DNA of 64,000 bases from Pseudarthrobacter sp. BIM B-2242 (lineage in GTDB: Bacteria > Actinomycetota > Actinomycetes > Actinomycetales > Micrococcaceae), in contig NZ_CP061721.1 in NCBI RefSeq assembly GCF_014764445.1, positions 3,782,001 to 3,846,000 of the forward strand, in the 5' to 3' direction. The translations under genes and the position numbers were made by a program. The notes beneath the pieces were generated by a model, which searched no databases, was not told where the DNA came from, and saw nothing but the letters and a program-made list of their open reading frames with translations. Below, piece by piece: positions 1 through 64,000 of this stretch (within the stretch, counting starts at the first letter, position 1; every line of letters begins with the position of its first letter).

Positions 1-108
1 GTGTACACGCTGGCTGAATACACCGATCTGGACTCCTCCAAAGACCCTCACCTCTCCGCCACCCTGCTCCGACAAATCGGCAGAGAAATCGGAACAAGCC
101 TCCTGTAG
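1..108 (+). CDS. C-terminal end of an unidentified protein (partial)
   Basis: Frame 1 is open from the window edge and ends in TAG at 106-108, giving 35 residues rich in charged and leucine residues with a helical look (ending LRQIGREIGTSLL). A strong hairpin follows directly, which supports this as a true gene end. I do not recognise the family; too little is present to assign a function. Confidence 0.5.
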   Translation: MYTLAEYTDLDSSKDPHLSATLLRQIGREIGTSLL

Positions 109-133
109 CCGAACTCCACATACTGCGGGAAGC

Positions 134-174
134 AGAAACAACTCCGCCCGGGATAAACACGGGCGGGCGTTTCT
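134..174 (+). terminator. Rho-independent terminator
   Basis: CCGCCCG (144-150) pairs with CGGGCGG (160-166) around a 9-nt loop, and the flanks AGAAAC (134-139) and GTTTCT (169-174) extend the stem and supply a short T-rich end. It separates the unidentified upstream gene from pyk. Confidence 0.8.
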
Positions 175-212
175 GTATCGAAAGCCAATGCAAAGAATAC
201 AAAGGCAGGTAT

Positions 213-1703
213 ATGAGACGCGCTAAGATTGTGGCCACTTTTGGCCCGGCAATTGCCAGCTTTGAGAACACGCTCGCGGTGTTGGAAGCCGGTGTGGATG
301 TGGCCCGGATGAACATGAGCCACGGTGACTACTCCGTACACGACAACACCTACGAGAACGTCCGCAAGGCTGCAGCCCAGCTGAGCAAGCCGGTGGCCAT
401 CATGGCTGACCTGCAGGGCCCGAAGATCCGTCTGGGCCGGTTTGTGGACGGCCCCCATGCCCTCGCCGTGGGCCACATCTTCACCATCACCACCGAGGAT
501 GTTCCGGGCACCAAGGAGGTCTGCTCCACCACGCTCAAGAGCCTCACCGAAGACGTCAACGTGGGTGATGCCCTGCTGATCGACGACGGCAAGGTGGCCC
601 TGCGCGCCATCGAGGTGGACAACGTCAAGGTCGTCGCCGAAGTGACGGTGGGCGGAATGGTGTCCAACAACAAGGGCATCAACCTTCCCGGCGTAGCCGT
701 CAACGTTCCCGCACTGAGCGAAAAGGACGAGGACGATCTCCGCTGGGCCATCCGCCGCGGCGTGGACATGGTTGCCCTGTCCTTCGTCCGCGACGCCACG
801 GACATCAAGCGCGTGCACGAGATCATGGATGAAGAAGGCCGCCGCGTGCCGGTGATCGCCAAGATCGAAAAGCCGCAGGCAGTTGACCAACTCTCTGAGA
901 TCATCGACGCGTTCGATGCCATCATGGTGGCCCGTGGCGACCTCGGCGTGGAACTTCCCCTCGAGGAAGTGCCGATCGTCCAGAAGCGCGCCATCGAGCT
1001 GGCACGCCGCTGGGCCAAACCGGTCATCGTGGCCACCCAGGTCCTCGAATCCATGGTCGACAACCCGCGCCCCACGCGCGCAGAAGCCTCTGACTGCGCC
1101 AATGCCGTGCTGGATGGTGCAGACGCAGTAATGCTGTCCGGCGAGACCAGCGTGGGCAAGTACCCGATCGAGACCGTCAAGGTCATGGCCCGGATCATCG
1201 AATCCACCGAGGTCCACGGCCTGGAGCGCGTTCCTCCGCTGGGTACCAAGCCCAAGACCCGTGGCGGCGCCATCACCCGTGCCGCCGTCGAGATCGCGGA
1301 CCAGCTGGACGCGAAGTACATCTGTGCTTTCACCCAGTCCGGCGATTCCGCCCGCCGCCTTTCCCGGCTGCGTCCCATCAGGCCGGTCTTCGCGTTCACC
1401 CCGGTGGAGCAGGTCTGGAACCAGCTGGCGCTGACCTGGGGGATCCAGCCGGTGCTGGTCCCCATGGTGGACCACACCGATGAGATGACCGCGCAGGTTG
1501 ACCGCAGCCTTCTAGAAATGGGCCTCGTGGACGACGGCGACCTGGTGGTCATTGCCGCCGGTTCGCCTCCCGGAAAGGCCGGTTCCACCAACTCACTGAA
1601 GGCCCACAAGGTGGGCGACCTCGCCGATACCGCCCGTTTGGGTGAAGCCGCCAGCAACAGAGAAAAGCTCGGCCCCTGGCCGGAAAAAATGAAACAAGCC
1701 TGA
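213..1703 (+). CDS. pyk: Pyruvate kinase
   Basis: Converts phosphoenolpyruvate and ADP to pyruvate and ATP, the last step of glycolysis, in the cytosol. The 496-residue length is normal for the bacterial enzyme. The N-terminal barrel starts RRAKIVATFGPA and has the substrate-loop NMSHG (about residue 35), the catalytic-lysine motif IAKIEKPQAVD (about 213-224, Lys near 217) and the metal-binding strand MVARGDLGVELP (from about 237), followed by the ATQVLESM helix. The C-terminal regulatory-type domain ends near residue 475. Start ATG 213 is preceded by AAAGGCAGG (201-209). It is monocistronic: a terminator lies upstream and a hairpin downstream. Glycolysis genes also lie at 58-61 kb of this window, so this may belong to the same metabolic theme. 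Confidence 0.97.
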   Translation: MRRAKIVATFGPAIASFENTLAVLEAGVDVARMNMSHGDYSVHDNTYENVRKAAAQLSKPVAIMADLQGPKIRLGRFVDGPHALAVGHIFTITTEDVPGTKEVCSTTLKSLTEDVNVGDALLIDDGKVALRAIEVDNVKVVAEVTVGGMVSNNKGINLPGVAVNVPALSEKDEDDLRWAIRRGVDMVALSFVRDATDIKRVHEIMDEEGRRVPVIAKIEKPQAVDQLSEIIDAFDAIMVARGDLGVELPLEEVPIVQKRAIELARRWAKPVIVATQVLESMVDNPRPTRAEASDCANAVLDGADAVMLSGETSVGKYPIETVKVMARIIESTEVHGLERVPPLGTKPKTRGGAITRAAVEIADQLDAKYICAFTQSGDSARRLSRLRPIRPVFAFTPVEQVWNQLALTWGIQPVLVPMVDHTDEMTAQVDRSLLEMGLVDDGDLVVIAAGSPPGKAGSTNSLKAHKVGDLADTARLGEAASNREKLGPWPEKMKQA

Positions 1704-1714
1704 TACGCCAGAGG

Positions 1715-1751
1715 CGACCCATACGCAGCGAGCAGTGGCGCGTATGGGTCG
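1715..1751 (+). terminator. Hairpin terminator after pyk
   Basis: CGACCCATACGC (1715-1726) pairs perfectly with GCGTATGGGTCG (1740-1751), a 12-bp stem with a 13-nt loop starting 12 nt after the pyk stop. No U-tract follows, as is common for terminators in high-GC actinobacteria. Confidence 0.7.
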
Positions 1752-2058
1752 TCGAACACGGCCTTATGCGTACCGGGTCCGACTCGGAAAGTCCAAAGAA
1801 GCTAACGGGACTGCCCCGGTCGGGAGTTCGTTTTTTAGGGCACACCCCAGCCTGACGTCAGGCAGTGATTCAGAATGCCGTCAGAATAGGGCCCAGAAAC
1901 TGTTTCCCGTACGCCCTTAGTTGGAATTCTTCAATCCTAATCTGACACAGGGCCGCCAGGCGGCTGGCTATCTGGCTGGAAATGCCCGTCCGGGGTTCGA
2001 TCATCCCCTAGCAAGAAGTGGAACGTAACCGGTCAGGAGGCTCCATTACGTAGGATAC
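1752..2058. other. Gene-free stretch
   Basis: I find no supportable gene here. It contains a run of six T at 1831-1836 after a weak imperfect stem, and a perfect 14-bp palindrome GCCTGACGTCAGGC at 1850-1863. The rightmost part runs into the decayed ABC gene copy. Confidence 0.5.
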
Positions 2059-2240
2059 CTAAACCGCGCGACAGGAGCCGCGAACTGCGCTTCCTCCAGC
2101 CGCGCGTAGGCCCCGCCCGCTGGCAGCAGCGGACACGCGTACCCGGCACCACGATCTGGCACCGAGGCGACCTCGACGCCCTCCAGCATTGTCCGTTTGC
2201 GTCGACCTCGTAGTTCACCAGCGTGGTTTGCCTACCCCGG
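2059..2240 (-). pseudogene. Decayed ABC-exporter ATPase remnant, copy 1
   Basis: The minus strand matches two separate pieces of the ABC exporter gene at 12723-14783. One piece matches the final 30-35 codons, including the C-terminal QFAAPV and a stop (CTA at 2059-2061). The other matches the Walker A lysine to the following strand, reading as GKxTLVN...YE...LEGVEVASV with frame breaks. About 420 bp between the two pieces are missing, as is the LMMRF stretch, and the reading frame is disrupted, so no ATPase can be made. It lies 117 bp from the small gene at 2358-2507. A second remnant of the same gene is at 6392-6695. Confidence 0.75.
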
Positions 2241-2357
2241 ACTAAACCAGGTTCGCCAAGGATCCAGCTGAGTATATCTGGGTAACGGATGGATGGGCGG
2301 GCCCTTCGCTGACTACCGGCTGACAGGCGGAGCTAACCGGTGCGGCAAGACGCCAGG

Positions 2358-2507
2358 CTAGTGGTGAGTGCCGCGCCTGCTCCGGGGCAGGCAGGTGAAG
2401 AAGGAGGGCTGCTCAACCGGCGCGAGCGGGACCACAAGCCACTGGCCTCCGTAGAACTCCACGTACGAGTCGGAAGGGCAACCTGCATAGGCTTCTTCAC
2501 GTGTCAT
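2358..2507 (-). CDS. 49-residue conserved small protein, copy 1
   Basis: Unknown function. The frame starts at ATG 2507 and ends at TAG 2358. It begins MTREEAYAGCPSDSYVEFYG, continues GQWLVVPLAPVEQPSFFTCL and ends in a basic tail. A second copy is at 6226-6375: 40 of 49 residues are identical. Over the first 41 codons there are 23 synonymous differences against 3 replacements (G9R, E32Q, S35A), the mark of a protein under purifying selection. Two cysteines (10 and 39) are kept. The upstream sequence GGAAGGA about 10 nt before the start could serve as ribosome binding site, and AAxGAxTGATC precedes the start in both copies. There is no signal peptide or membrane helix. It is divergent from the GntR gene at 2671. 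Confidence 0.75.
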   Translation of the reverse strand: MTREEAYAGCPSDSYVEFYGGQWLVVPLAPVEQPSFFTCLPRSRRGTHH

Positions 2508-2575
2508 GCCGATCAATCCTTCCAAACCCCGGTTGATGGAGATGTCCTCATCTCCTCTTCTGCTACAAGTCTTAG

Positions 2576-2617
2576 ACCTTTAACGTTACATGTCAATAGA
2601 CATTTGATATTAAAGGT
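2576..2617. promoter_or_regulatory. Nested dyad operator upstream of the GntR-Cache regulator
   Basis: ACCTTTAA (2576-2583) mirrors TTAAAGGT (2610-2617), and inside it ATGTC-AATA-GACAT (2590-2603) forms a second, concentric-like dyad. The AT-rich block stands out from its GC-rich surroundings and lies 54 bp upstream of the regulator start and 69 bp upstream of the divergent small gene. By inference it is the autoregulatory site of the GntR protein at 2671. Confidence 0.5.
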
Positions 2618-2670
2618 TAGAGAATGGAGGTGGCGTAGCTGCGCACGCCTGACGAAGGAGCAACCCGTTC

Positions 2671-4110
2671 ATGAACACGTGGAGAGAGCAGCTCGCCTTC
2701 GCCCCCTTGGCCACCTTTGACCGGGGGGAAGAGGTGGGGAGGCGCCTCAGATACGCCATCGAGCTTGGCGTGCTTGAAGACGGGACCCAGCTGCCCAGCG
2801 AAAACGAACTGGCAGCCAAGATGGGCGTCTCCACACTGACTCTCCGAGCGGCGCTGGCCGACCTGCGCGGGCGCGGCCTGCTCGAGACGCGGCGGGGCAA
2901 GGGCGGCGGAAGCTTCGTCAAAGCCAGCACCGGCGACATCATCAAGGCCGAGCGCGAATCGGTCATGGCCTACTCCCTCGATGACCTGCGTGACATCCGC
3001 GACTACTGGGCCTTCCTGGCGGGCTCGGCAGCTGCCGCCGCAGCGGAGCGCAGCGGGCGGCTTTCCCTTGCGCGCCTGGCATCCATGGCCGGGAAGATCG
3101 AGTCGGCTGAGGATTCTGCGCAGGCCATTCGCGACGACAGCAGGTTCCACATCGAGCTTGCCGCCAGCTCAGGCTCCGTGCGGCTCACCCGCGAGGAAAT
3201 GGCGATGCAGGCCCAGGTGGGGCCACTGATCTGGGCTGCCCCCGCCGGGTACGGGAACGCGGCATCAGAACATGCCGCCATCGTCGAGGCGATCCGGTCC
3301 GGTGACGGGACACGTGCCCGCGCTCTGGCCGAAGATCACGTCCGTGCCGACATGAACCGGGTACTCGACCTGCGCATGAGCGTGGATGCATCCCGGAAAG
3401 ACGCCTTTACCGATCCTGCAAAGGAAAAACGCGAAGTCGCGCTGATCGAATCCTTCGTGGAGCTGCTGGCGGACACGGCCACAACCTCGATCCGTGCGAT
3501 TGAAGACGCGGTGCGCGTCCAGCTCGGCTCGAAGCGTGAGGCCGACAGCTCAGCCCTGGACGCTATCTACGGCGCTTCGCGACGCACGCTCGAAGGGGCC
3601 GTCCCACTGCTGTACGGGGCGGGCTTCCTCCCCGACACCGCATTCGGTCATGCGGGCGCGGCGTGGTGCCATGCCCCGGCAGGCCCGCAGTCACTTCAGC
3701 GGCTCGTCATCGACTGGGACTTATATGACATCGGAACCGTAGTGTGGCGCCCAGAGCACTACGGCGACGGAACCGTCCATATCAGCCATGCATACCTGGA
3801 CGCCAACGGGAGCAACGAAAACATCGTCACCTTCAGCAAAGCCGTTTTCGTGGACGACGAAATAGTCGGGATCGTCGCCGCAGATGTCCTGGTCCGGGGC
3901 ATCCAGAGCCATCTCGAACCCCACCTTCGGGCCTTGCCCCCGAACACGTGCCTCGTTGACCAGCAGGATGCGATCATCGCAACCAACACGGGCCGCTTTA
4001 TGGGAGGAACCTACTCACCCGGACACTATGCCGGGAAGCAGCTAGAACTCCACGCCATGCCGTGGCGGCTGTTTGTGGGCACCCCTGCCGCCGGCTCCGC
4101 CGGAGAATGA
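2671..4110 (+). CDS. GntR-family regulator (FadR/FCD-like) fused to a C-terminal Cache-like sensor domain
   Basis: A DNA-binding regulator of 479 residues, about twice the usual 230-250 of the FadR subfamily. The winged helix lies at about residues 20-85 (LPSENELAAKMGVSTLTLRA, then GRGLLETRRGKGGGSFV). Residues about 95-230 look like an FCD effector domain (SRFHIELAASSGSVRL, SEHAAIVEAIRSGD, a metal-type H in DHV). Residues about 245-470 resemble a PDC/Cache sensor: aromatic and acidic strands (WDLYDIGTVVWRPEHYGDG, VDDEIVGIVAADVLVRG, CLVDQQDAIIATNTGRFMGG). No transmembrane helix is visible, so the sensor would be cytoplasmic. AAGGAG lies 10 nt before ATG 2671. It converges on the GH15 gene, with 21 bp between stops. 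The effector is unknown. Confidence 0.8.
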   Translation: MNTWREQLAFAPLATFDRGEEVGRRLRYAIELGVLEDGTQLPSENELAAKMGVSTLTLRAALADLRGRGLLETRRGKGGGSFVKASTGDIIKAERESVMAYSLDDLRDIRDYWAFLAGSAAAAAAERSGRLSLARLASMAGKIESAEDSAQAIRDDSRFHIELAASSGSVRLTREEMAMQAQVGPLIWAAPAGYGNAASEHAAIVEAIRSGDGTRARALAEDHVRADMNRVLDLRMSVDASRKDAFTDPAKEKREVALIESFVELLADTATTSIRAIEDAVRVQLGSKREADSSALDAIYGASRRTLEGAVPLLYGAGFLPDTAFGHAGAAWCHAPAGPQSLQRLVIDWDLYDIGTVVWRPEHYGDGTVHISHAYLDANGSNENIVTFSKAVFVDDEIVGIVAADVLVRGIQSHLEPHLRALPPNTCLVDQQDAIIATNTGRFMGGTYSPGHYAGKQLELHAMPWRLFVGTPAAGSAGE

Positions 4111-4131
4111 GGAACGTCCGACGGCGGGACA

Positions 4132-5952
4132 TCAGTCGCGTGCGTCGACAGCCAAACTGAGGCGGTCAACGCCGTGCATCGCATCTGCCGCCCTGACCAG
4201 GGTCAGATGCGAGAAGGCCTGCGGAAAGTTGCCCGCCATCCGATCCTCGTCCGTGGCGTACTCCTCGCTCAGCAGACCCAGCTCGTTGGCGAACCCCACG
4301 AGTCTGTCCATCAGGACCTTTGCGTCGTCCTGCCGGCCTGTGCGCGCATACTGCTCCACAAGCCAGAAGGAGCAGGCGAGGAAAGGATGTTCACCCGGTG
4401 CCAGTCCGTCAACGCCCGTTTCCGTCCGGTAGCGCAGCAGCAGGCCGTCGTCGGTCAGGAGTTCCTCTTCCAGCCGTGCGACGGTGCCGAGCATGTGCTT
4501 GTCGTTGTAGGGCAGAAAGCCGACCTGGGGCATCACGAGCAGGGCCGCATCAGTCTGCGTTCCACCGTAGGTCTGTGTGAAGGAATTGATGTCCTGGTTG
4601 AAGCCCTCGCGCATGATCTCTTCCCGTAACCGGTCCCGGAGTTTCTCCCACTTGGTCGCATCGCCAGGCAGTCCGTGGATCTGGATGGCCCGGATCCCGC
4701 AGTTGAAGGCGGCCCACATCATCACGCGGGAATGGGTGAAGTACTGCGCGGTCCCGCGCATCTCCCACAGGCCGAAGTCCTTGTCATCGATGTGTTTCTC
4801 GACGAATCCCAGGAGTGCCTTCTGCAGGGCCCAGGAGAAATGGTCTTCCTTTCCGCCGGCCATACGAAGCCGTTCCAGTGCCACCATCACTTCGCCCACA
4901 ACATCAGCCTGGAACTGCGAGACGGCGGCATTTCCGATCCGCACAGGCTTGGAGTCTTCGTACCCGGGGAGGTGCGCCAGCTCGCGTTCGGGGAGTTCCC
5001 GTTCTCCCCCCACCCCGTACATGATCTGCATCTGCTCGGGATCGCCAGCGAGGGCACGAAGCAGCCAGTTCCGCCACTGCAGCGCCTCCGTCTCGTAGCC
5101 ATGGGTCAGCATCGATTCCAGCGTCAGCGCCGCATCGCGCAGCCAGCAGTACCGGTAGTCCCAGTTCCGCGGCCCGCCGAAATCCTCGGGGAGGGACGTG
5201 GTGGGCGCCGCGACGATGCCGCCCGTTTCAAAATGCGTCAGCGCCCGCAACACCAGGAGCGAACGCTTCACCGCACCCCCATAAACCCCGTCCTGCCGGC
5301 AGTGGCTACCCCAGCGGCTCCAATAGTCCGTGGCTTCCTCGAGGGCCGCATCAACGTCAGTGGCCGGCGGCAGGGGCCGGTGCGAGGGGAACCACGTCAG
5401 TTCGAAATCAAGCTGCTCGCCCTTCGAAACAAGGAACTCTCCCTCGTGTCCATGTGCGTGGGCGTGCGGAAGATGAGGCCCCCTCAGGGCGAGGGCATCC
5501 GGACCAGCCATCGCCAGCAGGACCGGCGCCGCCGTCGGCTCCTGGTCGCGTACCCGGCTCATCCAGGGCAGGACCGTTGAATATCCCGGCCGGATCCGCA
5601 GTTCCTGGCGCATTTCGACGCTGCCTTCAACACCGGTAATACGGCGGACAAGGGATGACCCGCTGTCGCCCAGCGGCATGAAGTCGGTGACCCGCACGGA
5701 TCCGCTGCCGGTCTTCCAGGTGGTTTGGAGGACAAAGGTCGAGTCGATATAGCGCCATTCCACAACTTCAGCGTCGGCTCCACTGGGGGCCAACAGCCAG
5801 CGGCCATGCTCCTCGGTGCCAAGGATCCGGCTAAACACCGACGGCGAGTCGAAGCGCGGGAAACACAGCCAGTCCACGCTGCCGTCCCGGGCGATAAGAG
5901 GCCCGGTTTGAAGGTCCGACAGCAACGCATAATCCTCGATGGGGGAAGCCAT
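4132..5952 (-). CDS. Glycoside hydrolase family 15 protein (trehalase/glucoamylase type)
   Basis: A 606-residue cytosolic enzyme of the GH15 group that, in actinobacteria, commonly hydrolyses trehalose or short alpha-glucans to glucose. The N-terminus (SPIEDYALLSDLQTGPLIA, then DGSVDWLCFPRFDSPSVF) and the catalytic-domain signature GGPRNWDYRYCWLRDAA are typical of this group, and the length is normal. There is no signal peptide. Upstream in-frame GTG at 5961 is possible, but ATG 5952 has the purine-rich GTGGGGAG just before it and is preferred. The gene is alone, convergent with the GntR-Cache gene. Trehalase against glucoamylase specificity cannot be settled by eye. Confidence 0.88.
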   Translation of the reverse strand: MASPIEDYALLSDLQTGPLIARDGSVDWLCFPRFDSPSVFSRILGTEEHGRWLLAPSGADAEVVEWRYIDSTFVLQTTWKTGSGSVRVTDFMPLGDSGSSLVRRITGVEGSVEMRQELRIRPGYSTVLPWMSRVRDQEPTAAPVLLAMAGPDALALRGPHLPHAHAHGHEGEFLVSKGEQLDFELTWFPSHRPLPPATDVDAALEEATDYWSRWGSHCRQDGVYGGAVKRSLLVLRALTHFETGGIVAAPTTSLPEDFGGPRNWDYRYCWLRDAALTLESMLTHGYETEALQWRNWLLRALAGDPEQMQIMYGVGGERELPERELAHLPGYEDSKPVRIGNAAVSQFQADVVGEVMVALERLRMAGGKEDHFSWALQKALLGFVEKHIDDKDFGLWEMRGTAQYFTHSRVMMWAAFNCGIRAIQIHGLPGDATKWEKLRDRLREEIMREGFNQDINSFTQTYGGTQTDAALLVMPQVGFLPYNDKHMLGTVARLEEELLTDDGLLLRYRTETGVDGLAPGEHPFLACSFWLVEQYARTGRQDDAKVLMDRLVGFANELGLLSEEYATDEDRMAGNFPQAFSHLTLVRAADAMHGVDRLSLAVDARD

Positions 5953-6074
5953 GCTCCCCACTCAACCACAATTTTTTCACCCGGGTTAGGCCCGTTTTCG
6001 GCCCGCCCTGACCGGCCCGGAACCGTTCCACCGGCCGCTTCCACGTCAGGGATGGTGGGGCCCGATCGCGCTAC

Positions 6075-6144
6075 CTACCTAAAGGGGTGGTTAGAACCAT
6101 CCAGAAATAGCGTTTCGCCTACCTGCCGATGACGGGACCATGGA
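6075..6144 (+). promoter_or_regulatory. 70-bp conserved upstream element, copy B
   Basis: Aligns without gaps to 58030-58099 upstream of gap, with 55 of 70 positions identical. The left part holds a 7-4-7 dyad (CCTACCT-AAAG-GGGTGGT at 6074-6091), followed by AACCATCCAGAAATAGCGTT and, at the right, GGACCATGGA. It ends 81 bp before the small gene at 6226 and points the same way relative to it as copy A does to gap. It is probably a promoter with an operator. Confidence 0.6.
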
Positions 6145-6225
6145 TAACAAGCCCACCTCCGGCGAAAGAGGAAAAAGCAGTTCCCATCCCAGCGACGCAT
6201 GACCTAGCGAGAAAGACTGATCACC

Positions 6226-6375
6226 ATGACACGAGAAGAAGCCTACGCACGGTGCCCCTCGGATTCGTATGTGGAATTTTATGGCGGCCAATGGCTCGTC
6301 GTTCCGCTTGCACCCGTCCAGCAGCCCGCCTTCTTTACGTGTCTTCCGGGCGAACGCCGCAGCGCCCGCCGTTGA
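6226..6375 (+). CDS. 49-residue conserved small protein, copy 2
   Basis: Paralogue of the small protein at 2358-2507, in the opposite orientation. It starts MTREEAYARCPSDSYVEFYG and continues GQWLVVPLAPVQQPAFFTCL, ending in GERRSARR. GAGAAAG lies about 9 nt before ATG 6226. The conserved core (residues 1-41) keeps every aromatic residue and both cysteines (10, 39) despite 23 silent codon changes, so it is expressed and constrained or was until recently. The tail after residue 41 is basic and variable. It sits downstream of the 70-bp element and ends 16 bp before the second decayed ABC remnant. Function unknown; its compact, Trp/Tyr/Phe-rich sequence suggests a small beta fold or a binding peptide. 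Confidence 0.75.
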   Translation: MTREEAYARCPSDSYVEFYGGQWLVVPLAPVQQPAFFTCLPGERRSARR

Positions 6376-6391
6376 CCGCAGGCGCAGGTAG

Positions 6392-6695
6392 CTAAACTTC
6401 CGCCGCAGGGGCCGCGAACTGCGCCTCGCAAAAGCCCGCATATGGCCTGCCCGCAGGTAGGACCGAAGCTGCGTCCCCTGCTCCGCGATCTGGCCAGCCT
6501 TCATCACCAGGATGAGGTCGGCGTCGCGGATCGTGGACAATCACATAGGAAGTCCGGAGGCTCTCCCCCGCTGACACGTTCGTGTCCTCGTCCTCCAGCA
6601 CCGTCTCCGCCGGCTCCGCCACGAGACAAAGAGAGATCTTGTCAGGCGAATTCAACAGACTCCTCGTCCTCATCCAGCAGCGATAACACCTACAC
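6392..6695 (-). pseudogene. Decayed ABC-exporter ATPase remnant, copy 2
   Basis: Read on the minus strand, short pieces follow the ABC exporter at 12723-14783 in order: VLSLLDEDEESVE (linker), SPDKISLCLVAEP, ETVLEDEDTNVSAGE (signature region), [25 protein letters not shown] and EAQFAAPAAEV at the end, with a stop at 6392. Walker A, the Q-loop, Walker B and about 40 residues after the signature have been lost in at least three deletions, and frame changes occur. It cannot encode a working ATPase. It differs from copy 1 in which pieces survive, so the two decayed independently or from different parents. Confidence 0.8.
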
Positions 6696-6739
6696 TGCCG
6701 ACGCCACTCCGGATCATTGGTGGCATCTTGAGTGGGCAG

Positions 6740-7171
6740 TCATTGAACCCGTTGTTTGCCCGGGAACGAAATCTTGGCAGTCACTAGGGGGTTGGCTCCC
6801 AGGCGCAACGGTCCGTCTGCGATTGCCACAGGGAGTCCATTCTTGGCCCAGTATTCGATGCCGCCCATCATCTCTCGGACCGAGTAGCCAAGTTCTGCGA
6901 AGGCGAGTGCTGCGTAAGTGCTTCCATTGCAGCCAGGCCCCCAGGAGTAGACCACCACCTTCCTGTTCTGCGCAATCAATTGCGGGGCATGATGCTGAAT
7001 ATCTGCCGTGGGCAGGTGAACTGCCCCCGGCACGTGGCAGTGGTCCCAGGATTCACGACGACGCGAGTCGACGAGGACGATTTCCCCTCCGGCCAACGCA
7101 TCGGCGACATCCATCACGTCGATTTCGTGCTGGATCTTTGCCAGATAAAACGCAGCGGCGTCAGTTTGCAT
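6740..7171 (-). CDS. Rhodanese-like domain protein
   Basis: A single-domain rhodanese of 143 residues, likely a cytosolic sulfur- or persulfide-handling protein. The catalytic loop is SWGPGCNGSTYAA with the cysteine in the usual place, preceded by the conserved strands IVLVDSRRRESWDHCHVPGA (CH2A motif) and followed by GGIEYWAKNGLPV. ATG 7171 has GAAAGG upstream. It is the last gene of an SDR-RbsD-rhodanese operon, 46 bp after the RbsD stop. A rhodanese is not an expected partner of sugar mutarotases; its role here is unknown. Confidence in the family is high, in the function low. Confidence 0.88.
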   Translation of the reverse strand: MQTDAAAFYLAKIQHEIDVMDVADALAGGEIVLVDSRRRESWDHCHVPGAVHLPTADIQHHAPQLIAQNRKVVVYSWGPGCNGSTYAALAFAELGYSVREMMGGIEYWAKNGLPVAIADGPLRLGANPLVTAKISFPGKQRVQ

Positions 7172-7217
7172 AAGTTTCAGCCTTTCTTCCGCGCGACCAG
7201 GGAGCCCGCGCCGGGAC

Positions 7218-7640
7218 CTATTCGTCGCGCAGTACGCCGACGGTGAGGATGAGGTTGCCAAACCGCCGGGTGTCACCGCTGACAATGCACAGCGCGATGT
7301 CCTCGGAGCGCCCTCGTTCATACAGTTCATCCCGCGATATCCACTTGACGGGAGTGTCCCCGAGGATCCCTTGTAGTTCAGTGTGGACATCCGCCGGGAG
7401 GTGCTCGTCAGGAACCTTCGGCAGCTCTGCCGACTCGATCGGGACGTTACTGACGATGCGTTGAGCAATGAACGGAACGGACGGCTGCCCTGCGACAAGC
7501 GCCAGCCGGATAACAGGGGCCCCTTGCCGAATAGCGGTCGCCACAGGGTAGTGGGCGTCCGTGATGATGATTTTCGACCCATGGCCCGCGCCGGCGAGGG
7601 CCGCAAGGACACCCGGGTGCTTGATTTCTCCGCGGATCAT
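7218..7640 (-). CDS. RbsD/FucU family sugar mutarotase
   Basis: Interconverts ring forms of a sugar (D-ribose pyranose/furanose for RbsD, alpha/beta fucose for FucU). The 140 residues match the family length. It starts MIRGEIKHPGVLAALAGAGH, with the catalytic histidine of the GHGxxIxIxDAxxP motif (GHGSKIIITDAHYP) and a C-terminal block RFGNLILTVGVL. The gene lies 3 bp after the SDR stop and 46 bp before the rhodanese gene, so the three are co-transcribed, divergent from the sugar ABC genes. The pairing suggests that the transported sugar is a pentose or deoxyhexose. RbsD or FucU specificity cannot be told from sequence alone. Confidence 0.9.
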   Translation of the reverse strand: MIRGEIKHPGVLAALAGAGHGSKIIITDAHYPVATAIRQGAPVIRLALVAGQPSVPFIAQRIVSNVPIESAELPKVPDEHLPADVHTELQGILGDTPVKWISRDELYERGRSEDIALCIVSGDTRRFGNLILTVGVLRDE

Positions 7641-7643
7641 GGC

Positions 7644-8405
7644 TTATCCGAAGTACTGGGCGCCGTTGACGTCCACCACGGTTCCGGAGACAAAAGATGA
7701 GCCCTCGCCGGCGAGCCAGAGAACAGCGTCAGCGACATCGCTCGGCCGGCCCGCCCTGCCTGCCGGGATTCCGCTAACTGTTGCGGCCTTGGAGGATTCG
7801 GTCGTGAAGGTGTCATGGAAGGGGGTTGCCTCGATGAACCCGGGCGCAACGGCATTGACAGTGATGCCATCAGGGGCGACTTCTTTTGCCAAGCCGCGCG
7901 TGAAGCCGAACAGGGCGGCCTTGCTGGTGGCGTAGGCGGTGGCGCCGGGATGCCCTCCATTGCGTCCGGCCAGGGAGGCGATGTTGATGATTCGGCCGCC
8001 CGGGCTGCTCAGCAGTGCGAGTGCGTGGTGCGTGGTCAGGAATGCGCTGTCGGTGTTGACCGCCTGGACGGAGCGCCATAGATCGAAGTCCATGTCCTTG
8101 ATCAGGCACCGCTGAACGAGTCCGCCCGCGTTGTTCACGAGAATGTCCAGCCTGCCGAACTCGTTCTCGATGGTCTTCATCAGCTTGGAAGCCGCGGCAT
8201 CGTCTGTTGCATCCGATGCGATGGCGAGCGGCTGCGATCCATCGCTGGCGACGAGCTGCTTCATCTGGTCGTCGCCAGGCTGGTGGGACCGGAACGTGAC
8301 GGCCACCCGGGCGCCGGCGGCAGCCAGTGCGGCAGCAATTTCAAAACCGATACCAACCCCTCCCCCGGTAACAAGGGCAGTTTTTCCTGCAAACGAGTTC
8401 GACAT
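7644..8405 (-). CDS. Short-chain dehydrogenase/reductase (SDR)
   Basis: NAD(P)-dependent oxidoreductase of 253 residues with the classical SDR plan: cofactor motif TGGGVGIG (residues about 14-21), NNAGG near 90, a serine in IINIASLAG, and the YATSK catalytic Tyr-Lys pair, then VNAVAPGFI. ATG 8405 has a good GGAGG seven bases upstream, which rejects the longer frame that begins at 8537. It is the first gene of the SDR-RbsD-rhodanese operon, divergent from a sugar ABC transporter across a region with two mirrored operators. It most likely oxidises the imported sugar or the lactone/acid derived from it (inference). Confidence 0.9.
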   Translation of the reverse strand: MSNSFAGKTALVTGGGVGIGFEIAAALAAAGARVAVTFRSHQPGDDQMKQLVASDGSQPLAIASDATDDAAASKLMKTIENEFGRLDILVNNAGGLVQRCLIKDMDFDLWRSVQAVNTDSAFLTTHHALALLSSPGGRIINIASLAGRNGGHPGATAYATSKAALFGFTRGLAKEVAPDGITVNAVAPGFIEATPFHDTFTTESSKAATVSGIPAGRAGRPSDVADAVLWLAGEGSSFVSGTVVDVNGAQYFG

Positions 8406-8466
8406 TGATCCTCCGGAAGTAGCGATGGCGTGAGTAGCGGCACCTGAACCGCCTACTGACGAACAG

Positions 8467-8496
8467 TGTGCAACATGCGCACTCATTGTGCAAGAA
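8467..8496 (-). promoter_or_regulatory. 30-bp operator, left half of a mirrored pair
   Basis: On the minus strand it begins TTCTTGCACA and ends ATGTTGCACA, with AGTGC in the middle. It matches the copy at 8581-8610 at 26 of 30 positions but in the opposite orientation. It is 62 bp upstream of the SDR start. Probable binding site of the IclR regulator encoded at 11842. Confidence 0.65.
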
Positions 8497-8580
8497 ACTG
8501 ACGTGTGAATGGCGAAGCGTTCAGGACTTTCAGCCAAACTTGCCTAGTTCGTTGACATCTGAAGGCGGTGGTGCATAGTC

Positions 8581-8610
8581 TTCTTGCACATTCAGTGCAT
8601 ATGTTGCACA
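8581..8610 (+). promoter_or_regulatory. 30-bp operator, right half of a mirrored pair
   Basis: Reads TTCTTGCACA at 8581-8590 and ATGTTGCACA at 8601-8610 with AGTGC between, so each copy carries two TTGCACA half-sites 20 bp apart. It ends 45 bp before the lipoprotein start. Its mirror image is at 8467-8496. Confidence 0.65.
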
Positions 8611-8655
8611 GATAAGCGTCCCGGCGGGGTGCACCCGATCAAGGAGGATCACATA

Positions 8656-9945
8656 ATGCAGAGGCGCAGTTTTTTGATACTGGCCACAGGATCCCTGGCG
8701 ATGGCGGCACTGGCGGGCTGCTCGCAGCAGGCTGTTCCCGCCGGCGACCGCGAGGCCACCCTGAAGGTCTGGAACCCCCAGGACAACTGGCGCAAGACCA
8801 CAAAGTTCTATGACAGCAAGGTCCAAGCGTTCAAGGACAAGTACCCGAACGTCAAGGTGGAATACGTCGACGTCCCCTACGGACAATACGAAGCGCGCTA
8901 CACCTCAGGATTCAGCAGCTCCTCCGATGCACCGGATATCTTTATGGGCCAGGTCTCCTACTACGGCGGTGCCCTGGGAATCGCAGCCACAGCACCGGAC
9001 GAACTCCAGAAGTCCTGGGACGAGAAGCTCAGCAACGTCACCCGTGACAATTTCAAGGTCGACGGAAAATGGGCCGGATATCCCGTCAGCACAGACCTTG
9101 GAATGCAGCTCTACTACAACACCGAGCACTTTGAAGCCGCGGGCCTGGATCCCAACTCTCCACCTAAGACGTTCGAGGAACTGCGCCAATTCGCCGGAAA
9201 ACTGGCCAAAAGCGAGGGTGGGAAAGTCACCCGCAACGGGCTGGCGCTGCGGTATTCCGGCAACCCCACCGGTATCGCGGACAAGGCACTTCCCTATGTC
9301 CATGCCTTCGGCGGGCGTCTGTACTCCGAAGACCACAAGACCTCCAAGGGCTTCATCAACAGCGAAGGAACGGTCGCAGGGATCCAGTACATGCAGGACC
9401 TGGTTTCCAAAGACCGTGTCAGCAGCCTCGAACTGGGCAGCCCTGACGACACCTTCGCGCAGGGCCTGTCGTCGATGACACTGCGCGAAGGCTGGTACGA
9501 GGGCTGGCTGAAGCAAAACGCCCCGGGCGTAAAGTTCGCCGTCGTGCCCTACCCGGAAGGACCCCAGGGTTACCCCAAGGTGTCCCTGCTGTTCAACTGG
9601 GCGTGGATGGTCAATGACCGCTCCGACAAAAAGGACCTCGCGTGGGAATGGATGAAGACTGTAGCCAACCCGGCCACCGACTTGGAACTCGCCCAGGTTG
9701 AGGGATACCTGCCTGTCTGGACAGAGAACTTCTCTACCCCCTACGTGACCCAGCGCAGCGATTTCAAGGCGGTGGAAAAGCAGGTCTCGGAAGGCCCCGG
9801 GCCGGTGTACAACGCACCGTATACAAACCAGATTGCGCTCGTAGTGGGCAGCGCCATCGAGAAGTGCCTGCAGGGTGCGGACGTCAAGGAGACTCTGGAC
9901 GGCATCGTTCCGCAGGTCGATGAGCTCCTGGAACGCGGGCAGTGA
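8656..9945 (+). CDS. Sugar ABC transporter substrate-binding lipoprotein
   Basis: Extracytoplasmic binding protein of the family-1 (maltose/oligosaccharide, CUT1) type, 429 residues. The signal peptide starts MQRRSFLILATGSLAMAA and ends in a lipobox LAGC with Cys22 as the lipidation site. Later motifs such as YPVSTDLGMQLYYNTEHFE and the SSMTLREGWYEGW region fit family-1 binding proteins. AAGGAGGA (8641-8648) precedes ATG 8656, so the longer frame from 8584 is rejected. It overlaps the first permease by 4 bp. There is no ATPase gene in this operon: CUT1 systems in actinobacteria usually share one MsiK-type ATPase encoded elsewhere (family knowledge). Confidence 0.95.
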   Translation: MQRRSFLILATGSLAMAALAGCSQQAVPAGDREATLKVWNPQDNWRKTTKFYDSKVQAFKDKYPNVKVEYVDVPYGQYEARYTSGFSSSSDAPDIFMGQVSYYGGALGIAATAPDELQKSWDEKLSNVTRDNFKVDGKWAGYPVSTDLGMQLYYNTEHFEAAGLDPNSPPKTFEELRQFAGKLAKSEGGKVTRNGLALRYSGNPTGIADKALPYVHAFGGRLYSEDHKTSKGFINSEGTVAGIQYMQDLVSKDRVSSLELGSPDDTFAQGLSSMTLREGWYEGWLKQNAPGVKFAVVPYPEGPQGYPKVSLLFNWAWMVNDRSDKKDLAWEWMKTVANPATDLELAQVEGYLPVWTENFSTPYVTQRSDFKAVEKQVSEGPGPVYNAPYTNQIALVVGSAIEKCLQGADVKETLDGIVPQVDELLERGQ

Positions 9946-10853
9946 CAGTGAGCACACCCGCCCTGAAAACGAAAGGGATGAACGCATCCCTGCACACGAA
10001 GCGCGCCTACATGTTCCTGGCGCCAGCACTGTTCTTCGTTGTGGTTCTCTTCATCATTCCGCTCGGCTACAACCTGCTCATCAGCTTCTTCGACTGGTCG
10101 GCCGTGGGCCGGAAGCAGTTCAACGGCATCGAGAATTACGCAAAGGTACTGGGCAGCGAGCGGTTCCTCAACGCTGCCGGCAACACGGTCTACTTCACGG
10201 TACTGGCCGTCCCGATCGGCGTCGTTCTTTCGCTGATAGTGGCGTTGGGGTTCAATGCCCTGTTCATCACGAAAATAACCGGGTTCATCAGGGCACTCTA
10301 TTTCGCCCCGGTGGTGGCATCACTTACCGCAGTTGCTTTCGTCTGGCTCTGGATCTTCAACCCGTCCTACGGCTTGGCCAACGAAGTGCTCGGCATCTTC
10401 GGGATCGGACCCCAGCCCTGGCTGACGGACGAATCCCAGGCAGTCCCTGCACTGGCCATCATGTACGTCTGGGCCCGCATGGGCTTCAACGTGATCATCC
10501 TCCTGGCCGGGCTGCAGGCCATTGACCGCTCCTACTACGAAGCCGCCAGAATCGACGGTGCCGGTCCCTTCAAAATGTTCTGGTCCATTACGCTGCCCCT
10601 CCTGAACCGGCAGATGGTCCTGGTCATCAGCGTGGAAGTCATGAACGCCATCAAGCTCTTCGAATTGCCGTTCGTTGCGACCAAGGGTGGCCCCGTCGGC
10701 TCAACCCGATCGATCGTTATGGAAATCTACGAACTCGCCTTCCGCGCCGACCGGTGGGGAGAAGCCGCCGTCTACGTGATTTTCCTCTTCGCTTTCCTGC
10801 TCGTCGTGACCGGACTGATCCGGAAACTCTTCACAAGGGACATATCGGAATGA
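9942..10853 (+). CDS. Sugar ABC transporter permease (MalF/UgpA type)
   Basis: Integral membrane component of a CUT1 sugar importer, 303 residues with six predicted helices (the first, YMFLAPALFFVVVLFIIPLG, near residues 23-42). The ATPase-contact EAA loop is present as YYEAARIDGAGPFKMFW. The start GTG 9942 overlaps the upstream stop (GTGA); a GTG at 9948 is an alternative. It overlaps the second permease by 4 bp, which indicates translational coupling of the binding protein and both permeases. Confidence 0.95.
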   Translation: MTVSTPALKTKGMNASLHTKRAYMFLAPALFFVVVLFIIPLGYNLLISFFDWSAVGRKQFNGIENYAKVLGSERFLNAAGNTVYFTVLAVPIGVVLSLIVALGFNALFITKITGFIRALYFAPVVASLTAVAFVWLWIFNPSYGLANEVLGIFGIGPQPWLTDESQAVPALAIMYVWARMGFNVIILLAGLQAIDRSYYEAARIDGAGPFKMFWSITLPLLNRQMVLVISVEVMNAIKLFELPFVATKGGPVGSTRSIVMEIYELAFRADRWGEAAVYVIFLFAFLLVVTGLIRKLFTRDISE

Positions 10854-11731
10854 CCACCACGATTATCCGACCTGAAAAAAATAGCCTGTCTCAGCCGGCC
10901 CCCCGCCGACCCAAATTCCGCTGGCACTTGCTGTTGATCCAAACAGCACTCATCCTGGGCGGCCTGGCACTGCTGGTCCCGCTCGCCTGGGTTGCGCTGT
11001 CGTCGCTGAAACGACCCGACGAGATCCTACAGCTCCCGGTGAAATGGTTGCCGGACAACTTCTTCAACTTCAACAACTACGTCCAACTGTTCTCGCAGTA
11101 CGACTTCGGCCGCTACATCGGCAACTCGTTCCTGGTCACGGGCATCGGCATCCTCACCAGCCTGGTCATCGCCCTCCTTGCGGCCTATGCGTTTGCCTAC
11201 TACCAGTTCCCCTTCAAAGAACCGATCTTCCTGCTGGTTCTGGCCCTTTTTATGGTTCCCCAGGAAGCCCTGGTCATCCCGATGTTCCTGATGGTCTCCG
11301 GCGCAGGCCTGAACAACACCTACATAGGTATGGCCTTTCCTGACCTCTTCACAGTTCTGGGCGTTTACCTCCTGCGGCAGTTCATGGAGGGAATCCCCTA
11401 CAGCTACGTCGAGGCCGCACGCGTGGACGGTGCCAGCGAGTTCCGCATCCTCACCCGCGTCATCACACCGATGGTCGCACCGGCGATCGTGGTCTTCATC
11501 ATCATCAAGTTCATGTTCACGTGGAACACGTTCCTCTGGCCCATGCTGGTCGCTCAGGACGAGAAGATGTACACCGTCACCGTGGGGCTGGTGAACTTCG
11601 CCGGGTCTGAGTTCAACCAGTGGAACCTGATTAACGCTGCCACGATGATCAGCATGATCCCAACCATCATTCTCTTCATCACCCTGCAGCGCTATCTGGT
11701 CCGGGGCGTTGCCATGAGCGGCATGAAATAG
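10850..11731 (+). CDS. Sugar ABC transporter permease (MalG/UgpE type)
   Basis: Second membrane subunit of the importer, 293 residues. Six helices are visible, with the EAA loop YVEAARVDGASEFRILTR and the characteristic C-terminus ending LQRYLVRGVAMSGMK. ATG 10850 overlaps the stop of the first permease (ATGA). An in-frame extension from 10754 lacks a ribosome site and overlaps the upstream gene, so it is rejected. An IclR regulator follows after 110 bp. Confidence 0.95.
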   Translation: MTTTIIRPEKNSLSQPAPRRPKFRWHLLLIQTALILGGLALLVPLAWVALSSLKRPDEILQLPVKWLPDNFFNFNNYVQLFSQYDFGRYIGNSFLVTGIGILTSLVIALLAAYAFAYYQFPFKEPIFLLVLALFMVPQEALVIPMFLMVSGAGLNNTYIGMAFPDLFTVLGVYLLRQFMEGIPYSYVEAARVDGASEFRILTRVITPMVAPAIVVFIIIKFMFTWNTFLWPMLVAQDEKMYTVTVGLVNFAGSEFNQWNLINAATMISMIPTIILFITLQRYLVRGVAMSGMK

Positions 11732-11841
11732 GCGCACCGGTCAGACCTGAGTCACCAACAAATGTCTAAACTGAGGACATCAGATCGTATGCCGCACCCA
11801 ATCCGCAAGACGAATATTGCAATCACAGGAACGAGCAGGCC

Positions 11842-12624
11842 ATGTCGCAAACAGTAGCCAGAGCCATCCAGATTCTGGAATACTGCAGCGCTCACCCGCG
11901 GTCATTGAAAGACATCGCCGCCGACCTTGGCGTTCACCGGACAACGGCTTCCCGGATTCTCCAGACCATGATGGACGCCGGATTCGTCCGGACCGACGAA
12001 CGTGGCCTCTATGGAGTGGGGTTCCGGCTCGCCGGGCTGGCGCAATCAGCCCTGGAGCAGTTTGACCTCCGGTCGGTAGTCCACCCCCACATTGTCCGGC
12101 TCAGCGAACACCTCGGGCACACCGTCCAGTTCGCTGTCCCGGAGACCAACCACATCGTCTACGTGGACAAGGTGGAACCGCAGGAAGCCATCAGCCTCAA
12201 CACGCGCATCGGCGGATTTGTGGTCATCCATACGGCCGGAGTCAGCAAGGCAATCCTCGCGTTCATGGACAACGCGCGAAGGGACGCCATTCTTAGCAAC
12301 GCCACCTTCGAGCCGCGAACACCGACAACGATCACCACCAAGCCGGAATTCATGAAGCGCCTGGACACGGTGCGGAAACGCGGGTGGGCAGAGGACAACG
12401 GCGAATTCGACGTCGTTTCAAACTGCATCGCCGCTCCCGTCTGGGACCACGCTGACAGGGTGGCCGGAGCAATCTCCATTACTACCTTCCGTGAGAAGAC
12501 CGGTCTGGAGGAGCTCCGCAAGAGTGTTCCCGACCTGTTGGCAACCACCATGTCGATCTCCCTCGAGCTCGGCTGGAAGCCCAAGGCGGGCGAGGAAGAT
12601 GCCCCCTTTGAACGGGCCGGCTGA
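11842..12624 (+). CDS. IclR-family transcriptional regulator
   Basis: A 260-residue regulator with an N-terminal winged helix (TVARAIQILEYCSAHPRSLK, then DIAADLGVHRTTASRILQTM) and a C-terminal effector domain (FAVPETNHIVYVDKVEP, and the conserved NCIAAPVWDHADRVAGAISI). It lies 110 bp downstream of the sugar permease on the same strand; ATGTC-N9-GACAT at 11762-11780 and ATTGCAAT at 11816-11823 in the gap may be regulatory. By position it should control the divergent SDR and ABC operons through the mirrored sites at 8467-8610. The effector is probably the transported sugar or an early catabolite (inference). Confidence 0.92.
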   Translation: MSQTVARAIQILEYCSAHPRSLKDIAADLGVHRTTASRILQTMMDAGFVRTDERGLYGVGFRLAGLAQSALEQFDLRSVVHPHIVRLSEHLGHTVQFAVPETNHIVYVDKVEPQEAISLNTRIGGFVVIHTAGVSKAILAFMDNARRDAILSNATFEPRTPTTITTKPEFMKRLDTVRKRGWAEDNGEFDVVSNCIAAPVWDHADRVAGAISITTFREKTGLEELRKSVPDLLATTMSISLELGWKPKAGEEDAPFERAG

Positions 12625-12722
12625 TTTCCCACCCCTCCAAACGGAAGACCGCGGATCGTCGCCACCGGCGTCTGTTCCCCCAGCAGCAGCGCGTAGGCGG
12701 TGGTTGTCAGCAACGACGATGG

Positions 12723-14783
12723 CTAGATCTCCGCCACGGGAGCCGCGAACTGCGCCTCGTACAGCCGTGCGTATGCCCCGCCGGCGGCCAGCAGTGAAGC
12801 GTGCGTTCCCTGCTCCACGATCTGGCCAGCCTCCATCACCAGGATGAGGTCGGCGTCGCGGATCGTGGACAGGCGGTGGGCGATGACAAAGCTCGTCCGG
12901 TCGCTCCTCAAAGCCCGCATCGCCTTCTGCACCAGCACCTCAGTCCGGGTATCCACGGAGGACGTCGCCTCATCCAAAATCAAAACCGACGGCCGGGCCA
13001 GAAACGCCCGTGCAATCGTCAGCAGCTGCTTCTCCCCCGCGGAGACGTTGGAGCCCTCGTCCTCCAGCACCGTGTCGTACCCCTCCGGCAGCGACCGCAC
13101 GAACCGGTCCACATACGTGGCCCGCGCCGCCTCCAGAATTTCGGATTCAGTAGCACCAGGCCGCCCGTACGCGATGTTGTTCCGGATGGTCCCGCCGAAC
13201 AGCCACGTATCCTGCAGCACCATCCCCAGCCGCGAGCGCAGCTCCCGCCGCGGCACCGAGGTGACATCCACGCCGTCGAGCGTTATATGCCCCTCATCCA
13301 GCTCGTAGAACCGCATCATCAGGTTCACCAAAGTCGTCTTGCCCGCCCCGGTCGGGCCCACAATCGCCACCGTCTGCCCCGGCTCCGCCACAAGAGACAA
13401 CGATGAAATCAACGGCTTGTCCGGCGAATACGAGAACGAGACGTCCGAGAACACCAGCCGCCCACGCCCAAACACCGGACCAGAAGAGGGAGGAGGCTCA
13501 GCAGACTCCTCCTCCTCATCCAACAACGAGAACACCCGCTCGGCGCTCGCCACCCCGGACTGCAGCAGGTTCGCCATGGACCCCAGCTGCGCCAACGGCA
13601 TGGTGAACTGGCGCGAGTACTGGATGAACGCCTGCACGTCGCCCAGCTGCATGGCCCCGGACGCCACCTGCAGGCCGCCCACCACCGCGATCCCTACGTA
13701 CACCAGGTTCCCGATGAACGTCATGGCCGGCATGATCAGCCCTGAAATGAACTGCGCGCCGAAGCTCGCCTCGTACAGCTCCACGTTCTTCTGCCGGAAC
13801 CGCTCCTCCACCTCGCGCTGCCGGCCGAACACCTTCACCAGCGCATGCCCGGTGTACGTCTCCTCGATCTGCCCGTTCAGCTCACCCGTGTTCTTCCACT
13901 GCGCCACAAACAGCTTCTGCGAGCGCTTGGCGATCAGCGCCGTCACCCCCAGCGTCAGCGGCACGGTCACCAACGCGATCAGTGCCAGCGTGGGCGAAAG
14001 GATCACCATCATCACCAGCACACCCACCACCGTCAGCACCGACGTGACCGCCTGGCTGATGGACTGCTGCAGGCTCTGCGAGACGTTGTCCACATCGTTC
14101 GTGACCCGGCTCAGCAGCTCGCCGCGCTGGATCGAATCGAAATACCGCAGCGGCAGCCGGTGGATCTTCGCCTCGATCTCCTCCCTCAGCCCGAACACCG
14201 TCCGCTGCACCACCCCGTTGAGCACATACGCCTGCACCCACATAAACGCGGACGCCAGCACGTACAGCACCAGCGCCCACAGCAGCACGCTGGACAGCGC
14301 CGCGAAGTCGATCCCGTCCCCCGGCGTCAGCGCCATGGGCGTGAGCATGTCCGCCTTCTGGTTCTCCCCCGCGGCCCGCAGCTGCGCGATCAACTCCGCC
14401 TTGCCCACCCCGGCGGGCAGCTCCCGCGACACCACCCCGGCGAAGATCAGGTTGGTGCCCTCCCCGAGCAGCCGCGGTCCGATCACCGAGAGCGCCACGC
14501 TGGCAATGCCCGTCACCAGCACCAGCAGCAGCCACGCCCGCTCCGGCCGCAGGGTGCCCAGCAGCCGTTTGGCCGACGGCCAGAAATTCATCGCCTTCTC
14601 CGCCGGGATATTCATCCCGCCGAACGGTCCGCCCTGTCCCGGTCCGCGCGCGGGGCGCGGAATGCGTACGACGTCGGCAGCTCCCGTTTTCGAGGCAGGT
14701 GCGGTTCCGCCGGGGGCGGCGGTGTTGGATCCGGCTGCGTGCGCGGAAGCAGCGCCCGACGGTGGCCGGTTCTGCGTGCTCAT
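12723..14783 (-). CDS. ABC exporter, fused membrane-ATPase subunit with consensus Walker B (heterodimer partner 2)
   Basis: A 686-residue ABC exporter half-transporter with a Gly/Ala/Pro-rich N-terminal extension of about 65 residues, six helices to about residue 390, and a nucleotide-binding domain. Walker A is [10 protein letters not shown], the Q-loop VLQDTWLF, Walker [11 protein letters not shown] with the catalytic glutamate, and the H-loop [13 protein letters not shown]. Its signature motif is degenerate ([14 protein letters not shown] in place of LSGGQ). The partner gene overlaps by 4 bp and has the opposite pattern, so together they should make one working and one degenerate ATP site, as in the TM287/288 and BmrCD type of drug or lipid exporter. 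Two decayed pieces of a related gene lie at 2059-2240 and 6392-6695. Confidence 0.92.
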
Positions 14784-16528
14784 ACCGTCTCCTCCGCTGC
14801 CAGCTGGGAGGAGACGATCTCGCGGTACGTCTCCGAGGTTTCCAGCAGCTGCGCGTGCGTTCCGCGCGCGACGATCCTGCCGTCGTCGAGCACTAAGATC
14901 TGGTCCGCGTCCACGATGCTGGAGACGCGCTGGGCGATGATCACCAGCGTGGCGCCGGCGGTGCTGCGCTTGAGGGCCTGGCGGAGCCGGGCGTCGGTGC
15001 CGGTGTCCAGGGAGGAGAACGAGTCGTCGAAGATGTACAGCTCGGGCCGTTTCACCAGGGCCCGGGCGATGGCCAGCCGCTGCCGCTGCCCGCCGGAGAT
15101 GTTGGTGCCGCCCTGGGAGATGGGCGCATCGAGACTGCCCTCCATCTCCTCCACGAAGTCCTTGGCCTGGGCGATCTCCAGGGCTTTCCAGAGTTCGTCC
15201 TCGGTGGCGTCCGGCTTGCCGTACTGCAGGTTGCTGCGGACGGTCCCGCTGAAGAGGTAGGGCCGCTGGGGGACCAGGCCGATGTGCCCCCAGAGCAGGT
15301 CCGGGTGCAGCTCGCGCACGTCCACGCCGTCCATCCTGACCGAGCCGGTGGTGGCATCGAACAGCCGCGGCATGAGGTTCACCAGGGTGGTTTTGCCGGC
15401 GCCGGTGCTGCCGATGATCGCCGTGGTCTGCCCTGCCGTGGCGGTGAAGCTGATCCCGGAGAGGACGGGCTGATCGGCACCCGGGTAGGCGAATCCGACG
15501 TCGCGCATTTCCAGCTGCCCGCGCCGGTGCCCGTCCTTTGAGGCGGCGGAGCTGACAGGATGCAGCGGCGGCCGGACGCTCGACTCCGTGTTCAGCACCT
15601 CGCCGATCCGGTCCGCGGAGACGGCGGCGCGCGGGATCATCACCGCCATGAAGGTGGCCATCATGACGGACATCAGGATCTGCATCAGGTAACTCAGGAA
15701 CGCGATCAGGGTGCCCACCTGCATGGAGCCGTCCTCGATCCGGAACGAGCCGAACCAGATCACCGCCACGGACGAGACGTTCAGCACCAGCATCACCACG
15801 GGGAAGGCGAGCGCCATCAGCCGGCCGGCACGCAGCGCGGTGTTCGTGACGTCGTCGTTCGCCTGGCCGAAGCGGGCGGTCTCGATGTCCTCCCGGACGA
15901 ACGCGCGCACCACGCGGATGCCGGTGAGCTGTTCGCGGAGGACGCGGTTCACCGTGTCGATCCGCTTTTGCATCTTCCGGAACAGCGGCACCATACGGAT
16001 GATGATCAGGCCCACGCCGATCATGAGCGCGGGCACGGCCACGGCGATCAGCCAGGACAGCTGCAGGTCCTGCCGCACGGCCATGATCACCCCGCCGATG
16101 GCGAGCATGGGCGCGGCCACCATCATGGTGGCGCCCATCAGAACCAGCTGCTGGACCTGCTGGACGTCATTCGTGGACCGCGTGATCAGGCTGGGCGCGC
16201 CGAACCTTGTGACTTCCTGCTCGGAGAACTCGCCGACCCGTGTGAAGATCGCGCCTCGCAGGTCGCGGCCCGCGCCCATGGCCGCCTTAGCCCCGAAGTA
16301 CACGGCGATCACGGAACACACGATCTGCAGCAGCGTGATCCCCAGCATCAGGGCGCCCAGGCTGAGGATGACGCCGGTATCGCCTTTGGCCACGCCTTCA
16401 TCGATGATGTCCGCGTTCAGCGTGGGCAGGTACAGGGACGCGATGGACTGCGCCAGCTGGAAAACCACGACGGCGATCAGCAGCTGCCGGTGCGGCCGCA
16501 GGTATTCAACTAGCAATTTCCAGAGCAT
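14780..16528 (-). CDS. ABC exporter, fused membrane-ATPase subunit with degenerate Walker B (heterodimer partner 1)
   Basis: A 582-residue half-transporter. Walker A is [10 protein letters not shown], the signature [15 protein letters not shown] is canonical, but Walker B reads [10 protein letters not shown] (Asp in place of the catalytic Glu) and the H-loop reads [13 protein letters not shown] (Gln in place of His). This is the classical non-hydrolysing subunit of an asymmetric heterodimer. ATG 16528 ([14 protein letters not shown] follows) is preferred over an upstream TTG at 16558. Its stop overlaps the next gene by 4 bp. The cargo is unknown; small hydrophobic drugs or lipids are usual for the family. 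Confidence 0.92.
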
Positions 16529-16709
16529 CCGGGTTCCAACCTGACGCAGTGTCCACAAAACGTGGTGCGAGGGTCAGTTTACGTCCGGAGGCTGGGAACG
16601 GCGCCGGTGATAGAGAGGAAGTTGGGGCGGTTCTCGCAGGGCGAACCCGGTCGCTGCGATGCTGTGCCACCATGCCCCATTGACGTAACCGGCGTCACGT
16701 TCTATCTTT

Positions 16710-16725
16710 GATGAAACGATTCATC
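16710..16725. promoter_or_regulatory. LacI-type operator upstream of the MHS transporter
   Basis: GATGAAACGATTCATC is a near-perfect dyad around a central CG, the usual architecture of LacI-family operators (6 of 7 half-site positions mirrored). It is 114 bp upstream of the transporter start. It differs from the TGGAACGGTCYA sites at 34.3 kb, so a different regulator is likely. Confidence 0.6.
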
Positions 16726-16823
16726 GGAAAGGCCTTTCCAGCCTGATCTCTTCACGGTCACGTTGACCGTCCGGAACATACCGTCCCGGTTCCTAGCCAA
16801 TGACGACGAAGGAATTCATCAGA

Positions 16824-18254
16824 ATGAGCACCACCCCAGGGGCAATCCGCCCAACCCCTGAAGCCAGCGCCGGCCAGCGGGACCCCAAGAAAGCGGCAAT
16901 GAGCGGCTGGATCGGAAGCGCACTTGAGTACTACGATTTTGCGCTGTACTCGCTGGCCGCGACGCTGATCTTCCCGGCCATCTTCTTCCCGTCCGAGAAC
17001 AAGACAGTGGCCATCATCGCCTCGCTCGCCACCTACGCCGTGGGCTACGTTTCCCGTCCGGTGGGCGCAGTTGTCCTGGGCGCTTACGGCGACCGGCACG
17101 GCCGTAAGCAGGTGCTGGTTTTTGCCATGCTGCTGATGGGCTTCGCGACGTTCGCCGTCGGGCTCCTGCCCACATACGGACAGGTGGGCGTCCTGGCACC
17201 GATCCTTCTGGTGATCCTCCGCCTGATCCAAGGGTTCGCCGTCGCCGGCGAACTGGGCGGCGCCAGCGCCATGATCGTGGAGCACTCTCCCGATGCCAAG
17301 CGCGGATTCTTCACAAGCTTCAGCCTGCAGGGCACACAGGTGGGCTCCATCCTTGCCACCGCCGTGCTGCTTCCCCTCGCAGCCATCCTCCCCGCTGACC
17401 AGTTCCAGTCCTGGGGCTGGCGCATCCCGTTCCTGCTCAGCGCCTTCGTGATCCTGGCCGGCTACCTCATCCGCCGTCGTGTACAAGAGCCGCCGGCGTA
17501 CTTGGCGCAGACCGGAACGGGCAAGGCGAAGCCCCGGTTCCCCTTCGTTGACCTTGTGCGCAGCCATCCCTGGGTCATGGTCCGCTGCGTCATCATGACG
17601 TTCACCAACGTGATCGGCATGGCCACGCTGATCTTCGGCGTCTCCTACGCCACCCAGGAGGGCTACGGCAACGGCTTCACCAGCAGCGAATTCCTCTGGG
17701 TGACACTCGTGGCCAACGTGGCCGCAGTCGCCACCATCCCGCTTTTCGGCGCACTGTCGGACAGGATCGGCCGGCGGATGCTGATGGTGGCCGGCGGCAT
17801 CGGCGGCGGAGTGCTGGCCGGCGGATACCTGTGGGCCATCGAGCAGGGCAGCCTGGCACTGGTCTTCGTGTGCGTTGTGGTTGTCCAGGGCATCTTCTTC
17901 CAGATGTGGAACGCCACCTTTGCCACGTTCTTCCAGGAGCAGTTCCCCATGCGTATCCGCGTGACGGGGTTCGCGGTGTCGCAGAACCTGGGCCTCATGA
18001 TCGCCTCGTTCTTCCCGAGCATCTTCACCGCTATCGCTCCGCCGGGATCCGCCAACGTCCCCCTGGTGATCGGGCTGACAACATTCGGCATCTGCGCCGT
18101 CGCAGCGCTGGCTACCTTCCTGTCCCCCGATACCAAGGGCAAATCGCTTGACGACCTTGAGGCCCGCAAGTCTGATCCGCAATTCCTGACCAGCCCCGAA
18201 GCACCGGATTTCCGCCAGGTTCGCGAAACCGCGGCAGCGAGGGTGCGAGTGTAG
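16824..18254 (+). CDS. MFS transporter, metabolite:H+ symporter (MHS) family
   Basis: A 476-residue, 12-helix importer of the MHS family (shikimate, proline/betaine, alpha-ketoglutarate type). The N-terminus AAMSGWIGSALEYYDFALYS and the loop GAYGDRHGRKQVL between helices 2 and 3 are diagnostic, as is GALSDRIGRRMLM after helix 8. ATG 16824 is chosen because GAAGGA lies 11 nt upstream; ATG 16800, which adds eight residues, is possible. A LacI-type dyad lies upstream at 16710. It is followed by two strong hairpins. The substrate is unknown; the neighbouring cyclitol operon is on the opposite strand. Confidence 0.9.
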   Translation: MSTTPGAIRPTPEASAGQRDPKKAAMSGWIGSALEYYDFALYSLAATLIFPAIFFPSENKTVAIIASLATYAVGYVSRPVGAVVLGAYGDRHGRKQVLVFAMLLMGFATFAVGLLPTYGQVGVLAPILLVILRLIQGFAVAGELGGASAMIVEHSPDAKRGFFTSFSLQGTQVGSILATAVLLPLAAILPADQFQSWGWRIPFLLSAFVILAGYLIRRRVQEPPAYLAQTGTGKAKPRFPFVDLVRSHPWVMVRCVIMTFTNVIGMATLIFGVSYATQEGYGNGFTSSEFLWVTLVANVAAVATIPLFGALSDRIGRRMLMVAGGIGGGVLAGGYLWAIEQGSLALVFVCVVVVQGIFFQMWNATFATFFQEQFPMRIRVTGFAVSQNLGLMIASFFPSIFTAIAPPGSANVPLVIGLTTFGICAVAALATFLSPDTKGKSLDDLEARKSDPQFLTSPEAPDFRQVRETAAARVRV

Positions 18255-18301
18255 CCCTTGCCACCCCGGGGCGGCTGACTTAGGTGGCATCCAATACTCA
18301 G

Positions 18302-18333
18302 TCATCGACGGCGGGACTTCCCGCCGTCGATGA
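18302..18333. terminator. Bidirectional hairpin terminator
   Basis: TCATCGACGGCGGG (18302-18315) pairs perfectly with CCCGCCGTCGATGA (18320-18333) around a 4-nt loop. It lies between the convergent MHS transporter and MmsA genes. A similar GACGGCGGGA core recurs in the terminator at 35697-35735. Confidence 0.75.
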
Positions 18334-18334
18334 C

Positions 18335-18378
18335 GGTTTCGGCAGGCTCAACCACCGGTGGTTGAGCCTGCCGAAACC
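18335..18378. repeat. 44-bp perfect palindrome (REP-like)
   Basis: GGTTTCGGCAGGCTCAACCA at the left arm is followed by CC and then by its exact mirror, a 22+22 bp palindrome with no loop. It abuts the preceding terminator and ends 7 bp before the MmsA stop. The sequence type (GGTGGTTGAGCCTGCCGAAA) resembles a short palindromic repeat that I know from other Micrococcaceae and Microbacteriaceae intergenic regions; that link is from memory and not verified here. Confidence 0.7.
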
Positions 18379-18385
18379 CGTTTCC

Positions 18386-19879
18386 TCAGTTGGACGGGAA
18401 GTTGTACGACGCGCCTGATGCGTGGCTTGCTTCGGGCCAGCGTGAGGTGACCACCTTGCCGCGGGTATAGAAGGACACACCTTCGGGGCCGTAAATGTGC
18501 TTGTCGCCGAAGAGTGACGCCTTCCAGCCGCCGAAGGAGTAGTAGGCAACCGGCACCGGCAGCGGCACGTTGATGCCGATCATGCCCACGTCCACGGAGC
18601 GCTGGAACTTCCGGGCAGCCGCGCCGGAGGAGGTGAAGATGGCTGTGCCATTGCCGTACGGGTTGGCGTTAATGAGGGCAATTCCGGCGTCGAGGTCCTC
18701 GACGCGGACCACAACGAGAACCGGTCCGAAGATCTCCTCGGTGTAGGCGCTCATTTCGGTCTTGACGTGGTCGATGACCGTGGGGCCAACCCAGAAGCCT
18801 TCCTCATGGCCGGGTACCACCAGGTCGCGGCCGTCCACCACCATCGCGGCACCCGCGGCCTCCGCCTCGGCAATCGTCTTGACGATGAAGTTCCTGGAGT
18901 CTGCGCTGATGACCGGTCCCATGTCGGCGTCCGGTTCGGTGCCGTTCTTGACCTTGACGGCCACGGCACGCTCTTCCACCTTCTTCACCAGCAGGTCGGC
19001 GGCGTCACCGACGGCGACGGCCACGGAGATGGCCATGCAGCGCTGGCCGGCGGAGCCGAATGCGGCCGCGGCGAGGTGGTCGGCAGCGTTGTCGAGGTCG
19101 GCGTCGGGCAGCACGATGGCGTGGTTCTTCGCACCGCCCAGGGCCTGTACGCGCTTGCCGTGGGCCGTCGCTACCTCGTTGATGTGCTTGGCCACCGGGG
19201 TGGAGCCGACGAAGGAGATGCCGTCCACATCCGGGTGGGTCAGGAGGCCGGAGACCACTTCGCGGTCTCCGTGCAGGACCTGGAACACGCCGTCGGGCAG
19301 ACCTGCCTGCGTGAAGAGGTCGGCCAGCAGCATTGCCGCGGACGGAACCCGGTGGGAGGGCTTGAGGATGAAGGCGTTGCCGGTGGCGATCGCCATCGGC
19401 GCCATCCACAGCGGTACCATCACGGGGAAGTTGAACGGGGTGATGCCGGCGACCACGCCGATCGGCTCCCGGAAGGAGAACACGTCGATGCCGGTGGAGA
19501 CCTGGTCCGAATATTCACCCTTGAGCAGCTGCGGGATGCCGCAGGCGAACTCGATGACCTCCAGGCCGCGGCCGATCTCGCCCTTCGCGTCGGAGAGGAC
19601 CTTGCCGTGCTCGGCGGTGATCAGCTGCGCGAGGTCATCCACGTGGGCGGCGACCAGTTCACGGAACTTGAACAGCACCGCGGTGCGCTTGGCCAGGGAA
19701 ATATCGCCCCAGCTGACGGCGGCGGCCTTGGCCGCCGCGACGGTCGCGTCAAGGTCCGCCTGGTTGGCCAGCCGCAGCTCTGCGGTGACGGCGCCCGTCG
19801 CGGGGTTGTAGACGGGCTTGGTGTCGGTTCCAGAACCTGTTGCCTCGGATCCGCTGATGAAGTGGTTGATGAAAGTCAT
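18386..19879 (-). CDS. mmsA: CoA-acylating methylmalonate-semialdehyde dehydrogenase
   Basis: Oxidises malonate semialdehyde or methylmalonate semialdehyde to acetyl-CoA or propionyl-CoA with NAD and CoA (IolA/MmsA), the last step of inositol breakdown. The 497 residues have the ALDH plan: PFNFPVMVPLWMAPMAIATG, the NAD segment VGSTPVAKHINE, and the catalytic cysteine in FGSAGQRCMAISVAV. The absence of the usual ELGGK-type glutamate (QALGGAKNHAIV here) is characteristic of the CoA-dependent subgroup. AGGAG precedes ATG 19879. It is the last gene of the long leftward cyclitol operon, 2 bp after the upstream oxidoreductase gene. Confidence 0.94.
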   Translation of the reverse strand: MTFINHFISGSEATGSGTDTKPVYNPATGAVTAELRLANQADLDATVAAAKAAAVSWGDISLAKRTAVLFKFRELVAAHVDDLAQLITAEHGKVLSDAKGEIGRGLEVIEFACGIPQLLKGEYSDQVSTGIDVFSFREPIGVVAGITPFNFPVMVPLWMAPMAIATGNAFILKPSHRVPSAAMLLADLFTQAGLPDGVFQVLHGDREVVSGLLTHPDVDGISFVGSTPVAKHINEVATAHGKRVQALGGAKNHAIVLPDADLDNAADHLAAAAFGSAGQRCMAISVAVAVGDAADLLVKKVEERAVAVKVKNGTEPDADMGPVISADSRNFIVKTIAEAEAAGAAMVVDGRDLVVPGHEEGFWVGPTVIDHVKTEMSAYTEEIFGPVLVVVRVEDLDAGIALINANPYGNGTAIFTSSGAAARKFQRSVDVGMIGINVPLPVPVAYYSFGGWKASLFGDKHIYGPEGVSFYTRGKVVTSRWPEASHASGASYNFPSN

Positions 19880-19881
19880 GG

Positions 19882-20907
19882 TTACTGCTCCTGTAGTAAG
19901 TGGTGTTCCACGGCGTGGACCGGTTCGACGTTCCGTGGGAGTCCTGCGGCGAGGGATTCATGGAGGGCGAGGCGGACGGCCAGGTTCTGTTCCGTCAGTT
20001 CCTGGTGGACAACTTCCTGCCCGGCGCTGCGGGCCCAGATGCTGAACCGTTCAATTTCGACCTTGAACGGGTCTTCGATCACGTCGAAGACCTCGGTGCT
20101 GCCGTCCCGGAGGGAAACGGTCACGCGGGCTGCCTCCCCCGGAAGCGGGTCAAAGGCGTTGTCGAGCGTGATCTGCCCCTTCGTGCCGATGATCTGGAAC
20201 GTGTTCACGCGGGGTCCTTCGAAACCACAGTCCAGGGTTCCGATGACGCCGTCGTAATCCAGGATCGCGGCGACGGTGGTCTCCACGGGGTCCCCCGGGC
20301 TGGTTCCCTTGGCGTACACGCTCGCGGGGGCGCGTCCCATCACCATGTTCATGATGTCGACGGCGTAGCAACCGACATCGTTGACGGCACCTCCCTCAAG
20401 ACCCGTCTGAAGGCGGACCTCGCCCGGGCTGCGGTCCATCACAAAGTGGAACCGCGCATGCATCGAGACAATCCGGCCGATCCGGCCCGCGTCGATGAAC
20501 TCACGGACTTTCTGGTGCTGCGGGTGGAAACGGTACATAAACGCCTCCATCAGGCTCACCCCGTTGCTCTGGCAGGCCTTGACGACGCGGGCGTAGTCTT
20601 CGAGGCTGCCCACCAGCGGCTTCTCGCACAGGATGTCCTTGCCGGCCTCCGCCGCCGCGATGATCCATTCCGCATGCAGTCCGTTGGGAAACGGGAGGTA
20701 GACGGCCTCGATGGCCGGATCCGCCAGCAGCTCTTCATGCGACGAGTAGACAGCCGGGATGCCGAAGCGGGCGGCGACCTCGGCGGCTCGGCCGTTGGGG
20801 CTGCTGATCGCCGAGGCGGTGGCGTTGCGGGCCTTTTGCATGGCCGGCAGGAACCTGTCCTGGGCGATGCGGGCGGTGGTGAGAACGCCCCAGCGCACCG
20901 CGCTCAT
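19882..20907 (-). CDS. Gfo/Idh/MocA family oxidoreductase
   Basis: NAD(P)-dependent sugar or cyclitol dehydrogenase, 341 residues. The Rossmann part begins VRWGVLTTARIAQDRFLPAM and holds the EKPLV motif (CEKPLVGSLEDYARV); the C-terminal part carries GGAVNDVGCYAVDIMNMVMG with the usual catalytic Asp/His-type region. It overlaps the upstream TIM-barrel gene by 4 bp and is 2 bp from mmsA. It is one of three Gfo/Idh enzymes in the operon and closest in type to the glucose-fructose oxidoreductase/dihydrodiol dehydrogenase group; the substrate is not clear. Confidence 0.9.
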   Translation of the reverse strand: MSAVRWGVLTTARIAQDRFLPAMQKARNATASAISSPNGRAAEVAARFGIPAVYSSHEELLADPAIEAVYLPFPNGLHAEWIIAAAEAGKDILCEKPLVGSLEDYARVVKACQSNGVSLMEAFMYRFHPQHQKVREFIDAGRIGRIVSMHARFHFVMDRSPGEVRLQTGLEGGAVNDVGCYAVDIMNMVMGRAPASVYAKGTSPGDPVETTVAAILDYDGVIGTLDCGFEGPRVNTFQIIGTKGQITLDNAFDPLPGEAARVTVSLRDGSTEVFDVIEDPFKVEIERFSIWARSAGQEVVHQELTEQNLAVRLALHESLAAGLPRNVEPVHAVEHHLLQEQ

Positions 20908-21791
20908 GTAGCGAGCCCGGCTTCCAATTCACGGAGGAAGGCCACAGACTGCCGGACATCCCGGACGGGCCCGTCCCCTGCCGGGGCGGCCTCGAGGATG
21001 GTGTCCTGTTCCATCGTGAACCAGCCGCCGTAGCCGGCCTCGAGGAGGTTCAGGACGATGTCTGAGATTCCGGCATCCCCCTGTCCTAGGGGGACGTACA
21101 TTCCGGTCTTGACGCCGTCGGTGTAGGAGATTTCACCCTTCTGGACGCGATCGGCCACGGCTTTGCGCACGTCTTTGAGGTGCGTGTGGCCGATGCGCGC
21201 GGCGTAGTCCCGGGCTAGCTGCCCGGGGTCTGTGCCGCCGATCAGAAGGTGGCCGGTGTCCAGGCAGAGGTTCGCGGCGGTGTCGTTCAGGACGCGGTTG
21301 ACGTCCGACGTCGTCTCGATCATTGTGCCCACGTGCGGATGCACTACTGCCTGGATGCCCTGATCGGCGGCTGCCTGGACGATGGTGTCAAGGTTCCGGC
21401 CGAACAGGTGCCAGCCGTCGGCGTCGAGCTCGTGCCGCTGGTCATATCCGGCGACGCCGGTTTCCGCGGCGAGGACCATGATGGTGGCTCCTGCCGCCTG
21501 GTAGGCGTCCAGTTCCGCGGAAACTGCTTTGAGCGGGTCCTTGGCGGCATCGTGCAGGATGATCGGAAAGAATCCGCCGATGGCCTGCAGGTTGTGCCGC
21601 TGCAGCACCTCGGCGCGTGCGGTTGCTTCCTCGGGCAGGAAGCCTGCCGGGCCGAATTCCGTGGCCGTGATGCCCAGGGCGGTCATCTCGGACAGGACGC
21701 GGTCTGCTTCAAGCTGGTGCCCCCACCCGGGGACTTCGCACACGCCCCAGGAAATGGGGGCGGCGGCAAGGCGGCTGGTAATGATGCTCAA
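20904..21791 (-). CDS. TIM-barrel isomerase/dehydratase, IolE (myo-inosose-2 dehydratase)-like
   Basis: A 295-residue xylose-isomerase-like barrel. The N-terminus AAAPISWGVCEVPGWGHQLE is typical of the IolE branch, and VVHPHVGTMIETTSDVNRVL, LCLDTGHLLIGGTDP and HLKDV supply the metal-binding His, Asp and His residues. IolE removes water from 2-keto-myo-inositol to give the dione used by IolD, which is encoded in the same operon. It overlaps its neighbours by 4 bp on both sides. IolE is the best call, but other keto-sugar isomerases of this fold cannot be excluded. Confidence 0.8.
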   Translation of the reverse strand: MSIITSRLAAAPISWGVCEVPGWGHQLEADRVLSEMTALGITATEFGPAGFLPEEATARAEVLQRHNLQAIGGFFPIILHDAAKDPLKAVSAELDAYQAAGATIMVLAAETGVAGYDQRHELDADGWHLFGRNLDTIVQAAADQGIQAVVHPHVGTMIETTSDVNRVLNDTAANLCLDTGHLLIGGTDPGQLARDYAARIGHTHLKDVRKAVADRVQKGEISYTDGVKTGMYVPLGQGDAGISDIVLNLLEAGYGGWFTMEQDTILEAAPAGDGPVRDVRQSVAFLRELEAGLAT

Positions 21792-22573
21792 TCTGATCCT
21801 CCAAGTACGTTCTGATCCCAGTCAATGACCGAGCCGGTGACCACTCCGCTCCGGCTGGAGAGGAGAAAAACTACAAATTCGGCGATCTCGCCCACTTGTC
21901 CGAGCTTGCCCATCGGCACGGAGGCGTTGGCTTTTTCCAGCCAGTCGTCTCCTGCGCCGTGAAATTTCCGCTGGGTCTCTTCTTCGCCTTCGGTGGCCGT
22001 CCAGCCGATGTCCAGGCCGTTGATCCTGATCTTGTCCCAGCGGTGCGCGTGGGCGGCGTTCCGGGTAGCGCCGGCCAGCCCGGCCTTTGCCGCCACATAG
22101 GGCGCCAGGTAGGGCTGGCCGCCGAGTTCGGCGATGGAGATGACGTTCAGGATGCTGCCGGGGACTTTGCGCTCCCGGAGGTGCTTGATCGTCTCCGCCA
22201 TGATGAAGAACGGCGACTTCAGGTTGATTGCGATGTGCGCATCGAAGAGTTCCGGGGTGGTGTCCAGCATCGTTCCGCGGGTGGTGAGGCCGGCCGCGTT
22301 CACGGCGCAGTCGAGCTGCCCGAAGACGGAGATGGTTTCCAGCACGGAATTGCGTGCCTGCTCGACGTCGGCCAGATCAGTTTTGATGAAGCGGGCCTTG
22401 ACGCCGGACTTCTCCAGCTCGGCGGCGAGCCTTTCGCCCGAATCGGCGTTGCGGCCGGTCACGGCCACTCCGGCCGCGCCTTCGGCTGCCGCCCGGCGGG
22501 CAATGCCTGCCCCGAGGCCCTGGGTGCCGCCGCTGACAAGGACCACCTTGTCAGCGAGGAGCGGGTTGTTCAT
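21788..22573 (-). CDS. SDR family oxidoreductase
   Basis: NAD(P)-dependent dehydrogenase, 261 residues. Cofactor motif GGTQGLGAGIA, NAAG as AVNAAGLTTRG, serine in NVISIAELGG, and catalytic YVAAK. The C-terminus ending in GSVIDWDQNVLGG is unusual for the common 3-oxoacyl-ACP reductases and resembles sugar/polyol SDRs. It sits between iolG and the IolE-like gene with a 4-bp overlap downstream and 3 bp upstream, so it acts in the same pathway, perhaps oxidising a second inositol isomer (inference). Confidence 0.88.
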   Translation of the reverse strand: MNNPLLADKVVLVSGGTQGLGAGIARRAAAEGAAGVAVTGRNADSGERLAAELEKSGVKARFIKTDLADVEQARNSVLETISVFGQLDCAVNAAGLTTRGTMLDTTPELFDAHIAINLKSPFFIMAETIKHLRERKVPGSILNVISIAELGGQPYLAPYVAAKAGLAGATRNAAHAHRWDKIRINGLDIGWTATEGEEETQRKFHGAGDDWLEKANASVPMGKLGQVGEIAEFVVFLLSSRSGVVTGSVIDWDQNVLGGSD

Positions 22574-22576
22574 TCC

Positions 22577-23590
22577 CTACTCCTTTCCGATGGTGACCAC
22601 GTGGCCTGACCTGGCGGATTCCTCGGCAGCGTTGGCCAGCACAAGGGCCATGACGCCGTCGTCGAAGCCGGGGCTGCAGCTGGTTCCGCCGCGGACGGCC
22701 TTGACGAAGCTGTCCAGCTCATTGCGGTAGGCCTGGCCGTAGCGTTCCAGGAAGAACGGCAAGTAGGCGTCGGACTCTTCGGTGCCGGCGGCGCTGAACT
22801 TTCGCACTGTGGTGGGAGCCATGTTGCCAGCGGTCAGCAGGCCCTCGCTGCCGAAGGCTTCCAGCCGCTGGTCATGGCCGTAGGCGCTGTGACGGGAATT
22901 GATGATTGTGATCTGCTCACCGCCGCGTCCCCGCAGATTGATGACCACCGAGTCGAAGTCACCGGCCTCTTCGATGTAGTCGCAGAACAGGTTTGAGCCG
23001 GTGGCCGATACTTCGATGATGTCCGGGACGAAGAACCGGGCCATGTCGAGGTCGTGGATGCTCTGGTCCCGGAAGATCCCGCCGGACGTTTCGATGTATG
23101 CCTTGGGCGCCGGAGCGGGGTCCCGGCTGATGATGGTCAGCTGCTCCAGGCGCCCGATTTCCCCGGCTTCAACCCGTGCGCGGAGCGAGGCGAAGTTGGG
23201 GTCGAAGCGGCGGTTGAAGCCGAGCATCAGGGGGCTGGTGGTGCCGCGGATCTGGTCCCGGCATTCGCGGACCCGGTCGATGTCCAGGTCAATGGGCTTT
23301 TCGCAGAGGGCGGCGACGCCGGCGGCCGCGGCCCGGGAGATCAGGTCGACGTGGGTGGGCGTTGGCGAACCGATGATGATGGCGTCCAGGTCAGCGTTAG
23401 CGAAAACCTCATCGGCGGTTTCGACGGCCTGCGCGCCGGTAACGGCGGCAAGGTCCTGTGCGCCCTTGATGAACGGGTCAGCGATCCAGGCCAATTCCAG
23501 GTCCGGGTGGTCGGCGATGTTCCGGGCGTGGACCTGGCCGATGCGGCCGGATCCGAAGAGGGCAACCTTGAGCGGTCGTTCACTGGACAT
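22577..23590 (-). CDS. iolG: Inositol 2-dehydrogenase (IolG-type Gfo/Idh/MocA)
   Basis: NAD-dependent oxidation of myo-inositol to 2-keto-myo-inositol. The 337-residue protein has the Rossmann start KVALFGSGRIGQVHARNIAD, the CEKPIDLDIDR motif with the catalytic lysine, GFNRRFDPNFASL, and the substrate-site block SGGIFRDQSIHDLDMARF with the catalytic Asp and His. This pattern is that of IolG. AAAGGA precedes ATG 23590. It starts the second half of the operon, followed by the SDR gene after 3 bp. scyllo-Inositol or another isomer could also be a substrate. Confidence 0.9.
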   Translation of the reverse strand: MSSERPLKVALFGSGRIGQVHARNIADHPDLELAWIADPFIKGAQDLAAVTGAQAVETADEVFANADLDAIIIGSPTPTHVDLISRAAAAGVAALCEKPIDLDIDRVRECRDQIRGTTSPLMLGFNRRFDPNFASLRARVEAGEIGRLEQLTIISRDPAPAPKAYIETSGGIFRDQSIHDLDMARFFVPDIIEVSATGSNLFCDYIEEAGDFDSVVINLRGRGGEQITIINSRHSAYGHDQRLEAFGSEGLLTAGNMAPTTVRKFSAAGTEESDAYLPFFLERYGQAYRNELDSFVKAVRGGTSCSPGFDDGVMALVLANAAEESARSGHVVTIGKE

Positions 23591-23674
23591 GGGTGGGGGT
23601 CCTTTCGTGTTTCCCGCCGGCGGGTGATCCGCCTGTGGTTGATTCAGCTTGAGTAAGTGTGGTGGGGGTGTTCA

Positions 23675-24607
23675 TCACGGGGTTGCCACGGCTGCCGGGG
23701 CCCGTCCTGCGAGGACGTCGACGGCGCCTTTGGCGGCGTCGCGGACCGTGTGGGCCATACCCTGGCGGGTGAAGCCCATCAGGTGGGGCGTCAGCACCAC
23801 GTTCCCGAGGTCAAAGACAGCGTGGTGGGCTGGCGGTTCGGGATCGTAGACGTCGAGTCCGAGGCCGCCCAACTGCCCGGAGAGAAGGGCCTGGTGGGCT
23901 GCGTCAAGGTCCACGAGCCCGCCCCTGCTGCAGTTGACGAGGACGGCTCCGGCGGGCATCAAGGCGAGGCGTTCTGCGTTGATGAGGTTGTGGTTTTCCG
24001 GTGTCAACGGCACGTGCAGGGTGACGAAGTCGCTGCGTTCCAGCAGTTCTTCGACGGTTTTGCACCGGACGCCGGCAGGAACGTCTGCGAACGGATCGAA
24101 GGCCAGGACCTTGAGGTCGAAGGCTTCGGCGATCCGGGCGACGCGGCGTCCTATGCGCCCGTAGCCGATGATGCCCAGCGTGAAGCCCTCCAGGTCGCCC
24201 ACGGCAACGGCGGAGCGTTCGTTCCAGCGGCCGTCGCGGACCAGGGCCGTCAGCGTCGAGAGCTTCTTGACCAATGCCAGGAGGTGGGAGAACACGCCTT
24301 CGGCCACGGACGCCGTGTTGCTTCCGGGCGTGATGACCACCGGGATGCCCCGGCGGTTCGCCTCGGCGACGTCCACGAGGTCGGTACCGACGCCGGTCCT
24401 TGCGATGACCTTCAGGGCGGGCATCCGGTCAAGGAGTTCACGGTCAACACGGTACGCGGCGCGGACAATGGCGGCATCGGCCCGGGCAAGGTCCGCGTCG
24501 GTGGGATTGTGGATGATCTGCTGGTGCGGTGCCAGTTCCGGTTCGACCAGTCCGGCCTCGACGCCGCCAAGGGCTACGAGTATTTGGGGTGTGCTGAGGG
24601 AAGCCAT
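23675..24607 (-). CDS. D-isomer-specific 2-hydroxyacid dehydrogenase family protein
   Basis: NAD(P)-dependent dehydrogenase of the phosphoglycerate/glyoxylate reductase family, 310 residues. Substrate domain motif IARTGVGTDLVDV, cofactor motif GIIGYGRIGRRVARIAEAF, the catalytic Arg in NCSRGGLVD, Glu in YDPEPP and His in LTPHLMGFT are all present. The second ATG (24607) has AAGG six bases upstream, while the first (24613) has none, so 24607 is used. It lies between the LacI gene and iolG. Such an enzyme is not part of the canonical inositol route; a keto- or hydroxy-acid derivative may be its substrate. Confidence 0.88.
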   Translation of the reverse strand: MASLSTPQILVALGGVEAGLVEPELAPHQQIIHNPTDADLARADAAIVRAAYRVDRELLDRMPALKVIARTGVGTDLVDVAEANRRGIPVVITPGSNTASVAEGVFSHLLALVKKLSTLTALVRDGRWNERSAVAVGDLEGFTLGIIGYGRIGRRVARIAEAFDLKVLAFDPFADVPAGVRCKTVEELLERSDFVTLHVPLTPENHNLINAERLALMPAGAVLVNCSRGGLVDLDAAHQALLSGQLGGLGLDVYDPEPPAHHAVFDLGNVVLTPHLMGFTRQGMAHTVRDAAKGAVDVLAGRAPAAVATP

Positions 24608-24679
24608 CGTCATCCTTGAAGATGTGGGGGTGCACCCCGGGGCGGCTGGAAAGCCTACGGGGTGGCGGTGGGTGGGAGG

Positions 24680-25705
24680 TTAGAGGCCGAGCAGGCTGGA
24701 CGTGCGTATGACCAGTTGAGGGACGATCGGCTGGTGGACGAAGCCGCCGCCAAAATCGCTGTCGGCGATGCGCTCCAGGAGCGTTTTGGCCCCGGCGACG
24801 CCAATGCCGGAGCTGTCCGGATCAACGGTGGTCAGTCCAAGGCGGGGCATGGCACCCAGCGCGATGTTGTCGTAGCCGGTAATGGCCACTTCGACGCCGC
24901 GTTCATCGGCAGCGGTCATCGCGCCGAAGGCGGCGAGGTCGTTGATGCACGCCAGCGCGGTGGGGCGCTGGTGCCTGGACCGCGAGGAGCCCAGTGCCCG
25001 CTGGGCGGCAACGTAGCCGGACTCCTGGAAGAAGTCGGCTTCGACAATATGGATGTGGCGGGACAGCCCGTGTTCTTCCATGGCGGCGGAATATCCGTCC
25101 ACGCGGGCCCGGCCCACCGAGCCGCCCAGCCCGCCCAGATGCGCGATGTTCTCGTGCCCCTGGGCGATCAGGTGCTCAACCACCATGCTCATGCCAAGGG
25201 TATCGTCGCTGCGGACCACGTCTGCCGTGTCAATGTAGTCCGGTCCGCCGCCGGCGAAGACCACGGCCCCGCCGGACACGGCCCGGTTGAACGGCGCCTT
25301 GTCGGGCACCGTTCCCACCACCAGCAGGCCCGCCACGCGCAGGTCCCGGAAGGCCTGGAGGATGGACTGGTCCACTCCCCTGCCTGCGGCCGTGACCGCG
25401 CTGAAGAGGACGGTGTGTCCGGCCTCTTCCAGCACGGTCCGTGCGGCGTCGGCCACGTCAAACGCCCAAGGGTTGTGCATGTCGCTGACCAGGACACCAA
25501 TAGTGCCGTTGTCCCGGGTTGCCAGGGACCGGGCTGCGAGGTTCAACTCGTAGCCCATCTCCTCAACAACTTCGAGCACCCGCTTACGGCGTTCGTCACT
25601 GACGCGCGGTGAATCGCGCAGGACGAGGGAGACCAAGGATTTGGAGACGCCGGCGCGTTCGGCCACGTCCTTGATCGTGGGCCGACGGGCGGATGCGATG
25701 CTCAT
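24680..25705 (-). CDS. LacI-family transcriptional regulator
   Basis: A 341-residue repressor. The N-terminal helix-turn-helix and hinge helix read PTIKDVAERAGVSKSLVSLV and NLAARSLAT; a periplasmic-binding-like sugar-sensing domain follows (GVLVSDMHNPWAFDVADA, ACINDLAAFGAMTAADERG, ITGYDNIALG). It is embedded in the cyclitol operon between two oxidoreductase genes, 2 bp after the upstream Gfo/Idh stop, so it is co-transcribed and autoregulated. Its likely sites are the twin TGGAACGGTCYA sequences at 34315-34368, which have the central CG expected for LacI proteins. Confidence 0.93.
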   Translation of the reverse strand: MSIASARRPTIKDVAERAGVSKSLVSLVLRDSPRVSDERRKRVLEVVEEMGYELNLAARSLATRDNGTIGVLVSDMHNPWAFDVADAARTVLEEAGHTVLFSAVTAAGRGVDQSILQAFRDLRVAGLLVVGTVPDKAPFNRAVSGGAVVFAGGGPDYIDTADVVRSDDTLGMSMVVEHLIAQGHENIAHLGGLGGSVGRARVDGYSAAMEEHGLSRHIHIVEADFFQESGYVAAQRALGSSRSRHQRPTALACINDLAAFGAMTAADERGVEVAITGYDNIALGAMPRLGLTTVDPDSSGIGVAGAKTLLERIADSDFGGGFVHQPIVPQLVIRTSSLLGL

Positions 25706-25707
25706 CG

Positions 25708-26919
25708 CTAGGCCCGCGCTGCCGTGGTGCCGTGGATTTCCTCAATCTTCTGCCACTGGCCGGAGAATGAGGAGGCTTCGGCAGCGCTGACGATCGCGGC
25801 AGCCGAGGCGGCATCGTGGATGTTCGAGTTTTCCTGCGCTCCGCCGGCGACGGCGACGAGGAACTTCTTCGCCTCGATCACCTTGAGGTCGTCAAAGCCC
25901 ATGCTGTTGCCGGGGCCGGGCTGGAAGTAGGCGTAGTCGCCGTGGCGCGGGCTGGCGTTCACCGTGGTGTACCCCTGCTCGTCGTTGTTGCGTCCCAGGC
26001 AGACCTTGAGTTCGTTCATGCGCTCAAAATCCCATTTGAGTGAGCCTTCGGTGCCGTAGACCTCGATCTGGTAACCGCACTCGGGTCCCACGGCGACGCG
26101 GGACGATTCGATGGTGCCGACGGCGCCTGCGCCGACTGCGGACGGGCCGAAGCGGACCAGCGCTGCCGCGTAGTCTTCATTCTCGACCTCCCCCATTTCA
26201 CCGTTTTCAATCACTGCGAAGTGCGTGCCGGATCCCATCGCCAGCTTGGGCCGCTGCGTGTAGACGGTGCTGGTCAGCGCGGTCACCTCGGCGATGGGTC
26301 CGACTACATACTGGCACAGGTCGGTTGCGTGGCTGAACAGGTCGGCCAGCACGCCCGTTCCGGCGAGTTTCCGGTCGAAGCGCCAGGACAGGGCGCCGTT
26401 GGGCTCAGAGGCGTAGCCGGAGAAGAAGACGGCCCGGACGTTGGTGATCCTGCCAAGCCGTCCGTCAGCAATCAGCTTCCTTGCGTGCTCCACAGCCGGA
26501 GCGTGGCGGTAGTTGTAGCCGATGGACGTCACGACGCCGGCCTCCACGGCGGCTTCCTGCACGGCTGCGGTTTCCTGGTAGCCGCGTCCGACAGGCTTTT
26601 CGATCCAGAAGTGCTTGCCTGCTTTGGCGGCTGCAATGCCGATCTCAGCGTGCAGGAAGTTGGGCGCGCAGATGGAGACGACGTCCACGTCGGGGTGGTT
26701 CAGGACGTCGTGGTAGTCGGTAGTGCCTTCAGCGAAACCCAGGACATCGCGTGCATAGTCCACGCGGCCGGGCGCTGTGTCGGCGGCAATGACGAGCTTC
26801 GTCTTCAGGCCCAGCTCCGGGTAGGCGTACGGGACGGCCTGGTAGGCCCTGGAATGGAGTTTTCCCATCCAGCCGACGCTGATGAGACCGACGCCGATGG
26901 TGCGAGATTCTGCGTTCAC
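25708..26919 (-). CDS. Gfo/Idh/MocA family oxidoreductase
   Basis: A 403-residue dehydrogenase. The Rossmann start reads IGVGLISVGWMGKLHSRAYQ, the lysine motif is FWIEKPVGRGYQET, and the C-terminal block GTGVLADLFSHATDLCQYVV carries the catalytic Asp/His region. GTG 26919 is taken as start, with AAGGAAAG nine bases upstream; the longer frame overlaps the aldolase gene and has no ribosome site. The length and the pattern resemble sugar-1-dehydrogenase-like or scyllo-inositol dehydrogenase-like members. It follows the aldolase gene after 28 bp in the operon. Confidence 0.88.
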   Translation of the reverse strand: MNAESRTIGVGLISVGWMGKLHSRAYQAVPYAYPELGLKTKLVIAADTAPGRVDYARDVLGFAEGTTDYHDVLNHPDVDVVSICAPNFLHAEIGIAAAKAGKHFWIEKPVGRGYQETAAVQEAAVEAGVVTSIGYNYRHAPAVEHARKLIADGRLGRITNVRAVFFSGYASEPNGALSWRFDRKLAGTGVLADLFSHATDLCQYVVGPIAEVTALTSTVYTQRPKLAMGSGTHFAVIENGEMGEVENEDYAAALVRFGPSAVGAGAVGTIESSRVAVGPECGYQIEVYGTEGSLKWDFERMNELKVCLGRNNDEQGYTTVNASPRHGDYAYFQPGPGNSMGFDDLKVIEAKKFLVAVAGGAQENSNIHDAASAAAIVSAAEASSFSGQWQKIEEIHGTTAARA

Positions 26920-26947
26920 GTTCTTGCTTTCCTTTGCTTGTAATGAG

Positions 26948-27721
26948 TCAGTTGCGGGCGGTATCGAAGGCGTCGCGGAACGCCGCCGCCATGATGGTGG
27001 AGTCCGAGCCGATGGCCACGAACCGGAAGCCCTGGCGGACATACTTGGCGGCTCCCATGCCGTCCACGGCGAGGATGCCGGCTGCCTTGTTGTGCAGTTG
27101 GGCCGCGGCTACGACGCGCTCCAGGGCCTCCTGGAAGACGTTGCTGTCCAACTGCAGCGGAACCCCGAGGGCGTAGGAAAGATCCAGGGGCCCAACAAAG
27201 ATCACGTCGACGCCGTCGTGGGCGGCGATGTCTTCGACGGACTCCAACGCATCGAGGGTTTCGATCTGAATAACACCGAGGGTCTCCTGTTGCGGTTCGG
27301 TGAGCGTGCGACGGTCCATGCCCCAGCGGCAGGCGCGGTTGTAGGTGGCCACACCTCGGTCCCCGAGGGGCGGATACAGCATGTGCTTCACCGATTCGGC
27401 GGCCTGATCGACGGTGTCCAACCGCGGAACCATGATCCCGGCGGCGCCCTGGTCCAGGACACGGCCGATCCGGATGCGGTCTCCGGATTCGACCCGGACG
27501 ATGGTGGGGACGCCGTAGCTGCCGGCGGCAACAACGCCGTCGCGGACCGCGTCCTCGCCGCCGGAGCCGTGTTCGAGGTCGATCAGGATCCAGTCGGCTC
27601 CGGCGGCGGCACAGACTTCGGCCGCGGTTGCCGAGGACAGTCCGACGAACGTGCCGATCGTGACATCGCCGTCGGACAAGCGCCGGCGCAGCTGCCCCGC
27701 ATTCAGTGGTCCCTGGCTCAT
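26948..27721 (-). CDS. HpcH/HpaI family aldolase
   Basis: Class II, metal-dependent 2-keto-acid aldolase of 257 residues that cleaves 4-hydroxy-2-oxo acids to pyruvate and an aldehyde in characterised relatives. The motifs are WILIDLEHGSGGEDAV (barrel strand with metal-site glutamate), GIMVPRLDTVDQA with the substrate arginine, IQIETLDALESV and VIFVGPLDLSYALG. ATG 27721 overlaps the iolD stop (ATGA), which decides against the GTG nine bases upstream. In the standard inositol pathway the aldolase is IolJ, a class II FBA-like enzyme, which is not seen here; this gene may replace it or act on another acid (inference). Confidence 0.9.
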   Translation of the reverse strand: MSQGPLNAGQLRRRLSDGDVTIGTFVGLSSATAAEVCAAAGADWILIDLEHGSGGEDAVRDGVVAAGSYGVPTIVRVESGDRIRIGRVLDQGAAGIMVPRLDTVDQAAESVKHMLYPPLGDRGVATYNRACRWGMDRRTLTEPQQETLGVIQIETLDALESVEDIAAHDGVDVIFVGPLDLSYALGVPLQLDSNVFQEALERVVAAAQLHNKAAGILAVDGMGAAKYVRQGFRFVAIGSDSTIMAAAFRDAFDTARN

Positions 27722-29667
27722 CCGAACCACCGCTGGCTGCCGCGTGCCTTCTCGTAGTCAGTGCGGAGGGTGCGGACCCATTCCTGCCCGGAGACTTCCG
27801 CCGGGGCAACATCCCACCAGACGTCACCGCCGGGCAGGTCAACATGCGGCACCGTGGGTACCACGATGACCACCGGGCCCTGGGTGTCCCGGGTGGAAGA
27901 CAGCGCCTCGCGGACCTCGGCTGCCGAGGTGGCGCGGATGGCCAGTGCACCGAGGCCTTCGGCGATCTGCCGCAGGTCCACCTTGAGGTAGTCGCCGTCG
28001 AGCCGGGCCTTGGGGGCGTCAGTGGCCGCGACACTGCCTCCGGTGGTGCGGTAACGGAACTCGTTGCCGAATTCCTTGCCGGTGCGGTTCATCTGCAGCC
28101 GGTGGATGACCTGGTAGCCGTGGTTTTCGGAGACGATGATGGTGACGTTGAGCCCTTCCTGCGCCGCGGTGAGGATCTCCGTGGGTGCCATCAGGAACGT
28201 ACCGTCGCCGATGAACGTGACCACGCGGTTGTCGTTGTTGCCTTCGGCCAGGCGGACGCCCATGCCGGCGGCAATTTCGTAGCCCATGCAGGAGAAACCG
28301 AATTCGAGGTGGCAGTTGCGGTTCCCTGTGGCGTCCCAGACCTTCTGCAGGTCGCCGGGAGCACCGCCGGCAGCGGCAATGACGGTGTCGCCGGAGCGTG
28401 CGTGTTCCTGCATGAGTCCGATCAGCTGCGGCTGGGTGAGGACGGCTTCCGTGACGGGCGCGTCCGGATGCTCGGCCGGGTTGTAGGCGGTGTCGGCGTC
28501 GAGCCACGTGGACCGGATCGGTGCCCAGCCGGCCTTCTCGGCCTGGACGGTGTCCTGCCAGGCTTCGCTGGTGCTGTGGCCCTCCAGTGCCTGGGCGAGG
28601 GCTTCCAGCCCCAGTCGGGCGTCGGCGAGGATCCCTGTGGCGCCCTGCTTGCGGGTATCGGCATCCACAATGTTCAAGGACGCGAAACGGACCTCCGGGT
28701 TCTCGAAGATGGACTGTGAACCGGTGGCGAAGTCGGTGAGCCGCGTGCCGACGTTCAGGACCAGGTCGGCCTGCTTGACGAGGGTGTTGGAGGCGAAGTT
28801 ACCTTCCAGGCCCACACCGCCTACCTGCCACCATTCGTCCTTTGTGACGGCGCCCTTACCGCCGAAGGTCTCCACCACGGGAATTCCGACCTGGCCGGCC
28901 AGCGCTTCGAGTGCAGCGTGGGCATCGGAGTAGTGGATGCCGCCGCCGGCGATGATCACCGGACGCTCAGCCGAGCGGACAAGCCGGGCGACGTCGTCGA
29001 CCTCTTCAAGGTCCGGCAACGGACGGCGGATCTTCCAGTCGCGCGGTTCGAAGAATTCGGCCGGGAAGTCGTAGGCGTGGGACTGCACGTCCTGGGGCAG
29101 CGAAATGACCACGGCGCCGGTATCGGTGGGGCTGGTCAGCACACGCATGGCCTGTGGCAGGGCGGTCAGGAGCTGCTCCGGACGGTTGATCCTGTCGAAG
29201 AAGCGGGAGACGGGCCGGAACGCGTCGTTGACCGTGGCGTCCGCCTCAATGGGGTGCTCGAGCTGCTGCAGTACAGGGCCCTGATGCCGTGTTGCGTACG
29301 TGTCTCCGGGAAGGAGGAGCAGCGGAAGCCTGTTCACTGTCGCCAGTCCGGCGGCGGTGACGAGGTTGAGGGCGCCCGGGCCAATGGATGCGGTCACGGC
29401 GAGGACGGCCTGGCGTCGGCTTGCCTTTCCAAACGCCGTGGAAATGTGGGCCATGTACTGTTCGTGGCGGCCCTGGATGAAGGGCATGTCATCGGCGAGT
29501 TCGTCGAAGGCCTGGCCCAGCCCGGCAACGTTGCCGTGTCCGAAGATGCCCAGGGCAGCAGGCACCAGGCGGCGTCGGACACCGTCCGCAACGGAATGCT
29601 GGACCGACAGGTATTTGATGAGGGCTTGGGCTGTGGTGAGCCTGATGGTCTGTGAGTTAGTGGTCAT
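27718..29667 (-). CDS. iolD: 3D-(3,5/4)-trihydroxycyclohexane-1,2-dione acylhydrolase
   Basis: Thiamine-diphosphate enzyme that opens the inositol-derived ring to 5-deoxyglucuronate. The 649 residues match IolD. The N-terminal pyrimidine domain has FGHGNVAGLGQAF and the glutamate-bearing FIQGRHEQYMAHISTAFGK; the middle domain has VIIAGGGIHYSDA; the C-terminal domain has GFSCMGYEIAAGMGVRLAEG and the ThDP/Mg motif FIGDGTFLMA ... VSENHG. These are IolD-specific rather than acetolactate-synthase-like. It is flanked by ALDH and aldolase genes in the operon, and its presence is the main reason to call the operon inositol-like. Confidence 0.95.
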   Translation of the reverse strand: MTTNSQTIRLTTAQALIKYLSVQHSVADGVRRRLVPAALGIFGHGNVAGLGQAFDELADDMPFIQGRHEQYMAHISTAFGKASRRQAVLAVTASIGPGALNLVTAAGLATVNRLPLLLLPGDTYATRHQGPVLQQLEHPIEADATVNDAFRPVSRFFDRINRPEQLLTALPQAMRVLTSPTDTGAVVISLPQDVQSHAYDFPAEFFEPRDWKIRRPLPDLEEVDDVARLVRSAERPVIIAGGGIHYSDAHAALEALAGQVGIPVVETFGGKGAVTKDEWWQVGGVGLEGNFASNTLVKQADLVLNVGTRLTDFATGSQSIFENPEVRFASLNIVDADTRKQGATGILADARLGLEALAQALEGHSTSEAWQDTVQAEKAGWAPIRSTWLDADTAYNPAEHPDAPVTEAVLTQPQLIGLMQEHARSGDTVIAAAGGAPGDLQKVWDATGNRNCHLEFGFSCMGYEIAAGMGVRLAEGNNDNRVVTFIGDGTFLMAPTEILTAAQEGLNVTIIVSENHGYQVIHRLQMNRTGKEFGNEFRYRTTGGSVAATDAPKARLDGDYLKVDLRQIAEGLGALAIRATSAAEVREALSSTRDTQGPVVIVVPTVPHVDLPGGDVWWDVAPAEVSGQEWVRTLRTDYEKARGSQRWFG

Positions 29668-29693
29668 TGCCTTATTCCAAGTCGGGTGGTGGG

Positions 29694-31124
29694 TTACCAG
29701 GGGCGTCCGTGCAGGATGACCGTTTTCTCTTCGGTCATTTCATTCACTGCGGAGCGGACGCCTTCCTTGCCGATGCCGCTGCCCTTGAGCCCTCCGTAGG
29801 GCATAAGGTCGGCCCGCCACAGGGGCGTCCAGTTGATGTGGATGTTCCCGGCATCGATCTGCCGCATGGCCTGGATGCTGCCGGAGACATCTGAGGTGAA
29901 GATTCCGGCGCCGAGCCCGTAGTCGTTGTCGTTGGCCATGGCGATGGCTGATTCGATGTCCGTCGCGGAGGAAACGGCGACGGCGGGTCCGAACAGTTCG
30001 TTGCGGCTCAGCGGGGAGCGGGGGTCGACGCCGGCAACAACGGCCGGGGTGATAACGGCGCCATCGCGGTCTCCGCCGGTGAGCACCTTGGCGCCGGAGT
30101 TCCGGGCCTCACCGATCGAGGTGTGGACGCGGATCGCTTCTTCTTCAGAGATCAGTGACCCGAGCCGGGTGTCGGCCTCCTTCGGGTTGCCCACGGCGAT
30201 GGCCTCCACCTTGGGCACGAGGGCGTCCAGGAAGTCTGCTTCGACGCGGCGGTCCACGATGACCCGCTGCACCGAGATGCAGACCTGGCCGGAGTTGATG
30301 AAGCCGCCTGCTGCCACGGCGCTGGAAGCGAGTTCGAGATCTGCGTCCGGCAGGATGATCACGGGGCAGGAGGCGCCAAGTTCGAGGGACAGTTTCTTGA
30401 CCCCGGCGATGGAGCTGATCCGCGTTCCCGTGGCAGTGGACCCGGTGAACGAGACTTTCCGCACCCGGGGGTCGGTGACGAGCACATCGCCCAGGGTGCT
30501 TCCGGGGCCGGTCAGGACGGACAGAGCCTCCGGCGGCAGGCCGGCGTCGACGAAGCACTGCGCCAGTTTCAGCGCCGTCAGCGGCGTGGCACGGGCGGGT
30601 TTGAGCACGACGGCGTTGCCGGCTGCCAGCGCCGGCGCAATCTTGTGCAGCACCAGCAGGGCTGGGTAGTTGAACGGTGTGATGGCAACAACGATGCCCA
30701 CGGGCTGCCGCAGGGTGAAGCCGATCTTGTCCAGCCCGGTACCCGCGTTGGCATCCAGCGGAAGGGTGGATCCATACAACTGACTTCCCTCGTAGGCGGC
30801 AAGGCGGATGATGTTTCCTGACCTGCTGGCTTCGCCCCGGGCTTCCGTGATCGGCTTCCCGGTTTCGGCACTGATCGCCTGGGCAATGTCCTCGGCACGC
30901 TCGTCGGCCAGGGCAGCCGCGCGGAGGAGGATGTCCACCCGCACGTGTGCCGGCGTGGCCCGCTGCAGGTGGGCGCCGATCTCGGCCCGGTCCAGAGCGG
31001 CCTGGGCGTCCTCGACCGTGGCGACCGGAACCGTGTCAATGATCCGGCCATCAAAGGGCGACCGTACGTCCTCGGTCCTGCCGTCGGCGGCACCGCGCCA
31101 GGTTCCGGCGATTAGCATTTGCAT
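29694..31124 (-). CDS. NAD(P)-dependent aldehyde dehydrogenase
   Basis: A 476-residue ALDH. Motifs: ITPFNYPALLVLHKIAPALA, cofactor loop FTGSTATGTRISS, general-base glutamate in KLSLELGASCP and catalytic cysteine in FINSGQVCISVQR, so unlike MmsA this is a non-CoA, hydrolytic type. The C-terminus GLKGSGIGKEGVRSAVNEMT resembles the glyceraldehyde/lactaldehyde/phosphonoacetaldehyde dehydrogenase branch. GGAG precedes ATG 31124. It is the fourth gene of the operon, just before iolD. A plausible substrate is the aldehyde group of 5-deoxyglucuronate or another operon product (inference). Confidence 0.92.
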   Translation of the reverse strand: MQMLIAGTWRGAADGRTEDVRSPFDGRIIDTVPVATVEDAQAALDRAEIGAHLQRATPAHVRVDILLRAAALADERAEDIAQAISAETGKPITEARGEASRSGNIIRLAAYEGSQLYGSTLPLDANAGTGLDKIGFTLRQPVGIVVAITPFNYPALLVLHKIAPALAAGNAVVLKPARATPLTALKLAQCFVDAGLPPEALSVLTGPGSTLGDVLVTDPRVRKVSFTGSTATGTRISSIAGVKKLSLELGASCPVIILPDADLELASSAVAAGGFINSGQVCISVQRVIVDRRVEADFLDALVPKVEAIAVGNPKEADTRLGSLISEEEAIRVHTSIGEARNSGAKVLTGGDRDGAVITPAVVAGVDPRSPLSRNELFGPAVAVSSATDIESAIAMANDNDYGLGAGIFTSDVSGSIQAMRQIDAGNIHINWTPLWRADLMPYGGLKGSGIGKEGVRSAVNEMTEEKTVILHGRPW

Positions 31125-31155
31125 GGTTGCTCCATCTGGTTGTAAATGTTGGCGC

Positions 31156-32082
31156 TCAGTGGCGCTTGGTGGTGCCCTCGTGGGCTGCGTCAGCGACTTC
31201 CGCTACCTCGGCCTGAACCTCTTTCACGACGTCGCTGTGGCCGCCGAGTTGTTCGAGTTCGTGGGCGAGTTCGGCGAGTTCGGCGCCGCCGGCCATCTGG
31301 GCGGTGAGTTCGTCCAGGGTGATGTCCTTTTTGTCGTAGTAGCCGATGGACTTGCCGCGCTTGAGCAGCAGGAACCGGTCTCCCACGGGGAAGGCGTGGT
31401 GCGGGTTGTGGGTGATGAAGATGACCCCCAGGCCGCGGTCGCGGGCCTGCAGGATATAGCGCAGCACCACACCGGACTGCTTCACGCCAAGCGCCGCCGT
31501 CGGCTCGTCCAGGATCAGGACCTTCGCGCCGAAGTACACCGCGCGGGCGATCGCCACACACTGGCGTTCACCGCCGGAGAGCTGCCCGATGGGCTGCTCC
31601 ACATCCCGCAGGTCGATGCCCATCTCGGCGAGTTCCTTGAGCGTGATGGCCTTCATCTTCTCCACGTCCATGCTCTTGAACGGCCCAAAACCGCTGGTGA
31701 GCTCGGAGCCGAGGAAGAAGTTCCGCCAGATCGGCATCAAAGGCACCACAGCAAGGTCCTGGTAGACCGTGGCGATCCCGGCATCCAGGGCATCGCGCGG
31801 GGAAGAGAATTTCCGTTCCTCGCCCATGATGTTCAAGACACCGGCGTCGTGCTGGTGGAGGCCGGCGATGATCTTGATCAGCGTGGACTTCCCCGCGCCG
31901 TTATCGCCCAGCACGCAGGTGACCCGGCCGTTGTCCACGGCCATGGTGACATCGGACAGAGCGATGATGTTCCCGTAGTGCTTGCCCACCCCGTCGAGCG
32001 AGAGCAGGTGCACCGGGGTGTGCGTGAGAGGATCTTTTTCGTTTTGCAGCAGGGTCTGCTGGTCGATCTGATTGGCGTTCAT
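31156..32082 (-). CDS. Sugar ABC transporter ATP-binding protein (CUT2, single-domain)
   Basis: Cytosolic ATPase of a CUT2 (ribose/fructose/inositol-type) importer, 308 residues. Walker [15 protein letters not shown], signature [15 protein letters not shown], Walker [14 protein letters not shown] and the H-loop ITHNPHHAF are canonical. Unlike RbsA, it contains one ATPase domain rather than two, as in the FrcA type. The alanine/glutamate-rich C-terminal tail of about 35 residues is probably non-structural. AAAGGGG precedes ATG 32082. It lies 12 bp after the permease gene. Confidence 0.94.
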
Positions 32083-32094
32083 TTCCGGGCCCCT

Positions 32095-33150
32095 TTACTT
32101 CAGTTCCGCGCGGCGCTTGACGATGAGGTTCACGATGGTGGCCAGCAGCAGCATCAGGCCCAGGAAGAACTTGAACCAGTCCGGGTTCCACTGCGCGTAC
32201 ACGATGCCCTTGTTGGCCATGCCGAAGATGAACGCACCGATCGCCCCGCCCACGGCCGAGCCGTAGCCGCCGGTCAGGAGGCACCCGCCGATCACCGCGG
32301 CGATGATGTAGAGGAACTCGTTGCCCACGCCCTCACCGGACTGCACCGTGTCGAAGGCGAAGAGGTTGTGCATGCCCAGGACCCAGCCGCAGAACCCCAC
32401 GCCCATGAACAGGCCGATCTTGGTGGCCTTGACCGGCACACCCACGGCGCGGGCCGCGTTCTCGTCCCCGCCGACGGCGAAGATCCAGTTCCCCACCCGG
32501 GTCCGCATGAGCACCCAGGTGGCCACCGCGACGAGGGCGATCCAGATAAAGACAGTGATTTTGACGTCGATCCCGGCGATGGTGACGGAGGAGGCAAACA
32601 CGGCCCGGGCCGAGGCGAAGCCGTCCATGGTGGAGATCGAGGGTGAAGACACCGAACCGCCGATCAGGCGGGTCAGGCCCAGGTTCAGACCGGTCAGCAT
32701 CAGGAACGTGGCCAGGGTAACGATGAAGCTGGGCAGCTTGGTCTTCATCAGGATCCAGCCATTGATGAACCCGATCCCCACCGAGACAATCAGGGCAAGA
32801 AGGACCCCCACCCAGACATTCGTGCTGAAGTACCAGCTGAACATCGACGCGGTCAGCGCCGAGGAGATCACCGCCACACCCGTGGAGAGGTCAAACTCCC
32901 CGCCGATCATCAACAGCGACACCCCCACCGCCATGATCCCGATCGTAGAACTGCCATACAGGATGGTCGCCAGCGCATTGGGCTGGGTAAACGTTGAAGA
33001 CACCAACGCGAAGAAGATGAAGAGGACAATCGCGCCCACCAGGGCGCCGACCTCGGGACGGCCAAGGAGCTTCTGGAACGGGCTGCGCTTCGCAACGCGC
33101 TCATCGGCAGCTGCCGACTTTGGGGTTGTTTTTGTCTGAGTGATGGTCAT
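32095..33150 (-). CDS. Sugar ABC transporter permease (CUT2)
   Basis: Membrane subunit of the CUT2 importer, 351 residues. Several hydrophobic helices are visible (GALVGAIVLFIFFALVSS near 35-52, IGIMAVGVSLLMIGGEFDLS near 89-108, the latter a family hallmark), followed by GWILMKTKLPSFIVTLATF and GGDENAARAVGVPV, the conserved ATPase-coupling loop. AAGGAG precedes ATG 33150. An intercistronic hairpin separates it from the binding-protein gene upstream. Confidence 0.94.
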   Translation of the reverse strand: MTITQTKTTPKSAAADERVAKRSPFQKLLGRPEVGALVGAIVLFIFFALVSSTFTQPNALATILYGSSTIGIMAVGVSLLMIGGEFDLSTGVAVISSALTASMFSWYFSTNVWVGVLLALIVSVGIGFINGWILMKTKLPSFIVTLATFLMLTGLNLGLTRLIGGSVSSPSISTMDGFASARAVFASSVTIAGIDVKITVFIWIALVAVATWVLMRTRVGNWIFAVGGDENAARAVGVPVKATKIGLFMGVGFCGWVLGMHNLFAFDTVQSGEGVGNEFLYIIAAVIGGCLLTGGYGSAVGGAIGAFIFGMANKGIVYAQWNPDWFKFFLGLMLLLATIVNLIVKRRAELK

Positions 33151-33166
33151 GATGATTCTCCTTGCT

Positions 33167-33192
33167 GCCGGGCCGGCGTAGACCGGCCCGGC
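33167..33192 (-). terminator. Intercistronic hairpin after the binding-protein gene
   Basis: GCCGGGCCGG (33167-33176) pairs with CCGGCCCGGC (33183-33192) around a 6-nt loop. It lies between the binding protein and permease genes of one operon, a position that in ABC operons usually gives partial termination or 3'-end protection and so more binding protein than permease (inference). Confidence 0.6.
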
Positions 33193-33202
33193 CAGCGGGC
33201 TG

Positions 33203-34195
33203 TTAGCGGATACCCTGTTCGGCGAATTTCAGGACGTCGGCTGCGTTGTTCTTGTCGATGACGGCGGGGCCGGTGTAGACCTGCTGGCCGCCGCCCACGG
33301 TGAAGCCGCCCACCCTGCTCAGCCAGATGGCGTCGACGCTGCCGTAGCCCTGGAGGTACGGCTGCTGGTCAACGGTGAACGCCACACTCCCGTCCTCTAC
33401 GGCCTTCGCGAGTTCACCGTTGAGGTCGAAGGACGCGACCTTGACTTTGCTTCCGGTCTCCTTGACGGCCTTAACAATCGTCAGGGTGAACGGCGCACCC
33501 AGTCCGATGATGGCGTCGGCATCCGGGGTGGACTGGAGCTTGGCGCTGACCGTGGAGGACACGGAGGTCATGTCGGCGCCGTTGACGTTGAGGATCTCCG
33601 TTCCGGGGATGTTCTCCTTGACTCCGGCGCAGCGGTTCTCGAGGCCCACGTGGCCCTGCTCCTGAATCACGCAGATCGGGTGCTTGACCCCCTCGGAGGC
33701 AAGCCGCTGTCCGACCGTCACGCCGGCGAGCTTGTCGCTCTGTCCAAAGTGGGTAAAGGCACCAATGGCCTTGGACTGGTCTTCACCGGCGTTGAAACTC
33801 ACAACGGGAATGCCTGCATCCGTGGCCTTCTTCACCACGTCCCTGAGATTTTCGGGCTTGGCGAGCGTGAGGACGATACCGTCAACCTTCTGATCGATGG
33901 CCTGCTGCACCAGCTGCGCCTGGCGGCCGCCTTCAGCGTCGCCGCTGTAGAGAAGCTCGACGTTGTCCTTTTTGGCCGCAGTCTCGGCTCCCTTGCGCAC
34001 GATGTCCCAAAACGTGTCGCCGGCAGCGGCATGGGTGATCATCGCGATCTTGATCCGGGCGGTGTCCGCAACTTGCCCGGCTTCTCCGGATGATGCCGCT
34101 TCGGTCTTGCCGCCGCTGCTCGAGCATGCTGCCAGTGTCAGAAGCGGGACGATGGCGAGGGCAATTGTGCCTCGGTGCCAACTGAATTTTGCCAC
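33203..34195 (-). CDS. Sugar ABC transporter substrate-binding lipoprotein (CUT2)
   Basis: Periplasmic-binding-type lipoprotein of the ribose/inositol (family 4B) group, 330 residues. GTG 34195 has AAGGGAGA seven bases upstream. The signal peptide KFSWHRGTIALAIVPLL ends in a lipobox LAAC, Cys24 being lipidated. The mature part has AGDTFWDIVRKGAETAAKKD, QKVDGIVLTLAKPENL, the sugar-contact VVSFNAGEDQSKAIGAFTHF and VAFTVDQQPYLQGYGSVDA. It is the first gene of the roughly 15.8-kb leftward operon. The best-supported ligand by operon content is an inositol, but fructose-type ligands are possible. Confidence 0.93.
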   Translation of the reverse strand: MAKFSWHRGTIALAIVPLLTLAACSSSGGKTEAASSGEAGQVADTARIKIAMITHAAAGDTFWDIVRKGAETAAKKDNVELLYSGDAEGGRQAQLVQQAIDQKVDGIVLTLAKPENLRDVVKKATDAGIPVVSFNAGEDQSKAIGAFTHFGQSDKLAGVTVGQRLASEGVKHPICVIQEQGHVGLENRCAGVKENIPGTEILNVNGADMTSVSSTVSAKLQSTPDADAIIGLGAPFTLTIVKAVKETGSKVKVASFDLNGELAKAVEDGSVAFTVDQQPYLQGYGSVDAIWLSRVGGFTVGGGQQVYTGPAVIDKNNAADVLKFAEQGIR

Positions 34196-34314
34196 GTGAA
34201 ATCTCCCTTGATTCGTGCCAATTTGGGACCTCGTGAACGCTGCATGCCCACGCCACGACGTAGGGCGAGATGCGGAGGCCGCTGGTCTGAACGATTGCGA
34301 TCCACATCGCTTAG

Positions 34315-34368
34315 TGGAACGGTCCAACTCTAGAATGCAGGCATCGCGTAAGTCAATAGACCGTTCCA
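34315..34368. promoter_or_regulatory. Twin LacI-type operators in the divergent promoter region
   Basis: TGGAACGGTCCA at 34315-34326 and TAGACCGTTCCA at 34357-34368 (TGGAACGGTCTA on the other strand) share 11 of 12 bases in opposite orientation. Each has a central CG, and the centres are 42 bp apart, four helical turns, which would put two repressor dimers on one DNA face. They lie 120-170 bp upstream of the ABC operon and 73-126 bp upstream of the isomerase gene, and are the probable target of the LacI protein encoded at 24680. Confidence 0.6.
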
Positions 34369-34440
34369 ACGATCTATGGTTTGATATTTTCAAGCCCTCT
34401 TCGCATCGCGGGTCCGCCCCATTCGGTTCAAAGGAGAACA

Positions 34441-35310
34441 ATGACCACCACCACCGCCCCGGAACTCGTCGCATCGTGCTGGACCAGCGCCGGCAGCGCG
34501 GCGCCGCTGCAAAACCCCGAGACCAGCCCCGTGCCCATTGCCGAGCGCCTCGAAGCCATTGCCTCCACTGGGTGGTCCGGCTTCGGTCTCGCACATGACG
34601 ATCTGGCAACCGCGCGGGCCACCCTGGGCTTTCCGGCGTTGCGGGACCTCATCGACGTAGCCGGCCTGCGCTACGTTGAAGTCGAACTCCTCACCGACTG
34701 GTGGGACGAGAGCCTCGCCCCAGCCTGGCGGCCTAAATTCGATCTGCTCCTCGAGGCTGCGGAGACGCTCGGCGCCCGGTTCATCAAAGTGGGAACCTCC
34801 ATCGGCAAGCCTCTGGATGACCTGGACTTCCTGGTGGAACCCCTCCGGCGCCTGACGGCCGAGGCCGCACTGCGGGGCACACGCATTGCTCTGGAGCCGA
34901 TGCCCTTTTCGATGGTCGGAAGCGTGCCGGTGGCCGCGGACCTCATGCGGAAGGTGGACCTGCCCGGGTGCGGGCTGGTGGTGGACTACTGGCACGTCTT
35001 CCGCGCCGGAACTACGCTGGACGAACTGTCAGCGAGCCTCGAGGCAGACAAGGTTTTCGGCGTCGAACTTAACGATGCGGCGGCGGAAGTCCGGGGCACT
35101 CTCTTCGAAGACACCCGGGACAACCGCCGCCTGTGCGGACAGGGGGACCAGGATGTCACCGGGTTCATCCGCTCCCTGAAGGCACTCGGCTTCGATGGTC
35201 CCTGGGGCGTGGAAATCCTGTCCGACGAACACCGTGCGCTTCCAGTCAAGGAGGCCCTGCAGGCAGCCCACGCCACAACGCTTGCGTGCTTCCCCGCGGA
35301 CTCCCGGTAG
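34441..35310 (+). CDS. TIM-barrel sugar phosphate isomerase/epimerase
   Basis: Xylose-isomerase-like barrel of 289 residues, divergent from the cyclitol operon. Motifs are LRYVEVELLTDWWDESL, LGARFIKVGTSIGKP, a metal glutamate in RIALEPMPFS, LVVDYWHVFRAGTT, and a C-terminal GVEILSDEHRALPVKEAL. AAAGGAG lies just upstream of ATG 34441; a longer frame from 34381 crosses the operator region and is rejected. It shares the twin operators with the operon and probably isomerises a keto-inositol or keto-sugar, perhaps as an inosose isomerase (IolI-like); this is inference. Confidence 0.85.
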   Translation: MTTTTAPELVASCWTSAGSAAPLQNPETSPVPIAERLEAIASTGWSGFGLAHDDLATARATLGFPALRDLIDVAGLRYVEVELLTDWWDESLAPAWRPKFDLLLEAAETLGARFIKVGTSIGKPLDDLDFLVEPLRRLTAEAALRGTRIALEPMPFSMVGSVPVAADLMRKVDLPGCGLVVDYWHVFRAGTTLDELSASLEADKVFGVELNDAAAEVRGTLFEDTRDNRRLCGQGDQDVTGFIRSLKALGFDGPWGVEILSDEHRALPVKEALQAAHATTLACFPADSR

Positions 35311-35324
35311 GCCCGGGAAGCTCC

Positions 35325-35594
35325 GTGAAAAACAAGCTGCACCTACAGGCCGATTGGTTGCCGGTTATCGGTGAGGTTGTCGAAGTTCGCCTTCACAACC
35401 AGCTTGTCCGAAAGGGCCGGATCGATTGCGTGACGTCTGACGGTCAGATCCTCTGGATGGCCACCGACGGGGCCGATGCCCGGTCAATGTTTGAACGCTC
35501 CCGTGGCTATTCGGTCTGGATCGAATACAGCTGGGAGACGGGACCGGCCAGGGCGCAGGGTTCGGAGCGAATACCGGGCGTGGTCCATCAGTGA
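35325..35594 (+). CDS. Hypothetical protein of 89 residues
   Basis: GTG 35325, preceded by GGGAAG, follows the isomerase gene after 14 bp. The protein has a beta-rich core (WLPVIGEVVEVRLHNQLVRK, GRIDCVTSDGQILWMAT, SVWIEYSWE) reminiscent of a small SH3-like barrel, with an unstructured C-terminus. No membrane helix or signal is seen. I do not recognise the family. It may be co-transcribed with the isomerase. Confidence 0.65.
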   Translation: MKNKLHLQADWLPVIGEVVEVRLHNQLVRKGRIDCVTSDGQILWMATDGADARSMFERSRGYSVWIEYSWETGPARAQGSERIPGVVHQ

Positions 35595-35696
35595 CGCAGC
35601 AGCCCACCGAGACCGAAAAGGCCACCGCTGAGGCAGCCCTGGTCTCGTCGGCCCGGAGCGCCTCCTAGCCGGTAAGCACCCCAAGAAAAACCACAA

Positions 35697-35735
35697 CAAC
35701 GGACGACGGCGGGAACCTCCCGCCGTCGTCCGTTG
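35697..35735. terminator. Strong bidirectional hairpin terminator
   Basis: CAACGGACGACGGCGGGA (35697-35714) pairs perfectly with 35718-35735 around a 3-nt loop, an 18-bp stem. It lies between the hypothetical gene on the plus strand and the convergent MFS gene. Confidence 0.8.
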
Positions 35736-35754
35736 CCGTGCCCTGCGGCTCGTT

Positions 35755-37056
35755 TTAGGCGCCCTCCGCCTGGCCGGCGGCTTCCCCGCCCCGGGGCCGC
35801 CACCTGCGTGGGCGCCGGCGCGCGATGACAGCACCAAGCTGCTGCCGAAATGACAGGCTGCTGCGCCGGCTGACCACGATGGTGGCCGCCAGGCCGGTCA
35901 GCAGGACGATCGCCCCGCCGAAGGCCACCGCCCAGCGCGCGCCGAACTCCGTGCCGATCCATCCCATCAGGGGCGCCCCCAATGCGGTGCCGCCTTGGAG
36001 GACAGCCAGGTACAGCGCAAGCACCCGCCCGCGGAACTGCGGATTCACCGTGAGCTGGATGCTTGTGTTGCAGCTGTTGAGGAAGGTGATCGACGCCAGG
36101 CCAACGGGTACCAGGACTGCGGCATACAGCCAGAAGGTCGTCGACACGCTGCCGGCCAGCGTGAAAATGCCCAGCGCCAGCGCCCCGCCCAGCAGGAGGT
36201 GAAGCCGCGGCCCCGACCGCCGGGCTGCGAGCAGGGCACCGGCCAGTGTCCCTACGGCCATGATGGAGCCCAGGAGCCCGAATTCCTCCGGTCCCATTCC
36301 GAATTCCGCCGTTGACATCAGCGCATTGGTAATGGGGAAATTCATCCCGAATGCTCCGAGGATCCCCACCATAGTGAGGATGAGCATCAGATGCGGACGC
36401 CGCCGGACGTACGCCAGTCCCTCGGCGACCTGATGCCCGCCACGGGATGCCGGCACGGAAGGTGAGAGTTCCGAGGTGCGTATGCGCCACAAAGAGAGCA
36501 GGACCGCCGCAAAGCTGGCCGCGTTGAGGAGGAACACGGGGCCGGTGCCAATCCAGGCAATGAGCAGGCCGGCGATGGCGGGTCCGGTGAGCCGGGCTGT
36601 ATTAAACGACGCTGCGTTCAGTGAAACTGCGTTGGCCAGGTGTTCCTGGCCCACCAGTTCGGAGACGAAAGCCTGGCGCGCCGGACCGTCAACGGCACTG
36701 GCCAGCCCCAGGCACAGGGCGGCAACGTAGACCTGCCACAGCTGCGCGGACCCGGACACCACCAGCAGCCCGACCGCCAGGCCGATCAGGCCCATGGCCG
36801 TCTGCGCCCACAGCAGGATCACGCGTTTCCGGTAGCGGTCCGCGAGCACTCCGGCGTACGGACCCAGCAGCAGCATGGGAAAGAACTGCAGTCCGGTGGT
36901 GATGCCCACGGCGGTCCCGGAATGGTCGGTGAGGACGGTCAGCACAAGCCAGTCCTGGGCGATCCGCTGCATCCATGTGCCGATATTGGAGACGAGCGCC
37001 CCACCGGCCCACAGCCTGTAGTTGCGGTTCTCGAGGGCGCGGAACATGGCGCTCAT
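35755..37056 (-). CDS. MFS transporter, drug/siderophore exporter type
   Basis: A 433-residue, 12-helix exporter of the DHA3 type. The N-terminus FRALENRNYRLWAGGALVSN and the first cytosolic loop AGVLADRYRKRVILLWAQT are hallmarks, with RQAFVSELVGQEHLANAVSL in the middle. It is translationally coupled to the upstream MarR regulator (ATGA overlap at 37053-37056), a common arrangement for an inducible efflux pump. The substrate is unknown. Confidence 0.92.
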   Translation of the reverse strand: MSAMFRALENRNYRLWAGGALVSNIGTWMQRIAQDWLVLTVLTDHSGTAVGITTGLQFFPMLLLGPYAGVLADRYRKRVILLWAQTAMGLIGLAVGLLVVSGSAQLWQVYVAALCLGLASAVDGPARQAFVSELVGQEHLANAVSLNAASFNTARLTGPAIAGLLIAWIGTGPVFLLNAASFAAVLLSLWRIRTSELSPSVPASRGGHQVAEGLAYVRRRPHLMLILTMVGILGAFGMNFPITNALMSTAEFGMGPEEFGLLGSIMAVGTLAGALLAARRSGPRLHLLLGGALALGIFTLAGSVSTTFWLYAAVLVPVGLASITFLNSCNTSIQLTVNPQFRGRVLALYLAVLQGGTALGAPLMGWIGTEFGARWAVAFGGAIVLLTGLAATIVVSRRSSLSFRQQLGAVIARRRPRRWRPRGGEAAGQAEGA

Positions 37057-37517
37057 CGGGCGCTCAATTCCTGCATGATGTGCGCGGCCCGGCTCAGCGT
37101 CAGACGGTCCTCTTCGCTGAGCCCGGCCACGCGCCGGGCCAGCCAGGCTGTCCGCTGGCTGCGGGCCTCGTTAAGGACGGCCTCGCCCGCCGGCGTGATC
37201 TCTACGTGGATTTGGCGGCCGTCCTTGGGATGCGCTGTCCGCGACACAAGACCTTGTTCTGTTAGTGCATTGACTATGCGCGTCATTGAGGGCGCCTGCA
37301 CGTGCTCGCGTTCTGCCAGTTCACGGAGGGTCAGGGCGCCGCCGCGGACGTGCGCCAGCACCGTGTATTGGCCCGGCGTGATGACATCCCCGGTCGCTTC
37401 GATGCGCAGCCGGCGGGATGTGCGCATCACGGCAATCCGAAGGTCAATTGCCAATGTGTCCGGCTCGATACCCTCGCCGGGCCCGCCGCCGATGCCGGAA
37501 GAAACCTCAGTTGTCAT
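37053..37517 (-). CDS. MarR-family transcriptional regulator
   Basis: A 154-residue winged-helix repressor: ITPGQYTVLAHVRGGALTLR, ELAEREHVQAPSMTRIVNAL (recognition helix) and the wing GLVSRTAHPKDGRQIHVEIT. ATG 37517 is preferred to 37547, because the longer start would lie inside the dyad operator at 37537-37570. It overlaps the MFS exporter by 4 bp and so very probably represses that gene and itself. Confidence 0.9.
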   Translation of the reverse strand: MTTEVSSGIGGGPGEGIEPDTLAIDLRIAVMRTSRRLRIEATGDVITPGQYTVLAHVRGGALTLRELAEREHVQAPSMTRIVNALTEQGLVSRTAHPKDGRQIHVEITPAGEAVLNEARSQRTAWLARRVAGLSEEDRLTLSRAAHIMQELSAR

Positions 37518-37536
37518 GTTGCTGCCCGATATCATG

Positions 37537-37570
37537 ATAGTTAGCATTGCTATTTAGCCTTGCTAACTAT
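37537..37570. promoter_or_regulatory. Dyad operator for the MarR regulator
   Basis: ATAGTTAGCA (37537-37546) mirrors TGCTAACTAT (37561-37570) exactly, with an inner GCTAtttAGC. It ends 20 bp upstream of the regulator start at 37517 and is AT-rich against its surroundings, as expected of a promoter with an autoregulatory MarR site. Confidence 0.7.
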
Positions 37571-37607
37571 TATTCGGCTTTAAGCACACAATGGTCAACC
37601 GGGAGTA

Positions 37608-37642
37608 GCCGGCCTCCTGCCCGGACGGAGCAGGAGGCCGGC
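37608..37642 (-). terminator. Hairpin terminator after the ornithine cyclodeaminase-like gene
   Basis: GCCGGCCTCCTGC (37608-37620) pairs with GCAGGAGGCCGGC (37630-37642), a 13-bp stem with a 9-nt loop starting 6 bp after the stop at 37649. Confidence 0.75.
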
Positions 37643-37648
37643 CAGTGA

Positions 37649-38782
37649 TCAGGCGAGGGCCGGCGTGTCCCAGAGATTCAGGACGGTGCCGATGTTCTGC
37701 TCGTCGGCGGCACGGTAGAGATCTGTCGCCCAGGCAACATCTTCCACGGGCATCCCGCCTACGGAATAGAGGATGATTTCTTCGTCATTGCGGCGGCCGG
37801 GGAGCTTGCCCGTTGCAATGTCGGCGATCTCCTCGATTTTCGACGCGGGAATTTTTCCGTCTTCGAGCAGGCCGAACCAGTGCGAGCCCGGGATGCCCAG
37901 GATCTGGTATGCGGTGGGGCCGTATTCCTCGAGCCATGCCTGGTACAGGCCCTCAGCGTCGATCACCAGGCGCGCGTCACCCTGGAGGAAGTCGTCGTCG
38001 AAACGGGCGGCGGCCGGAAGCAACAGCAGGGCGCCGGGCTTGATGGCCGATTTCGGGAAGTAGGGGAACGCATCGCTTCCTGCTGCATCGGTTGAGGTGG
38101 TCGCCATGACGATGTCAGCATCGGCGATGGCCTCCTCGATCGTCCCGGCCGACGTGACGCTGCTGAGCTGCGGGAACTTGGCCTTGGCCCAGTCAACAAA
38201 CGTCTGCGTGCTGCCGGCGCTTCGGCCCTTCACCAGCAGCGTGTCGATCGAGGGGCGCAGCGCCAGCGTCGTCTCAAGCACGGAGCGCGCGATGACTCCG
38301 GGGCCGACAACCGCCGCAACCTTGGCGTCGGCCTTCGCGAGGTGCTTGACCCCGACGCCGGGGACGGCGCCGGTGCGGTAGGCGCTGAGAAGGTTGGCAC
38401 TCATGATGGCAAGCGGTGCCCCGGTATCCCTGTCATTCAGGACAAATACGTGGATCGAGCGGGGCAGCCCCTTCTGGCGGTTTTCCGTGTTGGAGCCGTA
38501 CCATTTGACGCCCGAGGTGCCGAAGCGGCCGCCCAGATAGGCGGGCATTGCCATGAAACGGCGGTCCGGCCCGTCCTTCGGCATGCCGTCGAATCCGGGC
38601 GCCTCCGGGAACGTGATCATGGCACCGTGGGAATTGCCGTTATCGCCCGCCATCCGGTAGTCACCCTGGCGCAGGAGAACAAGCGCCTCCTCCATCACGT
38701 CAGTGCAGCGGACAACGTCGCCGACGCCGGCCTCGACCATGTCGGGTTCGCTCAGGTAACGGAGGTTGATTCTGGTGGACAT
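37649..38782 (-). CDS. Ornithine cyclodeaminase family protein (tyramine oxidase subunit B-like)
   Basis: NAD(H)-binding protein of the ornithine cyclodeaminase/mu-crystallin family, 377 residues, longer than the usual 320-350. Motifs are FMAMPAYLGGRFGTSGVKWY, the catalytic-site LSAYRTGAVPGVGVKHLA and the Rossmann AAVVGPGVIARSVLE. In Arthrobacter a member of this family is annotated as tyramine oxidase subunit B, and a copper amine oxidase lies 6 kb away, so a link to amine metabolism is plausible (family knowledge plus inference). AAGGAA precedes ATG 38782. Two direct repeats lie upstream. Confidence 0.85.
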   Translation of the reverse strand: MSTRINLRYLSEPDMVEAGVGDVVRCTDVMEEALVLLRQGDYRMAGDNGNSHGAMITFPEAPGFDGMPKDGPDRRFMAMPAYLGGRFGTSGVKWYGSNTENRQKGLPRSIHVFVLNDRDTGAPLAIMSANLLSAYRTGAVPGVGVKHLAKADAKVAAVVGPGVIARSVLETTLALRPSIDTLLVKGRSAGSTQTFVDWAKAKFPQLSSVTSAGTIEEAIADADIVMATTSTDAAGSDAFPYFPKSAIKPGALLLLPAAARFDDDFLQGDARLVIDAEGLYQAWLEEYGPTAYQILGIPGSHWFGLLEDGKIPASKIEEIADIATGKLPGRRNDEEIILYSVGGMPVEDVAWATDLYRAADEQNIGTVLNLWDTPALA

Positions 38783-38801
38783 CTAGATTCCTTCGTGATT
38801 C

Positions 38802-38832
38802 ATATCGGTAAACTTTGACTAATATCAGTAAA
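38802..38832. promoter_or_regulatory. Paired direct repeats upstream of the cyclodeaminase-like gene
   Basis: ATATCGGTAAA (38802-38812) and ATATCAGTAAA (38822-38832) differ at one base and are spaced 20 bp, two helical turns. They lie 20-50 bp before the start at 38782 and could be activator half-sites. Confidence 0.45.
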
Positions 38833-38992
38833 TCGCTCGCACATTTCCGACCCATCAAGCCCGGGTTTCCGGCGTGTAACTTCTTCCCCGGCCTCGTACA
38901 TGTCCCCACCGGGGCGGTCAGGGAACACCAGCAGCATGCGCGCCGTTGCACCCACGGGGAACAGTCCCCAATAAGTTCTAAGGACTGTGTAC

Positions 38993-39349
38993 ATGAAGTG
39001 GATTCTTCTCGCCGGCGCGATCCTGAGCGAGGTGACGGCGTCCCTCTCTTTAAAAGCGGCCCTTGAAAACCCGACTTTCTTCATCGTGGTGGTCCTCGGT
39101 TATTCCGCCTCTTTCGCGTTCCTCGCCGGAGTCCTCCGCAAAGGCCTGGGCCTTGGCGTGGCGTATGGGATCTGGGCTGCGCTGGGAGTAACACTCACCG
39201 TGCTGCTGGCCGCCGTCCTTTTTGGCGAAGCACTGACCCCGGTAATGATGATCGGCGTGGCCATGGTCATCGGCGGCGTGCTCTGCGTTGAACTCGGGTC
39301 ACGCAAGGAGCCGGCAAAAGAACCGGAACACGAGGCGGTTGCCGCATGA
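38993..39349 (+). CDS. Small multidrug resistance (SMR) family protein, first of a pair
   Basis: A four-helix membrane protein of 118 residues with the membrane-embedded glutamate in LAGAILSEVTASLSLKAA (Glu13) and VAYGIWAALGVTLTVLLAAV. AAGGA lies eight bases before ATG 38993; GTG 38987 is an alternative. The second SMR gene overlaps by 4 bp. Paired SMR genes usually form heterodimeric pumps for cations such as quaternary ammonium or guanidinium compounds (family knowledge). Confidence 0.92.
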   Translation: MKWILLAGAILSEVTASLSLKAALENPTFFIVVVLGYSASFAFLAGVLRKGLGLGVAYGIWAALGVTLTVLLAAVLFGEALTPVMMIGVAMVIGGVLCVELGSRKEPAKEPEHEAVAA

Positions 39350-39666
39350 TGTGGCTGTTGCTGACGGCGGCAATCCTCACCGAGGTCACCGCTACCCTCT
39401 TGCTGCGAGTCGCGTCCACCGGGAAACGCCGCTGGTACATCCCTGTGGGCGTCGGCTACTTCCTGGCGTTCACGCTCCTCACCCTGACCCTGGACCAGGG
39501 AATGAACCTCGGGGTCGCCTACGGGATCTGGGCCGCTGCCGGGGTTGCCCTGACGGCCCTCGCCAGCCGTGTCTTCTTCAAGGAGACCATCACGCCGGTC
39601 ATGATGCTCGGGCTCGGCCTCATCATCGGCGGCGTTCTCCTCATCGAGCTGGGTGCAGCCCACTAA
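39346..39666 (+). CDS. Small multidrug resistance (SMR) family protein, second of a pair
   Basis: A 106-residue four-helix protein with the transport glutamate in LTAAILTEVTATLLLRVA (Glu13) and LGVAYGIWAAAGVALTALAS. ATG 39346 overlaps the stop of the first SMR gene (ATGA), so the two products are made together and likely form a heterodimer. It lacks the charged C-terminal tail of its partner. Confidence 0.92.
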   Translation: MMWLLLTAAILTEVTATLLLRVASTGKRRWYIPVGVGYFLAFTLLTLTLDQGMNLGVAYGIWAAAGVALTALASRVFFKETITPVMMLGLGLIIGGVLLIELGAAH

Positions 39667-39677
39667 GGGCACTGTGA

Positions 39678-42068
<2,391 letters not shown>

Positions 42069-42077
42069 CCGATGCGC

Positions 42078-42107
42078 CCGGGCCGGCTGCCGACGCGGCC
42101 GGCCCGG
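42078..42107 (+). terminator. Hairpin terminator after katG
   Basis: CCGGGCCGGC (42078-42087) pairs with GCCGGCCCGG (42098-42107) around a 10-nt loop, beginning 10 bp after the katG stop. Confidence 0.7.
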
Positions 42108-42110
42108 AGC

Positions 42111-42145
42111 ACGGTTCCTGAATCAGATACGGTTCCTGAATCAGA
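42111..42145. repeat. Tandem direct repeat of 18-bp period
   Basis: ACGGTTCCTGAATCAGA occurs at 42111-42127 and again at 42129-42145 without a mismatch. The second copy contains the stop codon of the IclR gene (TGA at 42143-42141), so one unit looks like a recent duplication. Confidence 0.7.
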
Positions 42146-42884
42146 ACAGGAGCGGCTTCAGTCGTACCGTGAGTTCACGGGCCGCCTCCGCGTGTTCGGA
42201 GATTGCGGTGAACCGTTCCGCCGGGCCGGTGAGGCACAGTGCCGCACCCGCTGACCCGTCCGGCAACTGCACGGGAAGTGCAAGGCTGGCGGATCCTTCT
42301 TCGAGTTCGTTGATCTCCGAGGCCTGGCCCGCGACCCTGATTTCTGCCAGTTGTTCTTCCAGCCGGCCACTGTCCGTAATGGTGTGGTCCGTCACCTTCA
42401 CAAGCTGACCGCCCGGAAGCGCAAGGGCCGGATCACCAAGCTCGGCGAGCATCAGTTTCCCCGCCGCTGAAGCGTGTGGATACCGGAGCAGCTCGAATAC
42501 TGAATGGAGCGGATAATCAGGATCTTCTTCGGCGACCCTGAGCGAAGCGCTCCTGAACATCATGAGGTGGACGGCAAAACGGACCCCCTGCCGGAACTCG
42601 TCGATGATGGTGCGGGCTGCGGTGCATACGGTTGGCGGGGTCGCCGCGGCGACCAGACCTGACAGGGCGTGGCCGAGGGCGAAGCCGCGGAGATCGGAGG
42701 TGCGGACCAGGTATTCGTCCCCCACAAGCGCATTCAGCAGCCTGTAGGCAGTGGCCGGAGGCATGCGCAGGGCATCGGTGATCTCTTTCGCCGTTGTCCC
42801 GGTGCCGAACCGGGCCACCGTCTCCAGGATCCTGAGCGAGTTCGACGCCGGTCCCGAACCGGCGTGCGCTGGCTTGTAGCTCAT
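42141..42884 (-). CDS. IclR-family transcriptional regulator
   Basis: A 247-residue regulator: winged helix NSLRILETVARFGTGTTAKE, then ITDALRMPPATAYRLLNALV, and an effector domain with GQASEINELEEGSASLALPV. ATG 42884 overlaps the stop of the upstream APC permease (ATGA), which decides the start against a longer frame to 43067. It is therefore co-transcribed with the permease and probably controls it and perhaps the divergent amine oxidase operon, through the 80-bp-spaced repeats at 44473-44587 (inference). Confidence 0.88.
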   Translation of the reverse strand: MSYKPAHAGSGPASNSLRILETVARFGTGTTAKEITDALRMPPATAYRLLNALVGDEYLVRTSDLRGFALGHALSGLVAAATPPTVCTAARTIIDEFRQGVRFAVHLMMFRSASLRVAEEDPDYPLHSVFELLRYPHASAAGKLMLAELGDPALALPGGQLVKVTDHTITDSGRLEEQLAEIRVAGQASEINELEEGSASLALPVQLPDGSAGAALCLTGPAERFTAISEHAEAARELTVRLKPLLF

Positions 42885-44362
42885 GTGGCCGGGCCCCCAT
42901 GGAACAGGTCCGATTGCCGGGTCTCGTCGTAGATGCCCACTGATGCCAGGCGCTGGGGCAACCGCCGGTGAAGGTACATCGCGTAAATGACGCTGGCAAG
43001 GAGGACGCCGCCGTAGATGAGCGTCTGCAGGTTCCCTGTCCCAATCGACGCGGCGGCAGCCATCCACAGCACAGCCCCGAGAACCAGGGATGTTGCCGCT
43101 CCAAGTATCCAGCTGGCATAAGTGGTCTCCCCGATCCTGCGCAGGAAAAACGGCATGGACGCACTGGCAAGGACGTAGGACCCAAGGTACCCGTAGGCGC
43201 CGAGCGTAAAGAGGTTCGCGAGTCCCTGCTCAGGACTGGATCCGGAGAGGATGATGGCGATGGGAACTATGGCGACGACAGGCATGACGGCGAGTATCGC
43301 CGTCGAGGGTGTCCGAAAAGCAGGATGTGTCCGCCCGACAGCACGCGGGGCGACGCCTTCGCGGCCCATGCAGAAAAATATCCGGGCCAGGGCGTTGACG
43401 GAGGCGATGGCGCAGGCAAACCACGATGCCGCAATTCCGAGATCGAGGAGGGCCGCGAACGCGGGGGACGTCTGCGAAAACAGGTCTGACAACGGCGTGG
43501 AACTGGTTGTTATGCCGGATGGCGCATCCCTGAGGGCTACGTCCTGTGCGGTGGCCGCGAGGAGATAGAGGACGCCGGCCAGGATGGGAGTCCAGGTAAT
43601 GGCCCGCGGCACGCTGACGAAGGGTTTCTGTGCTTCCCCTCCGAGGGTGGTTGGGCTCTCGAAGCCGACGAAGGCACTGACTGCCACCACGATTCCGATC
43701 GATAGCGAATCAAGGTGTCCGTTCCAGGCGAACACACTCGTGAAATTGAGCGTCGGCCCATTGACGGCGAAGTAGACGATCATCAGGACGGCGAGGATTC
43801 CGATGGAGACGGTTTCCATTAAGAGGGTGGACCATGCGGATAGCTGGATCCCCCTGATCATGAGGAAACAGGCGGCGCCGGCGGCGGCAACAATGACCAG
43901 CACAGTGAAAGCTTTGGGATCTGCGGCGGGCATGCCGAGGTTGATGAACAGCTCCACCACATAGGTGCCAACGGCCAGCAGGCTCGCCATGGCAACAAGG
44001 CCATACCCGAAGATGGCGGACCAGCCGGCGGTGATAGCCGTCCGCTGGCCCAGCCCCTTGGCGGTGTAACTGTAGAGGCCGCTGACGGCGGCCATGCGCT
44101 TTGCCATCGGCCTCAGGCAGAAGGCAACCAGGACCATGACCGCCATGGCTACGCCGAAGGTGAGCAAAAGGCTTGTCCCGCCGGCTCCAAAGACAAGCCC
44201 CGGAAAGATCAGGGCCGGGATGACAGTCATGGCGCCGGCGGGCGCCACGTTTGCTACTGACTGCGCGAACACCGGCAGGAAGGAAAGCTTCCGCCGCCGC
44301 AGGCCCTCCACCGGAGAGCGGGGCGTGATGAAGCGATCACCGCGTGCAGACACTGGGACCAA
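42881..44362 (-). CDS. APC-family amino acid/amine permease
   Basis: A 493-residue membrane transporter with about 12 helices. Motifs typical of the APC superfamily are NVAPAGAMTVIPALIFPGLV (helix 1), SGLYSYTAKGLGQRTAI, and FVGFESPTTLGGEAQKPF (helix 6). TTG 44362 is taken as start since GGAGG lies five bases upstream; GTG 44353 is an alternative. It is coupled to the downstream IclR gene. Its position next to a copper amine oxidase suggests that it imports an amine or aromatic amino acid (inference). Confidence 0.88.
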   Translation of the reverse strand: MVPVSARGDRFITPRSPVEGLRRRKLSFLPVFAQSVANVAPAGAMTVIPALIFPGLVFGAGGTSLLLTFGVAMAVMVLVAFCLRPMAKRMAAVSGLYSYTAKGLGQRTAITAGWSAIFGYGLVAMASLLAVGTYVVELFINLGMPAADPKAFTVLVIVAAAGAACFLMIRGIQLSAWSTLLMETVSIGILAVLMIVYFAVNGPTLNFTSVFAWNGHLDSLSIGIVVAVSAFVGFESPTTLGGEAQKPFVSVPRAITWTPILAGVLYLLAATAQDVALRDAPSGITTSSTPLSDLFSQTSPAFAALLDLGIAASWFACAIASVNALARIFFCMGREGVAPRAVGRTHPAFRTPSTAILAVMPVVAIVPIAIILSGSSPEQGLANLFTLGAYGYLGSYVLASASMPFFLRRIGETTYASWILGAATSLVLGAVLWMAAAASIGTGNLQTLIYGGVLLASVIYAMYLHRRLPQRLASVGIYDETRQSDLFHGGPAT

Positions 44363-44472
44363 CTTTCCCTCCGGCGTGCAGGATCGTCGTTGATTTTGCG
44401 TGACACAAGTCACCGGCCAGAGATGCAAAACATTAGCATTCCCCGCCCCCAATGGTGGCTCCGAGCGTGATT

Positions 44473-44587
44473 GTGAATGTTTCCGGCATGTTAACTGCAG
44501 TGGGAAAAATCTGCCCCGACTTTCTCACTCACCACGGCCTCCAAGCCCCATCCCGAATGTTTCCAACATGTTAACTGGGGTGGGAAA
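44473..44587. promoter_or_regulatory. Two direct repeats 80 bp apart with inner dyads
   Basis: GAATGTTTCCGGCATGTTAA starts at 44475 and GAATGTTTCCAACATGTTAA at 44555, each followed by CTG, three or four bases and GTGGGAAAA. The second copy holds the exact dyad ATGTT-TCC-AACAT and both hold ACATGTTAAC-type sequence. They lie 111-225 bp upstream of the permease start and about 400 bp upstream of the amine oxidase, in the shared intergenic region. Confidence 0.6.
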
Positions 44588-44982
44588 ATGCCTCCGCGAA
44601 GTTCTCACGCAGATATCCCGAAAAGGCTCGCCCCCAGTGAACTGAATGGCGTAGCTTTTCTTACACAGACGGAATACACGTGATCCGCATCACGCCAATA
44701 GGGCCCAGAGTGGGGTCCGGCCGGCACTCAGAAAATGAGGATGCTGATTGCAAAGGATTTATTCTCCAGCCTCAAACGGGCACGAGAGTGATCTCTAATG
44801 CAGCCGCGCATGAACACATGAATTAGTTGTTCTGACAAAGCCAAAAGACAAATAGTTCTGTTATTCCGCGGATCCTGGCGTTTATATATTCCGCAATGGC
44901 AATTCCGCCGGCCGCAGCCCGGGAAACCATCCCGGCCACAAGCCAGCGAGCCTTCACTTTGAATAGAACCAAGGAGAAAACC
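44588..44982. other. Leader/intergenic region of the amine oxidase gene
   Basis: No gene is supported here. It includes a CRP/GlxR-like site, CGTGATCCGCATCACG at 44679-44694 (GTGA-N6-TCAC), and an AT-rich stretch (44740-44900) that may hold the promoter. A ribosome site AAGGAG is at 44971-44976. Confidence 0.5.
44679..44694. promoter_or_regulatory. CRP/GlxR-like binding site
   Basis: CGTGAT-CCGC-ATCACG is a perfect dyad fitting GTGA-N6-TCAC, the core of the actinobacterial GlxR/CRP consensus. Position 290 bp before the amine oxidase start and 317 bp before the permease start allows catabolite control of either. Confidence 0.55.
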
Positions 44983-46923
44983 ATGACTCTCAACACTGAA
45001 ATTCACACCGGGGTAGGGGTTTCCCACCCGCTTGATCCGCTCTCCCGCGAGGAGATTTCCCGGGCCGCCGCGATCCTGAAGGACGGCCCGGCCGCCGCGG
45101 AATCGTTCCGCTTCATCAGCATTGAACTGCGCGAACCGGAGAAGGAACTGCTCCGCACCGGCGCCGCTGTCACCCGTGAAGCCGACGCTGTCCTGGTCAA
45201 CCGCGCCGAAGCCCGGTCCTACGAAGCGATCGTGGACCTCGAATCAGGCATCGTCTCCAAATGGACCCAGCTGCCCGCGCACATCCACCCCCCGTTCATG
45301 CTCGACGAATTCGCCGAAGGCGAAGAGTCCTGCCGCCAGAACCCCGAGGTCCAGGCCGCCCTGGCCAAACGCGGGATCACCGACATGTCCCTGGTCTGCT
45401 TCGAACCCTGGTCCGTAGGCTACTTCGGCGAAGACGACCTGGGCCGGCGCCTGATGCGCGCCCTGGTCTTCGTCCGCGAAGAAGCCGACGACAGCCCCTA
45501 CGCCCACCCGATCGAGAACTTCATCGTCATCGTGGACCTGAACTCCGGCGAGGTCGTCAAGGTCGATGACGACCAGGCCATCCCCGTCCCCTCCGCGTCC
45601 GGGAACTACCTGCCCAAATACGTCGGCGAACCCCGCACCGACCTCAAACCCATCTCCATCACCCAGCCCGAAGGCGCCTCCTTCACCGTCACCGGCAACC
45701 ACGTCCAGTGGGCCGACTGGTCCTTCCGCGTCGGCTTCACCCCCCGCGAAGGCCTGGTCCTGCACCAGCTCAAATTCCGCAACAAGGGCGTCGAACGCCC
45801 CGTGATCAACCGCGCCTCCCTCTCCGAAATGGTCGTCCCCTACGGTGACACCGCCCCCGTCCAGGCCAAAAAGAACGCCTTCGACTCCGGCGAATACAAC
45901 ATCGGCAACATGGCCAACTCCCTCACCCTGGGCTGTGACTGCCTGGGCGAAATCAAATACTTCGACGGGATCACCGCCGACAGCCACGGCAACCCCCTCA
46001 CCATCGAAAACGCCATCTGCATGCACGAAGAAGACGACTCCATCCTCTGGAAGCACTTCGACTTCCGCGAAGGCACCACCGAAACCCGCCGCTCCCGCAA
46101 ACTCGTCATCTCCTTCATCGCCACCGTCGCGAACTACGAATACGCCTTCTACTGGCACCTCTTCCTCGACGGATCCATCGAATTCCTCGTCAAAGCCACC
46201 GGCATCCTCTCCACCGCCGGCCAGAAACCCGGCGAAAACAGCCCCTACGGCCAGAACCTGAACAACGACGGACTCTACGCCCCCATCCACCAGCACATGT
46301 TCAACGTCCGCATGGACTTCGAAATCGACGGCCCCACCAACGCCGTCTACGAAGTCGACATGGAAATCCCCGAACACAACCCCACCCACACCGCCTTCAT
46401 GGCCGTGGACCGGCTCCTGGAAACCGAACAGGCCGCCATCCGCAAAACCGACACCTCCAAACACCGCTTCTGGAAAATCGCCAACCGCGACAGCAAAAAC
46501 ATCGTCAACGAACCCGTCGCCTACCGCCTGATCCCCACCGACGGCATCCAACTCGCCGCCGGCGATGAATCCTACGTCTCCAAACGAGCACAGTTCGCCC
46601 GGAACAACCTCTGGGTCACCGCCTACGACCGCACCGAACGCTTCGCCGCCGGCGAATTCCCCAACCAAGCCACCGGCGAAGACGACGGCCTGCACATCTG
46701 GACCCAAAAAGACCGCAACATCGTCGACCAGGACCTCGTCGTCTGGTACACCTTCGGCATGCACCACGTCGTCCGCCTCGAAGACTGGCCCATCATGCCC
46801 CGCCAAAACATCGGCTTCATGCTCGAACCCCACGGCTTCTTCGACCAAAACCCCACCCTCAACCTCCCCACCAACGAAAACCGCACCAACACCACCACCG
46901 ACACCTGCTGCACCAAGGACTAA
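44983..46923 (+). CDS. Copper-containing primary amine oxidase (tyramine/phenylethylamine type)
   Basis: Oxidises primary amines to aldehydes with release of NH3 and H2O2. The 646-residue length is that of the Arthrobacter globiformis phenylethylamine oxidase type. The topaquinone precursor is Tyr385 in TVANYEYAFYW, the catalytic base Asp301 in AFDSGEYNIG, and the copper ligands His436 and His438 (IHQHMFNVRMD) and one of His594/595 (MHHVVRLEDWP). No signal peptide is present. AAGGAG lies seven bases before ATG 44983. The coding sequence is extremely C-rich at third positions, which opens long false frames on the other strand. It is followed by a terminator and an APC permease gene. Confidence 0.96.
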   Translation: MTLNTEIHTGVGVSHPLDPLSREEISRAAAILKDGPAAAESFRFISIELREPEKELLRTGAAVTREADAVLVNRAEARSYEAIVDLESGIVSKWTQLPAHIHPPFMLDEFAEGEESCRQNPEVQAALAKRGITDMSLVCFEPWSVGYFGEDDLGRRLMRALVFVREEADDSPYAHPIENFIVIVDLNSGEVVKVDDDQAIPVPSASGNYLPKYVGEPRTDLKPISITQPEGASFTVTGNHVQWADWSFRVGFTPREGLVLHQLKFRNKGVERPVINRASLSEMVVPYGDTAPVQAKKNAFDSGEYNIGNMANSLTLGCDCLGEIKYFDGITADSHGNPLTIENAICMHEEDDSILWKHFDFREGTTETRRSRKLVISFIATVANYEYAFYWHLFLDGSIEFLVKATGILSTAGQKPGENSPYGQNLNNDGLYAPIHQHMFNVRMDFEIDGPTNAVYEVDMEIPEHNPTHTAFMAVDRLLETEQAAIRKTDTSKHRFWKIANRDSKNIVNEPVAYRLIPTDGIQLAAGDESYVSKRAQFARNNLWVTAYDRTERFAAGEFPNQATGEDDGLHIWTQKDRNIVDQDLVVWYTFGMHHVVRLEDWPIMPRQNIGFMLEPHGFFDQNPTLNLPTNENRTNTTTDTCCTKD

Positions 46924-46937
46924 CACTCCTTAACCAA

Positions 46938-46979
46938 CTCCGCGGGGGCGCAGTGATTCGTCACAGCGCTCCCGCGGAG
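46938..46979 (+). terminator. Hairpin terminator after the amine oxidase gene
   Basis: CTCCGCGGGGGCGC (46938-46951) pairs with GCGCTCCCGCGGAG (46966-46979) with one mismatch, starting 14 bp after the stop. Confidence 0.75.
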
Positions 46980-47125
46980 CCGCCTCGCCACAAAGGCGAA
47001 ATTCCCTCGGACCTTCCTACGTGCCTGGTCGTTCGCGCATCGGGGTCCGTCCCATACTCGCTGGCCGCCAACGGGCGTCCCGGCAGTAAAGATCACACGA
47101 CGTTCAGTTCATCGAAGGAGATGTT

Positions 47126-48625
47126 ATGAGTGACAAGCATTTGGATGAAGTGGGTGACCTGAAAAGGTCAATTAACTGGAAGCAGGGCGCGGCCATCGCG
47201 CTGGGTGTTCCCATGCTGATTCTGCCCTCGCTGGGCTACCTGCCAATGTACGTATCTGCCGCAGCAATCCTCATCTGGGGCATATCCGTCCTTCAAGGCT
47301 TTATGCAGAACGCCGCATATGCCGAAATGGCCACCACCTTCCCCAAGGCTTCCGGCTTGCCAGGCTTCGCGCAGCACGTGTTCCGCACCGAGAACTACAA
47401 AGGCAAGTACGACAAGGGCAAACTGATCGGCGGTTTCACCGCCTGGAGCTACTGGTTCGGCTGGAACCCCATCCTGGCGATCTTCGCCATCACGGCCGGC
47501 AGCTACCTCCACGGCATGTTCCCGGTCCTGAGCGAAACCTTCACCGAGTACCAGCTCGCACTGGTCTCCGGCGTGGTGATCTTCAGCATGCTGTTCATCG
47601 TGAACTGGTTCGGCCTCAAGGACGGCGCCATCCTGGGATACGTCCTTGCCGCGATTTCCCTGATCCCCCTGGTCATCCTGGCCGTGGCACCGTTTGCCAC
47701 CGGACACGTGGAGATGGCCAACATCACCGGCAACTGGTGGCCCGCCGACTGGACCTGGGACATGCACCACATCCTGATGCTGTTCGGCATCTTCGGGATT
47801 GCCCAGTGGAGTGCCTGCGCCTGGGAAACGGCAGCCATCTATGGCCCCGAATACAAAAAACCGTCCAAGGATCTCCCCAAGGCACTGCTTGCCTGTGGCA
47901 TCATCTGCTTCGCCCTCTACGTCCTGCTGCAGGCTGCAGTCATCGGCGTGCTCGGTGTCGAGGGCGTCCAGGCCGAGGCTGTCTCGCCCCTGATCCCCGT
48001 GGCCCAGGCCGTCTTTGGCCAGGCCGGCTCCGTCATCACCATCATCATGCTGATCGCCGCCATGGTGCTGATCATCCAGACGGCCTACCTGGGCTCCTCC
48101 CGCGCCATGCACTCCATGTCCACGGAAGGCAACCTGCCCAGGGTGTTCGGCAAAACAAACCGCCACGGCACGCCCTTCATTGCCATGCTGGTCATCGGCG
48201 CCTTCAACCTGGTGCTGATCTCCATGGGAAACGCCGCGGCAATCCTTGCAGCCTCGGCAATCGGCTACACCTGTGCCAACGGCATCAGCCTCTTCGCGTA
48301 CGTCAGGGCCAAAAAGCACCCCGCGTTCAAAAACCTGGAACGGCCCTTCAAGGCCCCCAAGGGCTGGAAACATGTGGCCATGGTCTTCGGCCTGTTCAAC
48401 GTGCCCCTGTGCCTGATCGGCGTGGTGTACCTGAACAGCCTGGAAATCGGCTGGACTTCAACCTGGGTGGGCTTCCTCGTCCTGTCGCTATACCTGCCTA
48501 TCTGGCTGTATTCCCTGCATGAAACCCGACGCGAAAAAGCCAAAGCAGAAGCCGCTGCTGCCGCTTCGGCCGATACGTCCGATCAGGATGCACCGGATCG
48601 GGAAAAGGTCCTGGACCTCGCATAG
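47126..48625 (+). CDS. APC-family amino acid/polyamine permease
   Basis: A 499-residue, 12-helix permease. The features are AIALGVPMLILPSLGYLPMY (helix 1), YAEMATTFPKASGLPGFAQH, WSACAWETAAIYGPEYKKPS (the conserved loop after helix 6) and GSSRAMHSMSTEGNLPRVFG. GAAGGAG precedes ATG 47126. It is 202 bp from the amine oxidase stop, past a terminator, so it may have its own promoter. It differs clearly from the permease at 42881. The likely role is uptake of the amine or amino acid that feeds the oxidase (inference). Confidence 0.9.
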   Translation: MSDKHLDEVGDLKRSINWKQGAAIALGVPMLILPSLGYLPMYVSAAAILIWGISVLQGFMQNAAYAEMATTFPKASGLPGFAQHVFRTENYKGKYDKGKLIGGFTAWSYWFGWNPILAIFAITAGSYLHGMFPVLSETFTEYQLALVSGVVIFSMLFIVNWFGLKDGAILGYVLAAISLIPLVILAVAPFATGHVEMANITGNWWPADWTWDMHHILMLFGIFGIAQWSACAWETAAIYGPEYKKPSKDLPKALLACGIICFALYVLLQAAVIGVLGVEGVQAEAVSPLIPVAQAVFGQAGSVITIIMLIAAMVLIIQTAYLGSSRAMHSMSTEGNLPRVFGKTNRHGTPFIAMLVIGAFNLVLISMGNAAAILAASAIGYTCANGISLFAYVRAKKHPAFKNLERPFKAPKGWKHVAMVFGLFNVPLCLIGVVYLNSLEIGWTSTWVGFLVLSLYLPIWLYSLHETRREKAKAEAAAAASADTSDQDAPDREKVLDLA

Positions 48626-48637
48626 CGGAACCGGTAC

Positions 48638-48665
48638 TCCCGGCTCCAGGACACTGGAGCCGGGA
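48638..48665 (+). terminator. Hairpin terminator 1 after the APC permease
   Basis: TCCCGGCTCCAG (48638-48649) pairs perfectly with CTGGAGCCGGGA (48654-48665) around a GACA tetraloop. Confidence 0.8.
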
Positions 48666-48675
48666 TAGCCCGAAG

Positions 48676-48714
48676 GCGGTCCCCGGTGCTGTCGTCAGTC
48701 GCACCGGGGACCGC
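48676..48714 (+). terminator. Hairpin terminator 2 after the APC permease
   Basis: GCGGTCCCCGGTGC (48676-48689) pairs perfectly with GCACCGGGGACCGC (48701-48714), a 14-bp stem only 10 bp after the first hairpin, forming a tandem terminator. Confidence 0.8.
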
Positions 48715-48755
48715 TCCCATTAACCCCGTCGAATTAACCCCCATCGAAGTAGAGC

Positions 48756-49424
48756 GTGATTCGCGTGTTCAATGACCCCACAGTTACCTGGACTCTCACG
48801 GCCGTCCTGCTGCTTTGCGCCAGCCATTACCTGCTTCAGGCGGCAAGGTCCCGCCACCTCACGGACCAAGCCAACAAAGGCCTCCATGCCCTCATGAACG
48901 TCCTGATGGCCGCCATGTTGTGGAACCTCGTGCCGTCCACCATGCTGGCCCAGATCGCAGTCCTCGCCGGCGCGGCACTGTGGTTTGTGATTCAGGCGGT
49001 CGCCCGGCCGGAATTCAAAATACTCTGCGCGGGAAGCCAGGACCGCCTGAAATGCGTGTATCACAGCCTCACCATGGCCGGCGCGGCCCTCATGCTCGCA
49101 ATGATGGCCCGCGCTCCCGGCGCCGGCCAGGAAATCGTTCCGGCAGCTGCATCGTCAACGCCTCACGCCCATCACGCACCGGCACCCGCGGTCCAAAACC
49201 CGTTGGCATCAGGACTGGACCACCTATCCACTCTCGCGATGCCGCTCACGGTATTCTTCGGAACTGCAGCGGTGGTTTTCCTTCTTCTGCTACTGCGCGG
49301 CCGGGCCGCAAAACCCGCTGCCCGCGGCCGAACCGCTCCCCAGCACTCCGTCCGCGCCGACCATGGCCGCGAGGCTCTTGGCGCTGCCGTCATGGCGCTG
49401 ATGTTCGCCACCATGTCGGCATAA
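48756..49424 (+). CDS. Small integral membrane protein, DUF5134-like
   Basis: A 222-residue protein with about five hydrophobic helices (TWTLTAVLLLCASHYLLQ, ALMNVLMAAMLWNLV, QIAVLAGAALWFVIQAVA, CVYHSLTMAGAALMLAMM, LTVFFGTAAVVFLLLLL) and a His/Ala/Pro-rich loop near residue 135. The order, with a HxxMNxxMAxM-type segment, resembles the DUF5134 membrane proteins of mycobacteria. GTG 48756 has only a weak ribosome site. Function unknown. It ends 64 bp before the antiporter gene. Confidence 0.7.
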   Translation: MIRVFNDPTVTWTLTAVLLLCASHYLLQAARSRHLTDQANKGLHALMNVLMAAMLWNLVPSTMLAQIAVLAGAALWFVIQAVARPEFKILCAGSQDRLKCVYHSLTMAGAALMLAMMARAPGAGQEIVPAAASSTPHAHHAPAPAVQNPLASGLDHLSTLAMPLTVFFGTAAVVFLLLLLRGRAAKPAARGRTAPQHSVRADHGREALGAAVMALMFATMSA

Positions 49425-49488
49425 CCAGAGCATATTTTGCCCTGATGAAAGCTCTGGAGCGGAACCCGTCCTACCCCGGGAAGTGGCC

Positions 49489-50673
49489 ATGAATCCCTTA
49501 GCCCTGAGCCTCATCGAACTGGGGGCCGTTGTATTTTCCCTCGGCCTGTTAGCCAGACTTGCCGGACGGTTCGGAATGTCGCCCATCCCGCTCTATCTCC
49601 TGGGTGGGCTCGCCTTTGGCACAGGAGGGATCGTCGAGCTCGAAGGCATGAAGGACTCCGCGCACCTTTTTGGCGAGATCGGCGTCATCCTCCTGCTGCT
49701 CATGCTGGGGCTGGAATACACGGCGTCGGAACTGTTCACCGGGCTGCGGCGGTCGTGGCAGGCGGGGGTCCTTGACCTCGTCCTGAACTTCCTGCCGGGG
49801 GCAGCCCTCGCCCTCCTCCTGAACTGGGGGTTTGTGGGGGCCGTGGTGATGGGCGGTGTCACCTACATCTCGTCGTCCGGAATCGCGGCGAAGGTGATCA
49901 GTGACTTGGGCTGGCTGGGCAACCGCGAAACCCGCGTGGTGATCTCCATCCTTGTGTTTGAAGACCTGACCATGGCGGTCTATCTTCCCGTCCTCACCAG
50001 CATTCTTGCGGGCGCCAGCTTCCTGAGCGGCCTTACAACGGTGGGTATTGCGCTGGCTGTTGTCAGCGTGGTCCTCACAGTTGCGCTGCGCCACGGACAT
50101 CGGGTCTCCAAGGCTGTCCATAGCGAGAACTCCGAGGTGTTCCTCCTGAACATTTTGGGTGCGGCGCTGCTCGTAGCCGGCGTGGCATCATCAATGCAGG
50201 TATCCGCGGCAGTGGGCGCGTTTTTGCTTGGCATCGCCATCTCCGGTGCCGCATCGCACAGAGCCACGCGTGTCCTTACACCGCTGCGTGACCTCTTTGC
50301 CGGGATTTTCTTTGTGGCCTTCGGGCTGAACACCGATCCTGCCACCATTCCACCCGTACTTGGCTGGGCGCTCGTCCTCGCTCTTGTCACAGCGGCGACC
50401 AAAATGGGTACCGGCATCTGGGCCGCGAAGCGGGCCGGCATTGCCCGCCCCGGCCGTCTCCGTGCCGGCGCGGCGCTGATAGCCCGTGGCGAATTTTCGA
50501 TCGTCATCGCCGGACTGGCAGTGGCGTCGGGCGCCGTCACGCAGGAACTGGCTGCCCTGGCCACTGCCTATGTGCTCATCATGGCCGTCGTCGGCCCCTT
50601 GGCCGCCCGCTACATCGAACCGCTGGTGGACATCGTGGTGCCGATGGAACGCGTCGTCACGAAAGCCGGATAA
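49489..50673 (+). CDS. CPA2-family cation:proton antiporter
   Basis: Membrane Na+ or K+/H+ antiporter of 394 residues with 12-13 helices and no cytosolic TrkA-N domain. Motifs are LGLLARLAGRFGMSPIPLYL (helix 1 and loop), FGEIGVILLLLMLGLEYTAS, the ion-site region GGVTYISSSGIAAKVISDLG, FEDLTMAVYLPVL and the helix LIARGEFSIVIAGLAVASG. ATG 49489 has GGGAAG upstream; GTG 49483 is possible. It may be co-transcribed with the upstream membrane protein. The protein lacks the regulatory domain of KefB/C, so nucleotide gating is not expected unless a separate subunit exists. Confidence 0.92.
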   Translation: MNPLALSLIELGAVVFSLGLLARLAGRFGMSPIPLYLLGGLAFGTGGIVELEGMKDSAHLFGEIGVILLLLMLGLEYTASELFTGLRRSWQAGVLDLVLNFLPGAALALLLNWGFVGAVVMGGVTYISSSGIAAKVISDLGWLGNRETRVVISILVFEDLTMAVYLPVLTSILAGASFLSGLTTVGIALAVVSVVLTVALRHGHRVSKAVHSENSEVFLLNILGAALLVAGVASSMQVSAAVGAFLLGIAISGAASHRATRVLTPLRDLFAGIFFVAFGLNTDPATIPPVLGWALVLALVTAATKMGTGIWAAKRAGIARPGRLRAGAALIARGEFSIVIAGLAVASGAVTQELAALATAYVLIMAVVGPLAARYIEPLVDIVVPMERVVTKAG

Positions 50674-50727
50674 CTACCCCGCATTGGCCGGCCGGTCTCA
50701 ATCATGCGGCCTTTACGCATCGGCTAT

Positions 50728-50763
50728 GTACGGACGTACCTATCTAGCGTACGATCGTACCTA
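50728..50763. promoter_or_regulatory. Tandem palindromic operators before the acetyltransferase-TetR operon
   Basis: GTACGGACGTACCTA (50728-50742) and GTACGATCGTACCTA (50749-50763) share 13 of 15 bases; each starts with a dyad GTACG-NN-CGTAC, the second a perfect 12-bp palindrome. The 21-bp spacing is two helical turns. They end 27 bp before the acetyltransferase start and are the probable autoregulatory sites of the TetR protein at 51395. Confidence 0.7.
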
Positions 50764-50789
50764 ACTCGATGTCGCGATAAGGGAGCGTT

Positions 50790-51398
50790 ATGCAGAACAG
50801 GTACCTCGTGGACGATGGCCGCAGCATGCGTCAGCGCATGCTGGACGGTGACGATTACGTCGCCGACGATCCGGACCTCGCCGCCGCGAACCGCCGGGCC
50901 ATCGAACTCTCGTTCCGCTTCGAGCAGACCTGGCCTGCCGATCCCGCAGCAGGCAATGCCATCCTGGCGGACCTGCTTGGTTCACTCGGCCCTGACACAG
51001 AAGTGCGGCCGCCGTTTCGCGTGGATTACGGCAGCCGCATCTCCATCGGGGCGAGGACGTTCATCAACTACAACATGACTGCTTTGGACGTCGCACTCAT
51101 CACGATTGGTGACGACGTCCAGATCGGACCGAACGTCCAGCTGCTGACGCCCACCCACCCGGTCGCTCCAGAGCCCCGGCGCGCGAAAGTTGAAGGTGCT
51201 AAGCCCATCATCATCGGGGACAACGTCTGGATTGGCGGCGGGGCGATCATCCTCCCCGGCGTCACCGTGGGGGAAAACTCCGTGATCGGGGCGGGCGCGG
51301 TGGTCACCCGTGATGTTCCGGCGAACGTCGTGGTGGTGGGCAACCCGGCCCGTGTAGTGCGCGAACTCAGCGAAGCCACCGGGCCAGACCAGGCATGA
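50790..51398 (+). CDS. Sugar O-acetyltransferase (maltose/galactoside acetyltransferase type)
   Basis: Acetyl-CoA-dependent hexapeptide-repeat acetyltransferase, 202 residues. After an N-terminal helical part (MRQRMLDGDDYVADDPDLAA) comes FRVDYGSRISIGARTFINYN, the catalytic-histidine region QLLTPTHPVAPEPRR and the left-handed helix repeats IIIGDNVWIGGGAIILPGVT, VGENSVIGAGAVVTRDVP. The length and order match Maa/LacA. It starts the operon and overlaps the tetR gene by 4 bp. Detoxification of non-metabolised sugars is the usual role of the family. Confidence 0.94.
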   Translation: MQNRYLVDDGRSMRQRMLDGDDYVADDPDLAAANRRAIELSFRFEQTWPADPAAGNAILADLLGSLGPDTEVRPPFRVDYGSRISIGARTFINYNMTALDVALITIGDDVQIGPNVQLLTPTHPVAPEPRRAKVEGAKPIIIGDNVWIGGGAIILPGVTVGENSVIGAGAVVTRDVPANVVVVGNPARVVRELSEATGPDQA

Positions 51399-51976
51399 CG
51401 GGCCCGGCGGAGGACAATGCCACCGAACCAAAGCCGCGCCAACGCCGGCACGATCCGGACCGCAGGGAGCGGCTCATCGACGTCGCCCTCAACGTGATCG
51501 CCGAGCACGGCGTTGCCGGAACGTCCCACCGGCGGGTCGCGGCGGCGGCGGAGGTTCCCCTGGGGTCCATGACCTACCACTTCACCGGCATGGACGAGCT
51601 GCTGGAAGCCGCCTTCAACCGGCTGGCCGAGCAGACTGCCCGCGCCTTTGACCAGGCCATGCTGCGGGCCAGGAACCCCGAGGAAGCGGTGGAGGCCATC
51701 GTCGGGCTGATCACCGGCGATGTGCTCAACCGCCGGGAATCCATGGTGGCCACCTATGAGCTGTACTCCCTGGCCGCCCGGCGGCCGGAAATACGCACCA
51801 TCACCACCGCCTGGATGGCCCGCAGCCGGGACGCCCTCGAACGCCACTTCACCCCGGACGTTGCCGTGATGCTCGATGCCCTCATTGAAGGCCTGACCAT
51901 CCACCGGGCACTCGCCCTCGACCCCATGCCCGACAGTACCGTCCGCGCCGCCATCCAGAGGATCACCGCCGCATGA
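51395..51976 (+). CDS. TetR-family transcriptional regulator
   Basis: A 193-residue repressor. The helix-turn-helix at about residues 23-66 reads RLIDVALNVIAEHGVAGTSH, RRVAAAAEVPLGSMTYHF, with the ligand domain after it. It overlaps the acetyltransferase stop (ATGA at 51395-51398) and is overlapped by the MFS start (ATGA at 51973-51976), so all three are translationally coupled. It should bind the tandem palindromes at 50728-50763. Confidence 0.92.
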   Translation: MTGPAEDNATEPKPRQRRHDPDRRERLIDVALNVIAEHGVAGTSHRRVAAAAEVPLGSMTYHFTGMDELLEAAFNRLAEQTARAFDQAMLRARNPEEAVEAIVGLITGDVLNRRESMVATYELYSLAARRPEIRTITTAWMARSRDALERHFTPDVAVMLDALIEGLTIHRALALDPMPDSTVRAAIQRITAA

Positions 51977-53213
51977 CTTCGCTCAACATCACGCCGGCCG
52001 CCGTCCACTCCCCAAGCGGCTTGGCCAGGCCCGCGCCGCCGTCGCGGTCCTGTTCCTCACCAACGGTGCTCTCTTTGCCAACCTGCTCCCCCACTACCCC
52101 TCCATCAAGGCCGAACTGGAGCTCAGCAACACTGCGCTCGGCATCTCCATAGCTGCCTTCCCGCTGGGCGCCATCATCGCCGGACTGGCGTCGGGCAGCC
52201 TGATCCGGCGCTTCCGTTCCGCCCGGGTAGCAACCGCCGGCACCATCCTGATCGGCCTCGCGATCCTGATCGCGGGGCTGTCCCCGTCCTGGGCCGCCCT
52301 CACCGTTGCCCTGTTCATTGCCGGGTCCATGGACGCCATTGTGGACGTTGCACAGAACTCCCACGGACTGCGCGTCCAGAAGCTCTACAAGCGGTCCATC
52401 CTGAATTCCTTCCACGCCGTGTGGAGCATCGGAGCCGTGCTCGGCGGCCTGATGGGAGCCGCGGCAACCGGCCTCGACATACCCCGCGGCGTCCACCTTT
52501 CAGCATCCCTCGCGCTCTTCAGCGTCCTGGCTGCGGTGTTTTACCGCTTCCTCCTGCCCGGCGCCGAGCCCGAAGGATCTGCCGAGGAAGAATATGCGGA
52601 TTCAACCAATCCGGCAGGCAAGACAACCGGGAACGTCCGGCGCCGGGTTATGGTCTGGGCGCTTGCCGCCCTGGTGCTCATCGCGGCCGCGGGGGCTCTG
52701 GTGGAGGATGCGGGAAGCTCGTGGGCCGCGGTATACCTCGCGGGCCCGCTCGGCGCTCCAGTCACCATCGCCGGCCTCGGATACGTGGCCTTGGTGGGGC
52801 TGCAGTTTGTGGGCCGGCTCATCGGCGACCGGCTGGTGGACCGCTTCGGCCAGCGGGCCGTCGCCCAGGCGGGAGGCGTCCTCGCGGCCGCCGGCATGGG
52901 GATTGCACTGCTCTTCCCCTCGGTGCCGCTCACCATCCTTGGCTTCGGTCTCGCCGGCCTGGGCGTGGCAACACTGGTCCCCGCCGCGATGCACTCGGCC
53001 GATGAGCTGCCCGGCCTGAAAGCAGGCACCGGACTCACAGTGGTCAGCTGGCTTATGCGCCTTGGATTCCTGCTCTCCCCGCCAATCGTCGGCGCGATCG
53101 CGGACAACACCAGCCTGCGCACGGGCCTCCTGGTGGTTCCGCTGGCCGGGCTCCTGGTCCTCCTGGCATCACCGGTCCTCCCGCGACGGGTGGCACCCCA
53201 CCTGCCCACATAG
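51973..53213 (+). pseudogene. MFS transporter with a frameshift near its N-terminus
   Basis: The native start is ATG 51973, which overlaps the tetR stop, and the first codons read MTSLNITPAAVHSPSGLA. The frame then has to change by one base around 52024-52031: after it, a continuous MFS protein runs to 53213 (RAAVAVLFLTNGALFANLLP, GSMDAIVDVAQNSHGLRVQK, ..., VLPRRVAPHLPT). In that second frame no start codon occurs before 52329, which is inside helix 4 or so. The total of 1241 bp is one base short of a multiple of three, so a single-base deletion explains it. It is either a sequencing error or a recent loss of function. The intact product would be a 413-residue efflux transporter. Confidence 0.82.
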
Positions 53214-53260
53214 GACGACGGCGGCCGCCGCCAGCCGGGGCGCTGCCAGCCAGGGCGGCG

Positions 53261-53968
53261 TCAGCCGTTCTTGAGGAGGGCCACGTCGGAAACAAGGTCA
53301 ATGTGCTCCAGCATTGCCGCGGCGGCAGCAGCGGAATCCTGGGCCCTGATGGCCTCGGCAATCCTGCGATGAGAGGCGAGGGACTGCTCGGGACGGCCGG
53401 GCTGGCCGAGGGACTCGAGGCGGGTCTCCAGGACCATTCCCGCGATGAACCCCATCAGCTGAGCCAGAACGGCGGAGTGCGCAGCCGTGGTCACGGCCTG
53501 GTGGAACAGCTCGTCGCCGTGCGCGCCACGCGCCCCGGACGCAACCTCTTCAGCCATTGCGTCGAGCGCTTTGTCGATGGCCTTCATGTCTTCGGAGCTA
53601 CGTCTGTCTGCAGCCAGCTCCGCAAGCTTCACTTCCAGTGTGCTCCGGGCCTCCACGATCTCGGGCAGGCGGCTGCTGTGCTCACGCAGGCCCCTGATGA
53701 CGGACGGAACATTAGGACGGTAAACGAGCACCGCCCCGGTCCCGTGCTGGACGTCAATCACGCCGAGAACTTCCAGCGCCACCAGGGCCTGGGCGAGCGT
53801 CGCACGCGATACGCCCAGGCGTTCGGCGAGTTCCCGCTCGGCAGGCAACGTATCTCCGGGTGCCAGCTGGGCAGCCTCGATATAGTCCATGAGCTGCTCC
53901 ACGAGCTGTTCATAGAGCCGGGGCCGCGACACCCGGGAAATCTGTTCTGCTGCTGACCGTTTGGGCAC
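53261..53968 (-). CDS. GntR-family transcriptional regulator (FadR/FCD subfamily)
   Basis: A 235-residue regulator: winged helix LYEQLVEQLMDYIEAAQLAP, then LPAERELAERLGVSRATLAQ, and an FCD domain (ARSTLEVKLAELAADRRSSE, DELFHQAVTTAAHSAVLAQL, SLASHRRIAEAIRAQDSAAA) with the metal-type Asp/His residues. GTG 53968 has AAAGGAAG six bases upstream and is preferred over a TTG at 53986. It is divergent from the SLC13-CoA-transferase-carboxyltransferase genes and is likely their regulator. Confidence 0.92.
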   Translation of the reverse strand: MPKRSAAEQISRVSRPRLYEQLVEQLMDYIEAAQLAPGDTLPAERELAERLGVSRATLAQALVALEVLGVIDVQHGTGAVLVYRPNVPSVIRGLREHSSRLPEIVEARSTLEVKLAELAADRRSSEDMKAIDKALDAMAEEVASGARGAHGDELFHQAVTTAAHSAVLAQLMGFIAGMVLETRLESLGQPGRPEQSLASHRRIAEAIRAQDSAAAAAAMLEHIDLVSDVALLKNG

Positions 53969-54019
53969 GGGCGCTTCCTTTCGCAAAAAGGCCTCAGAGC
54001 TAAGACTAACTGATGACTA

Positions 54020-54041
54020 TTGACAAAGACACCCAGTGTCT
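54020..54041. promoter_or_regulatory. Promoter/operator for the decaying dicarboxylate module
   Basis: TTGACA (54020-54025) looks like a -35 box, and AGACAC-CCA-GTGTCT (54027-54041) is an exact dyad just downstream of it. A GntR protein at this site would block transcription toward 54097. The match of a -10 box is unclear. Confidence 0.5.
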
Positions 54042-54096
54042 AGGAGGCTAGGCCAGTGAGCCACTTCACGCTATTTTCCGATCCGGAGGCACAAAG

Positions 54097-54463
54097 ATGT
54101 CCGCTCCCGTCCTGTCCATCATCATCCTGGCCGCCATGTTCCTGCTGGCCACGGTGCTGCCCCTCAACATGGGGGCACTGGCCTTCGCGGGAGCATTCCT
54201 GCTGGGCACTGTCGTGCTGGGAATGTTCCGTTCCTGGCTAGTGGAGAGATCGGAGCTGTCGGCGTCATCGCCGCACTGGCCGTCGCCTCCACGATCGTTG
54301 ACGTGTCCCCGTTCTCCACCAACGGGGCCCTGGTACTCGCCAACGCCCCCGAGGACGTGGACAAGGACAAGTTCTACAAGCAGATTCTGGCCTACAGCGG
54401 CATCGTCGCCGCCGTAGGACCCGCGATCGCCTGGCTGGCATGGTGGTTCCGGGCTGGATGTAG
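54097..54463 (+). pseudogene. SLC13-type transporter with a large internal deletion
   Basis: The first 44 residues (MSAPVLSIIILAAMFLLATV, LPLNMGALAFAGAFLLGTVV, LGM) are the N-terminal helices of an SLC13-like dicarboxylate or anion carrier. The sequence then jumps, in another frame, to the C-terminal end: GEIGAVGVIAALAVASTIVD, VSPFSTNGALVLANAPEDVD, KDKFYKQILAYSGIVAAVGP. A further one-base loss near 54440 separates the last codons (MVVPGWM, TAG at 54461). Family members have about 440 residues, so roughly 300 are gone. The carrier is dead, but its ends identify it. Confidence 0.8.
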
Positions 54464-54511
54464 CCCGCCACTTCAGCCCGAGCCCCACACCGCTATCAGA
54501 GGATTTCCGCT

Positions 54512-55762
54512 ATGAGCAACGAACCGACTCTCCAGACCGACGGCCCGCTGACGGGGTACCTTGTGGTTGACCTGAGCCGCGCCCTCGCCGGTCCGCACGC
54601 CGGCATGATGCTGGCCGATCTGGGCGCCCGCGTGATTAAGGTCGAAAACCCCGGGACCGGGGACGATACGCGCGGCTGGGGTCCGCCGTTTGTCGGTCCC
54701 GAAGACGATCCGCAGGCCACGTACTTCCTGTCCTGCAACCGCAACAAGGAATCCATCGCCTTGGACCTGAAGGACGACGACGGGCGGACAGTCCTGCGCC
54801 AACTGCTGGGACGTGCCGACGTCGTGATCGAAAACTTCCGTCCCGGCGTCCTGGACCGGCTCGGCTTCTCCCCGGCGGAAATGCATGCTCTCAACCCGGC
54901 TCTGGTGATCCTGTCCATCACCGGCTTCGGGCACGACGGCCCGGAATCCAGCCGCAGCGGGTACGACCAGATCCTGCAGGGTGAAGCCGGGCTGATGTCC
55001 CTGACGGGGTCCGGACCGGACGACCCCCAACGCGTGGGGGTACCCATCGCCGATCTGCTGTCCGGCATGTACGGGGCGTTCGGCACGCTCGCGGCCCTGC
55101 TGCAGCGCGAACGCACCGGGCAGGGACAAATCGTCCGGACCTCACTGCTCGCGGCACTCATCGGCGTGCATGCCTTCCAGGGCACCAGGGCCACGGTGGC
55201 CGGCGAGACTCCGAAAGCACAGGGCAACCACCATCCCTCCATCGCCCCGTACGGCCTGTTCCGCTGCCGGCAGGGCCAGGTCCAGATCAGCGTGGGAAGC
55301 GAAAAGCTCTGGCGCTCGTTCGCGACCACGTTCGGAATCGACGCCGCATGTCCGGAGTTCGCGTCCAATGCGGACCGGGTCCGCAACCGGGGCATGGTCA
55401 TCGAAGTGGTGGAACAGGCCTTCGCCGGATACGAGGCCGGGCCGCTGCTCGCCAAGCTCAACGACGCCGGCATCCCGGCCGGCAAGGTCCGCACCCTGGA
55501 TGAGGTCTACGCCTGGGAGCAGGTCCACTCCCAGGGGCTCGTGATCGACGTAGACCACAAGATCCTCGGCACCGTGAGCCTGCCCGGCCCGCCGCTGCGG
55601 TTCTTCAGCGCCGCCGACACCGCCGAAACCACCCTGACAACCCACACCGCACCGCCGCTGCTGAATCAGGACGGGAAACAGATCCGCCACTGGCTTGGGC
55701 TGGTACCGGCCGGCGTATCCCGATCGGCTGCCGGCACCGGCGCGGCACCGGAAAGGAGCTGA
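54512..55762 (+). CDS. CaiB/BaiF-type (family III) CoA-transferase
   Basis: Moves CoA between carboxylic acids through an aspartyl-CoA anhydride. The 416-residue protein has LVVDLSRALAGPHAGMMLAD, LGARVIKVENPGTGDDTRGW (the conserved VIKVE), SCNRNKESIALDLKDDDGRT, FRPGVLDRLGF and the catalytic Asp region SLTGSGPDDPQRVGVPIADL, followed by GMYGAFGTLAALLQRERTGQ. AGAGGA lies upstream of ATG 54512. It is intact between a broken transporter and a frameshifted carboxyltransferase (2 bp downstream). By context it would activate a dicarboxylate to its CoA ester. Confidence 0.93.
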   Translation: MSNEPTLQTDGPLTGYLVVDLSRALAGPHAGMMLADLGARVIKVENPGTGDDTRGWGPPFVGPEDDPQATYFLSCNRNKESIALDLKDDDGRTVLRQLLGRADVVIENFRPGVLDRLGFSPAEMHALNPALVILSITGFGHDGPESSRSGYDQILQGEAGLMSLTGSGPDDPQRVGVPIADLLSGMYGAFGTLAALLQRERTGQGQIVRTSLLAALIGVHAFQGTRATVAGETPKAQGNHHPSIAPYGLFRCRQGQVQISVGSEKLWRSFATTFGIDAACPEFASNADRVRNRGMVIEVVEQAFAGYEAGPLLAKLNDAGIPAGKVRTLDEVYAWEQVHSQGLVIDVDHKILGTVSLPGPPLRFFSAADTAETTLTTHTAPPLLNQDGKQIRHWLGLVPAGVSRSAAGTGAAPERS

Positions 55763-55764
55763 CC

Positions 55765-57283
55765 ATGCTGACTGAGCAGAAAGCCAGGCACCTGGACGCC
55801 GCCGGACTGATCACCGCAGTGCTCGATCCCGACACGTACCGGAGCTGGGACACCCCCGTCGTGGACCCCGACCCCGCTCCCGAGTACCGGGAAGAGCTGG
55901 CGGCCGCAAGGGCAAGAACCGGCCTGGACGAATCAGTCCTCACCGGCGAAGGCCGCATCCGCGGCCGGCGTGTCGCCGTCATCGTCAGTGAATTCCGCTT
56001 CCTCGCCGGCTCCATTGGCCTCGCCGCCGCCGAACGGATCGTCACCGCCGTCGAACGGGCAACCCGGGAGGGCCTGCCGCTGCTGGCGGGACCGGCGTCG
56101 GGAGGGACCCGCATGCAGGAAGGAACCATCGCGTTCCTGTCCATGGTCAAAATCAGCGCGGCCGTCCGCGCCCACCGCCAGGCCGGGCTGCCCTACCTTG
56201 TCTACCTGCGGCACCCCACCACAGGCGGAGTCATGGCATCGTGGGGATCCCTCGGCCACATCACCGTCGCGGAACCCGGCGCGCTGCTGGGCTTCCTCGG
56301 CCCCCGCGTCTACGAGGCCATCAACGGCACACCCTTCCCGCAGAATGTCCAGGTCGCCGAGAACCTCTTCGACAAGGGCCTCATCGACGCCGTGGTCCCG
56401 CCATCGCAGCTCTCCGACGTCGTGGACCGCGCACTGAGCATCCTGGTCACCGGCCCGCACCCCAGGCTTGAGCCGCCCAGGACCCTTTCGGTCCGACCAT
56501 CCGAGGCCGGCGCCTGGGAGTCCATCACTATTTCCCGCAATCCGAAACGGCCGGACCTGCGCCAACTGCTTGCCTACGGCGCCAGGGACGTGCTGCCCCT
56601 CAACGGCACCGGGCAGGGCGAGAAGGATCCCGGCCTCCAGCTTGCCCTGGCCCGCTTCGGCCAGGAATCCTGCGTGGTCATTCGGCCACACCCGGCCCCG
56701 GCCATCCCAGCAGACGGCCATGGGTCCGGCTTCCCTCCGCGAAGCCCGTCGCGGCATGAGGCTCGCCGAGGAACTCGGGCTGCCCCTGCTCACCGTCATC
56801 GACACCAGCGGCGCGGCCCTCTCCAAGGAGGCCGAGGAAGGCGGACTCGCGGGCGAAATCGCCCGGTCACTCCACGACCACATCGGCCTGAACTCGCCCA
56901 CCCTGTCAGTACTCATGGGCCAGGGCACCGGCGGCGGGGCACTGGCGCTCCTTCCCGCGGACCGCACCATCGCCGCCCAGCACGCCTGGCTGTCACCGTT
57001 GCCCCCCGAAGGCGCCAGTGCCATCGTCCATCGGACCACCGATTACGCACCCGCCATGTCCGAAGCCCAGGGCGTCAACGTCGCCTCCCTGTACGCCAAC
57101 GGACTCGTTGAACACATCGTGGACGAACGCCCCGACGCATCCTTTGAGCCGAAAGCGTTCTGCACGCGCCTGGGGCAGGCCATCGAATACGAACTCGCAG
57201 CCCTGGCCAACACCGGGATCAGGAATCTGCTCCCACAACGGCTCACAAAATACCGGGGGCTGGGCGGCCCAACGGACAACTAG
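55765..57283 (+). pseudogene. Fused carboxyltransferase (AccD-AccA/MdcD-MdcE-like) with a frameshift
   Basis: The first frame (55765 to about 56692) encodes a crotonase-like carboxyltransferase half: RIRGRRVAVIVSEFRFLAGS, AGPASGGTRMQEGTIAFLSM, HPTTGGVMASWGSLGHITVA and GALLGFLGPRVYEAINGTPF. After an extra base near 56693-56697 the second half continues in another frame: TAMGPASLREARRGMRLAEE, LPLLTVIDTSGAALSKEAEE, LMGQGTGGGALALLPADRTI to the stop at 57283. The 1519 bp equal 506 codons plus one base. No biotin carboxylase or biotin carrier gene is near. The fused layout resembles both acyl-CoA carboxylase carboxyltransferases and the biotin-independent malonate decarboxylase subunits. GGAAAGGAG precedes ATG 55765. 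Confidence 0.82.
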
Positions 57284-57313
57284 AGCTCCGGCATGCCGTG
57301 AATGGCCCCTAGG

Positions 57314-57466
57314 ATGGCTGGTATTCCCGGTGCAGCCATCCCGGTGGGCAGGGTGGCTCAGCCGGAAGAAATAGCCCGCTGGGTCTGGCTCCTCACCGGA
57401 AGCGGCGATGCCGGTTTTATGACCGGCGAAACCATCACCCTTTCCGGCGGTGACGTGATCCGGTAG
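57314..57466 (+). pseudogene. C-terminal stub of an SDR gene
   Basis: From ATG 57314 to TAG 57464-57466 the frame reads AAIPVGRVAQPEEIARWVWL, then GDAGFMTGETITLSGGDVIR. This is the last 45-50 residues of a 3-oxoacyl reductase-like SDR; the cofactor and catalytic regions are missing. It follows the carboxyltransferase after 30 bp and is another sign that the module is decaying. Confidence 0.75.
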
Positions 57467-57483
57467 CCGCAGACGCGGGCTGA

Positions 57484-57519
57484 CACGTCAGGCCCGGGGC
57501 GCACCCCGGGCCTGACGTG
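57484..57519. terminator. Bidirectional hairpin terminator
   Basis: CACGTCAGGCCCGGGG (57484-57499) pairs perfectly with CCCCGGGCCTGACGTG (57504-57519) around a CGCA loop. It serves the SDR stub on one side and the convergent cupin gene on the other. Confidence 0.85.
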
Positions 57520-57534
57520 GAATTGCTTCCGCGG

Positions 57535-57897
57535 TCAGGCTGCGAAGATGACAAAGAATTTCCTGATCCGCTCCTGGATCTCCCATGTCCCCTGCCACCC
57601 GATCGGGAAGATCGCGGCGGTTCCGGCCTCGAGGGTGATCGGCTCAGCGCCGTCCTCGGTGACCACCATGCGGCCTTCCAGAACGTGAATCGCCTCGCCG
57701 CGCTCCAGGAACTCCCAGCGGGAGAGGCCCGGATCGGCTTCCCAGACGCCGGAGAGGATGCGGGAGTCCTCGCTGGTGAAGGGAATGCCAATTCGCGTTG
57801 GGATCTCGTCGCCCAACACATCGGCCAACGGCGGGCCGAGCGGGCCCTCGTCCAGTTTCCCCTTGAACAGTTCGGTGGGCTGGAAAGTAATGCTCAT
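57535..57897 (-). CDS. Cupin-domain protein (Cupin_3/DUF861 type)
   Basis: A 120-residue single beta-barrel: SRWEFLERGEAIHVLEGRMV (motif 1 region, where the usual histidines are replaced by Glu and Ala-Ile-His) and GTAAIFPIGWQGTWEIQERI (motif 2, with the W-x-G-x-W pattern of DUF861). Such proteins bind small metabolites and in some cases a metal. AAAGG precedes ATG 57897. It is alone, past a strong terminator, so a link to the neighbouring module is uncertain. Confidence 0.88.
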   Translation of the reverse strand: MSITFQPTELFKGKLDEGPLGPPLADVLGDEIPTRIGIPFTSEDSRILSGVWEADPGLSRWEFLERGEAIHVLEGRMVVTEDGAEPITLEAGTAAIFPIGWQGTWEIQERIRKFFVIFAA

Positions 57898-58029
57898 GTG
57901 ATTATGCCTTTCTGCTTATACTCGCCGGCAACGTCTCCGGCGGGCTGGTGGCTGACCAGTTAGAGGCACTGTAGCCCAGTCTGTTCGGGTGGGGAAGCGT
58001 CGGTGCAGCGCCTCGGCGCGCCGTTCAGA

Positions 58030-58099
58030 CTACCCATTGGGGTAGTCAAAACCATCCCGAAATGGCGTTTCCCCTATCCGCAAATGACAGGACGATGGA
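58030..58099 (+). promoter_or_regulatory. 70-bp conserved upstream element, copy A (before gap)
   Basis: Matches 6075-6144 at 55 of 70 positions without gaps. ACTACCC-ATTG-GGGTAGT (58029-58046) is a perfect 7-bp inverted repeat, and CCAT-CCCGAA-ATGG (58052-58065) is a second dyad. It ends 47 bp before the gap start. It probably contains the gap promoter and a regulator site. Confidence 0.65.
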
Positions 58100-58146
58100 G
58101 GCTAGGCCAAGCTCCACCAGAACCGCCCATTGCGAAAGGACGCCCC

Positions 58147-59640
58147 ATGCTACAACCCTCAGATTCTGCCCTTGTGACGTGGATGGGCCGTGAGGCCCTT
58201 GCCGAGGCGATGATTCCGGTGATTGGCCGGCTGTACCGCGAAAACAACGTGGTGACAAGCATCCATGGGCGCAGCCTGGTGAACACGTCCACCATGAACA
58301 TCCTGAAGGCCCACCGCTTCGCACGCCGGGTCAGCAAAGAGGAGCTTCTCCTGGAGGAGACCGCTCCGCTCCTAAACGCCCTCGCCGGCCTGGAGCTCGG
58401 CGCGGCAGCGATCGACATCGCCCGCCTCAACCAGAAATTCAAGGAAGAAGGCGGCGGGGCAACGCTGGAGGAGTTCCTCCGCAACGAACTCGCCGACGTC
58501 GTCGGCCGCCGCGGCGCTGATGACCGCACCAGCACCGATGTTGTGCTGTACGGGTTTGGCCGCATCGGCCGCCTGCTGGCCCGCCTCCTGATCGAAAAGG
58601 CAGGCGGCGGCCACGGCCTGCGACTGCGCGCCATCGTGGTGCGCCGCGGTTCGGACAAGGACATCGTCAAGCGTGCCAGCCTGCTGCGCCGCGACTCCGT
58701 CCACGGCCCGTTCGAGGGCACCATCCGTGTGGACGAGGAAGCCAACACCATCACCGCCAACGGCGTGCGGATCCAGGTCATCTACTCGGACAACCCTGCC
58801 ACCATCGACTACACCGCCTACGGCATCAAGGACGCCCTGGTGGTGGACAATACCGGCCGCTGGCGCGATGCCGAGGGCCTGTCCCAGCACCTGCAGAGCA
58901 AGGGCGCGGCCCGTGTCCTGCTCACCGCACCGGGCAAGGGTGCGCTGAAGAACATCGTGCACGGCATCAACCACGGCAGCATCGAGGATACCGACCAGAT
59001 CGTTTCCGCCGCGTCGTGCACCACCAACGCCATCACCCCGGTGCTGAAGGCCATCAACGACAGGTTCGGAGTGATCCACGGCCACGTTGAGACCGTCCAC
59101 TCGTTCACCAACGACCAGAACCTGATCGACAACTTCCACAAGGGTGACCGCCGCGGCCGTTCCGCGGCGCTGAACATGGTGATCACCGAGACCGGGGCCG
59201 CCACCGCCGTGGCCAAGGCGCTCCCCGAACTTGAGGGCAAACTCACCGGCAGTTCCATCCGCGTCCCCACCCCGGACGTGTCGCTGGCCATCCTGAACCT
59301 GAGCCTGGAAAACGGCACCACCAAAGAGGAAGTCAACAGCTTCCTCCGCGACATGTCGCTCCATTCGGACCTGCGCAAGCAGATCGACTTCATGGATTCA
59401 CCGGAAGTTGTCTCCACGGACTTCGTCGGTTCCCGGCATGCCGGCATCGTGGATGGCCTGGCCACCATCTCCAACGGCAAGAACCTCGTCCTGTACGTCT
59501 GGTATGACAACGAGTTCGGCTACAGCTGCCAGGTGGTCCGGGTCATGGAGGAAATGGCAGGCGTCAGCCGGCCGTCGTTCCCCGCGAGGGACGTGGTTCA
59601 GGAGGCCATGTCAGTACTCGCCGCGTTGAAATCCGCCTAG
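58147..59640 (+). CDS. gap: Glyceraldehyde-3-phosphate dehydrogenase, long form
   Basis: Catalyses the NAD(P)-linked interconversion of glyceraldehyde 3-phosphate and 1,3-bisphosphoglycerate. At 497 residues it is the long actinobacterial form: about 125 extra N-terminal residues (MGREALAEAMIPVIGRLYRE, VVTSIHGRSLVNTSTMNILK) precede the Rossmann domain that begins VVLYGFGRIGRLLARLL. The catalytic cysteine is Cys291 in AASCTTNAITP; HSFTNDQNLIDNFHKGDRRG and the C-terminal VLYVWYDNEFGYSCQVVR are canonical. GAAAGGA precedes ATG 58147. It leads a small operon and has the 70-bp element upstream. A second, standard gap gene is usually present elsewhere in such genomes. Confidence 0.95.
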   Translation: MLQPSDSALVTWMGREALAEAMIPVIGRLYRENNVVTSIHGRSLVNTSTMNILKAHRFARRVSKEELLLEETAPLLNALAGLELGAAAIDIARLNQKFKEEGGGATLEEFLRNELADVVGRRGADDRTSTDVVLYGFGRIGRLLARLLIEKAGGGHGLRLRAIVVRRGSDKDIVKRASLLRRDSVHGPFEGTIRVDEEANTITANGVRIQVIYSDNPATIDYTAYGIKDALVVDNTGRWRDAEGLSQHLQSKGAARVLLTAPGKGALKNIVHGINHGSIEDTDQIVSAASCTTNAITPVLKAINDRFGVIHGHVETVHSFTNDQNLIDNFHKGDRRGRSAALNMVITETGAATAVAKALPELEGKLTGSSIRVPTPDVSLAILNLSLENGTTKEEVNSFLRDMSLHSDLRKQIDFMDSPEVVSTDFVGSRHAGIVDGLATISNGKNLVLYVWYDNEFGYSCQVVRVMEEMAGVSRPSFPARDVVQEAMSVLAALKSA

Positions 59641-59654
59641 CTTAAGGAGACTCA

Positions 59655-59885
59655 ATGCTCTTTATTGATCCCTCTGCGGGCAAGGAGCCGCCTCGCACAC
59701 CGCCTCCCGCCGGCAGGCGGCCCGTTCCCACACCCTTCAGGAAACCTGTTCCCCTCTCCCAGGTGCGGCCCGTCCGGGGCCGCGACCGGGAAATGCAACA
59801 GCTCATCCACGATCTCGCCGTCCTGGCGGCCAAGCATGGTCAGCAGATCAGTGGCGGGCAGTCTCAAACAGGAGTCTCGCCGTGA
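59655..59885 (+). CDS. Small hypothetical protein of 76 residues
   Basis: AAGGAG lies six bases before ATG 59655, which follows the gap stop after 14 bp, so the gene is very probably translated in the gap operon. The first half is proline- and arginine-rich (KEPPRTPPPAGRRPVPTPF); the second forms a helix, REMQQLIHDLAVLAAKHGQQ. I do not recognise the family; a small regulator or adaptor is possible. Confidence 0.65.
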   Translation: MLFIDPSAGKEPPRTPPPAGRRPVPTPFRKPVPLSQVRPVRGRDREMQQLIHDLAVLAAKHGQQISGGQSQTGVSP

Positions 59886-60033
59886 AGCGGCACGTGCAGC
59901 TCAGGCTTGTCCGGTGCGGCGCACCCCGGATCTGCAACAGGTTTATGCCCTGCCGCCTGTCTTCCACAACACTTCCAGCCGCCTCAGTATGGCGTTCTGC
60001 CTGTAAACCATCTCCCAGAATTTGAGCCGAAAC

Positions 60034-61059
<1,026 letters not shown>

Positions 61060-61066
61060 CCTTTCT

Positions 61067-62086
<1,020 letters not shown>

Positions 62087-62125
62087 GCTGACTCCTGCTG
62101 TTGGTTTTGGTTGTTAAAAGAAAGC

Positions 62126-62171
62126 GGCCACGTCATAGCCCCGCCGCATGGGACGGGGCTATGACGTGGCC
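62126..62171 (-). terminator. Hairpin terminator after rpiB
   Basis: GGCCACGTCATAGCCCCG (62126-62143) pairs perfectly with 62154-62171, an 18-bp stem with a 10-nt loop. On the minus strand it is followed by CTTTCTTTT, a U-rich end, 7 bp after the rpiB stop, so the signal acts for the rpiB side. Confidence 0.85.
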
Positions 62172-62177
62172 AGGGTT

Positions 62178-62651
62178 TTACTCGGCCACCTCACCGGTGG
62201 TTTCGTAGGTTGCGATCTTGCCGATGCGGCGCTCATGGCGCTCGGCATTGCTGAAGGGTTCCGCCAGGAACGCTTCGATCAGTTCGGTGGCCTCCTGAAC
62301 GGTGTGCTGCCGCCCGCCCACCGCCACAACGTTGGCGTTGTTGTGCTCGCGGGCAAGCTTCGCCGTGTCGAGGTTCCAGGCCAGCGCGGCGCGGACCCCC
62401 TTAACCTTGTTTGCGGCGATCTGCTCACCGTTGCCCGAGCCGCCCAGCACAATCCCGAGGGCGTCAACGCCGGCGGCCTGATCGGCCACAACAGCTGCTG
62501 CTGCGTTAATACAGAACGACGGGTAGTCGTCCTCGGGATCATAGGCGGCCGGCCCGTGGTCCACCATCTCGTAGCCGCTGGCAGACAGTGCATCGATGAG
62601 GTGGGAGCTTAGCTCCAGACCGGCGTGGTCGGTTGCGATATGAACGCGCAT
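62178..62651 (-). CDS. rpiB: Ribose-5-phosphate isomerase B
   Basis: Interconverts ribulose 5-phosphate and ribose 5-phosphate. The 157-residue protein starts MRVHIATDHAGLELSSHLID and has the phosphate-binding GIVLGGSGNGEQIAANKVKG. The catalytic base position of the E. coli enzyme (Cys66) is not a cysteine here; Glu76 in SGNGEQ fits the actinobacterial variant known from Mycobacterium tuberculosis. AAGGA precedes ATG 62651. It lies 10 bp after rpe. Confidence 0.94.
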   Translation of the reverse strand: MRVHIATDHAGLELSSHLIDALSASGYEMVDHGPAAYDPEDDYPSFCINAAAAVVADQAAGVDALGIVLGGSGNGEQIAANKVKGVRAALAWNLDTAKLAREHNNANVVAVGGRQHTVQEATELIEAFLAEPFSNAERHERRIGKIATYETTGEVAE

Positions 62652-62661
62652 GAGGGGTCCT

Positions 62662-63381
62662 TCAGACTGGTTGGGGTGCAGGGTTGCTGAGGTTGAGGGC
62701 CGTCCGGCCGAAGGCGAGCTGCCCGTTGGTGCGCAGTGACTCGATGGCATCCTCCGGTGAGGCCTTGCCGTACACGGCGGACCCGGCCACGAAGACGTTG
62801 GCACCTGCCTCCGCGGCCCGGGTGATGGTTTCCTCGGTGATGCCGCCGTCCACCTGGATGGCCACGTTCACCCCTGAACCGTCCACCGCAGCGCGGGCGC
62901 GGCGGATCTTCGGCAGCATAACGTCCAGGAATGCCTGGCCGCCAAAGCCCGGTTCAACGGTCATGATCAGCAGCATGTCCAGTTCGGAGAGCATGTCCAG
63001 GTAGGGCTCCACAGGGGTGGCCGGGCGAAGTGCCATGCCCGCCTTGGCCCCGCGGGCCCGCAGTTCCCGGGCCAGTTTGATGGGGGCTTCCGATGCCTCC
63101 ACGTGGAAGGTCACCGAGCTGAGGCCGGCGTCGGCGTACAGCGGTGCCCAGCGGTCCACATTGGCGATCATCAGGTGGGCGTCCAGGGGGACGGGGCTGA
63201 CTTTCTGGATACGTTCCACAACAGGCAGGCCGATGGTCAGGTTCGGCACAAAGTGGTTGTCCATAACATCCACGTGCACGGCATCGGCGTTGCTGATGCG
63301 GGCGAGCTCGGCCTCGAGGTTGACGAAGTCGGCCGAGAGGATGCTGGGGTTGATGCAGCAGTTCAGGGGTGATGCGGACAT
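62662..63381 (-). CDS. rpe: Ribulose-phosphate 3-epimerase
   Basis: Epimerises ribulose 5-phosphate and xylulose 5-phosphate. The 239-residue barrel shows [20 protein letters not shown], the metal-site block [46 protein letters not shown] with the catalytic aspartate two strands on ([12 protein letters not shown]). AAAGG lies nine bases before ATG 63381. It lies between tal (34 bp) and rpiB (10 bp) in one operon. Confidence 0.95.
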
Positions 63382-63415
63382 GATGTCTGCCTTTCGGTAG
63401 CAGTCAGAGCTCGGG

Positions 63416-64000
63416 TCAGGATGCCTTCCGTGCGGTGGCGAGGGCGCCTTCGACGTCGGCCAGCAGTTCCTTCCAGCTGGCAACAAACTTGTCCAGGCCT
63501 TCGGATTCGAGAAGGGCAACCACCTCGTTGTAGGAAACGCCCAGCGCGTCCAGTGCGTACAGCACTGCCTTGGACTCCGCGTAGGTGGCGGTGATGGTGT
63601 CCCCGGTGACCACGCCGTGGTCGAACGTGGCGTCGAGGGTCTTCTCCGGCATGGTGTTGACGATGTCGGCAGCAACCAGTCCCGTCACGTACAGGGTGTC
63701 AGGGTAAGCCGGGTCCTTGACGCCGGTGGAAGCCCACAGGGGACGCTGCGGACGGGCTCCGGCTTCGGCCAGGGCCTCCCACCGGTCGGTGGAGAAGAGC
63801 TGCTCGTAGACCTGGTAGGCCAGGCGGGCGTTGGCCACGCCGGCCTTGCCCTTGAGGGCCTTGGCTTCATCGGTGCCGAGGGCGTCAAGGCGCTTGTCGA
63901 TCTCGGAGTCCACGCGGGAGACGAAGAACGAGGCCACCGAGTGGATCGTGGACAGGTCGTGCCCGTTTTCCCTGGCCAGTTCCAGGCCGGACTGGAAGGC
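63416..64000 (-). CDS. tal: Transaldolase, C-terminal part (continues beyond the window)
   Basis: Transfers dihydroxyacetone units between sugar phosphates of the pentose phosphate pathway. About 195 codons are present; the open frame continues past the window edge (residues before [20 protein letters not shown] read [20 protein letters not shown]). Motifs: [40 protein letters not shown] (the KNP-like phosphate region with the catalytic lysine upstream) and [15 protein letters not shown]. These match actinobacterial transaldolases. It is the first visible gene of the tal-rpe-rpiB operon; a transketolase gene would be expected just outside. Confidence 0.94.

Follow-up and report, generated by a model that had tools for sequence, protein, structure and literature searches.

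A short, multi-copy, phage-borne protein whose presence tracks that of a GH15 hydrolase

What is the role of a 49-residue protein that is encoded twice, on opposite strands, at the two ends of a segment that also holds a regulator gene and a GH15 hydrolase gene? The question is posed by the window analysed here, a 64,000-nucleotide stretch of the Pseudarthrobacter sp. BIM B-2242 genome, for which a first-pass annotation made from the letters alone had described two short frames as a duplicated protein under purifying selection. Both frames were found:

2358..2507, minus strand: copy A, 49-residue protein (P0001)
6226..6375, plus strand: copy B, 49-residue protein (P0002)

Comparison of the translations by eye reproduced the reported 40 identical residues out of 49, with 2 positions alike among residues 42-49, and a script returned the same counts as had been given for codons 1-41, namely 23 codons that differ synonymously and 3 amino-acid replacements (pS 0.81 and pN 0.032 in this core). 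An RNA element in place of a protein was rejected, given that the changes fall in third codon positions and that Rfam has no match anywhere in the window.

The two copies belong to a larger family. We assembled 89 occurrences from fetched neighbourhoods and the window, 87 of which could be anchored on the start motif; the remaining two (L086 and L087) were not anchorable, and both are broken. The core is stop-free in 86 of the 87 anchored copies. Across these 86 homologous cores, the reading frame holds a stop in none, with a mean pairwise amino-acid identity of 0.76, whereas each of the other five frames is interrupted in 29 to 86 of the 86, as would not be expected of the random or decayed DNA against which the first-pass annotation had argued. 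Mean heterozygosity at the three codon positions is 0.17, 0.13 and 0.49, the median dN/dS is 0.13 (682 of 3655 pairs, those with a pS of 0.05 to 0.6), and the pooled values are pS 0.70 and pN 0.14. Neither randomly placed stops nor a dN/dS near 1 was thus encountered, and the small protein is coding and under purifying selection. Ten residues (R3, A6, C10, D13, Y15, V16, E17, Y19, W23 and Q33) are identical in all 86 bacterial cores. The two cysteines, called invariant from copies A and B, differ in this respect: C10 is retained in 86/86 cores and C39 nearly so, in 83/86. To this common core, the 86 copies add variable tails of 3 to 23 residues.

The small protein fits no described domain family of Pfam or PHROGs (0 matches of P0001 and P0002 at E≤1) or of NCBIfam or PADLOC (0 matches at E≤0.1), and no signal or membrane segment was seen in it by eye. 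Its AlphaFold2 model comprises a helix (residues 3-8) and a hairpin (14-19 and 22-27), with block-mean pLDDT above 90 over the first 30 residues, an overall mean of 83.9 and a pTM of 0.51; no solved relative was found by sequence or fold, and the model had no fold match. Six matches were longer proteins containing the domain, among which a 201-aa member looks like a case of a start called too far upstream. The family was not found in the open-licence literature as covered by a text search for the motif SYVEFYG and by titles and the beginnings of abstracts, and the available parts of PMC5513430 and PMC8171050 do not mention it. The expectation that such frames would be missing from annotations was borne out in part: some sources list members as 'hypothetical protein' and many phage records annotate the gene, whereas the sole plasmid match, in 1 of 72,556 records, has no feature listed at that spot.

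A search of 5.8 billion proteins yielded 58 clusters, with all 58 candidates matching and none carrying a Pfam domain; a profile search gave 253 matches at E≤10, with details taken from the best 120 of the 253. In a GTDB scan (32 loci), all named genomes belong to Arthrobacter or Pseudarthrobacter except a 'Micrococcaceae bacterium' and a metagenome bin that carries the label Cryobacterium. Within the window's genus, the small gene occurs in 48 of 198 genomes, at one to nine matches per genome, the copies being dispersed. Matches were found in 7 of 295 genomes of a family-level sample, across 5 of 32 genera, three of the seven belonging to the window's genus, and in 4/396 and 2/394 genomes of order and class samples, respectively. 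The sole match outside the window's family in the last two samples (G742, E 5e-4) was judged a chance match after translation.

The duplication described at the outset is therefore real, but a view limited to two copies proved too narrow, since copies A and B belong to a multi-copy, phage-carried family linked to the GH15 and GntR genes that lie between them. The former of these is:

4132..5961, minus strand: GH15 hydrolase of 609 aa, the proposed partner (Pfam GH15 1.6e-76, TREH_N 1e-18)

The 5' end of this gene faces copy B, from which it is divergent and 265 bp apart. The Pfam GH15 score of 258.4 bits far exceeds the cut-off of 22, whereas two trehalase equivalog models, both archaeal, score 380 against a cut-off of 820 (TreH1) and 329 against 1000, so that, despite the GH15 and TREH_N domains, trehalose is no more than a candidate substrate. 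The motifs WEMR or WEVR and EHPFLACSFW, whose glutamates we take to be the two catalytic ones, are present in every full-length GH15 frame of the loci, a split frame in L085 being set aside. A phmmer search for solved relatives of the window protein returned 0 at E≤0.01.

A genus-wide search for this hydrolase (E≤1e-220) returned 59 places in 48 of the 198 genomes; 49 of the places are at least 70% identical to the window's gene, including a few partial ones and, in G092 and G153, genes that hold a stop, and the other 10 lie at 62-69%. The small gene is present in 48 genomes, a GH15 of at least 70% in 43 and both in 41 (Fisher p 1.2e-32); without G092 and G153, whose sole GH15 of this class holds the stop, 39 of 41 are co-present (p 4e-30). 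The two genes are often neighbours as well. A small gene lies within 1 kb of 37 of the 49 GH15 genes of at least 70%, and two more are at 1003 and 1081 bp. Among GH15 genes of 62-69%, none of 10 has a small gene within 1 kb, and in 20 genomes none of 64 GH15 places of at most 65% has one within 3 kb of its lower coordinate. In other genera, three of four genomes with the small gene have a GH15 of 74-87% at most 0.33 kb away. This co-presence suggests that the small protein may be a control piece for this particular GH15 enzyme.

Some observations run against the pattern. G105 and G186 have the GH15 without a small gene, and G102 and G158 have an intact small gene without a GH15 of at least 70%. 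Likewise, a GH15 lies within 1 kb of 38 of the 89 small-gene places and the other 51 are farther away, which counts against a GH15 partner. The same 38 of 89 is the figure that bears on a role as the antitoxin of a toxin-antitoxin pair, for which a toxin gene would be expected as a constant neighbour. The layout of G140, on the other hand, counts for action in trans: this genome combines one GH15 of at least 70% with nine small genes, and none of the nine comes closer than 170 kb to the GH15 on that contig.

The arrangement of the neighbouring pairs also bears on whether the frame could act in cis, as a leader peptide of the gene that follows. One group has the frame 69-81 bp ahead of the GH15 gene on the same strand, as such a peptide would be. 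However, although 35 of the 37 neighbouring small genes lie on the 5' side of the GH15 gene, 22 of the 37 are divergent from it and 13 on the same strand; a same-strand gene within 1.5 kb downstream was called in just 14 of 44 representative loci; and conservation spans the whole core rather than one site. We regard a leader function as exceedingly improbable.

Could co-presence simply mirror descent? On a tree built from one marker, pyruvate kinase, for 30 genomes picked by label (16 with and 14 without the small gene), the small gene and the GH15 require 9 changes each, against shuffled-label means of 10.3 and 10.4, and the presence of both genes is thus patchy on the tree. The close pairs G106/G012, G166/G023 and G073/G021 differ in both genes together; G105, G158 and G102 carry one gene without the other. 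Scattered presence and pairs differing in both genes argue, as far as a single marker and a selected set of genomes can show, against clade structure as the explanation. An accessory-gene control for co-occurrence was uninformative, the chosen gene being present in 3 of the 198 genomes.

The fate of the small genes in genomes lacking the hydrolase points the same way. Counting a core as intact if it has no stop and keeps C39, 80 of 81 copies are intact in genomes with a GH15 of at least 70%, as opposed to 2 of 7 in genomes where none was found (p 3e-6, the copies not being fully independent), so that 1 of 81 is broken with the hydrolase and 5 of 7 without it. The lone exception among the 81 is a 45% match with a stop in G025; among the seven, the genes of G102 and G158 are intact and those of G002, G032, G081, G084 and G122 are broken. 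The broken small gene of G122 has a decayed GH15 about 2 kb away, and G341 pairs a GH15 containing a stop with a small gene whose end is altered. Other genomes depart from the pattern: G153 and G092 have intact small genes, though the one GH15 that each has at 70% or more is incomplete and contains a stop; in G359, a GH15 of 85% coexists with a small gene altered after residue 37; and in G420, a GH15 of 71% with a broken one. If G092 and G153 are counted as lacking a sound GH15, the figures become 78 of 79 and 4 of 9 (p 2e-5). More frequent decay without the GH15 argues, in the same direction as the tree, against shared ancestry alone.

The surroundings of the small genes are otherwise variable. 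Beyond the two copies in the window lie the members of a 71% direct repeat:

2067..2160, minus strand: repeat beyond copy A, probably the decayed 3' end of an ABC-exporter gene
6401..6494, minus strand: repeat beyond copy B, pairing with 2067-2160, probably also such a decayed 3' end

Two full ABC frames stand beside copy B in the relatives L039 and L040. When neighbours within 5 kb of the 89 loci were clustered from rough ORF calls, the recurring groups included GH15 (18 loci), a mixed ABC-ATPase cluster (17), GntR (12) and an MFS transporter (11). The near-equal frequency of the mixed ABC-ATPase cluster and GH15 (17 versus 18 of 89) counts against a GH15 partner. No fixed neighbour family stood out among 20 neighbours scanned.

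Two further explanations have to be weighed here. One holds that the small gene and the GH15 are accessory hitchhikers that share insertion hot spots or islands and are functionally unlinked, for which the patchiness of both genes and the repeats read as decayed ABC genes at the window locus can be adduced. Yet the adjacency is retained in two orientations, and small genes far from a GH15 stay intact in genomes that have the GH15 and are broken more often in genomes without it; we consider hitchhiking quite improbable. The other is a functional link without contact, whereby the small protein would have some other target in the same physiology as the GH15, such as a transporter or a regulator involved in the use of alpha-glucan or trehalose. 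The same co-occurrence data fit this possibility, as do the transporters and metabolic genes among the 20 neighbours of other copies and the mixed ABC-ATPase cluster in 17 of 89 loci. It would, however, need an equally tight partner, and none was found in genus-wide tests that covered the GH15, the GntR gene and the one uninformative control; we hold it to be unlikely, though deserving of some weight.

Scattered co-presence, a promoter position in both orientations, more frequent decay without the GH15 and, in some genomes, several unlinked copies per GH15 favour a reading in which the small protein affects the GH15 enzyme, or what becomes of it, in trans. We infer direct action on the GH15 and a logic of many inputs, and lean slightly towards activation or targeting of the enzyme rather than inhibition, given that two genomes keep the GH15 without a small gene, which a toxic free enzyme would hardly allow.

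Under this reading, further copies would be under other control, and copy A offers a candidate case. Between copy A and the GH15 gene lie:

2671..4110, plus strand: GntR-FCD regulator with a PDC-type C-terminal domain (Pfam GntR 1.4e-15, FCD 1.7e-12, PDC 1.8e-6, all above cut-off)
2576..2617, no strand assigned: imperfect dyad between copy A and the regulator, aligned in 9 loci, a putative operator
2569..2596, minus strand: likely sigma70-type promoter of copy A (TTGACA, 16 bp, TAAGAC) within the dyad, proposed from the sequence and an alignment by eye

The regulator is divergent from copy A. Its homologues at E≤1e-60 occur in 16 of the 198 genomes of the window's genus, and in 12 of these a small gene lies on the 5' side, divergent and within 0.75 kb, the gap being about 120-165 bp in nine genomes and, in the three genomes G032, G102 and G166, about 700-740 bp; the small gene of G032 is truncated. 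No small gene was found beside the homologue in G127, G145 and G146, and in G138 the contig end cuts the regulator. The nine close intergenic regions align over the dyad, centred on GTCTATTGAC, and its half pattern, with up to 3 mismatches, occurs at a single place in the 4.78-Mb genome of the window, once per strand, as compared with 0 matches for a reversed control. The natural reading of these sequence features is that copy A has one dedicated regulator with one candidate operator, through which the GntR protein presumably represses it. Like GntR/FCD regulators of the LldR/NanR/PdhR type, the window protein combines a winged helix and an FCD domain with a divergent gene and a palindromic site; it differs from them in the extra PDC-type domain and in what is apparently a single genomic operator.

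Palindromes upstream of other small genes vary by locus, including sites that we would name LacI-like (L050, L069, L070 and L089) and CsoR-like (L083), among others. The best upstream inverted repeat scored 6.88 in 44 group representatives and 6.44 in 81 control genes (p 0.37), the excess over shuffles gave p 0.09, and scores of at least 10 were reached by 6 of the 44 representatives and 3 of the 81 controls. With this excess over controls not significant, no claim is made that operators are placed upstream of small genes in general.

The family extends to phages. A tblastn search matched 25 of 50,697 phage records, corresponding to 17 distinct phages, all with Arthrobacter globiformis as isolation host; host restriction is not claimed for want of a fair denominator, and at least 83 of 103 Arthrobacter phage records with an NrdH relative have the same host. 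Gene context was viewed in 16 of the 17, Snek being left out. In nine (Shoya, Maja, Anekin, Persistence, Richie, BrayBeast, Bauer, Zucker and EvePickles), the small gene is in a rightward block, some genes past genes for repressor-like and other HTH proteins, and in the remaining seven it stands amid replication, recombination or unknown genes, such as between an exonuclease and RecT in Jinkies or after a SprT-like protease in Tweety19 and VResidence. From this position, we infer early expression. In 11 of the 16, the small gene overlaps or abuts the genes on both sides, which speaks against a promoter of its own there; in Shoya, the small protein forms an in-frame fusion with another phage protein, and the gene annotated in Maja has a start further upstream.

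The gene also appears to have been mobile among phages. In megablast comparisons of 3-kb stretches, TripleJ shares 166 bp with Peas (87%), 152 bp with Richie (93%) and about 155 bp with Shoya (88%), spans that reach little beyond the small gene, and some unrelated phages match each other over the small gene alone; other pairs share more (Anekin-BrayBeast 441 bp, Anekin-Bauer 408 bp). Within Bridgettevirus, the small gene is present in Peas and GlobiWarming and absent from their aligned relatives Judy, Constance, Bridgette and PeggyLeg03. In a short nucleotide tree including 15 phages, the phage copies cluster, with modest support, with one copy each from G341 and G025, away from the copies of A. 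globiformis itself. No GH15 is annotated in the viewed stretches of these phages, which counts against a GH15 partner.

Such contexts raise the possibility that the protein is a phage takeover or growth-inhibiting factor, captured by bacteria and held under tight repressors. The early or replication gene blocks of the 16 phages viewed would suit this explanation, as would the regulator and single operator-like dyad of copy A. Nevertheless, neither the up to nine copies per genome, nearly all intact, nor the decay without the GH15 would be predicted by such a role, and the upstream palindrome excess is not significant; a takeover role is, in our assessment, very improbable.

Collectively, these results lead us to a reading in trans, on which we stand midway between belief and disbelief: a small cytoplasmic accessory protein would act on one GH15 subfamily, with dispersed copies feeding in further signals, phages included. 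The target would be the trehalase- or glucoamylase-like GH15 enzyme encoded between the two copies. One small gene would usually sit in the promoter region of the GH15 gene, and further copies would have been put under other control, for instance that of the GntR-FCD-PDC regulator, thereby bringing several signals into one enzyme. The phages of A. globiformis that carry the same gene amid early or replication genes could reach the same enzyme of their host and, as a conjecture, gain from the same lever, e.g., through release of stored sugar. A bolder formulation, namely that one small-protein gene has been copied under many sensors, so that a single storage-sugar hydrolase receives all their signals in trans, and that at least 17 phages took the same key, is possible but on balance doubtful.

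What began as an overlooked 49-codon frame thus becomes a relation between two genes, those of the small protein and the GH15 enzyme. If the reading in trans is true, a trehalase-like enzyme of soil actinobacteria would be controlled at the protein level, several sensors would have been wired to one enzyme by the copying of a tiny gene, a number of A. globiformis phages would bear a metabolic lever, and a set of phage genes now listed as hypothetical would acquire a role.

Several known systems invite comparison. IraP, IraM and IraD are mutually unrelated proteins, each answering its own stress. These anti-adaptors of Escherichia coli act on RssB (PMC4428439). The likeness, if our reading is right, is the convergence of several small, differently regulated proteins on a single target; in contrast, the copies described here are homologous and also phage-borne, and their proposed target is a hydrolase rather than a proteolysis adaptor, so that the family is not a member of that group. 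The trehalase MSMEG_4535 of Mycobacterium smegmatis belongs to GH15, as does the window enzyme at 4132-5961, which has a TREH_N domain but falls under the cut-off of an archaeal trehalase model (TreH1, 380 against 820). The M. smegmatis enzyme is latent in dormant cells and is activated without new synthesis, and the portion of the report available to us makes no mention of a small partner protein (PMC5371599). Its latency nonetheless provides a precedent for protein-level control of such an enzyme. Finally, a phage moron is an extra gene between genes that adjoin in relatives, with a promoter and terminator of its own and expression in lysogens. The small gene of Peas and GlobiWarming precedes a gene whose counterpart in Judy, Constance and Bridgette comes straight after another gene; however, the upstream gene also differs among these Bridgettevirus phages, the small gene overlaps both neighbours in 11 of 16 phages and, unlike a moron, it is at the same time a multi-copy gene of the host.

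On their outer sides, the two small genes of the window, which encode the 49-residue protein, are flanked by a direct repeat (71%; 2067-2160 versus 6401-6494), which appears to be what is left of the 3' ends of ABC-exporter genes. In two relatives (loci L039 and L040), two full ABC frames are retained next to copy B. At 17 of the 89 loci, rough clustering of neighbours placed F1, a mixed ABC-ATPase cluster, no more than 5 kb from the small gene, a frequency almost equal to, and slightly lower than, that of the GH15 hydrolase gene in the same clustering. Separately, the genome carries two pyruvate kinase genes (213-1703 in the window and C1:1778120-1779598 on its contig), the proteins of which are 94% identical.

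At Arthrobacter globiformis locus L073, another small gene in inverted orientation seems to have decayed to a remnant 3' of the one at 12830, and genome G140 (locus L047) holds an intact small gene at the matching place. A match with 84% identity is found on a 3.6 kb contig (L121) of a metagenome bin labelled Cryobacterium, in which this contig is possibly misbinned. In phage Shoya, the small protein is part of a longer product:

L150:5989-6474, gp48, small protein fused in frame to about 110 further residues

In some genomes, an unnamed ORF, F71, is located between the small gene and the GntR regulator gene, as in the following two calls:

L094:6551-6934, F71, 127 codons as called
L183:995-1438, F71, 147 codons as called

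A start similar to that of F71 is present at the same kind of dyad in genome G146 (L181), there without the small gene.

Palindromic sequences also precede the small gene elsewhere. At L083, the CsoR-like palindrome ATACCCCTAGGGGGTA lies upstream of 7869 and precedes a small gene with an altered end. At L050, L069, L070, and L089, LacI-type boxes, with TTAGCGCTAACA and related sequences, are positioned upstream of the small gene, between it and the divergent GH15 gene.
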